A DNA stretch of 35,099 nucleotides from a virus: positions 1 to 35,099 of IMG/VR virus record IMGVR_UViG_3300044705_000012; one strand, 5' to 3'. The notes beneath the pieces are model-generated. The model had not been told where the DNA came from. It worked only from the letters and a program-made list of their open reading frames with translations, and did not search any database. Positions 1 to 35,099 of this stretch are shown here, in pieces; within the stretch, counting starts at the first letter, position 1, and every line of letters starts with the position of its first letter. The position numbers and the translations under genes were made by a program.

Positions 1-157
1 ACGCGTTCCATAGAACTTTGTACCCAACCCCCACAATCAGCAACCCGATCGGCCAGCCCACCCACACCGGTAACTCTCGGATGAGTATGAAACCAACCAA
101 CATCAGGATTACGCCTGCGAAGATCCTGGATGAACCGATACCTCGCTTGTGTGGCAA
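1..157 (-). CDS. Small membrane protein, truncated by window edge
   Basis: The reading frame runs from a TTG at 157 off the left edge of the window, so the C-terminus is not visible. The visible 52 codons begin LPHKRGIGSSRIFAGVILML and contain two hydrophobic stretches separated by a short loop (RELPVWVGWP), which suggests two transmembrane helices. The TTG lies one base after the TAG stop of the upstream frame, as expected for tightly packed phage genes. No family was recognised. It belongs to the run of very small membrane proteins at the left end. The start is uncertain because there is no ATG or GTG nearby and the Shine-Dalgarno match (GGGGTC) is weak. Confidence 0.5.
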   Translation of the reverse strand, partial: MPHKRGIGSSRIFAGVILMLVGFILIRELPVWVGWPIGLLIVGVGYKVLWNA

Positions 158-158
158 A

Positions 159-297
159 CTATTGACCCCAGCCTACCCAAGCCAGAGCAAGAACAATACA
201 TACTAATAGCGCAATAGCTCCGAAAGTTCCTCCCGCAAACACGAACGCACAAATGCCAGAGACTAGCGTTATGGTACCCCACCCATATCCATCGCAT
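159..297 (-). pseudogene. Frameshifted small membrane protein gene
   Basis: An ATG at 297 overlaps the upstream stop (TGATG) and starts MRWIWVG. Its frame then turns into an unlikely Cys/Ser-rich peptide. The +1 frame from about position 275 reads TITLVSGICAFVFAGGTFG followed by AIALLVCIVLALAWVGWGQ and a TAG at 159-161, a clean membrane-spanning sequence with no start codon or ribosome site of its own. One G too many in the GGGG run (CCCC at 277-280 on the plus strand) would explain this: with three Gs the gene would be a 45-residue membrane protein. It may be a real disruption, a programmed +1 shift or a sequencing error. Confidence 0.4.
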
Positions 298-437
298 CAG
301 TCATACCTCAACCAGAGCAAACCTACGACAAGGATGACTAGCCCGGCGATGAATGAATCGGCATTATGCCTGCCTGCTCCTGCGGCAAGTACGACACCAC
401 CGACGAGAAAGAGCCAGATAGCGCCTAGCTTCCGCAT
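297..437 (-). CDS. 46-aa membrane protein, two predicted helices
   Basis: The ATG at 437 lies one base past the TGA of the preceding gene (439). The product starts MRKLGAIWLFLVGGVVLAAG, then a short polar loop (RHNADS), then a second hydrophobic segment (FIAGLVILVVGLLWL) and a short C-terminus, RYD. Two transmembrane helices with a basic N-terminus suggest a hairpin in the inner membrane. No known family was recognised. It is one link in a chain of tiny membrane genes spaced by 0-12 bases and probably co-transcribed. Coding status rests on the tight spacing and the clean hydrophobic pattern. Confidence 0.6.
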   Translation of the reverse strand: MRKLGAIWLFLVGGVVLAAGAGRHNADSFIAGLVILVVGLLWLRYD

Positions 438-438
438 A

Positions 439-720
439 TCAATGCCCCTTCGGCAGGGGGATGATTGGCTGCGGAGCTTGTCCGTTCGGATGCTTAAAGG
501 TGAGGACTCCAGCGGCCACGAGGGCGATGATCACGATGACAAGCAACACGATCGGGTGGCCCTTGATCATCTTCCACAGCGTCATTACGAAGGCTACGCA
601 GATAACCAGTACGATGATGGCTGCGATGTGATCAGTGGTGAACCATGCCATGATCTGGGAGAGAAAGCCCTTGTTGGGGCTGATGTTGACTGGCGGAGCT
701 TGCAGCAAATGCTTGAGCAT
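439..720 (-). CDS. 93-aa membrane protein
   Basis: The ATG at 720 is preceded by GGAAGGGCAAT, a good ribosome-binding site. The N-terminal 28 residues are mostly polar. Residues about 32-50 (HIAAIIVLVICVAFVMTLW) and 57-74 (IVLLVIVIIALVAAGVLTF) are two strong transmembrane segments joined by a short basic loop (KMIKGHP), and the tail is Pro-rich (HPNGQAPQPIIPLPKGH). The size and two-helix layout would suit a holin-like or exclusion protein. However, the lysis genes are 20 kb away, so a role in the host membrane unrelated to lysis is more likely (inference). No family was recognised. Confidence 0.75.
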   Translation of the reverse strand: MLKHLLQAPPVNISPNKGFLSQIMAWFTTDHIAAIIVLVICVAFVMTLWKMIKGHPIVLLVIVIIALVAAGVLTFKHPNGQAPQPIIPLPKGH

Positions 721-732
721 ATTGCCCTTCCT

Positions 733-837
733 CTAGTGGTGCCCCTGCACCATGTTGTTGATGAGAGAAGTGATGAAGAGGAACGCGAGTACAGCGATGA
801 TGACGACAAACATCCAGAAGAAGTCCCGGAGCTTCAC
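733..837 (-). CDS. 34-aa single-span membrane protein
   Basis: A GTG at 837 follows the upstream stop (839) by one base. The product begins VKLRDFFWMFVVIIAVLAF and ends NNMVQGHH. There is a single hydrophobic helix of about 20 residues with positive charge before it, so the N-terminus should face the cytoplasm. No convincing Shine-Dalgarno is seen, and translation may be coupled to the gene upstream. It is too short for most gene finders. Its place between two close-packed membrane genes and its clean hydrophobic profile argue that it is real. Confidence 0.5.
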   Translation of the reverse strand: MKLRDFFWMFVVIIAVLAFLFITSLINNMVQGHH

Positions 838-838
838 G

Positions 839-922
839 TCAGTGCCCGAATACCGCGTTGTGTGCCAGAATGCCGAGGAGGGCACAGAAAGCGATGAACA
901 AGATGTAGCCGAGAACCTTCAC
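839..922 (-). CDS. 27-aa single-span membrane protein
   Basis: A GTG at 922 starts one base after the lipoprotein stop codon (924-926). The product is VKVLGYILFIAFCALLGILA followed by HNAVFGH: one transmembrane helix and almost nothing else. The next gene starts one base after its stop. Micro-proteins of this size in phages often bind and inhibit a host membrane protein, but nothing here shows the target. The ribosome-binding sequence (AAGGTAGGTTGAA) is only moderate. Confidence 0.5.
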   Translation of the reverse strand: MKVLGYILFIAFCALLGILAHNAVFGH

Positions 923-923
923 T

Positions 924-1130
924 TCAACCTACCTTTACCCAGTGTTTGGTGGTGTCTGAACTTTCGGGATCATCCGGCTCGCACTGCCACTTGCCGGAGT
1001 TGTCGGATTTGACCGACCCAACTACAGAGCAGTAATCCCCCTTATCGCCGATCTTCGGTGGAGAGTTGAGGCTACATGCGATCCCGAGCACCGCAAGCGC
1101 GATGAGAAGCCATGGCACAGCCCATCTCAT
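924..1130 (-). CDS. 68-aa lipoprotein
   Basis: The product begins MRWAVPWLLIALAVLGIAC, a short lipoprotein signal peptide with a lipobox-like IAC at residues 17-19, so Cys19 is the expected lipid-modified residue. The mature part (SLNSPPKIGDKGDYCSVVGS onward) carries two further cysteines (about 34 and 50) that could form a disulfide outside the membrane. The ATG at 1130 overlaps the TAA of the HNH lipoprotein gene by one base (TAATG), so the two are probably translated together and work at the same surface. A phage lipoprotein of this size could be a superinfection exclusion factor (inference). Confidence 0.75.
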   Translation of the reverse strand: MRWAVPWLLIALAVLGIACSLNSPPKIGDKGDYCSVVGSVKSDNSGKWQCEPDDPESSDTTKHWVKVG

Positions 1131-1858
1131 TATGGCGCCTCCGTTGCTGCGACGTAGTTACTCGGGATAGCCGGGAGTCCGAGCGAGGCAACCGCAGTCG
1201 ACCAATCAGAGGCCATAGCGCGCTGGACTGCCGAAACCTTCACCCGCCCCAGACAGATCCCCTCACGCCACACATAGGTCTCGACCACATCCTTGTCGTT
1301 GGCCCCGTTGCCCGGCTTGTACTTCTGGAAGTTGTTGGGTTCCGGCCAGAGGTTCCGGACATCCGAGGCTCCACCGGAGTTGAGCGGAATCAGGTGGTCC
1401 AACTCATACTTGCTGATGTCGGACCTCGGAATGCCGTACGCAGCTAGAAGTCGAATCTTGGCCGGCTCAGTCAGACTTGCCGGAGGCCGGACCTTTCCTG
1501 TGTAGCCACCTTTCGCGCAGACGGTGGAGTTGACGTTGGCGTCAGTGACCGCGCTATCGATCGCACCGACCGTACAAGACGGGTCCGGCAACGGCTCTCC
1601 GGAGGCGCTGTGATGGATACGACAAGGCCCAGCCGGATACCCGCCGAGCAGACCAGCGGGAGTCCAGCCGTGACCGTTCGCAACGATAGGACCGGAGGCA
1701 GAAGGCGAAATTGATGGCCCCGGCGATGGAGAGGCTGAGGAATGCGATGGTGATGGGGAATGATGCGGATGGTGCTTGTCGATTGAGCCGGATGATGAAC
1801 AGCCAACCGTCAAAGCAGCGACCGCAGTCACGACGATTGATGCGATGAATCTGCGCAC
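1130..1858 (-). CDS. Lipoprotein with HNH-type nuclease motif
   Basis: 242 residues. Residues 1-20 are a lipoprotein signal peptide ending in the lipobox LTVGC (Cys20). Residues about 21-56 are a His/Ser/Pro-rich linker typical of a surface-tethered protein. The C-terminal part contains YELDHLIPLNSGGASDVRNL at 151-170, continuing WPEP. The DH pair (154-155) and the later Asn match the HNH ββα-metal pattern of secreted actinobacterial HNH proteins. Four cysteines outside the signal (79, 95, 114, 202) suggest disulfides. The GTG start follows GAGGAGTTGTAA. Inferred role: a nuclease displayed outside the membrane, perhaps degrading incoming DNA of competing phages. Activity is not proven by sequence. 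Confidence 0.8.
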   Translation of the reverse strand: MRRFIASIVVTAVAALTVGCSSSGSIDKHHPHHSPSPSHSSASPSPGPSISPSASGPIVANGHGWTPAGLLGGYPAGPCRIHHSASGEPLPDPSCTVGAIDSAVTDANVNSTVCAKGGYTGKVRPPASLTEPAKIRLLAAYGIPRSDISKYELDHLIPLNSGGASDVRNLWPEPNNFQKYKPGNGANDKDVVETYVWREGICLGRVKVSAVQRAMASDWSTAVASLGLPAIPSNYVAATEAP

Positions 1859-2164
1859 TTACAACTCCTCGATGAGTCGGAACCTACGTCCATTCCAAAG
1901 CACCTCGACAGGAGCGCCATCAGCACCCCACCAGACGTCGAGGTCCATGCTGCCTTGCACAGGCTCTGGCTCCCGGTCTGCCTCGCAATCTGGGCTAGAA
2001 CTGGCTACGTTTGGCGGAGGCTGGTCCATAGCGTTTCCCCAAGCACTGTATAGCAACTCGCCCCTGGAACAGTCTCTGTCGCCCTTAGAACAGATTAAGC
2101 AGTTCCTGACGTGATTGAAATATTTATCCTGGGCCTTTCTTATGGCCCCCTGAACTTCGCTCAC
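1859..2164 (-). CDS. Cys-containing phage protein of unknown function
   Basis: 101 residues starting at a GTG that overlaps the previous stop (GTGA). The N-terminal region is a basic helix followed by CLICSKGDRDCSRGELLYSA (residues 22-41), a motif with three cysteines and an acidic/basic cluster. The last 30 residues include DLDVWWGADGAPVEVLWNGR and may form a small β-structure. Spacing of the cysteines could allow metal binding, but no fourth ligand is evident. No function is assigned. It lies between the envelope genes and the DNA metabolism genes and is probably co-transcribed with both. Confidence 0.75.
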   Translation of the reverse strand: MSEVQGAIRKAQDKYFNHVRNCLICSKGDRDCSRGELLYSAWGNAMDQPPPNVASSSPDCEADREPEPVQGSMDLDVWWGADGAPVEVLWNGRRFRLIEEL

Positions 2165-2526
2165 GGCAGGACCTCGGCCTGCATCGCATCAGCATATGTC
2201 TTCGCCCAGCGGTCGTACAAGTTCTCATTCTCCTTGAGATCCTTGAATGTGGCTGATTGGAACCACTGGACTGCGGCGAGCCTGATGCGCTCATCTGCCT
2301 TGATGTGGCCGTAGCGGAGGAACATTGCTCGGGTCGGCAGTGCTAGCAGATAAGCCTTGTGCTCATCTAGACCGCGCCAGATCAAAGTGCGATAGTGCTC
2401 CATCATTGCTAGGCAGAACTCGTGCCGTCGTTTGTTGGTTTGTAGCTGTCGGAAGTATGCGCTGATGTCTGCCGGCGGGCTGATATGAGCGACCCGCAGC
2501 AAGGCAAGATATTCACTGAATTTCAA
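2161..2526 (-). CDS. Helical phage protein of unknown function
   Basis: About 121 residues. I place the start at the TTG at 2526 because GGGGAG sits 7 bases upstream and no ATG or GTG is available before the well-conserved-looking core. This overlaps the end of the glycosylase gene by 14 bases. The product starts LKFSEYLALLRVAHISPPAD and continues with a mainly helical, Arg/Lys-rich sequence including MEHYRTLIWRGLDEHKAYLL and RYGHIKADERIRLAAVQWFQ. No domain was recognised. It ends in a GTGA overlap with the next gene. Confidence 0.6.
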   Translation of the reverse strand: MKFSEYLALLRVAHISPPADISAYFRQLQTNKRRHEFCLAMMEHYRTLIWRGLDEHKAYLLALPTRAMFLRYGHIKADERIRLAAVQWFQSATFKDLKENENLYDRWAKTYADAMQAEVLP

Positions 2527-3100
2527 GGCCAATCTCCCCGATTTCCTTGCCAAGCAATTCCCACTCATTCTCGATCCATACCCGGGCCTGCTTCTTGCGA
2601 AGACCAAACGCCGGGTGGTACACCGAGGCAACCCAGTGCCCGTCTCGCCTACCGAAGGGCCGAACCATACCGTGCGGCATGCCGCGTTGATTCAGTGCTA
2701 GCTGAGCCGGAGCGCCTACCGCAATCGTCAACACCGGCTGGATGATGCTCCACTCGGCGCGTAGTGTATCGATTGCGTGAATGATCTCGCCCGGAGTAGG
2801 CGTCCGATTTCCCGGAGGGCGAAACTTTACAACGTTTGTAATAAAGGTTTCGCGTCTGCTAACGCCGATCGACTTCAGCATCTGATTCAGCATCATGCCA
2901 GATGGCCCTACAAATGGCCTACGCGCGCCGTTCTCCTGTGCTCCTGGAGCTTCACCAACGAGCATGATTCGCGCTGTCTCGGCACTCTCAGGGCCATCTC
3001 CGGGCACGAGATTGATGCCTGGCCTACGAAGATGCCTCCAATGCGGGTCCTCCGAGACCTCTGCATACAGATCAAGTAGTCGATCCCACCGCCCTCCCAC
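2513..3100 (-). CDS. Uracil-DNA glycosylase superfamily protein lacking cysteines
   Basis: 195 residues, GTG start after AGGTAA. Superfamily motifs are clear: GEAPGAQE at 49-56 (motif A position), RPFVGPSG at 61-68, TNVVKFRPPGNRTPTP around 88-103, and YHPAFG at 161-166 (the HPA-type motif with the catalytic-site His). These match family 4-like glycosylases, which remove uracil from DNA. Those enzymes normally hold a 4Fe-4S cluster through four cysteines, whereas this protein has no cysteine at all. It may be a cluster-free glycosylase, a uracil-DNA-binding protein or a deaminated-base repair enzyme. The MazG-like gene nearby supports a role in nucleotide or DNA quality. Confidence 0.85.
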   Translation of the reverse strand: MGGRWDRLLDLYAEVSEDPHWRHLRRPGINLVPGDGPESAETARIMLVGEAPGAQENGARRPFVGPSGMMLNQMLKSIGVSRRETFITNVVKFRPPGNRTPTPGEIIHAIDTLRAEWSIIQPVLTIAVGAPAQLALNQRGMPHGMVRPFGRRDGHWVASVYHPAFGLRKKQARVWIENEWELLGKEIGEIGLEIQ

Positions 3101-3117
3101 TTACCTCGCGCTCCCTT

Positions 3118-3204
3118 CTATCGGGCCAAGTAGGCGCTCTCCAACACGAGGAATGCCGCAAAGATGGCAATTGCTGCAACAACCATGAAGAACACAGCCC
3201 GCAC
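3118..3204 (-). CDS. 28-aa single-span membrane protein
   Basis: A GTG at 3204 is preceded by GGAG at a spacing of 7, and lies three bases after the stop of the gene before it. The product is VRAVFFMVVAAIAIFAAFLV followed by LESAYLAR: one transmembrane helix with Arg2 at the N-terminal side and a short polar tail. It is paired with another small membrane gene just upstream (3208-3348), so the two may act together. It is too short for gene callers, and the good ribosome site is the main argument that it is real. Confidence 0.55.
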   Translation of the reverse strand: MRAVFFMVVAAIAIFAAFLVLESAYLAR

Positions 3205-3207
3205 GGC

Positions 3208-3348
3208 CTATCTCCAGGTGCAGGCGCAAGCAACTCCCGGAGTCGCCTGCGGAGCGTTGTTGTCGACTAATCCGGCGAGCGCCATGAGCGTGAGCAACAG
3301 CAATGTCACGATCCAAGCTCCTCGGCGAGCCTTCTGGTCCTCCGTCAT
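3208..3348 (-). CDS. 46-aa membrane-anchored small protein
   Basis: The ATG at 3348 overlaps the TGA of the nucleotide hydrolase gene by one base (TGATG). The product starts MTEDQKARRGAWIVTLLLLT, with a cytoplasmic basic head, one helix (about residues 11-29), and then a short external tail containing CAC. The two closely spaced cysteines near the C-terminus could form a disulfide or bind metal. No family was recognised. The layout (charged head, one helix, Cys tail) differs from a signal peptide because there is no clear cleavage site. Confidence 0.6.
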   Translation of the reverse strand: MTEDQKARRGAWIVTLLLLTLMALAGLVDNNAPQATPGVACACTWR

Positions 3349-3884
3349 CACATTCCCCTTTCGAGCATGTCGAGCGCAAGCAACGCGTGGCCAATTATAT
3401 CCTGTAGCACCTGCCTGGGGCTCTCCCTCGTCAGAGCCTCCCGGTCACCCTCCCACAACGGGCGCTTGAGCTTCTTGATCTTCCGGTATAGATCTCCCCA
3501 CTGTCCGGCGAGACCGAGTTCATCAGCTGCGCCCTCGCCATACTCGCGGTAGCCTTCGAGGAACTTCTCCCAAGCCGCAGTAAGTTCCAGAGCGATCCTG
3601 CCTTCGGCATCAGAAACTTCCGGCTCTTCTGGAACATCCTCGTTATCAACAGCAAATGGCACAAAGCTTGGCTGCGAAGCTATGTAGTCCCTGATGCATC
3701 TTCCCGGATCAATTGCTGTAGCCCCCATGTCTATGAGGGATGGGTCGACCATCAGCGGCATATGCCCAGGGGCAGGCATAGAGTTCGGCATCCCAAGTCC
3801 CATGCATTGGTACTTCGTTACAACCCCGTCCCAAGAATGGGCGGGATGCGGAGCCTCGATCGGGCAGTTGTTCAGCACGATCAC
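3348..3884 (-). CDS. MazG-like nucleotide hydrolase with N-terminal metal motif
   Basis: 178 residues from a GTG at 3884 that overlaps the oxidoreductase stop (GTGA). The N-terminus has CPIEAPHPAHSWDGVVTKYQ with a further Cys at 27, a Cys/His arrangement that could bind zinc. The C-terminal half (about 95-178) is helical, with ALELTAAWEKFLEGY, DELGLAGQWGDLYRKIKKLK (121-140) and QDIIGHALLALDM. It resembles the all-α NTP pyrophosphohydrolase (MazG/DUF1599-like) proteins of actinophages. The expected role is hydrolysis of nucleoside triphosphates or a link to base modification. The exact substrate cannot be read from the sequence. Confidence 0.65.
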   Translation of the reverse strand: MIVLNNCPIEAPHPAHSWDGVVTKYQCMGLGMPNSMPAPGHMPLMVDPSLIDMGATAIDPGRCIRDYIASQPSFVPFAVDNEDVPEEPEVSDAEGRIALELTAAWEKFLEGYREYGEGAADELGLAGQWGDLYRKIKKLKRPLWEGDREALTRESPRQVLQDIIGHALLALDMLERGM

Positions 3885-4735
3885 AGTAGATCTCCCAACG
3901 CCGCGAGCACCCGCCAGTACGCCTGGTGTGTGTGGCCGGTGCGATGCCAAGCCCCATACCTACCAACGCGAACCACCTTGACGTTCTTGGAGCGCTCGAA
4001 GCTGTCCCAGCAATCGCAGTTGGTCTTTACCGGCTTGTCGACGCGAGCACGACCGGGATATGGCCCGTCGAAGGAACGATCCTGTGGCCACTCAGCGGCG
4101 CAGTATCCGGCGATGTTGCTGATTCGATACCAAGCATTTTCCGGGGTGCCGTCGTACTGGATGATGTTGTCGGTAGCGAACTTGCTTAGATCTCGCGGCA
4201 CGAACTGACCACGCTCCGGCGCATCACCCATAGCCCAGATCTGCCGGACCTCGAAATGATGCTCCGGATTCACGCAGATGTCCGGCATCGGAATCGTCGA
4301 AACAACAACGTCCCAGGGCGAGGCTTTGCCGAGAACTCCATGCAGCCAGCCGTTGTTGATGCGCTCTACATCGCAGACATCCCGCCCGAAGAGATCCCAA
4401 GCGCGAAGGTATGCCCGACGGATGTCCCAGGCTTCATACTTCCCAAGCAATGACTCCCGGGTGATCTTGCCTGGGTCCGGAATGGTCTTGCCATATACCT
4501 TGTGGAGGTAATCGTCGAGCGAACCGTTGAGCCGGTACTCGACTGTGAACGGCTGCTGATCATCAGTCAGGCCAGGGATTTGCGTGTGGAGGTACTGCGC
4601 GCCGAACATCTCGCTGCGTCGCTTCTTGGAGAAGATATCGACGCCAAAGCCCATCTGCCTGGCCGCATGTGCAGCAAAGAGTCCAGCCGGCCCGCAGCCG
4701 AGCACCATGACGCGCTTGCGTTTCGTTATGGTCAC
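3881..4735 (-). CDS. FAD/NAD(P)-binding oxidoreductase-like protein
   Basis: 284 residues, GTG start overlapping the previous stop (GTGA) with GGAGG upstream. The N-terminus is a Rossmann nucleotide-binding fold: VMVLGCGPAGLFAAHAARQ at 9-27, with Gly13, Gly15 and Gly18 forming GxGxxG, followed by an acidic residue near the end of the second strand (VDIFSKKRR). A later IWAMGDAPERG may be the second dinucleotide contact. The substrate region shows many Trp and His residues (GRYGAWHRTGHTHQAYW). No closer family was recognised. Lying between nucleotide-related genes, it could act on a modified base or nucleotide, but this is inference. Confidence 0.75.
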   Translation of the reverse strand: MTITKRKRVMVLGCGPAGLFAAHAARQMGFGVDIFSKKRRSEMFGAQYLHTQIPGLTDDQQPFTVEYRLNGSLDDYLHKVYGKTIPDPGKITRESLLGKYEAWDIRRAYLRAWDLFGRDVCDVERINNGWLHGVLGKASPWDVVVSTIPMPDICVNPEHHFEVRQIWAMGDAPERGQFVPRDLSKFATDNIIQYDGTPENAWYRISNIAGYCAAEWPQDRSFDGPYPGRARVDKPVKTNCDCWDSFERSKNVKVVRVGRYGAWHRTGHTHQAYWRVLAALGDLL

Positions 4736-5121
4736 TTACCTTCCTCCGGTCGATACACCAGGATTGACTCGCAGCCGATGACGCTGATCTCGCAGTTAGG
4801 AAGCGCTCGCCTAGCTGCCTCTAGCATTCTCTCGGCATTTTGCATAGAGGTGCATTGCCCAACTACCAAGATAACCTTGTCGCCTGGCCGAATGACTGTA
4901 ACGCCACCGGAAGGTATGACGGTCCGCTTCTCCCCGATTGCCTTCGCATAGTCCCGTAGCGGTTCCTCTGCGAACAGCGCAGCCTGTCGCGGATCATCCT
5001 TCTGGCGAGGAGACCGGACAAGCTCCGGCGGAACGTCGAATAGTCGACCCGCATACCCCGCACGGACTTCCGGATCATCCAGGCTCTCTGGAACGTTCGA
5101 CTCAGGCGTGTCGGTGGTCAT
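4732..5121 (-). CDS. Phage protein of unknown function with C-terminal α/β region
   Basis: 129 residues. I chose the ATG at 5121 because AGGGAG lies 7 bases upstream; the ATG at 5127 is too close to it. The N-terminal half is acidic and Pro-rich and looks unstructured (MTTDTPESNVPESLDDPEVR). The C-terminal half alternates strands and helices: GGVTVIRPGDKVILVVGQ, then CTSMQNAERMLEAARRALPN, then CEISVIGCESILVYRPEEGK. It resembles a small α/β fold with a possible loop-forming GQC. No specific function was recognised. It overlaps the genes on both sides. Confidence 0.7.
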   Translation of the reverse strand: MTTDTPESNVPESLDDPEVRAGYAGRLFDVPPELVRSPRQKDDPRQAALFAEEPLRDYAKAIGEKRTVIPSGGVTVIRPGDKVILVVGQCTSMQNAERMLEAARRALPNCEISVIGCESILVYRPEEGK

Positions 5122-5275
5122 AGTCATACTCCCTATGGAGGCGTCGGTGGTAAGCCGCATGGGTTGATCGATTGACAGAAAAGTTTTGGCCTGGGTGGAA
5201 TCCAGTGAGACTGCTCCAGTCGCCAGCCGGTAGATGGCGCCTCTCAAGGTGGAGTCGGAACTGCTCATCCGTCAT
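5102..5275 (-). CDS. 57-aa His/Arg-rich phage protein
   Basis: The ATG at 5275 follows GGAGGAGGTG closely. The product begins MTDEQFRLHLERRHLPAGDW, is rich in His and Arg, and ends HAAYHRRLHREYDYDHRHA. Similar short actinophage proteins with an F-x-x-HL-x-RRHLPAGD opening are known to me as hypothetical proteins. The spaced histidines might bind metal, and the basic character suggests nucleic-acid contact. It overlaps the next gene by 20 bases in another frame. Confidence 0.65.
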   Translation of the reverse strand: MTDEQFRLHLERRHLPAGDWSSLTGFHPGQNFSVNRSTHAAYHRRLHREYDYDHRHA

Positions 5276-5298
5276 CACCTCCTCCGGCTGGACCTTGG

Positions 5299-5760
5299 TC
5301 ACGGCTTGTTCCCGAACCAACTGCAGCCGCAAGTCGGGCAGATGCCGTCAGGAAGTTTGTGCGGGAGGTTCGGCACCGCGTTGTGAAGAATCGCATGGAT
5401 TTTGTCGGGGGTTAGATCGATAATCTGCTTTTTGGCTGTAAGCGGGGATCGATCGAACCCAAAGCTCATCGAAGGCAAATCCATGAACTTCAACGGGGGG
5501 TCTAGGAACGACTGCCGCGTCATCTTCGGAGACTCGCCGAGCACCAGATCATCCAATCGTCTCTTCGCGCTACTGAATAGCGTGTTGAGCTTGTTCCCAG
5601 CAAGCTTGACAAGCTGCTCTGTAACATGTTTCCTGCCGAGCGACATCGCAGACTCATGCATCCAGACGGAGCCAACCTGGCCGTGCTCTGGACAAGTTAC
5701 ATTGTAGTGAAGCAACCCGCCCGAGCGGGACCGGATGCCTACAACCTTTGCCTTGCACAT
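5299..5760 (-). CDS. Zinc-ribbon-like phage protein
   Basis: About 153 residues from the ATG at 5760; an in-frame GTG at 5799 would add 13 residues but lies inside a predicted RNA helix. The N-terminus is MCKAKVVGIRSRSGGLLHYN followed by a CPEHG motif, and the C-terminus has CPTCGCSWFGNKP, so the cysteines at both ends could form one zinc site. The middle is basic (AKRRLDDLVLGESPKMTRQS). The ribosome site GAAGGGGAT resembles the leader used by several genes at 14-20 kb. No enzymatic motif was found. A role in nucleic-acid binding is possible. Confidence 0.7.
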   Translation of the reverse strand: MCKAKVVGIRSRSGGLLHYNVTCPEHGQVGSVWMHESAMSLGRKHVTEQLVKLAGNKLNTLFSSAKRRLDDLVLGESPKMTRQSFLDPPLKFMDLPSMSFGFDRSPLTAKKQIIDLTPDKIHAILHNAVPNLPHKLPDGICPTCGCSWFGNKP

Positions 5761-5991
5761 CTTGTTGCTATCCCCTTCTGCAAAACGGCGCAGGGGCACG
5801 GTCTTGGTTGTGTAGAGACTGCTTTCAGCCTCTCTGGCGCGTACCCCTGCTCTCTACCGTTGCCGGAGCCTCCCCTTGCCCGGCGTTGTTGCCCCTCAGC
5901 CCCAGGTGAAGTCCTTCATGATCTCACCTCCTCTAGCAACCTTCGCTCAGGCTACAAGCCTACGCGGTTTGTAGGTTGCGCGGAAGTATGG
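5761..5991 (-). ncRNA. Structured intergenic region, possible regulatory RNA
   Basis: 231 bases between two genes with no ordinary ORF. On the minus strand it holds several inverted repeats: a long imperfect hairpin at 5937-5978 (CAACC/GGTTG outside, AGGCT-TGT-AGCCT inside), a pairing of AGGTGA with TCACCT that would cover the ribosome site of a 7-codon ORF, a GCCGG/CCGGC pair, and an 11-bp helix (GCAGGGGTACG with CGTGCCCCTGC, one G-U) at 5840-5850/5790-5800 enclosing a smaller AGAG/CTCT hairpin. This amount of nested pairing suggests a structured leader or small RNA. No known riboswitch class was recognised, and no covariation data are available. Confidence 0.4.
5896..5919 (-). CDS. 7-codon mini-ORF with strong ribosome-binding site
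   Basis: ATG at 5919 encodes MKDFTWG then TGA. Upstream is AGGAGGTGA at ideal spacing, one of the best Shine-Dalgarno sequences in the window. The sequence AGGTGA can pair with TCACCT inside the mini-ORF, so ribosome loading and RNA folding would compete. It could be a leader peptide controlling the following gene (5299-5760) or a chance remnant. There is no direct evidence of translation. Confidence 0.3.
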   Translation of the reverse strand: MKDFTWG

Positions 5992-6681
5992 TCAGAAAGG
6001 AGGCTCATCATCATCGTTACGGCTGCGCCGCGCCGGTGCGCGCTTGGTAGCGGCTGCCTTCTTCGCGGGAGCAGCCTTCGCAGTCTTCTTGGCGGCCTTG
6101 CGGGGCGGTGGCGGTGTGTCGTCCTCGTCCTCTTCGTCATCCTCCTCGTCCTCGGCCTCCTCATCTTCCTCGTCCTCTACATCCTCATCATCTTCGTCAT
6201 ACTCCTCCTCATCCTCCGGCTCTTCATCCTTCGGCGGCAGGTACCGATCGATCTTCGCGTTGTGGTCGCCTTCGTACTCCTCCAGCTTGGTGGAGAATCG
6301 CACGAGCGCACCGACCACCTTGATGCGCCCCATCTTGATGATGTTGCCCTCTTCATCGACGGTGGTGGCGGCCCAGTCCCGCTTGGTTCCCTGGATGCCG
6401 GAGAGGAAGCGCGCTACGCGGAATGCGGTCTGCGGCGTGTCCACCACGTTGTCCCAGATGGGTGCCCCGTCGTACTTCGGCTTGCCGGACGCCTTGCCGT
6501 CGACGATGATCAGCACCTTGATCATGTTGTTGCCGGCACTGGACTCCGTCACCTTGGCTGACTTGATTCGGCCTTGGTACACGCCCTTGGGAGGAGTCGG
6601 ACCATCATAGGGCTCGAAATCATCCTCCTCCACATTGTCGAGGTCTGCGCCGGTGACGCTCCACTTGACCTTCTTGACCAT
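5992..6681 (-). CDS. Single-stranded-DNA-binding protein (DUF669-like) with acidic PF tail
   Basis: 229 residues, ATG after GGAGAAGGC. Residues 1-150 form the likely OB-type domain (PPKGVYQGRIKSAKVTESSA, MIKVLIIVDGKASGKPKYDG, FLSGIQGTKRDWAATTVDEE). Residues about 155-200 are an extremely acidic Asp/Glu run, then comes a Lys/Ala/Pro-rich stretch, and the protein ends NDDDEPPF. That tip copies the C-terminal hook by which bacterial SSB recruits repair and replication proteins. It stands beside a Sak4-like ATPase, the usual partner of such proteins in phage recombination. The Glu/Asp run produces a long antisense Ser-rich ORF that is not a gene. Confidence 0.8.
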   Translation of the reverse strand: MVKKVKWSVTGADLDNVEEDDFEPYDGPTPPKGVYQGRIKSAKVTESSAGNNMIKVLIIVDGKASGKPKYDGAPIWDNVVDTPQTAFRVARFLSGIQGTKRDWAATTVDEEGNIIKMGRIKVVGALVRFSTKLEEYEGDHNAKIDRYLPPKDEEPEDEEEYDEDDEDVEDEEDEEAEDEEDDEEDEDDTPPPPRKAAKKTAKAAPAKKAAATKRAPARRSRNDDDEPPF

Positions 6682-6684
6682 TGG

Positions 6685-7497
6685 TTAGCCTTCTCCTCGT
6701 TGCCGTCGCCGAGTCGGAGTGACTGGCTTCTCGATCATATCTATCAACTCAGGCATGGTGACATCATCTGTATAGCGCCCGAAGGCTCGCAACTGATCCT
6801 TTGCGATGTAGGTGATGTCCTTGTCCTTGTCATGCGTTGTCTGCCAAACGATCCGGCGATGCTCGCGCTTGTCGGGACCTGTGCGGACTCCCATGTATCC
6901 AACGGATGTCATGAGCGCCATGACGTAGTGCGCAACTACAAAGCCTTTGTCAGCGCCTCCTTGGATTGTTGGCAGCATCATTGCTGCTCCGTCGAGATCT
7001 TCAACCCGCATCGCGTGGGCGAGGAAGAGACAGTTCAGCGGAAGGTCTACAACCTGTTCAACCCAACGCTTCAATCGGTTCTGCGATAGCTGATGCTCCG
7101 GCCTATCCGGCAAATCCTCATCCCGGTCTGGCTTTCGCGCCTTCATCTCCCGCAGTGCGCCTCGCATAAACTTGTTCTGCAAGGTTGTCGTGGTGTCGAT
7201 GATGACCCACTCGCGGTGGCTGTAGTCCCCGTTCTGTGCTGCTTCCAACCAATCCCAAGCATCCCGATCGGTCTGAATCCGCACCATGCTCGACTTCGAT
7301 CCGGCACGGGCAGCAGCCCGGATGCCCGGCTCGCAGGCGAGGAACACAGAGTTTGGTGCCGTCCCGCCCAGGACTGTCTTCCCGCAGCCCGGAAACCCAT
7401 ACACCATTGTGTTGATTGACTCGTTGAAGTCCTCCAGCGGAACTTCAGCTAGCGCACGCCTAGCCGGAGCGCTTGTGACTGATCTTCGCGGCGGCAG
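6685..7497 (-). CDS. Sak4-like RecA-fold ATPase, probable CTG start
   Basis: Walker A is GFPGCGKT (residues 34-41 with the start used here) and a Walker B-like strand is EWVIIDTTTT. The fold and size fit phage Sak4-type single-strand annealing ATPases. The frame stays open and protein-like upstream of the first ATG (7407): PPRRSVTSAPARRALAEVPL and EDFNESINT, a segment typical of actinophage homologues. It contains no ATG, GTG or TTG, but a CTG at 7495-7497 lies 7 bases after GAGGTG, so I place the start there (270 residues). The next gene encodes the single-stranded-DNA-binding protein, its functional partner. Confidence 0.8.
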   Translation of the reverse strand: MPPRRSVTSAPARRALAEVPLEDFNESINTMVYGFPGCGKTVLGGTAPNSVFLACEPGIRAAARAGSKSSMVRIQTDRDAWDWLEAAQNGDYSHREWVIIDTTTTLQNKFMRGALREMKARKPDRDEDLPDRPEHQLSQNRLKRWVEQVVDLPLNCLFLAHAMRVEDLDGAAMMLPTIQGGADKGFVVAHYVMALMTSVGYMGVRTGPDKREHRRIVWQTTHDKDKDITYIAKDQLRAFGRYTDDVTMPELIDMIEKPVTPTRRRQRGEG

Positions 7498-7569
7498 TTG
7501 ATCTCACCTCTATCTATCCCGTCTTTTGTCTTCCCGAGGCAGATCATAGACCCTATGATGTAGTGTACA

Positions 7570-7851
7570 TCACCGAGGCCGATAGCGGCCCAACTGCCGT
7601 GCCTTCTCGGCCTCTTCCTGTCGAGCGCGTGCTGCTGCGAGGATATCGGGTCGTGGGCCCTCGATCTGCTCCACCGCGAGCCAGGAACCAGATGCGAAGA
7701 TAGCCCCGTTCTCCTCATTGCCGTTGACATCTTGCACACCGATCGACAGATGGCCCTTCTCATCGATGCTGTACGCGATCAGATCTCCCTGGAATGTGTT
7801 GCCCATCACAGGAGACTTCAGTTCTGAGATGGTGTGTACCTTGACTTTCAT
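7570..7851 (-). CDS. 93-aa phage protein of unknown function
   Basis: The ATG at 7851 is preceded by AAGGAGAAGTC, an excellent ribosome site. The first 65 residues look like a β-rich domain (MKVKVHTISELKSPVMGNTF, HLSIGVQDVNGNEENGAIFA, SGSWLAVEQIEG) and the last 25 form a charged helix ending in QLGRYRPR. No family was recognised. It is followed by the Sak4-like gene after 72 bases that include a second, shorter frame I do not regard as a gene. Confidence 0.7.
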   Translation of the reverse strand: MKVKVHTISELKSPVMGNTFQGDLIAYSIDEKGHLSIGVQDVNGNEENGAIFASGSWLAVEQIEGPRPDILAAARARQEEAEKARQLGRYRPR

Positions 7852-7884
7852 GACTTCTCCTTGGGGTGTCGTCGGGGGTGTGGC

Positions 7885-7920
7885 TTAGAACTCGAAGAAT
7901 CCATCAATCCAATCGCTCAC
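7885..7920 (-). CDS. 11-codon mini-ORF with strong ribosome-binding site
   Basis: A GTG at 7920 encodes VSDWIDGFFEF then TAA. AAAGGAGGGG stands 3-5 bases upstream, a near-perfect Shine-Dalgarno that serves no other start. The peptide is acidic and aromatic. It sits between a 46-aa membrane protein and a 93-aa gene that has its own ribosome site. It may be a translated micro-peptide or a leader. Confidence is low because of the size. Confidence 0.35.
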   Translation of the reverse strand: MSDWIDGFFEF

Positions 7921-7943
7921 TTGCCCCTCCTTTCCTTTGCTAG

Positions 7944-8084
7944 CTATGAAAGGCCAAGCATCACAAACCCTACCGAGCACAATGCAGATCCGATGAAGAG
8001 AAGTCCCAGGACGATCCAAACCATCCTGCGACGCCTACGCGTACGCCTCGGGTCGTACACTCTGCTTGTCTGGTATTCACTCAT
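7944..8084 (-). CDS. 46-aa membrane protein with Arg-rich head
   Basis: ATG at 8084 overlaps the upstream TGA (ATGA). The product begins MSEYQTSRVYDPRRTRRRRR and continues MVWIVLGLLFIGSALCSVGF before VMLGLS. A strongly basic cytoplasmic head precedes one long helix, so topology should be N-in. No family was recognised. The gene is coupled to the membrane protein upstream, and the two could form a complex. Confidence 0.65.
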   Translation of the reverse strand: MSEYQTSRVYDPRRTRRRRRMVWIVLGLLFIGSALCSVGFVMLGLS

Positions 8085-8440
8085 GATGTTGGCCTTTGTC
8101 TTGGTCTGGTAGTCTGATAGCCAATGCTGCGGCAGATAGGTTGTTGTAGCGCCTGGACTTCAGGCTCATCGCCTTCGGACTTCTTTGCACTCTTGTTGGG
8201 AGGCTTAAGTTTCCCCCAGGACTCATGCCGCCAGAGGATCAAATGCCTGATCTGCATGGCGGCGCACACAGCAGGCATGAGCACCATCCAGAGGTGCCGG
8301 GAAGCGATTCCGTATCCAACCATAAGCAGTTGCCCTACAAGGCCAACCGACCAACCGAGCTTGCGGCGTTCCCCGACAAGATACAGACCTGTTGGTATGC
8401 ATGCATATGCGGCATCAATGAGAATATCGGCTAGCCTCAC
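8081..8440 (-). CDS. 119-aa multi-span membrane protein
   Basis: GTG at 8440 overlaps the upstream stop (GTGA). Hydrophobic segments run from about residue 8 to 24 (IDAAYACIPTGLYLVG) and 32 to 67 (LVGQLLMVGYGIASRHLWMV, LMPAVCAAMQ), giving two or three helices. The C-terminal 50 residues are charged and likely cytoplasmic (KLKPPNKSAKKSEGDEPEVQ). It is linked by four-base overlaps to both neighbours. No family was recognised; a phage membrane protein of unknown role. Confidence 0.65.
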   Translation of the reverse strand: MRLADILIDAAYACIPTGLYLVGERRKLGWSVGLVGQLLMVGYGIASRHLWMVLMPAVCAAMQIRHLILWRHESWGKLKPPNKSAKKSEGDEPEVQALQQPICRSIGYQTTRPRQRPTS

Positions 8441-8643
8441 CTTCGCTGTCGCCTTTCCCTTTGCCGGTTGACCCAATCTCTCGCCTTGGCATCTTGGTTG
8501 ATCTTCGCATTCATCGCCGCGCGATTTCGCAGCGACTTCCATTGAATCCGTTCAGATTTGCTACTAGTCAGCCAGCGCCAGAAGGAGATCTTGGCCACAT
8601 CATCGAAAGTTGGCCACACCAGATCCTTGGGAACCCTGAACAT
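8437..8643 (-). CDS. 68-aa basic phage protein
   Basis: I prefer the ATG at 8643, nine bases after AGGAG, over the ATG at 8649, which is only three bases away from it. The product starts MFRVPKDLVWPTFDDVAKIS, has a Trp-rich middle (FWRWLTSSKSERIQWKS), and ends in a very basic helix (RDWVNRQRERRQRR). The charge suggests nucleic-acid binding, but no motif is recognised. It directly follows the nuclease gene, so it may be a small accessory factor. Confidence 0.65.
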   Translation of the reverse strand: MFRVPKDLVWPTFDDVAKISFWRWLTSSKSERIQWKSLRNRAAMNAKINQDAKARDWVNRQRERRQRR

Positions 8644-8649
8644 TTGCAT

Positions 8650-9780
8650 TCACTCCTCTGTTGACTTCCTGTGATCGGCATATGGGTCCTGTACCCGATA
8701 CATGGCATCACGGTACTCCTCCCAACCATTCCCGCCCTCATGAAGTAGGCACATGTGGTAGAACGGGCAATCCCATTGGCAGTCACGGGTTGTACGTTTG
8801 ATGAGAGGCAGCCAGCCCTTCCGATAAGCCTCCATGTGCAGCAGTTCGCCTTGAATCCTTGCGATCTGCTGCTGACGCTCGCGCGCTGTACGCTTCACCG
8901 CGTGCCGTACAAACAGCGGTTGCGGCTGCTGCTTGGAGACTTCCCCGAGGACCGTTAGATGATTGGCGGCAGCTATCGATTCCAACTCGTCAAGCTTTTT
9001 ACCGCGCAGGTCTCGCATTTCCCAGCCATCGATGTTTTCAAGCGCGTCGATGTAATGGGCCCGGGTCGGCTTGTTTGTGTAGTGCCCCTCAGCCGTCCTG
9101 GGGCGGGTATCTGGCAGCGCCTTGCGAAGGAAGTTGTACTGAATGCCGCGCAGACGTTCACCCTTCTTGATCATCTTGGACTGCTGTAGGTGTTGGCTGG
9201 CGACTGCCCAGTATGTGCCAGCCTGATCGTCGAGCGGTAGGTGATCAGTTACAACTGCCTTAGCGGTCTTGTGCTCTCCAAGCCAGAGCGAGTCATCCGT
9301 CAGATCTCTGTACACCAAGTCATATGTGCCCGCTAGGATGGCCATAACGGTCTTAATGTCGTCCGGGTCAAGTATGTCTACCTGGAATGTAAATTCTGGC
9401 TGTAGGATGTGCCAGGAGTCGTCCTTGCCCCAGTGCTTCACATACTCGTCGAGAAGGACAAGCCCTAGCTCACGGGCCGGCACCAACTTCTCCTCGATGA
9501 CGGACTCTGCGCCATTGCCGAGACGGTTGGAGGTCTTGATGTATCGTAGTTCGCCTTCACTCCAAGAGTCGAAGGTTTCGGCCGGATGCACCCCGCGCTT
9601 CAACCCAGGACCGCAGTACCAGATTGCGAGCGCGAGGTGCACCCCCGTACCGAACCAAAGCGCATCCGACACATCATCAATGGGACGAAGTCCTTCGCGC
9701 CAAGCCATCCACCATCGCCACGGACAGCGCTTCAAGTCCTTGCGTTCGGAGTTCCGGAGGATGACTTGACGCGGAGGCAT
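8650..9780 (-). CDS. Cas4/RecB-like PD-(D/E)XK nuclease with four-cysteine cluster
   Basis: 376 residues, ATG after GGAG. The nuclease core shows GTGVHLALA (44-52, His48), Asp154 in GTYDLVYRD, and LGEHKTAKAV (Glu169, Lys171), followed by LDDQAGTYW (the Q-Y motif), as in RecB/Cas4/AddB-type exonucleases. Cys19 near the N-terminus plus CQWDCPFYHMC near the C-terminus (334, 338, 344) are placed like the 4Fe-4S ligands of Cas4 and AddB. Expected role: 5'-3' DNA end resection feeding the Sak4/ssDNA-binding recombination genes downstream. Start and end are bounded tightly by neighbours. Confidence 0.88.
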   Translation of the reverse strand: MPPRQVILRNSERKDLKRCPWRWWMAWREGLRPIDDVSDALWFGTGVHLALAIWYCGPGLKRGVHPAETFDSWSEGELRYIKTSNRLGNGAESVIEEKLVPARELGLVLLDEYVKHWGKDDSWHILQPEFTFQVDILDPDDIKTVMAILAGTYDLVYRDLTDDSLWLGEHKTAKAVVTDHLPLDDQAGTYWAVASQHLQQSKMIKKGERLRGIQYNFLRKALPDTRPRTAEGHYTNKPTRAHYIDALENIDGWEMRDLRGKKLDELESIAAANHLTVLGEVSKQQPQPLFVRHAVKRTARERQQQIARIQGELLHMEAYRKGWLPLIKRTTRDCQWDCPFYHMCLLHEGGNGWEEYRDAMYRVQDPYADHRKSTEE

Positions 9781-9781
9781 C

Positions 9782-10108
9782 TCAGACTCCGAAGAGGTCA
9801 GTCGACAGGTTGGTTGTAGAGAGGAAGTTGTTCATCAAAAAGGTCCGGGCTGACACCCGCTTGATGGTAAATCCCTTGTCATACTTGTAGTACGGTTTGC
9901 GCTTACGCTCCCAGACGTTGGTGTCGATAATCGTGATCCGCTTGGTGGGGCAAAATTTACACTCCTCCACGCGCTTGACCTCGATCACCCGCCCTCGACA
10001 ATTCTTGTCCAAGACGTAATCGGTGCAGCGGTAGAAGTCGTGATGGTATGGGTGCTGTTCGACACTTTCCCCGAATGTTCCGATGTCCCCGATTTCCTTG
10101 TGCGCCAT
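9782..10108 (-). CDS. 108-aa Cys-containing protein of unknown function
   Basis: ATG at 10108 preceded by AGGAG at a spacing of 8. The product opens MAHKEIGDIGTFGESVEQHP and contains a Cys set: C in DFYRCTDY, C in LDKNCRG, and EECKFCPTKR, which together could bind one zinc. The second half is basic with many aromatic residues (ERKRKPYYKYDKGFTIKRVS). The gene ends one base before the nuclease start region. It may be a nucleic-acid-binding protein, but no family was recognised. Confidence 0.7.
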   Translation of the reverse strand: MAHKEIGDIGTFGESVEQHPYHHDFYRCTDYVLDKNCRGRVIEVKRVEECKFCPTKRITIIDTNVWERKRKPYYKYDKGFTIKRVSARTFLMNNFLSTTNLSTDLFGV

Positions 10109-10119
10109 GAGTTGAACTC

Positions 10120-10284
10120 CTACTTGATCGTGTCTCCGGTGATCGCACACACGCCCTCGGCCAACTCCAGCTTCTCCTCCGGGGTGAGGGCCTTCAACTC
10201 CTTCAGGAACTCCGAAGCGGAGCGCTTGCCCTCTCCCGCGTTGAAGTAGTTGGAGAGCACCTGCGTCACGGTCTTGGCGGCCAT
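10120..10284 (-). CDS. 54-aa helical phage protein
   Basis: ATG at 10284 encodes MAAKTVTQVLSNYFNAGEGK, then RSASEFLKELKALTPEEKLE, then LAEGVCAITGDTIK. It reads as three short amphipathic helices and is similar in style to small actinophage helix-bundle proteins. Its end supplies the ribosome site of the next gene (TAGGAGTTC). The ribosome site of this gene is GAAGGGTATCCAG. No function is assigned. Confidence 0.7.
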   Translation of the reverse strand: MAAKTVTQVLSNYFNAGEGKRSASEFLKELKALTPEEKLELAEGVCAITGDTIK

Positions 10285-10510
10285 CTGGATACCCTTCGAT
10301 TGTTGAGCTACCTCGTGTAACTCGCGGACTCCTGGAGAAGTGAGAAGGGGATCTCAAGAACCTTCTCCAGAAGCCTGCCAGCCACACGAGAAAGGACTCT
10401 GAGCAGGTTCACCGCGCCGGAAGACCGCTGGGCGCTTTCAGCGGTTGCTACCGGTCTAGCTTCACTCAGTTCGGCTGCCGCACTCTGGCTCGGCGACGGG
10501 TCGAAGCAGC
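10285..10510 (-). other. Gap without a confident gene
   Basis: 226 bases between the 54-aa gene and the possible 77-aa gene. A frame open from 10589 to 10308 ends NLLRVLSRVAGRLLEKVLEI, PFSLLQESASYTR, an amphipathic helix, but it overlaps the upstream frame and no start has a ribosome site. A 7-bp inverted repeat (ACCGCTG/CAGCGGT) lies near 10422-10443. I see no clear promoter. The stretch may be leader RNA following the tRNA transcript. Confidence 0.3.
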
Positions 10511-10744
10511 CTAGTCCCTTTCCTCGTTCGGTTTCACCCCATCCCGGCAACAGACCTCCCAACCCTCGGGGAAAGGCCGAGAGCGGCACGGGGCAGTCGC
10601 TTTACAATGGAGTAGCAGAGCCGAATTGCCGACGTTCAAGATAAGACTGAGGTCATCGCGACAGAGCACCTGGTTTGGAATACCGTCAAAGCGTGCTTGC
10701 GCCTTCTTTGACTGCGAACCCAATCGCTGGTAGTGATCCGACAC
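10511..10744 (-). CDS. Possible 77-aa Cys-rich protein
   Basis: A GTG at 10744 starts a frame MSDHYQRLGSQSKKAQARFD (first residue from GTG) that ends FPEGWEVCCRDGVKPNEERD. One His and four cysteines (HC, C, CC) cluster in the second half and could bind metal, which is unusual for a chance frame. No good Shine-Dalgarno precedes it, and it begins 31 bases after the tRNA. It may be a real small zinc-binding protein or a fortuitous ORF. Confidence 0.45.
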   Translation of the reverse strand: MSDHYQRLGSQSKKAQARFDGIPNQVLCRDDLSLILNVGNSALLLHCKATAPCRSRPFPEGWEVCCRDGVKPNEERD

Positions 10745-10774
10745 TCAGTGATACGCTCGCTCAGCCTTACCTCG

Positions 10775-10855
10775 TGGGGAGAGCAGGATTTGAACCTGCC
10801 GACCTACACTCTTGATCGAAAGAGAGTGGTGCTCTGCCATCCAGCCGTTCTCCCC
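10775..10855 (-). tRNA. tRNA gene with enlarged anticodon arm, isotype unclear
   Basis: Minus strand, 81 bases to position 73 (A at 10775), no encoded CCA. The acceptor stem GGGGAGA pairs perfectly with TCTCCCC, the D-arm contains GGCTGGATGGCAGAGC, and the T-arm is GCAGG-TTCAAAT-CCTGC with perfect pairing. Between D-arm and T-arm there are 31 bases, where a normal short-variable-loop tRNA has about 23. The anticodon stem CACTC(T)/(A)GAGTG encloses a loop of 10-12 bases (contains TTTCGATC) instead of 7, so the anticodon cannot be assigned. It could be a specialised, decoy or decayed tRNA. Confidence 0.8.
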
Positions 10856-10859
10856 TTGC

Positions 10860-10900
10860 GCCGGACCGGATCGACCCACCTCGACATCGTCCGGTCCGGC
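10860..10900 (-). other. Perfect 11-bp inverted repeat just 5' of the tRNA
   Basis: GCCGGACCGGA at 10860-10870 and TCCGGTCCGGC at 10890-10900 are perfect complements with a 19-base loop. The hairpin ends four bases before the tRNA 5' end and follows the gene at 10962-11411. There is no T-run, so it is either a T-less terminator for the upstream gene, a processing signal for the tRNA, or an operator. Confidence 0.6.
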
Positions 10901-10961
10901 TGATGCGGTGTCCTGCTTGTTCCCGGCTCTCTCCTCCGCAAAAGAGGCCAGCAGGGTCGCA

Positions 10962-11411
10962 TCAGAATGGAGCCTCTGCCTCCTCGGCCTCTTCCGTCGA
11001 GGCCGCAGCCCGACGCCTGGCCGGCCGTCGTACCGGCTTGGCCGGAGCCTCGGTCTCCCGCCGCAACGAGCGCTTGCCGCGCGCCTTCGGAGTGGTCTCC
11101 TCCTCGTCCTCCTCAGCATCCGCAGCACGAGAAGTGGACTTCTTGGCTGTCGACTTCTTCGGGGCGGCAGCCGTCCGGTTGGCCCGCACCATCGGTGAGG
11201 CTTCCTGGTTCTCCGGCGAGCGCTGGAACGGCATCCGCAGCGCCGTGGCCAGCCGGACACCCTCCAGGAATGCCGCTTCCTCCTTCTTGGTGCCGAACTT
11301 CACACCCACCTTGTCGATGAGCCAGGCTCCGAACCGCTCTTGAAGGTCAGTCGGTTCCTTGTCCAGATACTTCGTGTAGTCGTACTCATCGACCACTTCT
11401 TGCTTCGCCAT
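10962..11411 (-). CDS. 149-aa protein with basic linker and SSB-like acidic C-terminal tip
   Basis: I use the ATG at 11411 (MAKQEVVDEYDYTKYLDKEP) because GGAG lies 5 bases upstream. The first 75 residues look folded (LQERFGAWLIDKVGVKFGTK, EEAAFLEGVRLATALRM). The rest is low-complexity: Lys/Ala/Thr-rich, then acidic, then Arg/Pro/Ala-rich, and ends EEAEEAEAPF. The acidic stretch closing in Pro-Phe resembles the protein-recruiting tip of SSB and is shared with the ssDNA-binding protein at 5992-6681. It may bind DNA and recruit the same partners. No family was recognised for the folded part. Confidence 0.75.
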   Translation of the reverse strand: MAKQEVVDEYDYTKYLDKEPTDLQERFGAWLIDKVGVKFGTKKEEAAFLEGVRLATALRMPFQRSPENQEASPMVRANRTAAAPKKSTAKKSTSRAADAEEDEEETTPKARGKRSLRRETEAPAKPVRRPARRRAAASTEEAEEAEAPF

Positions 11412-11490
11412 CATGCTCCTTGCCCTCGGCGACCAGAGTCCATATTCCCTCAACTGGTCGATCATACCTGAGAAATGCAGTGCTGAAAAG

Positions 11491-11679
11491 CTAGTCCTGT
11501 TGAGGCCGGATCACAATCTCGATGTTGTCGGGATTCCCAATCGCTGCAAGAGTTTCCCGTGGAACGTACACCGTCCCCAGTCGATTCTTGTCACCAACCG
11601 GGATCTCCTTGAATCGACGGCTGTGAACCTTCTCGGCCTCAAACTTGAGAGCCACAACAACTTCAGGGACCTCAGACAT
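11491..11679 (-). CDS. 62-aa β-rich small protein
   Basis: ATG at 11679 follows AAGGAG at a spacing of 7 and overlaps the end of the helicase gene by 8 bases. The product starts MSEVPEVVVALKFEAEKVHS, continues RRFKEIPVGDKNRLGTVYVP and ends NPDNIEIVIRPQQD. It looks like a compact β-barrel or single-stranded-binding-like mini-domain, but no family was recognised. Translational coupling to the helicase suggests a helper role. Confidence 0.75.
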   Translation of the reverse strand: MSEVPEVVVALKFEAEKVHSRRFKEIPVGDKNRLGTVYVPRETLAAIGNPDNIEIVIRPQQD

Positions 11680-13675
11680 TGACAAACTCCTTGAACACTT
11701 GACGGATCTGCTCGACTCCCCTACGGCCATCAAGCAATTGCTTCTGCTCCTTGTCACGGTGCTGGTTGATCTCAGCTATGCCTACCTCAACCGTCCCAAG
11801 ACTCTTCAAATACCAGTAGCGGCGGGTTGCGACCTTCTCCTCTGGCCTCCGGTTGTTTATGCGATCCTCAGCTTGCTCTTGGTCGTCTGGCACATGCGTT
11901 TCATCAAGGAACACCATGTCATCAGCAGCATCGAGGGTGATCGACACACCACCAGCCATAGTATTCAAGAACATCACATTGTAGCCGGAGTTTGGATCAT
12001 TGAAAGCATCCACTTGTTCCTGACGACGCTTCCCTGTTACCTTACCGGTGATGAAGAGTGGAGTAACGCCGAGCTTGACCAAAGCTCCTGCGAAGAGTTC
12101 CAGGATCTGCGTGAACTGGGAGACAACAACAACTTTGCCGGTGGGGACATCATCAGGGTCGATGATGTTGCGTTCAGTGAGGAACTGTACCAGCCAGTCA
12201 AACTTGTTGCTAGGCAAGGCAGGCTGGAACATATCGACATCCCTTTCGGCCTGCCATTTATTGCCGTGACGGTCTATGCCAGTCTTCTTGATGCGATTTG
12301 GCGTAAAGGCTCCATAGCAACTGGCGAATTGCTTCATGCGAGTTAGTTCCGCAAGAATCCCAACAGCATTCAGCGTCCCGCCCAGGACCTTTGCGGCGCC
12401 CTCCTTCTGCATCTCCTTGTAGGCGCGTTCCTGCTCCTTGCCCATTTTCAGCCATACCGCAACCGGAGAATCTGGGTCGTGCGGGTCCAATGGACTTCCC
12501 ATGTAAGCCTTGGGAGGTAGCTCCGGCGATACCTCCTGCTTTGTGCGGCGGATCATAACGCCATCAAGGGACTTCGACAAGAACTGTTCCCGATCGGCAC
12601 GAAGGCTGCCGATCTCGCGGTACCCGGAGCTTTGGTCCACCTGCCAGTACCGTTCTACCCAACTCCAGAAAGCGGTGTAAAGCTCAGGAAGCAGCCAATT
12701 CAGCACACCCCAGAGCCGGTATGCCTTCCCACGCATCGGAGTTCCAGACAGGGCAACCTTGACTCCATCCTCCTCGCGCACCTTCAACTGCATGGCTCCT
12801 GCGCGCGTCTGCGTCGGGGTGCCCGAGGTACGGATGAGAGAACGCTGGCATTCGTCCATGATGATCCCGCCCCAGGGCGCTTGGAACAGCTGGGGGTACT
12901 TATGGTCATGTCGCGTTGTTGCTCTCTTGGGGTCATGCCCGCAGTTGATGATTGAGGAGCGAGGTTTGCTGCTGGCGATCCACTCCTGGCCGCAATCCGG
13001 GCAACACCACCAACTCTTCGTTCGAAGCATCTCAATGTTGATAATGACCCAGGTCGTGGAGAGATCCCACTCCGGGTTCAACGCCTCCGCAAGGATGGCG
13101 TCACGCTGGCCCTTCGCCCCATCGACAACGAAGGCCGCAGCGTTGTCCGGCAGCCTGGCCTCAATCTCCCGTCGCCAGACTACATCCAGCGAGGTCTGCG
13201 GAGCGCAAACAAGGTATGGTCCAGCCGCATATGCTGCTGCCTCGATACACCCTGCAATGGCCTCTAGCGTCTTGCCTAGGCCAGGAGTGTCCGCTATCAA
13301 CACTCGCCTACCCTCAGCCACAAAACGGGCTGCAGAGGCTTGGTAGGGCCGGCTAGCGATGGGGCTGTGGAGAGCAGGGAACGCCGGCACCTGATGAAGC
13401 TTCACGCCGGAGAGCTTGCTGGCGATTGCGCCTAGACTCTCCTCCTTTCGTACCGCTGCCTTCGCCCATTCCCACAGCGGAGGCAGGATCTCCAAGCGCT
13501 CGCCGAAGGCTTCCCGAATTGCCCGCGCAGAGTCCATGCTGAGCGGGAGAGTCCATGCGTTGGCTGCCTTGCTCCAGTTGGCTCCGGGTACGCGCTCGTG
13601 GAGCGCGCGGATGAACAGCCCGCCCGCAGCACGTACGTGAATCCGGTTGCCGACAACCGTTGCGTAGACTCTCAC
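11672..13675 (-). CDS. SNF2-type DNA helicase/ATPase with inserted zinc ribbon
   Basis: 667 residues from a GTG overlapping the previous stop (GTGA). Motifs: TPGLGKT at 130-136 (Walker A), MDECQ around 273-277 (DExx box), ALSGTPMRGK (motif III), GKVVVVSQFTQILELF (C-terminal lobe), and QAEDRINN near the end (motif VI, arginine finger). An insertion between motifs Ia and II carries CCPDCGQEW and NCGHD (Cys224-245), a likely zinc ribbon. The N-terminal about 90 residues resemble the HARP-like region of SMARCAL1-type annealing helicases. Expected role: ATP-driven translocation on duplex DNA during replication or recombination. Confidence 0.92.
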   Translation of the reverse strand: MRVYATVVGNRIHVRAAGGLFIRALHERVPGANWSKAANAWTLPLSMDSARAIREAFGERLEILPPLWEWAKAAVRKEESLGAIASKLSGVKLHQVPAFPALHSPIASRPYQASAARFVAEGRRVLIADTPGLGKTLEAIAGCIEAAAYAAGPYLVCAPQTSLDVVWRREIEARLPDNAAAFVVDGAKGQRDAILAEALNPEWDLSTTWVIINIEMLRTKSWWCCPDCGQEWIASSKPRSSIINCGHDPKRATTRHDHKYPQLFQAPWGGIIMDECQRSLIRTSGTPTQTRAGAMQLKVREEDGVKVALSGTPMRGKAYRLWGVLNWLLPELYTAFWSWVERYWQVDQSSGYREIGSLRADREQFLSKSLDGVMIRRTKQEVSPELPPKAYMGSPLDPHDPDSPVAVWLKMGKEQERAYKEMQKEGAAKVLGGTLNAVGILAELTRMKQFASCYGAFTPNRIKKTGIDRHGNKWQAERDVDMFQPALPSNKFDWLVQFLTERNIIDPDDVPTGKVVVVSQFTQILELFAGALVKLGVTPLFITGKVTGKRRQEQVDAFNDPNSGYNVMFLNTMAGGVSITLDAADDMVFLDETHVPDDQEQAEDRINNRRPEEKVATRRYWYLKSLGTVEVGIAEINQHRDKEQKQLLDGRRGVEQIRQVFKEFVNV

Positions 13676-13863
13676 TCTTCGCTCGCCTTCTTCTCGTCCA
13701 TCTTTCGGCGGAACTCAGCCTCAGCTTTGCAGCCAGGCGCATGCCAGAGGATGATTGGGCTGCCCTTCCCGTCAGCCCTCGCCTCTGCTCCGCACACGTC
13801 ACAGCGTACCGCTCCGGCACCCTTCGGCAGCACCCGAGGTCTGCGGTAGATTCGCCTACGCAT
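13672..13863 (-). CDS. 63-aa zinc-finger protein
   Basis: ATG at 13863, overlapping the previous gene by 8 bases and the helicase GTG by 4. The product begins MRRRIYRRPRVLPKGAGAVR, then CDVCGAEARADGKGSPIILW and HAPGCKAEAEFRRKMDEKK. Two CxxC cysteines, a His and a later Cys form a plausible single zinc site behind an Arg-rich head. It probably binds nucleic acid and may assist the helicase encoded next. Position and coupling support that it is real. Confidence 0.75.
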   Translation of the reverse strand: MRRRIYRRPRVLPKGAGAVRCDVCGAEARADGKGSPIILWHAPGCKAEAEFRRKMDEKKASEE

Positions 13864-14002
13864 AGCGCTTTCCCTTCACTGAAGCGCCCCATTTGCAGTT
13901 GGTGCAGCGCCGATCGATGTATGGTCTCTTGTCGTCTAGCCTTCTCGGGTAGCGCCCGAATGCCTTGCCCGGCATGAGGGTCCCGCACCGCCAGCACGAC
14001 AT
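13856..14002 (-). CDS. 48-aa zinc-finger protein
   Basis: ATG at 14002 encodes MSCWRCGTLMPGKAFGRYPR, then RLDDKRPYIDRRCTNCKWGA, then SVKGKRYA. Paired CxxC motifs (residues 3/6 and 33/36) form a classic four-cysteine zinc knuckle, and the overall charge is strongly positive. The ribosome site is weak. It overlaps the next zinc-finger gene by 8 bases (ATGCGTAG). A small nucleic-acid-binding protein is likely. Confidence 0.7.
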   Translation of the reverse strand: MSCWRCGTLMPGKAFGRYPRRLDDKRPYIDRRCTNCKWGASVKGKRYA

Positions 14003-14036
14003 CGCAAGCAAGGTACGGGACCCAAGCCGGATCATC

Positions 14037-15044
14037 TCAGCGAACCTCGGTGATCGAGGAGATCAGCACATCCCGGAAGCCGGACTGCCCGGTGAAGGTG
14101 ATGAAGCGGCCACGCGGTCCCTCGCCGATCTTCGGTGCATTGGCGGCCTTCTTGACCTCGCGCGGGCTGGGCACCCGGTCGCTTTCCTCAGCATCCGAGG
14201 TGCCGTTGAGCCAGGTGATCCGCCTGCCGTACAAGGCATCCAGGACCTCCTGATCCAACGATGCCTCGGTGAACGGCAGCGCCTTCAGCGACTTCTTGGC
14301 GTCGGACTTCTGCCGACCTCCACCCCGGAGCGCCTTGTGCGCGGCGACCTTGCGGGCCTCCTGCTCGGCTGCCTCGGCCGGCACCGCCATACGCTTCTTG
14401 GCGGCACTCGCGTTGTGGACCTTGATGGCCGTCCGGCCGGCGTGCTGATACACGCAGGTCTCGCCCTGGAACACCCCGCCCAGCCAGGAGATCTCCAAAG
14501 TTTCCTCACCACGTCGCACCACAACCTTGGTGAGTTCGCCTTCGGTCTCCATGTCCCAAGTCCAACCCAGAGCGATGGCATCCTCCGCGAAAGCTGCGGC
14601 CTTTAGTTCGCTCTTGGTGTTGCCGCCTACCTTCTCAGCTTGCTTCGCCGGCATAGCCTTTGGAGCCTTCGCCTGTACAGCCTTGGCAGCAGCCTCCAGC
14701 CTTTGTCCGGTAGCTTTCGCATCACCCATGGGACGACGGGGCTGTGTCTTCGGCTTCTCCTCGGCCGGCTTCTCAGCCTCGGTGTCCTCAGCGGCCAGGA
14801 TCTCCCGCAGAACATCATCCTTGGCCATCTTGCTCAGGCCCGGGATCTTGTACCCCTTCTCCCGTGCGTACGCCCGGAGTTGTACAGCCGTCTTGTCCTG
14901 TAGCGTCACGATGTGCGCCGCATGCTCCAGCATCTCATCCGTGATCGTGCCCGGCTTGGGCGGTAGCGGCGTGCGCTGCGCGGCCTTGTCCTTGCGCGAG
15001 GTAGCAGCCGGACGGCCAGCCCCTCTCTTGACTGTGGTAACCAT
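14037..15044 (-). CDS. SAP-like, Lys/Ala-rich DNA-binding protein
   Basis: 335 residues, ATG after GAAGGGGATCTGGAA. Residues about 35-88 include TAVQLRAYAREKGYKIPGLS followed by KMAKDDVLREILAAEDTEA, which resembles a SAP or Rho-N-type helix-extended-loop-helix DNA-binding motif. Residues 90-140 are a low-complexity Lys/Ala/Pro linker. The C-terminal part contains a β-rich domain (WDMETEGELTKVVVRRGEET, GETCVYQHAGRTAIKVHN) and a further Lys-rich region. The single-gene unit has its own upstream element. A nucleoid-associated or transcription-related role is plausible but unproven. Confidence 0.7.
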   Translation of the reverse strand: MVTTVKRGAGRPAATSRKDKAAQRTPLPPKPGTITDEMLEHAAHIVTLQDKTAVQLRAYAREKGYKIPGLSKMAKDDVLREILAAEDTEAEKPAEEKPKTQPRRPMGDAKATGQRLEAAAKAVQAKAPKAMPAKQAEKVGGNTKSELKAAAFAEDAIALGWTWDMETEGELTKVVVRRGEETLEISWLGGVFQGETCVYQHAGRTAIKVHNASAAKKRMAVPAEAAEQEARKVAAHKALRGGGRQKSDAKKSLKALPFTEASLDQEVLDALYGRRITWLNGTSDAEESDRVPSPREVKKAANAPKIGEGPRGRFITFTGQSGFRDVLISSITEVR

Positions 15045-15083
15045 TTCCAGATCCCCTTCTCAACAACTTCCTCAATCACGCTG

Positions 15084-15112
15084 AGACTACCTTGTAGACT
15101 CCGCAAAAGCTA
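15084..15112 (-). promoter_or_regulatory. Promoter-like hexamer pair before the 14037 gene
   Basis: On the minus strand TAGCTT (15107-15112) and TAGTCT (15084-15089) are 17 bases apart, matching the spaced TAGACT pairs of five other units between 16.4 and 20.4 kb. The TTGnnn box seen further upstream in the others is missing here; a 32-base repeat (15121-15152) lies in its place. The GAAGGGGAT leader and the ATG follow. Confidence 0.5.
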
Positions 15113-15120
15113 CAACGACT

Positions 15121-15152
15121 TTGACTGGCCTCATTTGGTCAGAGACTGGCCG
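15121..15152 (-). repeat. 32-base direct repeat, copy 1
   Basis: Matches 19662-19693 at 29 of 32 positions. On the minus strand it starts CGGCCAGTCTCTGACC and ends GGCCAGTCAA, so GGCCAGTC itself occurs twice inside. It overlaps the stop of the 15131 gene and sits just upstream of the promoter-like element, as does the other copy. It could be a regulator-binding site. Confidence 0.65.
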
Positions 15153-15370
15153 TTGCGCTGGGAGCGTCCGGTTACACCAGACGATCGACGAGATCCAAGC
15201 ACAAGCGATGATACAACCCATGCAGCGAACATCCCGCCGAGGAACAGCATGGCTCCTCCGTCAGCCATGCGGATTTCCCAGACATCCCTTGTTGCTGCTA
15301 GTGCTGATATCATCCCGATCAACAGGGCTGCGACCAGTCCGATTAGCCGCATCCCCAACCGCGTGTTCAT
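15131..15370 (-). CDS. 79-aa membrane protein
   Basis: ATG at 15370 overlaps the stop of the DUF2786 gene (ATGA). The product begins MNTRLGMRLIGLVAALLIGM with a first helix at about residues 8-25 and a second at about 37-58 (GGAMLFLGGMFAAWVVSSLV). The C-terminal 20 residues are polar and basic (SRRSSGVTGRSQRNGQSLTK). It is a two-helix membrane protein of unknown role, expressed with the DUF2786 protein. Confidence 0.7.
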   Translation of the reverse strand: MNTRLGMRLIGLVAALLIGMISALAATRDVWEIRMADGGAMLFLGGMFAAWVVSSLVLGSRRSSGVTGRSQRNGQSLTK

Positions 15371-16368
15371 CCCTCGATCTCCTTTCCATATGCCTCCGAA
15401 GGCGACTCTACGCGCTGAGTGCGCGGAGTGGTCCGGGAGATCTGGACGGAGTCAGCAGCCGCACGCCCTGCCTCATGCGCCGCCACCGCAGCCGGGCTGT
15501 TGTTGAACCGCTGCCAGCGCGCTTCATCACTCTTGGTCCAGGACTTCACCGCACGACTCTTCCGGCCCTTCGCTGGAGCCTGCGGGGTGTTGCTAGCCGG
15601 CTTGGGGCGTTGGCTGGGGAACCGGGTGTAGAATGCCTCATCCACGCGCTCCTGCCGACCGGCCAACTCGATGACGCCACCGATCGCATCCGCCGCATCC
15701 CGAGCGTCGCGGAGTCGCTGCGCGAATCGGCGGGTAAACTCCTGCGCGTATGCGATCCGATAGGTCTTGGCATTGACGTTCCGGCCCGACACCGCAGCCT
15801 CTTCGCCCTTCTCGGCGCAGGCTTCCTTGTAAATCTGGCCGACCTTCAGCCCCTCGGCGTGGCCCCGCTTGCCGAACACCTGCTCGGCGATCGTCTGCCG
15901 GTCGATACCCGCCGACCGGAGCCGGTAGATGTTCTCCTTGTCGGAGAGCTTGGGGTCGACCTTCGGCTCCAGCTTGGCGATCATCATCAGCTTGGCCGAC
16001 TGGAACAAGAACGACGCGTAACGCAGGTCCGTCTCGTAACCAACTGCCTGGGCCAAGTACCCGCGACGCGCGGAGTCCCACCGGTACGCGTACCGGATGC
16101 CGCAGTGCTGTGCGACATAGTACCACAGCGCCTCGTGGTACTCGTGGAAAGAAGAGTCGAGGGAACTGACTTCCACCTCGAACATGGTGGGCTCGATGCT
16201 GCCCGGGTCGGACGCGATGAGGCTTTCCTCCTCGATGCGGTACTTGCGCATCAAGCTCTCGGCCTTCTCCCGGTACGCTGCGCGGGTTGCCTCGCCCAAG
16301 CGCTCATCATCCGCATTGGCGACGAGTGCGGCGATCATCGTCAGCATGTCTTCCATGTTCCTGGCCAT
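15367..16368 (-). CDS. DUF2786 domain protein
   Basis: 333 residues, ATG after GAAGGGGATCGAAA. Residues about 5-50 (MEDMLTMIAALVANADDERL, then EATRAAYREKAESLMRKYRI) match the DUF2786 pattern of a helical repeat ending in an LM-x-K/H-x-x-I motif. The following 150 residues (FHEYHEALWYYVAQHCGIRY, VGYETDLRYASFLFQSAKLM) resemble the domain that commonly accompanies DUF2786 in phages. The last 90 residues are basic and low-complexity. DUF2786 proteins are common in actinophages and lack an established function. It has its own promoter-like element at 16404-16455. Confidence 0.8.
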   Translation of the reverse strand: MARNMEDMLTMIAALVANADDERLGEATRAAYREKAESLMRKYRIEEESLIASDPGSIEPTMFEVEVSSLDSSFHEYHEALWYYVAQHCGIRYAYRWDSARRGYLAQAVGYETDLRYASFLFQSAKLMMIAKLEPKVDPKLSDKENIYRLRSAGIDRQTIAEQVFGKRGHAEGLKVGQIYKEACAEKGEEAAVSGRNVNAKTYRIAYAQEFTRRFAQRLRDARDAADAIGGVIELAGRQERVDEAFYTRFPSQRPKPASNTPQAPAKGRKSRAVKSWTKSDEARWQRFNNSPAAVAAHEAGRAAADSVQISRTTPRTQRVESPSEAYGKEIEG

Positions 16369-16403
16369 TTTCGATCCCCTTCTCGCTGTTGCTTACAAGA
16401 GCA

Positions 16404-16455
16404 AGCCTAGTCAGCATTTGTACAAAAGTCTAGCAATCTGCGCAACTTTGTACAA
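16404..16455 (-). promoter_or_regulatory. Three-hexamer promoter-like element before the DUF2786 gene
   Basis: Minus strand: TTGTAC (16450-16455), 17 bases, TAGACT (16427-16432), 17 bases, TAGGCT (16404-16409). TTGTAC and TAGACT resemble σ70 -35 and -10 boxes at ideal spacing. TTTGTACAAA palindromes occur at both the upstream box and between the two TAGACT-like boxes, which may be operator half-sites. The GAAGGGGAT leader and ATG lie about 35-40 bases downstream. Confidence 0.65.
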
Positions 16456-16463
16456 GATTTTCC

Positions 16464-16631
16464 TCAGCCCTTCGTCAGGTCGAAGGCTTGCCGCCGGATC
16501 TCATCCAGCTCAGCCTCGGTGAAGCCGATCATGTGCGTCCGGTGGCCATCGTTGACGCGAAGTTCGTATGGGAACTCTTCCGCCGTCAGCGACAATGGGT
16601 CAGTCCTGCGGACCTCGATCTTGCGCTCCAT
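16464..16631 (-). CDS. 55-aa small protein
   Basis: I place the start at the ATG at 16631 (GGAG ten bases upstream), one base after the preceding stop. The product begins MERKIEVRRTDPLSLTAEEF, continues PYELRVNDGHRTHMIGFTEA and ends ELDEIRRQAFDLTKG. It looks like a short β-hairpin followed by a helix. No family was recognised. It is the third gene of a unit with the 16816 and 16633 genes. Confidence 0.7.
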   Translation of the reverse strand: MERKIEVRRTDPLSLTAEEFPYELRVNDGHRTHMIGFTEAELDEIRRQAFDLTKG

Positions 16632-16632
16632 A

Positions 16633-16803
16633 TCAGTACTGCTCCTCAATCCGAACGGTGAAGATCTGGCCATTAGGCAGCCGCATGTCGAAGGCGACAA
16701 TTCGGGAATTGCCTTCCGGCATCCGACCGAACTCGATCTTGTTGTACTCGGCGGTGACTCGATCTTTGATCATTGCGGCCACTCGCGCCGGGCTGGTATC
16801 CAT
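16633..16803 (-). CDS. 56-aa small protein
   Basis: ATG at 16803 after GGAAGATCGAG. The product is MDTSPARVAAMIKDRVTAEY, NKIEFGRMPEGNSRIVAFDM, then RLPNGQIFTVRIEEQY: an N-terminal helix and two or three strands. It lies in a 184-base space between two other genes, with a 12-base gap before it and 1 base after it, which together with the ribosome site supports coding. Function unknown; the ββ pattern is similar to its downstream neighbour. Confidence 0.7.
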   Translation of the reverse strand: MDTSPARVAAMIKDRVTAEYNKIEFGRMPEGNSRIVAFDMRLPNGQIFTVRIEEQY

Positions 16804-16815
16804 CTCGATCTTCCT

Positions 16816-17121
16816 TCACTTGACGATCTTGATGGCGGACTTGGAGACGCGGTGCGAAGTCTTAGTGGTGCCGTTCTCGGCCTCCCACGAGATCACATAG
16901 ACGATCTTCGGCTTGTTACCGACGCGGGCTATCCGGCTCGAAGGCCACACCAGGTAAACGCTCTCGACGATGCCGATAGTTCCGGGCCGAAGGGCCGAGG
17001 TGTGGCCGGTCATCTTCTCGTGGAAATCGATCTTCGCGGCGTTTCCCTTGGTCTCGCGCGGGGTGACGATGTCGCCCACCTTGAACTCGGAGGTCTTGAG
17101 GTACTCATCCCGGTTGAACAT
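16816..17121 (-). CDS. 101-aa small β-barrel-like protein
   Basis: ATG at 17121 after GAAGGGGATCGAG. The product starts MFNRDEYLKTSEFKVGDIVT and continues with strand-rich segments (RPGTIGIVESVYLVWPSSRI, KPKIVYVISWEAENGTTKTS) and a basic C-terminus (HRVSKSAIKIVK). The FKVGDIVTP and PGTIGIVE segments recall small SH3/KOW-type barrels that bind nucleic acid or protein, but the match is loose. First gene of a three-gene unit with its own promoter-like element. Confidence 0.75.
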   Translation of the reverse strand: MFNRDEYLKTSEFKVGDIVTPRETKGNAAKIDFHEKMTGHTSALRPGTIGIVESVYLVWPSSRIARVGNKPKIVYVISWEAENGTTKTSHRVSKSAIKIVK

Positions 17122-17157
17122 CTCGATCCCCTTCTCCGTCCCTGCCTTACATCTACA

Positions 17158-17208
17158 AGTCTAGCCACTAGATGGGCAAAAGTCTACATATCTGCCCATC
17201 TTCGGCAA
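17158..17208 (-). promoter_or_regulatory. Three-hexamer promoter-like element with inverted repeat
   Basis: Minus strand: TTGCCG (17203-17208), 16 bases, TAGACT (17181-17186), 17 bases, TAGACT (17158-17163). GATGGGCA at 17171-17178 and TGCCCATC at 17193-17200 (plus strand) form an 8-bp inverted repeat around the middle TAGACT, a typical operator position. The 17216 gene ends 7 bases before the first box. Confidence 0.65.
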
Positions 17209-17215
17209 GATTTTT

Positions 17216-17302
17216 TCAGGCTCGGAACTTGTTGATGAGCCAGAGCAAGATCCCCAGCACAACCAGCGCAACCACAAAGTGGATCTCATCCGTCTTGGTC
17301 AC
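17216..17302 (-). CDS. 28-aa single-span membrane protein
   Basis: GTG at 17302 overlaps the stop of the zinc-ribbon gene (GTGA), with GAGAGG upstream. The product is VTKTDEIHFVVALVVLGILL followed by WLINKFRA: a short polar head, one helix and a basic tail, so topology is probably N-out/C-in. It is below the size limit of most gene callers. Coupled start and clean helix support that it is real. Confidence 0.6.
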   Translation of the reverse strand: MTKTDEIHFVVALVVLGILLWLINKFRA

Positions 17303-17580
17303 GGCTCAAACCTCTCTGCGTCAACACGCACTCGCTCGGCACACTCCTCCGAGCAGAAGACTCCCTGCTCAGTCTCGATAATCTCTGTTGATTCCAGGAT
17401 CTCTCCGGCACAGTCGTCGCACGCGTCGACTCCGTATGGCCGATCTATAACCTCCCTCCTCATCCGGCGATTTTCACAAGATCGGAAATTGGAACACTGA
17501 GTTTTTCCATCCCAGACTCTTGTCTTGATGCCCGGATGATCACCGAAATTCACCCCGCACCAAGGGCAATTCTTATTCAC
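17299..17580 (-). CDS. 93-aa double zinc-ribbon protein
   Basis: GTG at 17580 with AAGGGGAGAGACC upstream. The product begins VNKNCPWCGVNFGDHPGIKT, then RVWDGKTQCSNFRSCENRRM, and later VDACDDCAGEILES and GVFCSEECAERV. Eight cysteines in four closely spaced pairs imply two zinc sites, the second resembling a treble-clef or FCS-type finger. Likely a nucleic-acid or protein-binding adaptor. It is followed by the 28-aa membrane gene with a GTGA overlap. Confidence 0.75.
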   Translation of the reverse strand: MNKNCPWCGVNFGDHPGIKTRVWDGKTQCSNFRSCENRRMRREVIDRPYGVDACDDCAGEILESTEIIETEQGVFCSEECAERVRVDAERFEP

Positions 17581-17616
17581 GGTCTCTCCCCTTCTCGCCA
17601 CTGACTTACCTGGGCC

Positions 17617-17638
17617 GGGCACCTCCGGAGAGGTGCCC
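17617..17638 (-). terminator. 9-bp hairpin with tetraloop
   Basis: GGGCACCTC (17617-17625) and GAGGTGCCC (17630-17638) pair perfectly around a four-base loop, just after the stop of the 17651 gene and before the next start. No T-run follows, so it may be a partial terminator or an mRNA end-protecting hairpin. Confidence 0.5.
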
Positions 17639-17650
17639 CGCCCTCCGGCG

Positions 17651-18196
17651 TCAGGAGCCCAGGACCCGCAGTGCCTCTGAGACGTTCCGGACCTTCTTGC
17701 CGTTGACCAGCGAACCGGCCGAGACGAACCGTCCCCGGACATCCCACACCAGCTTGACGTCGCCTGCGGTGAGGGTGGTGACTCCCTTGACGGTGCGAAC
17801 CTTGACGGAACCCTTCTCGAAGTACTGGCCCTCAATCTTCTCCGCGACCGTGAGAGCCTTGGTCTTCGGGTCGGCCTTCGGCGGAACCGTGAGCCGGATG
17901 CCCTCCCGGGAGGTTCCGGTGCGCGGGGTGTACGCCTTCTTGGCTTCGTTAAGCTCCGGGTGGCAAACCCAGCACTGCTCGGTCTCGGCCTTGGTCTCGG
18001 CAACAAAGGCGTTGAAAGCCTTGACGGTCTTGAAGTTGGTCTCGGCCTTTGTCAAGCTCTCGATCCCCTCGTGGCCGTTGTCGCTGTGGATGTTCTCCCA
18101 CTCGGCCTCGGTCAGACAAATCTGGCAGATCCGACCCTCCGGCGAGTCACTGCTAGCCGGCCGACCGCACTCCATCTCGCAACGCTTGCTGCTCAT
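17651..18196 (-). CDS. Zinc-finger protein with CxVCHPEL motif
   Basis: 181 residues, ATG after GAAGGGGAGATCGAA. The N-terminal 50 residues hold CEMECGRP, CQICLTEAEW and HSDNGHEG, a Cys/His set for one zinc site. Residues about 73-82 contain EQCWVCHPEL, a motif repeated in the next-door 63-aa protein (18292-18483). The C-terminal part is β-rich and basic (KVRTVKGVTTLTAGDVKLVW, DVRGRFVSAGSLVNGKKVRN). It may bind nucleic acid. The gene is in a unit with its own promoter-like element. Confidence 0.75.
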   Translation of the reverse strand: MSSKRCEMECGRPASSDSPEGRICQICLTEAEWENIHSDNGHEGIESLTKAETNFKTVKAFNAFVAETKAETEQCWVCHPELNEAKKAYTPRTGTSREGIRLTVPPKADPKTKALTVAEKIEGQYFEKGSVKVRTVKGVTTLTAGDVKLVWDVRGRFVSAGSLVNGKKVRNVSEALRVLGS

Positions 18197-18242
18197 TTCG
18201 ATCTCCCCTTCTCGGTTTTCCCTGTCACCTGCTTACACTACA

Positions 18243-18295
18243 AGTCTAACCTGGGGATCGTTGTACAGTCTACCCCCATCCAGACATTTGTTCAG
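18243..18295 (-). promoter_or_regulatory. Three-hexamer promoter-like element before the 17651 gene
   Basis: Minus strand: CTGAAC (18290-18295), 17 bases, TAGACT (18267-18272), 18 bases, TAGACT (18243-18248), then TTGTAGTGTAAGC and the GAAGGGGAG leader. A-rich sequence (GAAAAATTT) precedes the first box like an UP element. It overlaps the last codons of the 18292 gene. Confidence 0.6.
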
Positions 18296-18483
18296 AAATT
18301 TTTCAACTCCGGGTGGCACACCTGGCACTCGTCGATCTCCTCCTTGTACCGCGACAAGTCCTCCAGGATCTGTGCCTTGTTCGAGATCGTGGCTCCGGTC
18401 CGCAGGACCGTGCCGGCTCGGTTGATCCGGCCTTCGTGGTCGTCATCGTAGTGGTCGATGACGTGCTCCTCGTAAGTCTTCAT
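18292..18483 (-). CDS. 63-aa protein with CxVCHPEL motif
   Basis: I use the ATG at 18483 because GGAG lies 6-9 bases upstream; a longer frame from 18525 has no ribosome site and would read through a hairpin. The product begins MKTYEEHVIDHYDDDHEGRI and ends with ECQVCHPELKNF. The C-terminal CxxCHPEL is nearly the same as the motif in the 17651 protein, which suggests a shared ancestor or a common partner. The N-terminal part is acidic and helical. Function unknown. Confidence 0.7.
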   Translation of the reverse strand: MKTYEEHVIDHYDDDHEGRINRAGTVLRTGATISNKAQILEDLSRYKEEIDECQVCHPELKNF

Positions 18484-18510
18484 GCCCTTCTCCCCTGATT
18501 GGCCATTGGC

Positions 18511-18539
18511 GGTGCCCTCGCCCACGTTACAAGGGCACC
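18511..18539 (-). terminator. 8-bp hairpin between genes
   Basis: GGTGCCCT (18511-18518) pairs with AGGGCACC (18532-18539) around a 13-base loop, between the stop of the 18552 gene and the next ATG. No T-run. Similar hairpins follow other units in this block. Confidence 0.45.
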
Positions 18540-18551
18540 ACCCAAAGCCCG

Positions 18552-19316
18552 TCAGAATCCCAGCTTGCCCCGGCAGTCCGGCCCGATTCCGTACGCGCGG
18601 GAGGTCTCGTCAGTCAACGTCCGGTGACACTTGCCGCAGCGACCGATCTCCTGGCCATACCGCGTCATCGCGCCTTCGACATCCTCCGCGATGGCCCGCA
18701 AGATCCGCTCCTTGTGCTCGCGGTTCTTGATCGGGTGGAGGTCATCGCTGGCCTGCGCAGAGAGGAAGACCCAACCCGCCCAACGGGCCTCGGTGGGCTT
18801 GTCGACCTTGTAGAACTTGACCGCGCCGTCGATCTCCAGCGCGTAGTGCCCTTCCGGAACGTCCGGGAAGCCGGTTGTGGTTCGGGTGACCGGCGACTGC
18901 TTGTTGCCGCCGGTGTACTGCTGCAGCGTGCGCTGCTCGTCGAGGTTTCGTGGCCGGTATCCGGCGAGCGCTTTCTCATCTCGGGCTGCCTTGTAGGCCG
19001 CCCCGCGCTGGTCTTCTGCACGCTCGCGCTCCTGCTCGGCCTCAGCCATCGCCAGATCAGCTTCTCGGCTGGACATCCGACCAAGCTGCTGCAAGATCCC
19101 ATTCGGACTGGTCTTGACCATCCCGTTACCGCCGGACCTCGGCCGGAGCGCTGCGATGGATGCGCGTCGTGCCGTCTCGCGGTTGTAGCTGGTTGTAAGC
19201 GACGGAGCGCCACCGTCACGCCGTACCTGGGTAGTTCCCTGCTCGGAGCATTCCCGAACCTCTGCGACCGTGTCGTGCCGTCCCTTGCAATGCCCACACT
19301 TCATCTTCTTTGCCAT
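18552..19316 (-). CDS. DUF6011-like zinc-ribbon protein
   Basis: 254 residues from the first ATG (MAKKMKCGHCKGRHDTVAEV). The ribosome site AAGAAGGGG touches that ATG, so the ATG at 19304 (MKCGHC) is an alternative. A CxxC-H motif opens the protein, a Glu/Arg-rich helical region fills the middle, and the C-terminal 90 residues hold a β-domain (GHYALEIDGAVKFYKVDKPT) and then CGKCHRTLTDETSRAYGIGP followed by DC. This last part matches the Cys-rich motif of DUF6011-type proteins in actinophages (LTD, SxxxGIGPxC). Function is not established. Confidence 0.75.
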   Translation of the reverse strand: MAKKMKCGHCKGRHDTVAEVRECSEQGTTQVRRDGGAPSLTTSYNRETARRASIAALRPRSGGNGMVKTSPNGILQQLGRMSSREADLAMAEAEQERERAEDQRGAAYKAARDEKALAGYRPRNLDEQRTLQQYTGGNKQSPVTRTTTGFPDVPEGHYALEIDGAVKFYKVDKPTEARWAGWVFLSAQASDDLHPIKNREHKERILRAIAEDVEGAMTRYGQEIGRCGKCHRTLTDETSRAYGIGPDCRGKLGF

Positions 19317-19440
19317 CCCCTTCTTTACTGGGCTTGTTGCCTTGGTAGCGTGGGGATTCGCACCCCTAGCCGCTGAGACACGCTAGGTCGGTTCTAACCG
19401 CCATCTCGTCGTGCTTTCGCCTGACCGTTCTCGGGTCTGC
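19317..19440 (-). other. tRNA-like remnant in leader of the 18552 gene
   Basis: On the minus strand GGGGTGCGAATCCCC (around 19353-19367) looks like a T-arm, followed by CGCTACCA, a plausible acceptor 3' half. Upstream, CCTAGC/GCTAGG forms a 6-bp stem with an 11-base loop, and GGCGGTTAGAACC resembles a D-arm. No matching 5' acceptor (GGTAGCG) is found at normal distance; GGTGGCG occurs but too far upstream. It may be a decayed tRNA or a structured leader. Confidence 0.3.
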
Positions 19441-19568
19441 TATCTTGGCTATGCTGCCGAAGGCTCTGCTTGCTCCGTTCGACTCCGCCACCTCGAATTG
19501 CGATGTAGTTTTCAAGGTTCCTGCTAGCCGGTCCGCCGGCCCGTCCTGCCCTGCGCCTTACAACAATG
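19441..19568 (-). other. Untranslated leader, no gene seen
   Basis: Together with 19317-19440 this makes a leader of about 250 bases between the promoter-like element and the 18552 gene. No ORF with a ribosome site was found on either strand. The GC-rich stretch GGGCCGGCGGACCGGC is locally self-complementary. The length is unusual in a window where most gaps are under 20 bases. Confidence 0.4.
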
Positions 19569-19621
19569 ACTCTAGTGGCTGTGTAACTCCAGCGTCTACC
19601 CCTTCAGAAAAATTTGTACAA
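19569..19621 (-). promoter_or_regulatory. Three-hexamer promoter-like element with long leader
   Basis: Minus strand: TTGTAC (19616-19621), 17 bases, TAGACG (19593-19598), 18 bases, TAGAGT (19569-19574), then TTGTTGTAAGGCG as in the other copies. A 32-base repeat lies about 40 bases upstream of the first box. Confidence 0.55.
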
Positions 19622-19661
19622 GATTCTTTTCAGCAGAAAATCCCTACAGCAGATCTTGTGT

Positions 19662-19693
19662 TTGAGTGGTCTCATTTGGCCAGAGACTGGCCG
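19662..19693 (-). repeat. 32-base direct repeat, copy 2
   Basis: 29 of 32 positions match 15121-15152. On the minus strand it starts CGGCCAGTCTCTGGCC. As with copy 1, it lies upstream of a promoter-like element and downstream of the previous unit. Confidence 0.65.
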
Positions 19694-19748
19694 ACCCCCT
19701 GTACGCAACCGATCCTACAGACCCTGCCACATTCGCCATTTCGCCTGG

Positions 19749-19783
19749 TAAAAGGGCCAGGAGTCGACTGCCCTCCTGGCCCT
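19749..19783 (-). terminator. Rho-independent terminator after the DUF2637 gene
   Basis: On the minus strand AGGGCCAGGAG (19773-19783) and CTCCTGGCCCT (19753-19763) form a perfect 11-bp stem with a 9-base loop, directly followed by a TTTT run. It lies 20 bases past the stop of the DUF2637 gene and is the best intrinsic terminator in the window. Confidence 0.85.
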
Positions 19784-19802
19784 GCTGCTTCGCTCCCGGT
19801 AC

Positions 19803-20348
19803 CTAGGCCGCCACAAGCGCCTCCAGCGCCTTAGCCTGAGCCTTACGCTCGCGCGCCTTCTTGGCGTCGTTCTTGCGGCGAGTCTCCCAAGCCTTCTTGG
19901 CGCGCTCGCTGCGAGCCTGCGCAGCCAACTCCTCCGGCGACGGCAGCGCGGCGATGGCCTCCAGCTCAGCAGTCTCAATCTTCTTGGTCTCGGCCTGCCG
20001 AGTCTCCATGTGGTCACTCAGCCACTCGGCGAAGAGGAAGAGAGCTACCGCACCAATCCCGGTCATCCGGTCGCCGGTTGTGTTGCCTGCGTAGATGTTG
20101 GCAGCGAGCGAGAGAGTACCCGCCCCCAGCTGCACCCGGAAGCCGATCTTGTTGGTGGCGCTACTCCAGTTCTTGCTCCGCATGACCATCCCGATGACGG
20201 CGATCCCGTCAATCATGAACGGCCAGCACCAGATCTGCCAGCCGGTCGTGTGGAGCTTGTTGGCTGCCTCCACGATGTGCATGAAGGAGAGGGTCAGCGC
20301 GCCGAGGAAGTAAGCCTTGACGATGGTACGAACGATGAAGGTCTGCAT
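19803..20348 (-). CDS. DUF2637-like membrane protein
   Basis: 181 residues, ATG after AAGGGGATCGAA. Four hydrophobic segments lie within residues 1-115 (YFLGALTLSFMHIVEAANKL, GWQIWCWPFMIDGIAVIGMV, VQLGAGTLSLAANIYAG, GIGAVALFLFAEWLSD). The F-x-H, P-x-x-IDG and LAAN signatures fit DUF2637, a family found in actinobacterial chromosomes and as transfer (Spd-like) proteins of conjugative plasmids. Residues 115-181 are a long charged helix rich in Lys, Arg and Ala. Expected location: host membrane, with a cytoplasmic basic tail. The single-gene unit has its own promoter-like element and terminator. Confidence 0.8.
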   Translation of the reverse strand: MQTFIVRTIVKAYFLGALTLSFMHIVEAANKLHTTGWQIWCWPFMIDGIAVIGMVMRSKNWSSATNKIGFRVQLGAGTLSLAANIYAGNTTGDRMTGIGAVALFLFAEWLSDHMETRQAETKKIETAELEAIAALPSPEELAAQARSERAKKAWETRRKNDAKKARERKAQAKALEALVAA

Positions 20349-20407
20349 TTCGATCCCCTTGGAAGTCTGTCGGCGGAGCGTTTTCGCTTCAACGCCTTAC
20401 AACTCCA

Positions 20408-20459
20408 AGTCTAATCAGCAATTGGCCAAAAGTAAAGCAGGATTGGTCATATTCTCCAA
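20408..20459 (-). promoter_or_regulatory. Three-hexamer promoter-like element before the DUF2637 gene
   Basis: Minus strand: TTGGAG (20454-20459), 17 bases, TTTACT (20431-20436), 17 bases, TAGACT (20408-20413), then TGGAGTTGTAAGGCG. The middle box is the least conserved of the set. It lies between the lysis-block hairpin and the DUF2637 gene. Confidence 0.6.
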
Positions 20460-20479
20460 AAATTTTCAGCAGATATGGC

Positions 20480-20512
20480 GGTGCCCCCGGCCAAGGAGTA
20501 ACCGGGGGCACC
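20480..20512 (-). terminator. 11-bp hairpin closing the lysis block
   Basis: GGTGCCCCCGG (20480-20490) and CCGGGGGCACC (20502-20512) pair perfectly with an 11-base loop. On the minus strand a TTTTT run comes about 18 bases later, so this is a strong hairpin with a delayed T-run. It marks the end of the structural/lysis transcription unit 30 bases after its last gene. Confidence 0.7.
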
Positions 20513-20541
20513 AGTCCAGGATAGCGCTTTCCTAGCGCATA

Positions 20542-20757
20542 TCAGCTGTGAGCGCTGGGGATCGAGGCAGCCCGATCGGCGTCACTGCCTCGCGCACTGA
20601 TCGCGTCATCCACCGCGTTGACACACAACGCGCCGTATTCCGCCCCAACGACATCAACAGCCTGACGCTGGGTCAGGGGTACGTTCGGCGTCACCTCAGC
20701 CGGTGGCGTGATCGTATGCCCCTGGCCCTCAATCTGAGTGTTGGTAGAAGTCGTCAC
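20542..20757 (-). CDS. 71-aa protein at the end of the lysis group
   Basis: GTG at 20757 overlaps the holin-like gene stop (GTGA) and follows GGAGGGAGCAA. The product starts VTTSTNTQIEGQGHTITPPA and ends SARGSDADRAASIPSAHS. The first 28 residues are polar and Pro/Thr-rich and the middle (QRQAVDVVGAEYGALCVNAV) is a helix. No membrane segment. No family was recognised; it may be a regulator of lysis or a short virion-associated protein. Confidence 0.7.
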   Translation of the reverse strand: MTTSTNTQIEGQGHTITPPAEVTPNVPLTQRQAVDVVGAEYGALCVNAVDDAISARGSDADRAASIPSAHS

Positions 20758-21011
20758 TTGCTCCCTCCTCTAGCGCTCAGCATCTTGTGAACGGTCGCTG
20801 GGCTGAACACCTTGCGCCGGCCCCAGGCCCACATCAGAAGCGGAGTCGCTGTAGCCAACACAGTCAGGATCTGGACCTGAGTTGCCGGAGAGATCTTGAA
20901 GCCGAGCGTCACCAGAAGGCCGAGAACGACGCTGGCTCCTGAGACAATCACCCCCGGACCTCGCAGCGGTTCCTTGTTGTCCGGATTGGGTTGCAGCTTC
21001 TGGTCAACCAT
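20754..21011 (-). CDS. Holin-like two-helix membrane protein
   Basis: I use the ATG at 21011, seven bases after the perfect Shine-Dalgarno GGAGGT; the ATG at 21026 lacks one. The product (85 aa) starts MVDQKLQPNPDNKEPLRGPG, then has two hydrophobic segments, about 21-39 (VIVSGASVVLGLLVTLGF) and 44-62 (ATQVQILTVLATATPLLMWA), and a basic C-terminus (GRRKVFSPATVHKMLSARGG). Size, two helices, charged ends and place beside the endolysin fit a class II holin. Overlaps the following gene with GTGA. Confidence 0.75.
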   Translation of the reverse strand: MVDQKLQPNPDNKEPLRGPGVIVSGASVVLGLLVTLGFKISPATQVQILTVLATATPLLMWAWGRRKVFSPATVHKMLSARGGSK

Positions 21012-21016
21012 CCGGC

Positions 21017-21562
21017 TCACCTCCATCCTTCGCTCTTGAACAACTCATACCAGTGGTACGGCTGGCAGAGTCGATAGGTGAGACTCGGGTACATAAGCCC
21101 GAGGTCTTGATATGCCCAGGCAGCCGCCGAGGAGCAGACGACATGCTGCGGGACGTTGCCGGGATTCCTCGCCTGCGGGAATGGACTGAGGGTTGGGTGG
21201 CCTAGGTCGATCAGACCGTCCTCAACGATTGCAGCCCAATCGTAGCCCACACCCAATAGCTTCTCCATGCGGGCACAGATCTCGCCACGTTGATCTGCCG
21301 TCTTGATCTCCTGGCGATTGCTGCGGAGCCAACGGTTGTCGTACTGCCGGAGGTCTGCCCAACCAACACCGCCTGGCCGACCCTCAATGCCCCAAGGAAC
21401 TCCAGCGGCATCGATGTGGTGGAACACAACGATGTGGTTGATCCAGGTTGGATGTCCGGAGAAGAGTGCGGCTGCACGGATAGCCATGGAGAATGGGTCA
21501 TACCAAGGCTTTCCCGTCACGGCCATGACATCGCCCGGCTGTAGTCCGTTGAGATCCGTCAT
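21017..21562 (-). CDS. NlpC/P60-like (YiiX-type) hydrolase
   Basis: 181 residues, ATG overlapping the previous stop (ATGA). The opening MTDLNGLQPGDVMAVTG and a His at 43 in WINHIVVFHH are followed much later by HVVCSSAAAWAYQDLGL with Cys143. This order (His first, Cys late) is that of permuted papain-like proteins of the YiiX/NlpC-P60 type. GIEGRPGGVGWADLRQY lies between. Such proteins cleave peptide or amide bonds, often in peptidoglycan. Its place in the lysis group supports a wall-directed role; there is no signal peptide. The alternative is a virion- or lipid-directed hydrolase. Confidence 0.7.
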   Translation of the reverse strand: MTDLNGLQPGDVMAVTGKPWYDPFSMAIRAAALFSGHPTWINHIVVFHHIDAAGVPWGIEGRPGGVGWADLRQYDNRWLRSNRQEIKTADQRGEICARMEKLLGVGYDWAAIVEDGLIDLGHPTLSPFPQARNPGNVPQHVVCSSAAAWAYQDLGLMYPSLTYRLCQPYHWYELFKSEGWR

Positions 21563-21975
21563 TCGCCCTTGCCTCCTGAGTCGTTCACCCGCAGATGATC
21601 ATCGACTCGACGCTCCAGATGTTCATGCCGGGCCTGGAGCAGATTCTGCCGATCAGTCAGCAGCTCATGGACCTTCAGCGATGCATCCAATCCAACCTCC
21701 AGCTTGGTGACTCGATCGGGGAGGCTTGACGTGTTGTTCTCTATTTTGGCCAACCGTTCCATCACCCCAGGCGTTGGGGGGACACCGGGTCTAGCCGGCT
21801 TCCCATACCAATCCGTTTTGAACATGTCGTCACGCTCTTGCTGCTCTGTTTGAAGCTGGATCTGCCGGTCGTTCTGTCTCGTTACATGTGTCAGAATCCG
21901 GACCATCACAGAAAGGATCAATGCCGCAACAGCAGCTAATGATCCAACAGCAATCCAGGTGGTCGCCCAGGGCAC
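21559..21975 (-). CDS. Membrane-anchored coiled-coil protein in the lysis group
   Basis: 138 residues, GTG start after AAGGAGTCGATACC. An N-terminal helix spans residues about 5-27 (TTWIAVGSLAAVAALILSVM). The rest is polar and helical (QNDRQIQLQTEQQERDDMFK; VTKLEVGLDASLKVHELLTD; NLLQARHEHLERRVDDHLRV) with a Pro-rich break near 60-70. Similar N-anchored coiled-coil proteins accompany endolysins in actinophages and may be a second holin or spanin-like factor. It overlaps the NlpC-like gene (ATGA). Confidence 0.65.
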   Translation of the reverse strand: MPWATTWIAVGSLAAVAALILSVMVRILTHVTRQNDRQIQLQTEQQERDDMFKTDWYGKPARPGVPPTPGVMERLAKIENNTSSLPDRVTKLEVGLDASLKVHELLTDRQNLLQARHEHLERRVDDHLRVNDSGGKGE

Positions 21976-22012
21976 GGTATCGACTCCTTGCAGGGGTGGC
22001 TACAGACAAAGA

Positions 22013-22954
22013 TCAAGAATCGAGCGCGTGACCAGCAGCAGCCAAATGCGCCAATACCTGATCGACCTTGCTGCTCAAAGCATCCATCTTGCCACTAAGC
22101 GCAGCAACTACTTGACCTTCAAGAGCAGCCAACTGTGCATCGGTGATGGCAACTGGCGTAGGCTGGTTTGCCAGAATCTGTTGTGCGGCACGGGTGAGAA
22201 TCTCCAGCCGCGACTGCGGATCCGGCTGCACCACTAGCGGATCTCCCGGCTTGGATACCAGGTAGTCGCGCACATTCTCCACATCGCCGAAGAATGCGCC
22301 AATTGAGATTGGGCGGGCTTTCCCAGCCCAAGCCTGGATGATGTCTCCTTGCTCCATGCTTCCTCCTCCTTGTCCGTAATCTGATCGAATGATATCGTTT
22401 GCATCACAATCAGCACCGTCGATGGTTACCTGGAGACGCTGTCGCAGGTGCGCCCCAGGCCAAAGCTGCGCATTTCTACCGCCAGACCAATCCGTCGACA
22501 TGCCGGCCTGCCAGAACCAGGTAGCTACTCCATCGCGCGCAGCCCATGACAGCGCATCGTACGGGGCATACAAGCCCACGCGGTTAAGGCCGATGACTGC
22601 TGCGATAGCCCGGAGTCGAGAGGCCATCAAGGCCCAGTCAGACGCCTGAACATCAAAGTCTGCTGACCAATAGATTACGCGGAAGTCTGGATAGGGAAGT
22701 GCGTTTGCCTGGCGCAAAGCTTCATGTGCTGCGTCTGTCGCATTGAAGCCTGAGTTGACTAGGTCCCTCGCGTCATATTCCCAGTTAAGAGTTATCGAGA
22801 GTCCAGCTGCACGAAGCGCAGCAAACTCAGATGCCGTAATAATCTTCGGCATCGTTGTTGGATCTTTATAGGACAGATACCTCATCACACCCGTAGCTCC
22901 AGCTGCCTTCAAGGCTGCTGGCGATGGATGCGAGAATGCGTAATCTACAAGCAC
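22013..22954 (-). CDS. Endolysin, DUF1906 glycoside-hydrolase-like
   Basis: 313 residues, GTG start after AAGGAGGAG. Residues 1-195 match the DUF1906/GH25-like barrel: VDYAFSHPSPAALKAAGATG near the N-terminus with Asp4, GLSITLNWEYDARD (51-64) and VIYWSADFDVQASDW (93-107), each supplying acidic residues at strand ends. The part after a Gly-rich break at 194-198 is helical (EILTRAAQQILANQP, QLAALEGQVVAALSGKMDAL) and may be an oligomerisation or wall-binding tail. Expected to cut peptidoglycan glycan strands at the end of infection. It precedes the membrane and holin-like genes. Confidence 0.85.
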   Translation of the reverse strand: MLVDYAFSHPSPAALKAAGATGVMRYLSYKDPTTMPKIITASEFAALRAAGLSITLNWEYDARDLVNSGFNATDAAHEALRQANALPYPDFRVIYWSADFDVQASDWALMASRLRAIAAVIGLNRVGLYAPYDALSWAARDGVATWFWQAGMSTDWSGGRNAQLWPGAHLRQRLQVTIDGADCDANDIIRSDYGQGGGSMEQGDIIQAWAGKARPISIGAFFGDVENVRDYLVSKPGDPLVVQPDPQSRLEILTRAAQQILANQPTPVAITDAQLAALEGQVVAALSGKMDALSSKVDQVLAHLAAAGHALDS

Positions 22955-22986
22955 TTTCCGACTCTCCTCCTTGTAAGTGCTTTCAT

Positions 22987-23478
22987 CTACTTGGGCAATT
23001 CTCCAATCACAAAGCTAGCGTTGTCGTTAGTATCCAAGGTAAGCGTTCCCGTTCCAGCTGTGCGCTTCAACCGTAGTTTCGGCGTGTAGGAGCCGACGCC
23101 TACGCCGGTGATGGCACGAAAGCCAACAAACCAGCTACGGGTGCTGGCTGGGTTCGGCTGGAAATTGATGACATCATAATCAGTGCCGCCAATGTTAATG
23201 CCCACCGTGAATGTGCTGGCGCTGGTGTTCGGGAATCCCGACATCGCTACCAGTACCAAGATGTCAGATCCTGATGAATCGGCACTCTTCGACCAAGAAA
23301 GGCTAGTGCCGGTTATATCAACATATGATGCCGATCCAGATGCTGAAATGCTTGCGGTCCCAATAGCAGACATCACACCAATGTTTGTTATCCGAGTTAT
23401 TGCATTGAGGACTTGTGCCAATTCAGCAGCAGTTGGTGTGTGATTCGGCAGCCAGTTGGTTGGCAAAGTAGCAGACAT
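22987..23478 (-). CDS. Distal tail protein
   Basis: 163 residues. The ATG at 23478 follows GGAG at a spacing of 6, a few bases after the previous stop; the longer open frame upstream is a shadow. The product starts MSATLPTNWLPNHTPTAAEL, with a short helix (QVLNAITRITN) and then a Ser/Thr/Gly-rich β-structure (GTASISASGSASYVDITGTS). This layout (short trimerising helix then a β-sandwich) is typical of small actinophage tail-fibre or receptor-binding proteins. It lies between the main minor tail gene and the endolysin. Confidence 0.75.
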   Translation of the reverse strand: MSATLPTNWLPNHTPTAAELAQVLNAITRITNIGVMSAIGTASISASGSASYVDITGTSLSWSKSADSSGSDILVLVAMSGFPNTSASTFTVGINIGGTDYDVINFQPNPASTRSWFVGFRAITGVGVGSYTPKLRLKRTAGTGTLTLDTNDNASFVIGELPK

Positions 23479-23489
23479 CAGGCTCCGTT

Positions 23490-25721
23490 CTACAAGGCTA
23501 TGGCCGGAGGGTGCCAAAGCGCTACTGTCGAGCCTGCCGGCAAGGCATACTGAAGCGCATCGACAGTAAACGTTTGATTGGATCCACTGGCCGCTCCCAC
23601 AGCAGTAACGGTCACCTGGACCCCTCCTACGGAGATAGTACGTGGGTAGTCTCCGGCCGAGGTAGACCAAAATAGGCCATCAGTCGTCTGGACCGTGATG
23701 CTGGTGTCTCCAACTAGCGCAGGGTTAACCAACGTCGAGCTACCGGCATCAACCCTCCAGGCATTGTCGCCGCTGCCCTCAATAAGGGCCACCCGCCACG
23801 GATCGTATGGAGAACAGTTAATTGTGACATCCCAATCGAACGGCGTCAAGGTCTCAGTGTATCCCTCGGCTAACAGCGAGACCGTGCCGGGAGGGTGCTG
23901 GATGGCCTTGCTGCTAACATTCATCACATCAATTCGTCCTGATAGGGGCGTGGCAAGCCAAGCAGGAATAATAATTGGTGTAGCGGCAAGGTTCAGATTC
24001 AATGTTGGATAGCGGAAGCCCTCTGCGATACCTTTTCGCACCTCCCAACCAGCCCGAAACGACAAGTTGGAATCATCCTTTGTGTTCACCGTAACGGAGG
24101 TGTCATATATTCCAATAGCGTCAGTGCCAAGCGATCCCGTAGTCTGCTCAACGATTGCTGATGACCCATTCTTGCGATTGACCGTCACCAGATTCCGATT
24201 TCGCTGATCGTCGTCCACTGGCTCGAATGGGTCATCCACCTGACCAAGCGATACATCCGGATTAAGCATTGCTACGGCGTTGTAGCGGAATTGCCGAGTA
24301 GCAAAGCTCAGTCCAGGTCCAAAACCGTCATACAAAAGACCATCATCTGTTGTCTCGCACTCGCGGAGCAAGTTCTCGAAAGTGTCTACAGTCTGTGATC
24401 CCATTGCGGTATCAGAAACTCCAGATATCGCAATTGTCACCCCCTCCTCATTGCAGAGTCGCACTAGTCGAGCCGATGCGGTCTCTCCAAGCCAACCTGT
24501 GGCGGCCGTTGTTGTGTTCACTGAAGAGGAATAGGGCGCCCAAATCGACAGATGACCAATCGCCGGAAGAAGTGTCGAGGTGCTGCCTTCTGAATTCAGG
24601 GCAACACCGGTGATCGGCCCCAGGGTTCCAACAGCCGCACTGTATGTGTCGGCAATTATCCCATCGACAGTAGTTACTGTCTTGATGTTGCTTCCAGACT
24701 GGGATGCATCCACCCGAATCTGGTGTGTATTCCCGTCGAATATGGATGTCAGAGCAGTGAATATATCCTCAAACAAACCTGCGTTAGTGGTAAACCCCAA
24801 TTCCAGTACAGGGCTGCCGGAAAAGGATGTCACACCAATCCACCACTCATTGGCAGATCCCTGTGTGTACCAAGTTACCACCTTAAGGCTGGGTGATCCG
24901 GTCTGTCCGGTGGGGAAAATTGCTTCGAACTCCAGTCGCCACGATGTAGATGAAGTTGTGGCTATGCTAGCGGCGATTTGGCCACCGCCAGAGAAGTCGA
25001 CCACTGGCGCAGATCCAGTCATGGCCTTGCTGCCGAATTTTGGTGCTGAACTTCCTACCACAAGGGGTGTGCCGCCGGGCAATCCGGATGCCGCTTGGGT
25101 TGCGCTAGAGCCATCCTCAAGCGACCAGTACGCCGCTGGTGAAGATTGCGTTATTGCACGATACAGCGGAGAGCGCAATGGGGTCTTGCCTTGCTGAAGC
25201 TGACGTAGCTTTCCTGAGGCCGACATTGTTATGACAGCAAGATTGCAGGATGTATCCCAACTAGGAATCCAGCCATTTATCTGACCCTGAAAACGCGTGT
25301 AATATGTTCCATTGATGTACAAGCGAACACGAACCGGTGTATTCCGAACTACGTTAGGCCACCACTTGCTCGCTGGATTGTAGGGAGAATAATTGCCGCT
25401 AGTGTTATCCAAAGAAAAGTTGCAACTTGCTGGGGATGCTTGAGAACTTTCATCTGAGCTGCCGACAGTGATTCCTATTCCGCCGCCATCAGCTTGCCGC
25501 ACATCAGTTGTGATTTCATACCAGTTCCAAAATTGAGGCTCACTGGAGTTTATGTTGGCTCCAAACGCAACCTCCACGATGATGAAGGCATTGGTCAAAA
25601 CGTCTTGCAGAAAAGGGATTCCTCCTGGGGGCGATGAAGCACCCCTTGGTTGTGTGGAGCCTATTGGATCGCCATATGGATCCTCGTCCAGGAACTCATC
25701 CCAAAGAGCAGCAATAACCAC
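23490..25721 (-). CDS. Large minor tail protein with LamG-like insertion
   Basis: 743 residues, GTG start after GGGACGAG. The N-terminal about 180 residues contain IVEVAFGANINSSEPQFWNW and SCNFSLDNTSGNYSPYNPAS, features of tail-hub proteins of Gram-positive siphophages. Residues about 185-400 contain a concanavalin-A/LamG-like segment (AAYWSLEDGSSATQAASGLP, SWRLEFEAIFPTGQT, HQIRVDASQSG) that could bind host polysaccharide. The C-terminal part resumes hub-like features (GFRYPTLNLNLAATPIIIPA; WDVTINCSPYDPW). Likely the central baseplate or tail-tip component after the tape measure. Confidence 0.85.
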   Translation of the reverse strand: MVIAALWDEFLDEDPYGDPIGSTQPRGASSPPGGIPFLQDVLTNAFIIVEVAFGANINSSEPQFWNWYEITTDVRQADGGGIGITVGSSDESSQASPASCNFSLDNTSGNYSPYNPASKWWPNVVRNTPVRVRLYINGTYYTRFQGQINGWIPSWDTSCNLAVITMSASGKLRQLQQGKTPLRSPLYRAITQSSPAAYWSLEDGSSATQAASGLPGGTPLVVGSSAPKFGSKAMTGSAPVVDFSGGGQIAASIATTSSTSWRLEFEAIFPTGQTGSPSLKVVTWYTQGSANEWWIGVTSFSGSPVLELGFTTNAGLFEDIFTALTSIFDGNTHQIRVDASQSGSNIKTVTTVDGIIADTYSAAVGTLGPITGVALNSEGSTSTLLPAIGHLSIWAPYSSSVNTTTAATGWLGETASARLVRLCNEEGVTIAISGVSDTAMGSQTVDTFENLLRECETTDDGLLYDGFGPGLSFATRQFRYNAVAMLNPDVSLGQVDDPFEPVDDDQRNRNLVTVNRKNGSSAIVEQTTGSLGTDAIGIYDTSVTVNTKDDSNLSFRAGWEVRKGIAEGFRYPTLNLNLAATPIIIPAWLATPLSGRIDVMNVSSKAIQHPPGTVSLLAEGYTETLTPFDWDVTINCSPYDPWRVALIEGSGDNAWRVDAGSSTLVNPALVGDTSITVQTTDGLFWSTSAGDYPRTISVGGVQVTVTAVGAASGSNQTFTVDALQYALPAGSTVALWHPPAIAL

Positions 25722-25724
25722 AGC

Positions 25725-26231
25725 TCACTCGTCCCAGCATACCCAGCACAGCATATTGACGGCCGCCGCGAAAGTGACTCGGACCCGGACAAACTTTGAC
25801 ACCGCGACAATCGGGCGCTCCGCTGGTGTGAACTGGTAGTCGTAGTTCATCGATGCCGCCCCGGCCGTGGGCGGGATCTGATCGGTGTCGAAGGATCGTG
25901 TTGCTGTGATGCTGCCCTCAACGGTTGCGTTGTAACCAGTAGCTCCTGTCCCAAGCGTCATGAGGGATGCAGGAGCATTGGGATCCAACGGCTGGACCCC
26001 AGATGCCACATGCGCAGTTACAGTGGCACCAACATCAGTTTGGATCAACTCGATGATGCCGCCGGTCGATCCGGGCACCGCGTCCAGGCTGTAACCCCAA
26101 GAGAGAATCTGGATCTGTCGTGTGCTAGGAGTAGCAATCTGCAGCATCGTCTTGATGCTGGTGCCTGTGGTTACCTTGGCGATGGCCGCCGTGGTCGGCA
26201 TCGGAGCATTCCAGCACTTGTACCTGTGCAT
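25725..26231 (-). CDS. Tail protein, actinophage family
   Basis: 168 residues, ATG at 26231 after AGGCGAGG. The product contains PTTAAIAKVTTGTSIKTMLQ, IATPSTRQIQILSWGYSLDA, VASGVQPLDPNAPASLMTLG and ends VRVRVTFAAAVNMLCWVCWD. It matches a set of actinophage proteins found just after the tape measure that look like β-sandwich virion proteins. Likely a distal tail or decoration component. No enzyme motif. Confidence 0.75.
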   Translation of the reverse strand: MHRYKCWNAPMPTTAAIAKVTTGTSIKTMLQIATPSTRQIQILSWGYSLDAVPGSTGGIIELIQTDVGATVTAHVASGVQPLDPNAPASLMTLGTGATGYNATVEGSITATRSFDTDQIPPTAGAASMNYDYQFTPAERPIVAVSKFVRVRVTFAAAVNMLCWVCWDE

Positions 26232-26251
26232 CTTGTCGGCCTCGCCTTTCT

Positions 26252-28636
26252 CTATGCTACGGTCAACTTCTTGCCCGAGGAGTCATAGAATGTTATCTTG
26301 CCTCTCCGCACCAAGCTCTTGAAGAGCGTTGCGAAAGCTCCATCGAGGTCCCCCGAGAAGTCCATGTTTGCCGCCCCTCCTGTTGGCGAGGAGCCATTGG
26401 GGTAGACGGTTGCTCCGGTAGGCAGGGAGACAACCTCTGGGCCACGCTCGCCAACTACAGCCAACCCGCCCTGGCCGATGTACCCGCCTGAGGCTAGGTA
26501 TGGAATCGTCGGCAGGTGTGGGAAGTTGACGCCCGGAAGCTGATTGGCTTGGTCGATCACGTTGCTGTTGATGAATCCAATTGCGGAGTTGACAATGCGG
26601 ATTACACCGTTGATAGCACTCTTCACCGTCGAGACCGCGTCATGGAAGGCCGAGGAGATAAAGCCTCCGATGGCAGAGAACACATCAGAGAACACCTTGC
26701 CGACGGCATGGACCTTATCCATCAACGCGTCGAACCGAGAGTGGATGAACTCAATCACACCATGGATGACTACACCTACGCCATGCGCCCATGGCTCAAT
26801 GGCGTTGTGCCACAACCAGGAGAACACATCACCGATGGCGTGTAGTACCAACATGAATGCTTGACCGGCCGGTAGCAAAACATTGTGCCATATGAATTCA
26901 AACTCAATCTTCACGCCGTTGAAGAATGGCTTCAAGACGTTGTCCCAGATCGGCTTGAACACATCATATGCGATGTCGAGGAACAGATTGCGGAAGGATG
27001 TAACAATCTGCATGACGACGCGCATGGTGAGGATGAAGGCCTGCCAAATTGGATACAAAATGTTGTGCCACAACCATATGAATGGCGCGGCGATGTCCTT
27101 CCCAACCTTCACAAAGAAGTTGGCGAATGGTCCAGCGAACCAGGCTCCTACAGCCTTGAGGAAGCCCCAGATGTCACCCCAAAGTCCGATGAAGAAGTCG
27201 CGGAAGCCCTTGCTATTAGTCCACAATAGGTACACCCCAGCAGCGATGGCTGCTATTGCTATGACAATCAAGCCGACCGGGTTGGCATCCATGGCTAGGT
27301 TGAGCAACCATTGTGCAGCCGTCCAGAGTTTGGTAGCAACCATGATGGCCTTCAGCACACCTTCATAGGCAAGCATCCCCACCTTCCAAGCCACGAAGGT
27401 TGTTGCCAGCGTGCCGATGACAATGGCGAGTGCACTAGCTACCTCTTTGTGCTTAGCGAGCCAACCAACCAACATCGTAATTGCATCAAGCACAAGTTGT
27501 ACCTTGGGAAGCAGAGCTTGGCCAATCTGAATACCAAGCGCTTCAACAGATCCCTTAGCCTCAGACATGCGCTGATTGAAGTTCTTCTGTACATCAGCCC
27601 AGCCCTCGATGGTCTGACCGCCGGCTTTCACCTTCTCATTGATTACATCTGTGTTGTGCTGGAATACTTCCATGTTGGCGCCAGTTAGCTCCAGCGCAGC
27701 TTGCATTGACTTTGTTCCACCAGTCATCGTCGCGAGCGCTCCGATGAAGGTCTGCTGTGTGGGAGGAAGGTTAGCCAGGATCTGTTGGAATTTATTGGCA
27801 TCCCCTGATGCTTTCCGCAGCTGTTCGATCAGAACCGTACCTGCCGGTCCCATCTTTCTTTGGATAGCATCAGTTATCATCTGAAGCGTGCTAGCTAGAC
27901 CGTTCTTGCCGAGGTTCATCGATACCGTTGTCGCATTCAGGCCAAGCGCCTCCATCTCAGCGCGAGCCTTCGCAGTTGGATTCGACAGCTGGCCAATCGT
28001 TTGCTTCAGATAGGTCGCAGCGCTCGCCGCATCCGTACCTTGCCCAGTCATCGTGGCCATGGCGCCCAGAACTTCATTGAGCTTGACACCCGCTAGGGAT
28101 GCAATGGGTGCTACAGTTGACAGAGAGCCACTGAGAGCCTCAAGGTTGGTCTTCCCCTGACCCTCGGCTGCAATAAGCGCATTTGTGGCTGCAGCGGCCT
28201 GATCTGCCCCCATGTGGTAAGCATTGAGCGCGGTCGTGACAGCATCCGCCACAGTAGCCATATCAGCGTTGCCGACCTTGGCGCCCTCGGCTGCAACCTT
28301 CAAAACATTCAGACCCTGCGCCCCGTGAAATCCAGCAGACTCGATCAGGTACATGCCCTTGAGTAGGTCTTGAGTCTTCTCTCCAACTTGTCCAGCCATT
28401 TGAAGAATGCCATCGCTGACAATCTTCATGTTTGAGTCGACCTCGCCTGCTCCGGTCTTAAGACGAGTCATTCCCTGCTGAAAGTTTGCTGCCATATCAA
28501 CGAACTTCGCTCCAGCTACAGCAGCACCAATTGAGAGAGCGGCAGAGAACTTGTAGAAAGCACTACTAGCTGATCCAATTGCCGCAGAGGTCAAGTCGCG
28601 ACCGATGATGTCGAAGATTACGGCAGTATCGGTCAT
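26252..28636 (-). CDS. Tape measure protein
   Basis: 794 residues, the longest gene in the window, directly after the frameshifted tail chaperones. The N-terminal 400 residues form the TP901-type core (ALSIGAAVAGAKFVDMAANF, QQGMTRLKTGAGEVDSNMKI, VADAVTTALNAYHMGADQAA, MATMTGQGTDAASAATYLKQ). Residues about 410-490 contain transmembrane-like segments (ASALAIVIGTLATTFVAW; LIVIAIAAIAAGVYLLW), and the rest has repeated aromatic helices (FIWLWHNILYPIWQ; FIWHNVLLPAGQAF; FSWLWHNAIEPWAH). The tape length predicts a tail of roughly 120 nm using about 0.15 nm per residue. Confidence 0.95.
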   Translation of the reverse strand: MTDTAVIFDIIGRDLTSAAIGSASSAFYKFSAALSIGAAVAGAKFVDMAANFQQGMTRLKTGAGEVDSNMKIVSDGILQMAGQVGEKTQDLLKGMYLIESAGFHGAQGLNVLKVAAEGAKVGNADMATVADAVTTALNAYHMGADQAAAATNALIAAEGQGKTNLEALSGSLSTVAPIASLAGVKLNEVLGAMATMTGQGTDAASAATYLKQTIGQLSNPTAKARAEMEALGLNATTVSMNLGKNGLASTLQMITDAIQRKMGPAGTVLIEQLRKASGDANKFQQILANLPPTQQTFIGALATMTGGTKSMQAALELTGANMEVFQHNTDVINEKVKAGGQTIEGWADVQKNFNQRMSEAKGSVEALGIQIGQALLPKVQLVLDAITMLVGWLAKHKEVASALAIVIGTLATTFVAWKVGMLAYEGVLKAIMVATKLWTAAQWLLNLAMDANPVGLIVIAIAAIAAGVYLLWTNSKGFRDFFIGLWGDIWGFLKAVGAWFAGPFANFFVKVGKDIAAPFIWLWHNILYPIWQAFILTMRVVMQIVTSFRNLFLDIAYDVFKPIWDNVLKPFFNGVKIEFEFIWHNVLLPAGQAFMLVLHAIGDVFSWLWHNAIEPWAHGVGVVIHGVIEFIHSRFDALMDKVHAVGKVFSDVFSAIGGFISSAFHDAVSTVKSAINGVIRIVNSAIGFINSNVIDQANQLPGVNFPHLPTIPYLASGGYIGQGGLAVVGERGPEVVSLPTGATVYPNGSSPTGGAANMDFSGDLDGAFATLFKSLVRRGKITFYDSSGKKLTVA

Positions 28637-28649
28637 GACCTGAGCCTCT

Positions 28650-29188
28650 CTATCTCTTGTTGTTCTCTTCTATAACTTTGTCCACCCCAGCTATGCAGTA
28701 ATCCAACTCCTGCACCGTCAACTGTCTTTGAACAACTGGGTCAATCCCTTGCTGAGCAAGCGCGAACATGTATCTCAGTCTGCGCTCGCGCCTTGCGCTT
28801 TTCCCTCGCCTCCGGGTGCCGGGCGAGCCTTGGCGATTTCGTGCTCCAGACCCGCCAGAAGCGTTTCCTTGTCCACGCCAGGCTGCTCTGGCGCTTCCTT
28901 GACGCTCTGGACGATCTCCCGCATCTCTTCCTGGTCGTATTCCAGCTTGACTTCGCTGTTCTTGAACTGGACATCACGCAGCTGAAGCCCTCGATGGACT
29001 CGACGTAGGAACGTCCACAGCAGCGTCCGGCGAGCCTTCACCGATCCCTTGCGAAGGTTCATCAGGAACTCATCCCAGGTCCAACCTGTAGCCGACTCCA
29101 CAGCCTCGGAGTCGAACGTGTTGAAGTCGTTGGGGTTGAAGATGAACTCTTCCGGTTCGTTGCCCTCTGGCTGGTAAGTGAGGTACAT
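28650..29188 (-). CDS. Tail assembly chaperone, -1 frameshift product (GT-type)
   Basis: About 179 residues when ribosomes slip back one base at GGGAAAA (28799-28805) after codon 130. The -1 frame then reads SARRERRLRYMFALAQQGID, PVVQRQLTVQELDYCIAGVD and KVIEENNKR before a TAG at 28650-28652, 13 bases before the tape measure start. The extension is protein-like, has no start codon or ribosome site of its own, and fills the gap exactly, as in lambda gpGT. Expected role: the longer chaperone bridges tape measure and tail-tube subunits. Confidence 0.9.
28775..29188 (-). CDS. Tail assembly chaperone, unshifted product (G-type)
   Basis: 137 residues, ATG at 29188. The product starts MYLTYQPEGNEPEEFIFNPN, with a mixed α/β region (DFNTFDSEAVESATGWTWDE, LRKGSVKARRTLLWTFLRRV) and a helical acidic tail (LEYDQEEMREIVQSVKEAPE). 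The Pro/Gly-rich end (ARPAPGGEGKAQGASAD) holds the slippery sequence. Position between tail tube and tape measure is the normal one for the gpG-like chaperone. Most ribosomes are expected to end here. Confidence 0.88.
   Translation of the reverse strand: MYLTYQPEGNEPEEFIFNPNDFNTFDSEAVESATGWTWDEFLMNLRKGSVKARRTLLWTFLRRVHRGLQLRDVQFKNSEVKLEYDQEEMREIVQSVKEAPEQPGVDKETLLAGLEHEIAKARPAPGGEGKAQGASAD
28799..28805 (-). promoter_or_regulatory. Programmed -1 frameshift site GGGAAAA
   Basis: In the zero frame the heptamer is read G GGA AAA (last base of codon 128, then codons 129 and 130), the X XXY YYZ form required for tandem slippage. Lambda uses the close relative GGGAAAG. The -1 frame stays open for 49 codons, the zero frame for 7. 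Confidence 0.9.
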
Positions 29189-29194
29189 CCCTGT

Positions 29195-29683
29195 TTACAA
29201 CCTTTGCCCTAGTCGCATGGCCAAGCGGCGACAAGCAGCGATCACTGCCGCTCGGTACTCTTCCTTGTACTTAATCAGAGCTTCATCGAAGTACCCCGGG
29301 ATGGGGGACTCCTGCTCCACCCAGATCTGTTTGTTACCATACACTGGGTGACGCCATGTATCCCTATTGAGTCGACGGGCAGCGAGTTTGAACCCTCGGA
29401 TGTTTGGGGTGAATGGAATCCGGATGAACACCCCTGCCCGTCGACCGCTCAACCGCACCGACAGCTTGACTCTCGACGCAAGATAAGAGCCCAGAGCCGG
29501 CTTGCTGACGGTGCCATTCGCTGGCATACCCTGAAGCTTGCTCTTCACCTCATTGATGCCCGGCTCAACCGCTGCGCGGAAAGCCGTTATCAACTCAGCC
29601 TTGAGAGCGGCCTTATTTGCCTCGGCCCTCATCAGCTTGGAGAGCTTTACCAGCTTGCTCTGGTCAACCGTCAGTTCGATCAT
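29195..29683 (-). CDS. HK97 gp10-like tail completion protein
   Basis: 162 residues, ATG 6 bases after the previous stop. The product starts MIELTVDQSKLVKLSKLMRA, with a long amphipathic N-terminal helix, then ITAFRAAVEPGINEVKSKLQ, a basic β-region (VKLSVRLSGRRAGVFIRIPF) and DTWRHPVYGNKQIWVEQESP (about 108-127), and a C-terminal helix. A conserved-looking HPVYGN and Trp pattern is typical of the HK97 gp10/neck family. It is unusual that it follows the tail-tube genes, since relatives usually precede them. Confidence 0.75.
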   Translation of the reverse strand: MIELTVDQSKLVKLSKLMRAEANKAALKAELITAFRAAVEPGINEVKSKLQGMPANGTVSKPALGSYLASRVKLSVRLSGRRAGVFIRIPFTPNIRGFKLAARRLNRDTWRHPVYGNKQIWVEQESPIPGYFDEALIKYKEEYRAAVIAACRRLAMRLGQRL

Positions 29684-29689
29684 TGCTGG

Positions 29690-30103
29690 CTACGAGGTCT
29701 GTCGCAGTACTGTGCCTGAGGTCGGGAACCCAACACTGACCGTCACGAGATCTCCCACCTTACCGATGATCGGAGTCCACTGATCGATCAGGATGTTGCC
29801 GGTGTACGCAGCATTGCTCGTCGAGCGAGCGCCGGAGGTAGGCCGGATTTCAAACGCCACGACAGTTCCAAGGATGCCCCACATGATCTCGTCGAGGTTC
29901 GCCGCAACATAGTCCTGCACGAAGTCGATGTTCAGGTTGCCATCCTTCAACCCGCCCCGGCGGACATGCCAGGTCTGGCCGAAAGTTGTAGCATCCTTGT
30001 CCTCGACCTTGACCGGGATCTCCACCTTGTTCCCGTGGTCTGACAGGACGTTGGAGTTGATGCTGATGTACGCGTCAGTCAGCACCGTTGGGTTGAAGGT
30101 CAT
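29690..30103 (-). CDS. Tail-tube-like protein, second copy
   Basis: 137 residues, ATG after AAGGAG. The opening MTFNPTVLTDAYISINSNVL is shared in its first eight residues with the preceding gene. The rest (KVEIPVKVEDKDATTFGQTW, HVRRGGLKDGNLNIDFVQDY) fits the small tail-tube or tail-associated β-sandwich proteins of actinophages. With a second, larger relative directly upstream, one may be the major tube subunit and the other a decoration or initiator subunit. Confidence 0.78.
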   Translation of the reverse strand: MTFNPTVLTDAYISINSNVLSDHGNKVEIPVKVEDKDATTFGQTWHVRRGGLKDGNLNIDFVQDYVAANLDEIMWGILGTVVAFEIRPTSGARSTSNAAYTGNILIDQWTPIIGKVGDLVTVSVGFPTSGTVLRQTS

Positions 30104-30113
30104 CTAGAACTCC

Positions 30114-30866
30114 TTACTTGGGGCCGATGCCGGCCGACACAGCAAACAAGAAGCTTGGTGTTGCCCCGGTGATCGTCCAGGTAACCCGCCACCAAGTATC
30201 GGTGATAGCGCCAAGCGCGCTACCGGTCTGACCTCCAAGTGCCGTCGCAGCATTGAAGCTGATGCGGGTATTTGGAGCGGAGAAGGCGTTGCTTGTATCT
30301 GATTGCACCGTGACGGTAATCGTCGGTGTGCTCGTGCCAGAGATAGACAGGACATGAAGATTGGCATACATCCTCTGCGAGGCGCTGACAGCACCAAGCT
30401 GGACTCCTGTTCCGTTACCACTCGCTGTCCGCGCGGTGCCTTGCGGGTGGAGGATCTTCCCCCGGACGTCAGGCCAGTTGGTTGCCATGCTTGAAGACCA
30501 GGCGAGAAGTTCCCCAACCTTCGCTCCAGGTTGATAACTGGTAACCTGCCCCCGGGTTAGGTAGGCCAGATCTCCTGCTGCTCCAGTACTCGCCGAGAGC
30601 ATCGTCAACGCAATGTTGGGAGAGCTAAGCGCATTCCACCAAGCATCATCAGGCATAGAGAGGTCTCCAGCCTGAAAGAATCCATCGCAGTCTGCCTTGC
30701 CGTCAAACAGCCCGCCCACGTAGGTGTTGGATCCGCTATCACCAAAGGTGGTGCGAGTGAGCTTGTTGGCGGTCGCACCGAACTCGGCCTTGTTGCTGAA
30801 TCCGGTTAGGTCTGCGCCATCAAGGTATATGTTGCAACCCAGCAGCACAGTCGGGTTAAACGTCAT
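30114..30866 (-). CDS. Tail-tube-like protein, larger copy
   Basis: 250 residues using the ATG at 30866, which overlaps the previous stop (ATGA) and lines up with the start of the paralogue; a GTG at 30872 is possible. The product begins MTFNPTVLLGCNIYLDGADL, then TGFSNKAEFGATANKLTRTT, FDGKADCDGFFQAG and TMLSASTGAAGDLAYLTRGQ, and a C-terminal jelly-roll-like region (LHVLSISGTSTPTITVTVQS). This is likely the major tail protein with an extra C-terminal domain displayed on the tail surface. Confidence 0.8.
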   Translation of the reverse strand: MTFNPTVLLGCNIYLDGADLTGFSNKAEFGATANKLTRTTFGDSGSNTYVGGLFDGKADCDGFFQAGDLSMPDDAWWNALSSPNIALTMLSASTGAAGDLAYLTRGQVTSYQPGAKVGELLAWSSSMATNWPDVRGKILHPQGTARTASGNGTGVQLGAVSASQRMYANLHVLSISGTSTPTITVTVQSDTSNAFSAPNTRISFNAATALGGQTGSALGAITDTWWRVTWTITGATPSFLFAVSAGIGPK

Positions 30867-31273
30867 GCCCACACCGCCACATCGAGTACGCTGCCCAAGT
30901 AGTAGGTATCGCCAATCAAGTACAACCGGTAAGCCCCACGAGCCCGGACCACCTTCAGCGTCTTACAAGTCCCTCCGAGCGTCTTGTCGGTCTCGATTGC
31001 TTGTAGCAATGAGTTCGATCCGGTCTCGGCGAGATATCCCATCAACAGCTTGCGACCGGCATCTGTATCCCCAGTCGAGGTAAAGATGCCGCAAGAGAAG
31101 GTTACCGAAGTCATGCCACCTACAGGGCTGAATGTCTGGTGGTAAGCCAGCTCAACCTCTGTTGGTGCGAATACCGGCGGGTTGATGGCTCCTGGAAGCG
31201 AGGCATAGCAACGCAATCCAGATATCGTCCTGGCAGCAGTGGCCAGACCTTCATGTATAGCTTCAACGTCCAC
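30863..31273 (-). CDS. Neck protein, probable tail terminator
   Basis: 136 residues, GTG start after AAGAGG. The product starts VDVEAIHEGLATAARTISGL, has an α/β pattern with FAPTEVELAYHQTFSPVGGM, TSVTFSCGIFTSTGDTDAGR and KLLMGYLAETGSNSLLQAIE, and ends YYLGSVLDVAVWA. The helix-β-helix arrangement and position between connector and tail tube fit a tail terminator (gpU-like). Overlaps the next gene by four bases. Confidence 0.7.
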   Translation of the reverse strand: MDVEAIHEGLATAARTISGLRCYASLPGAINPPVFAPTEVELAYHQTFSPVGGMTSVTFSCGIFTSTGDTDAGRKLLMGYLAETGSNSLLQAIETDKTLGGTCKTLKVVRARGAYRLYLIGDTYYLGSVLDVAVWA

Positions 31274-31288
31274 TGGATTGCCTCTTCA

Positions 31289-32137
31289 TCACGGAGCATC
31301 CTTGATGTATGCGCTAATAAGATTGTCGTAGTCGCTGTCATACCGGCTCACCCGGATAACGCCCATGTCCGAGAAGCCTCGCACACCCTCTGGGGAGTCC
31401 TTGCGCCGAAACAGTCGAGCAGCCAGCAACAGAGTCGCATTCTTTATGCTGATTGGAACCCTTGGCCAGCCCCACTGAGCCGTCACGCGGATTCTCTGAA
31501 GTCCCCACATTGGCCATTGGCCTACCAGACGTCGGATCTGCTCGATGGCTCGTCCATTGGCCATCGCATTCTCTGGCAGCGTGTCCCAGAGGCTGCTGTC
31601 GATCTGAGACCAGGTGGTATCGCGTCCGATCTCGACGATCAATCCGGTAGTCGAGCCGATGTCATCTACTGACAGCAATTCCTCGTGACGTGGCCGGTAG
31701 ATCCGAGCGCTAGCAACAGTATCGAGGCCGAACCCATACGGGCGGCCACAGTCGGTGTTTACACGCTCTTGTGCGGCTGCTAGACGGTCAAGCAGCTCAA
31801 CGTCATCAGAGGTATCAGAAGTTGCAATCCGCAGCACAGTCTTCAGCTCAGCCAAGGAGGCGTAAAGACTCGGTGCTGGATTCTCTGCATCAAGCTCATC
31901 ATCAGCAACATCAACGATAGCACCGGAAACAGTCCATGTCCATCGCCACTTTCCGGCTGCGGTGATATCGAATGTCGCATCATATGTGCCGGTGGCGGTA
32001 TGCGTCACGGTCGGGTTGGTAACTACACCCGACGGAGAAGTAACCGCGAGCGCCACCGTAGCATCCGTCAAGACACCATCAGCGCTGTACGCAAGGTACC
32101 GGATGTTAGCCCGGTCTCCTACATCCTTGATTATCAA
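31289..32137 (-). CDS. Head-tail connector with N-terminal β domain
   Basis: 282 residues, TTG start overlapping the previous stop (TTGA) with GGGGGAG upstream. Residues about 1-90 form an Ig-like β-domain (DRANIRYLAYSADGVLTDAT, VALAVTSPSGVVTNPTVTHT, GKWRWTWTVSG). Residues 95-282 resemble the phage gp6/gp15-like adaptor fold: SLAELKTVLRIATSDTSDDV, ELLDRLAAAQERVNTDCGRP, and LLLAARLFRRKDSPEGV. The adaptor binds the portal and closes the head. The extra N-terminal domain may sit on the outside of the neck. Confidence 0.82.
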   Translation of the reverse strand: MIIKDVGDRANIRYLAYSADGVLTDATVALAVTSPSGVVTNPTVTHTATGTYDATFDITAAGKWRWTWTVSGAIVDVADDELDAENPAPSLYASLAELKTVLRIATSDTSDDVELLDRLAAAQERVNTDCGRPYGFGLDTVASARIYRPRHEELLSVDDIGSTTGLIVEIGRDTTWSQIDSSLWDTLPENAMANGRAIEQIRRLVGQWPMWGLQRIRVTAQWGWPRVPISIKNATLLLAARLFRRKDSPEGVRGFSDMGVIRVSRYDSDYDNLISAYIKDAP

Positions 32138-32997
32138 GAAGCTCTCCCCCAGTCGGTGCTCTTCGTGATGTGACCAGGATTGCTATGCCTGGATATCCTC
32201 GCGTAATCAGTGCGTTGGGTAATCCTAGGCCCAGGAGAGCTTGTGCTAACTGCCAGAGAGGCAGTGGTGGTGAATGGGATCGTTGCAGAGCCGTTGAATA
32301 CAACAACCCCAGTCATAGATCCTGTGGTAACAAACGGGATTGTCCCTGATCCGTTTACAACCCCATTCTGGATCTCGATAGCCGCTGCAGTCCAGTTCAA
32401 GCCTGTAGGAGCAAGCAGACCAAAGTTGTATGACCCAGCCGCACCAACTGCTGCATAGGCGAAGTACTGGACGCTGTTGCTACCTACGTGACCATCATAG
32501 ATTCCATCCTCAGTATCACCAAGGAGGTACTGCCGAGTTGATGGATCTATGCTTTTCTCCTCGCACATGCACCAGGATATCACCGACCCACTCAGCGTCG
32601 TCACCAGCGGAGTCGAGAAGTCGCCTGTTCCATGTAAGGTTCCATTGACTGCTGGAGATACAGCCAACTTTGCGCCGCGCCATATCTCAACGCAAAGTGT
32701 ATGGCGGGTATTGGTTGCAACCGTTGGTGAGCTACTAATGGTGAATGGCGCCGGAGAGCCCGAGACGGTAGCGCCATAAATTACAGCATAGCCGGAGAAT
32801 CCACCTGGTGCTGCTTCCACATACTTGCTGTAAGACTGGGAGCCTCCGGTCGGAGTCCCCATACCAACATCAGTTTGCCAGGTTGTTGCCTTGACAATAA
32901 TGACGTCATTGTTCTGTACTGTGAAAGACTTAGTTGTCAAAGTCGTCTGGTCGGCCCCAGCCGATAGCACAAAGTCGGAGTCGACCTTTGTTGGCAT
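32134..32997 (-). CDS. Virion β-rich protein with internal repeats
   Basis: 287 residues, ATG 6 bases after the previous stop, with GGGAG upstream. The product starts MPTKVDSDFVLSAGADQTTL, has a β-sandwich of about 200 residues (SYSKYVEAAPGGFSGYAVIY, RHTLCVEIWRGAKLAVSPAV), then two short repeats, NGSGTIPFVTTGSMTG and NGSATIPFTTTASL, and a basic tail (ITQRTDYARISRHSNPGHIT). It resembles surface-exposed head decoration or fibre proteins. The repeats may be a flexible stalk. Confidence 0.72.
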   Translation of the reverse strand: MPTKVDSDFVLSAGADQTTLTTKSFTVQNNDVIIVKATTWQTDVGMGTPTGGSQSYSKYVEAAPGGFSGYAVIYGATVSGSPAPFTISSSPTVATNTRHTLCVEIWRGAKLAVSPAVNGTLHGTGDFSTPLVTTLSGSVISWCMCEEKSIDPSTRQYLLGDTEDGIYDGHVGSNSVQYFAYAAVGAAGSYNFGLLAPTGLNWTAAAIEIQNGVVNGSGTIPFVTTGSMTGVVVFNGSATIPFTTTASLAVSTSSPGPRITQRTDYARISRHSNPGHITKSTDWGRAS

Positions 32998-33003
32998 ATC
33001 TGC

Positions 33004-33381
33004 TTAGTCTCCCGTCAGCACCAGCGCACCGGCCGACACGACATAGCTAGCCCCAGCCGTTACTGCGACGTTTGCTGAAGCTGCTCCCCACCACCAACGA
33101 AATGGCGTTCCAGCAGAGTCGTAGATCTCGAATCCAACAACTGTACAAGCTGGCATTCCAGCGAAGGTGATATCAGCGTCATTGCTCATCTGCCCGCTAG
33201 CAGCTGTGGAAGTCGTTATGGTCTGCCGCGCGTACGACCCGCCCTCTACTTCGGTCCCAGCAGAAGCGTCATTCCCATTAACCGTCATGAGAGCAAGCTT
33301 CATCGGGGTTGTTGGGGCAGTAGTCGAGTGTCCGAACAACCAGTCCAGCGTGCGGTTCTCGGCGCCATCAGTTAGCGACAC
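33004..33381 (-). CDS. Small virion protein, tail-fibre-like family
   Basis: 125 residues from a GTG at 33381, nine bases after GGAAGGAG. It contains VSLTDGAENRTLDWLFGHST, TPMKLALMTVNGNDASAGTE, VEGGSYARQTITTSTAASGQ and FEIYDSAGTPFRWWWGA. The LTDxAEN...LDWLFG opening and the GTEV.GGSYARQ motif are frequent in small β-rich virion proteins of actinophages annotated as tail or head fibre. Probably surface-exposed. Confidence 0.75.
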   Translation of the reverse strand: MSLTDGAENRTLDWLFGHSTTAPTTPMKLALMTVNGNDASAGTEVEGGSYARQTITTSTAASGQMSNDADITFAGMPACTVVGFEIYDSAGTPFRWWWGAASANVAVTAGASYVVSAGALVLTGD

Positions 33382-33382
33382 C

Positions 33383-33781
33383 TCAGGACTCCTTCCGCAG
33401 CTGTGCAATCTGCTCTGTAAGCGCCGTATTCTGCTCCAGCAGGCTCTTGATAGCCTTCAGTATGTCTTCGTGCTGAGAGGTCTCTTGATAGTGGTGCATG
33501 GCCAACTCTGCCTGGATCTGCTCCCCTCGTTTGGCCGCCACGAGGAGGATGGCACCTTGCAAGGCTGCGAGGCAGGAGAGAACCAGATTCAGCAACACAA
33601 ACGGGTAGTGGTCGAACGTCCGGCCCGGGATGGTGAACATCCAAAGGCCGAGAAACGCCAAAGCAGAGAATACGAATGTCCAGGAGCCCATGCTATTGCG
33701 CATACGATCGGCAGCTTTCTCGCCAATCGACAGCTCATGCCCCGAGCGCACGCCTGGATGGTGATGCCACAACCTACTCAT
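33383..33781 (-). CDS. DUF1003-like membrane protein
   Basis: 132 residues. The ATG at 33781 follows GGAG and overlaps the epimerase gene by 8 bases. ADRMRNSMGSWTFVFSALAF (about 29-48) opens the DUF1003 pattern; the two hydrophobic helices are interrupted by TFDHYPFVLLNLVLSCLAAL (about 62-81), and EDILKAIKSLLEQNTALTEQ forms a coiled-coil tail. The GSWxF and FDxYPFxLLNLVLS signatures are diagnostic. The role of DUF1003 proteins is unknown. Membrane location in the host is expected, and finding one inside a virion gene block is unusual. Confidence 0.8.
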   Translation of the reverse strand: MSRLWHHHPGVRSGHELSIGEKAADRMRNSMGSWTFVFSALAFLGLWMFTIPGRTFDHYPFVLLNLVLSCLAALQGAILLVAAKRGEQIQAELAMHHYQETSQHEDILKAIKSLLEQNTALTEQIAQLRKES

Positions 33782-34667
33782 CCGATTTCTCCATCCAATC
33801 CTGGATCGCACGGGCGATGCCTTCCTGCAGCGTGATCGAAGGTTGGTAGACCTCACGAAGTTTAGTTGGGTCCCCCACCCGATAATCCACTCCAGCCGGA
33901 GCATCAGCACGGGCGTTGAGAAGCGGCACATAGCCGAATCGGAAGCAGATCGAAGTCGCCAGGTCAGCCATCGAGGTTCCGATACCCGTACAAAGGCTCA
34001 CTGGCTCCTCGATTCCAGCATCGGCTACAGCGAGCGCTCCCCGCACCATATCAACGATGTGGATAAAGTCGCGTACAGCATGCGCATTCCAGATCTCGAA
34101 TGGGTCATCTCTCCGGGCGGCACGTTCCAGGAAAGCTCCAAACGGGAATGCGGAGCTTTGGTCTGATCCATAGCCAGAGAACGGCCGAACAATCGTTGTC
34201 TCAACCCCCTCTCTACGTGCGAGTTGAGCCATGCGCTCTCCGGCTAGCTTGACCATTCCGTAGTCATCCGGAGTCTCGTCGAGCACCGCACAAGAACTCA
34301 GGTAGATGACATGCTTTTGCTTGTTGTCTACTGCCCATTCAAACAGCGCCGCATCCAACATCCGGTTGTGAATATGGCTTTTCGGCTTGTAGTCGATCCC
34401 AACCCGGTTGGGAGACATAGCAGCTGCATGCACCACCAGGTCAAACCGGGCATACTCCAGGTCATCCATCCGGAGCGCGCTGACCATGTCTCCCATGCCC
34501 CACAGGAAGCGGCCTTCAAGCTCCCCACTCATCTCCGCTGCCTTGGTGTAAGGCTCCAATACATGCGGCGTGATATCCCAACCGACGACAGTCCAGCCCC
34601 GGCGAATCAACTCCCAGGAGAAGTGCCGCCCAACGAATCCAGCCGAACCAGTTACCAACGCCTGCAT
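33774..34667 (-). CDS. NAD-dependent nucleotide-sugar epimerase/dehydratase
   Basis: 297 residues, ATG overlapping the previous stop (TGATG). An extended short-chain dehydrogenase: TGSAGFVG at 6-13 (NAD-binding GxxGxxG), LVVHAAAMSPNR (77-88), SSC at 124-126, and the catalytic YGMVK at 136-140 (Tyr136, Lys140), followed by RPFSGYG (161-167) and RDFIHIVD (199-206). These are the hallmarks of UDP/GDP/dTDP-sugar epimerases and dehydratases. Expected role: make a sugar donor for glycosylating virion proteins, DNA or host surface. A partial methyltransferase-like gene stands two genes upstream. Confidence 0.9.
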   Translation of the reverse strand: MQALVTGSAGFVGRHFSWELIRRGWTVVGWDITPHVLEPYTKAAEMSGELEGRFLWGMGDMVSALRMDDLEYARFDLVVHAAAMSPNRVGIDYKPKSHIHNRMLDAALFEWAVDNKQKHVIYLSSCAVLDETPDDYGMVKLAGERMAQLARREGVETTIVRPFSGYGSDQSSAFPFGAFLERAARRDDPFEIWNAHAVRDFIHIVDMVRGALAVADAGIEEPVSLCTGIGTSMADLATSICFRFGYVPLLNARADAPAGVDYRVGDPTKLREVYQPSITLQEGIARAIQDWMEKSDE

Positions 34668-34873
34668 CAGTTGTACTCCTTCGCAATCTGTGACTGCGCA
34701 GAGTCCTCTGGCGGCCGCGTTGTCGCATATGGCCGCCGGGCCAACGCCTCCTCGGCCTTCTGACGTTGCAGATCAGTCGTCTGGTGGTAAACCGCAGCAC
34801 TCGCAGAGATTCGCGGATCAGTCACGCGGCTGTCGTTGGTCTGGACCGGAGATCCCGGCGATTGTGCACTCAC
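34667..34873 (-). CDS. 68-aa polar protein of unknown function
   Basis: The GTG at 34873 overlaps the methyltransferase stop (GTGA), and GGGGGTG lies 7-8 bases upstream. The product starts VSAQSPGSPVQTNDSRVTDP and continues RISASAAVYHQTTDLQRQKA, then EEALARRPYATTRPP. It is polar and probably disordered with one helix. Its stop overlaps the epimerase start. No family was recognised. Confidence 0.6.
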   Translation of the reverse strand: MSAQSPGSPVQTNDSRVTDPRISASAAVYHQTTDLQRQKAEEALARRPYATTRPPEDSAQSQIAKEYN

Positions 34874-35099
34874 TTGGAGCACCCCCAAATTCCAAACAGA
34901 TATCCTTCACCATCTGTCCTGCAGTCCAAGCAGCAGAAAGCCTCCATGCTCCTAAATCCGGCCTCTTTGATCATGTCTTCCACATACTCACGATCCCAGG
35001 CCCAGTAGTGTTCCGGGTTCCGGTCTTCCCAGGCGTTGATCGGAGTGGAGAGGATCAAACGGTTCGCCTTCTCCGCGATTTTGAACAGAAGGTCGTCTG
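34870..35099 (-). CDS. C-terminal part of a probable SAM-dependent methyltransferase
   Basis: The frame is open to the right edge, so the N-terminus is missing. The visible 75 codons include DDLLFKIAEKANRLILSTPI, then NAWEDRNPEHYWAWDREYVE and DMIKEAGFRSMEAFCCLDCR. The arrangement of a strand ending in LILSTP, a His/Tyr-rich segment and a helix with EDMIKEAGF is typical of the last third of class I methyltransferases that act on sugars or small molecules. Next to an epimerase, O-methylation of a sugar is plausible (inference). Other Rossmann enzymes cannot be excluded. Confidence 0.65.
   Translation of the reverse strand, partial: DDLLFKIAEKANRLILSTPINAWEDRNPEHYWAWDREYVEDMIKEAGFRSMEAFCCLDCRTDGEGYLFGIWGCSK

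Follow-up and report, generated by a model that had tools for sequence, protein, structure and literature searches.

In cluster K mycobacteriophages, the SAS and ESAS have been described as promoter-like elements that recur in intergenic gaps, with hexamers spaced 17-18 bp and a leader that is conserved (PMC3203893, PMC11373665), and the ESAS, with their inverted repeats, have been read as SigA-like promoters (PMC11373665). In the cluster EC phages of Microbacterium, an 18-bp motif, 5'-TAGaCTATaGGTgTaAgC, has been reported together with a similar one in cluster EI; its function was reported as unclear, and the available part of that report describes no -35 half of the motif (PMC7302621). The same part presents ESAS/SAS of the cluster EF phage AnnaSerena, in which GTAGCG, 18 bp and TAnnnT are followed by a conserved ribosome-binding-like leader before the start codon (PMC7302621).

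The DNA analyzed here (the window) is a 35,099-base IMG/VR virus record, a 35 kb fragment of an actinophage genome. Nearly all of its genes are carried on the minus strand, in the order of tail and lysis genes (at the high coordinates), a block of small genes, and helicase and recombination genes. Matches for the helicase and for gene 15367-16368 are mainly from phages of actinobacteria; megablast gave no match of the window to known phages, and no relatives of the DUF6011 protein (18552-19316) were found in IMG/VR. An earlier note, made from the letters of the window, had proposed six serial promoter-like elements, and all six are present on the minus strand. They occupy intergenic gaps in the block of small genes that separates the lysis genes from the helicase, and are oriented with transcription.

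P16404, 16391-16470, minus strand: promoter element upstream of gene 15367-16368 (predicted target); A-rich/TTGTAC 16450-16455, putative -35 TAGACT 16427-16432, putative -10 TAGGCT 16404-16409, predicted +1 at the G of GTAAG, 16396.
P17158, 17145-17220, minus strand: promoter element, predicted target gene 16816-17121; A-rich/TTGCCG 17203-17208, putative -35 TAGACT 17181-17186, putative -10 TAGACT 17158-17163, predicted +1 G 17150.
P18243, 18231-18310, minus strand: promoter element, predicted target gene 17651-18196; CTGAAC 18290-18295, putative -35 TAGACT 18267-18272, putative -10 TAGACT 18243-18248, predicted +1 G 18236.
P19569, 19556-19640, minus strand: promoter element with a ~240-nt leader, then gene 18552-19316; TTGTAC 19616-19621, putative -35 TAGACG 19593-19598, putative -10 TAGAGT 19569-19574, predicted +1 G 19561.
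P20408, 20395-20475, minus strand: promoter element, predicted target gene 19803-20348; TTGGAG 20454-20459, putative -35 TTTACT 20431-20436, putative -10 TAGACT 20408-20413, predicted +1 G 20400.
P15084, 15084-15112, minus strand: weak copy upstream of gene 14037-15044; TAGCTT 15107-15112, N17, -10-like TAGTCT 15084-15089, without GTAAG.
Inverted repeat GATGGGCA/TGCCCATC, 17171-17200, minus strand: putative -35 box in the loop; candidate promoter-embedded hairpin.
GAAGGGGA leader, 16375-16382, minus strand: SAS-like, putative ribosome-binding sequence; further starts of this leader on the minus strand at 15059, 17134, 17594, 18211, and 19323.

The earlier note had assigned three hexamers, TTGnnn and two TAGACT-like boxes, to five of the elements, and only the last two boxes to P15084, as is seen in that weak copy. 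TTGnnn is present in four of the five, P18243 having CTGAAC instead. The TAGACT-like pair is exact in P17158 and P18243 and contains one or two mismatches in P16404 (TAGACT/TAGGCT), P19569 (TAGACG/TAGAGT), and P20408 (TTTACT/TAGACT). The GAAGGGGAT leader, which had been placed downstream of the elements, is close in four, takes the form CCAAGGGGATC at 20408, and lies ~240 bp away at 19569. The third hexamer does not follow one helical register further on, as had been stated, since the distance between the TAGACT boxes is 23-24 bp, or ~2.2 turns. In addition, five of the six elements have GTAAG, which had been missed, 6-7 bp past the third hexamer; it is the more conserved part.

Three further features were seen in the window. 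A 33-bp repeat (91% identical) occurs at 15120-15152 and 19661-19693, in each case upstream of one of the six elements. The long leader between P19569 and gene 18552-19316 contains, on the minus strand at 19325-19500, a sequence resembling the T-arm and acceptor end of a tRNA (GGGGTGCGAATCCCCACGCTACC); ARAGORN calls no tRNA in this segment, and its fold is no better than those of shuffles. A tRNA was weakly called on the minus strand at 10774-10855, its anticodon being undetermined.

The elements are far above chance. Two exact TAGACT-N17/18-TAGACT pairs were found in the window against 0.0 expected per strand, and one pair with one mismatch against 0.03. The published EC core, TAGACT-N5/6-TGTAAG, occurs three times, against none in 100 shuffles, and this count is the independent test. 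The pattern TAnnnT-N5..8-GTAAG (hereafter -10/GTAAG), the definition of which was partly made after the window was seen, has five minus-strand matches, which coincide with the five stronger elements, whereas 400 order-3 Markov sequences gave a mean of 0.36 and a maximum of 3. The gaps are AT-richer than the genes, which is what an origin as chance motifs within AT-rich gaps would call on; however, shuffles of the six element regions, the comparison that the earlier note had suggested, average 0.05 core hits, and the elements recur in unrelated phages. These counts refute a chance origin, the probability of which we regard as negligible.

The window elements resemble the EC motif in that TAGACT, 6 bp and GTAAG lie intergenically, along transcription and before a start codon, and in that a TAGAC box is located 17-18 bp upstream in most EC copies. 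Within the gaps of the window, three elements have the exact EC core and five of six have TAnnnT followed by 6-7 bp and GTAAG. In contrast, the EC copies are nearly identical to each other and have a GC-rich upstream sequence (CTAACnnnGATTAGAC) without the A-rich/TTG element, and the EC discriminator ATAGGT between the -10 and GTAAG is replaced in the window by TGTAGAT, TGTAGT, TGGAGTT, CATTGTT, or TGCTCTT. The cluster EF elements share the GTAG-type box, the spacing, TAnnnT and the leader position described above, whereas their leader is GGGAAAGGACCCC and GTAAG is absent, indicating that GTAAG is not universal. The cluster K elements share the serial intergenic arrangement, the spacing and a conserved leader. 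They differ in having a canonical TTGACA -35 and hexamers within a sequence-conserved 17-bp inverted repeat, and in lacking both the TAGACT pair and GTAAG. The 13-bp cluster K SAS at the start codon, GGGATAGGAGCCC, was not found in the window, where the leader is GAAGGGGATC, nor were 17-bp inverted repeats of conserved sequence spanning the hexamers: the arms vary, and a strong stem is seen only at 17158. In Streptomyces and Microbacterium phages, where the same layout recurs, it had been reported in part only and without known function.

The layout was found again, above expectation, in related phages, a search that the earlier note had also suggested. L007, an uncultured relative, was found only through its helicase, and its -10/GTAAG matches were counted before its elements were inspected; there are six, where 0.4 would be expected, and five of the six lie in the block upstream of its helicase. 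Paschalis, a Microbacterium phage reached by a pattern scan of IMG/VR, carries eleven copies and has nine -10/GTAAG matches against 0.2-0.4 expected. The Streptomyces phages were reached through gene 15367-16368, a homologue of which stands there in the same order with a helicase. Yara has ten -10/GTAAG matches on the minus strand (0.2-0.4 expected), nine of them in the small-gene gaps of the right arm.

In total, eleven related elements were identified in Yara and 24 in five further Streptomyces phages (Gibson, Wentworth, phiRKBJ001, PHTowN, and Dryad). These repeated intergenic elements, identified in the present analysis, share with the window the A-rich/TTG element, a -35-like box with a GTAG core, 17-18 bp, a TAnAnT -10-like box, 6-7 bp and GTAAG; they differ in having GGGGTAGCG rather than TAGACT as the -35-like box and TAGAGT or TATAGT as the -10-like box. 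All but one of the 35 were chosen by -10/GTAAG alone, and in 29 of the 35 a TAG precedes the -10 by 23-24 bp. In cluster EF, AnnaSerena has ten copies of TAGCG-N18-TAnnnT against 0.05 expected. These results indicate, at the level of sequence, that the same architecture recurs in L007, in Streptomyces phages such as Yara and Gibson, in Microbacterium cluster EC and, lacking GTAAG, in the ESAS of cluster EF.

Conversely, the architecture is lacking in four regions of mycobacteriophages and Gordonia phages: none of the patterns was found in the ZoeJ, Anaya, and GTE8 regions and at most one of each in that of BiPauneto. TAG[AC][CG]-N18/19-TAnnnT was not enriched in MementoMori (EI), in L007, or in most of the remoter helicase relatives. 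An IMG/VR scan with TAGNNTNNTTGTTGTAAGGC gave 23 matches, of which only L074, situated on the L007 contig, appeared genuine, and a scan with GGGGTAG...TAGAGT...GTAAG gave none. L003, L005, and L006, with one match each and counts near chance, were set aside.

Other leader features were observed in these genomes. In L007, two of five elements (3299 and 4740) are followed by a leader, AAACTAGACAAGGGGA, that contains another CTAGAC. In the Streptomyces phages, some 5' leaders contain hammerhead-like ribozymes: sequences resembling type II hammerheads (CGAAAC ... CTGAnGAG) occur eight times in the right arm of Yara (minus strand of L053, at 12202, 12571, 13422, 14058, 14898, 17284, 17755, and 17979) and at seven sites in Gibson (L088), many of them in gaps immediately upstream of genes. 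Their best Rfam match scores 29.2 of 37 bits, under the gathering score (E 0.007).

The earlier note had taken the first pair of hexamers as a sigma-70 promoter and the third as an additional -10 box, an assignment that the spacings do not bear out. In the window and its relatives, the middle and last boxes are 17-18 bp apart and the last box is 6-7 bp from GTAAG; in all six window elements, TAnnnT has a hexamer 17-18 bp upstream, within the 16-18 bp of sigma-A-type spacing. The TTG, by contrast, is separated from the middle box by 16-17 bp in four of five window elements and mostly by ~7 bp in the Streptomyces relatives, both distances occurring within Gibson and within Dryad, and Paschalis has no TTG at the corresponding position. 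A 10-bp move is impossible for a -35 box and possible for a protein site or UP-like element that stays on one helix face. Since the TTG moves by one helical turn while the last pair is fixed, the last pair is the likely promoter, and the TTG box does not qualify as a general -35. This evidence also bears on overlapping tandem promoters, TTGnnn-N17-TAGACT and TAGACT-N17-TAGACT, in which the middle box would serve as both -10 and -35. The 16-17 bp distance in the window would suit this arrangement; however, the variable TTG distance in the Streptomyces relatives, the lack of the TTG in Paschalis, and the presence of GTAAG after the last box only make it an unlikely one.

We therefore prefer serial promoters in which the middle hexamer, TAGACT-like with a GTAGAC core, would be the -35, the last hexamer, an actinobacterial TAnnnT, the -10, and the G of GTAAG, 6-7 bp past the -10, the transcription start; judged by sequence comparison, this whole reading is probably correct. 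The A-rich stretch upstream, ending in TTGnnnnAA, may act as an UP-like or activator-type element, and the conserved leader GAAGGGGATC as a ribosome-binding sequence. The suggestion that each gene cluster has its own copy of a repeated phage promoter set is supported for five or six clusters, and with one copy per cluster many small minus-strand gene clusters would be expressed in parallel.

A scan of window positions 14000-21000 for sites matching TTGACA/TATAAT at 9 or more of 12 positions found none, which counts against the preferred reading and indicates that the -35 is clearly off consensus. This departure, together with the conserved GTAG core and the small "RNA polymerase sigma factor" annotated in EC phages, would be in keeping with a phage-specific sigma factor, a polymerase modification or a phage RNA polymerase as the reader. 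However, ten records yielded no sigma-70 region 2, the records searched for region 4 gave no match above the cut-off, and six records contained no recognisable WhiB. The EC "sigma factor" is likewise not supported as the reader by the sigma-domain searches, and its Paschalis representative, gp82, has only 77 residues. A search for single-subunit RNA polymerases gave no match in the records searched, the window being a fragment, and none for the positive controls either, so that it does not speak for the absence of such an enzyme. We consider a phage-specific reader improbable, and, given that no sigma domain or WhiB was found in the records searched, the host sigma-A RNA polymerase is the default and likeliest reader, the non-consensus -35 presumably being made up for by the upstream element or a further factor.

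For the inverted repeats between the boxes, which had been regarded as operators, the example at 17171-17200 is real (fold z -5.4), whereas a common operator is not supported. Three of the six window elements fold no better than shuffles (z >= 0.3), and two are marginal (-1.9 and -1.1). Strong stems are also seen in L007 at 9395 (z -6.6) and in Yara at 60649 (z -6.5) and 62589 (z -3.8); most copies lack one, and the mean fold z of -0.2 to -1.5 is due to single copies, so that inverted repeats were rejected as a feature common to every copy. Pairing within promoters compared with pairing across promoters reached p < 0.05 only in Yara, Gibson, phiRKBJ001, and PHTowN. In a small alignment of five Streptomyces promoters from the same gene-order position, plus one of L007 upstream of a different gene, the arms around GTAGCG covary: 97.4% of cells are paired, against 41-53% in slid controls, and compensatory changes affect both partners in 8 of 13 pairs.

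As far as the compared sequences go, these arms, variable across promoters and complementary within each, are not one operator. Operators of a single phage repressor or activator overlaid on the promoters would find some backing in the two occurrences of TTGTACAAA at 16404, in the conserved inverted repeats over the SigA-like hexamers of cluster K ESAS, and in the one-turn shift of the TTG element, which is compatible with a protein site. Against them, the arms differ and none of the window proteins scanned was recognisable as a repressor or any other regulator; we consider such operators rather doubtful. Variable yet complementary arms with the -35 box in the loop could instead form an RNA hairpin or a DNA cruciform, a promoter-embedded terminator, insulator or switch that would stop read-through coming from the upstream cluster and couple it to re-initiation at the next; we put this forward tentatively, as a minor possibility.

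Overall, the conservation, position, spacing, and recurrence of the elements give good support to their being serial phage promoters, a variant of the ESAS/EC-type elements with a corrected box assignment, the transcription start, the polymerase and the timing of expression being inferred. Repeated intergenic motifs "of unknown function" occur in several actinobacterial phage groups, and the -35/-10/+1 alignment across hosts would provide one reading for the EC motif, the EF ESAS, and two sets for which we found no description in the literature. On this reading, exact start sites can be predicted in dozens of operons of phages that grow on laboratory strains.
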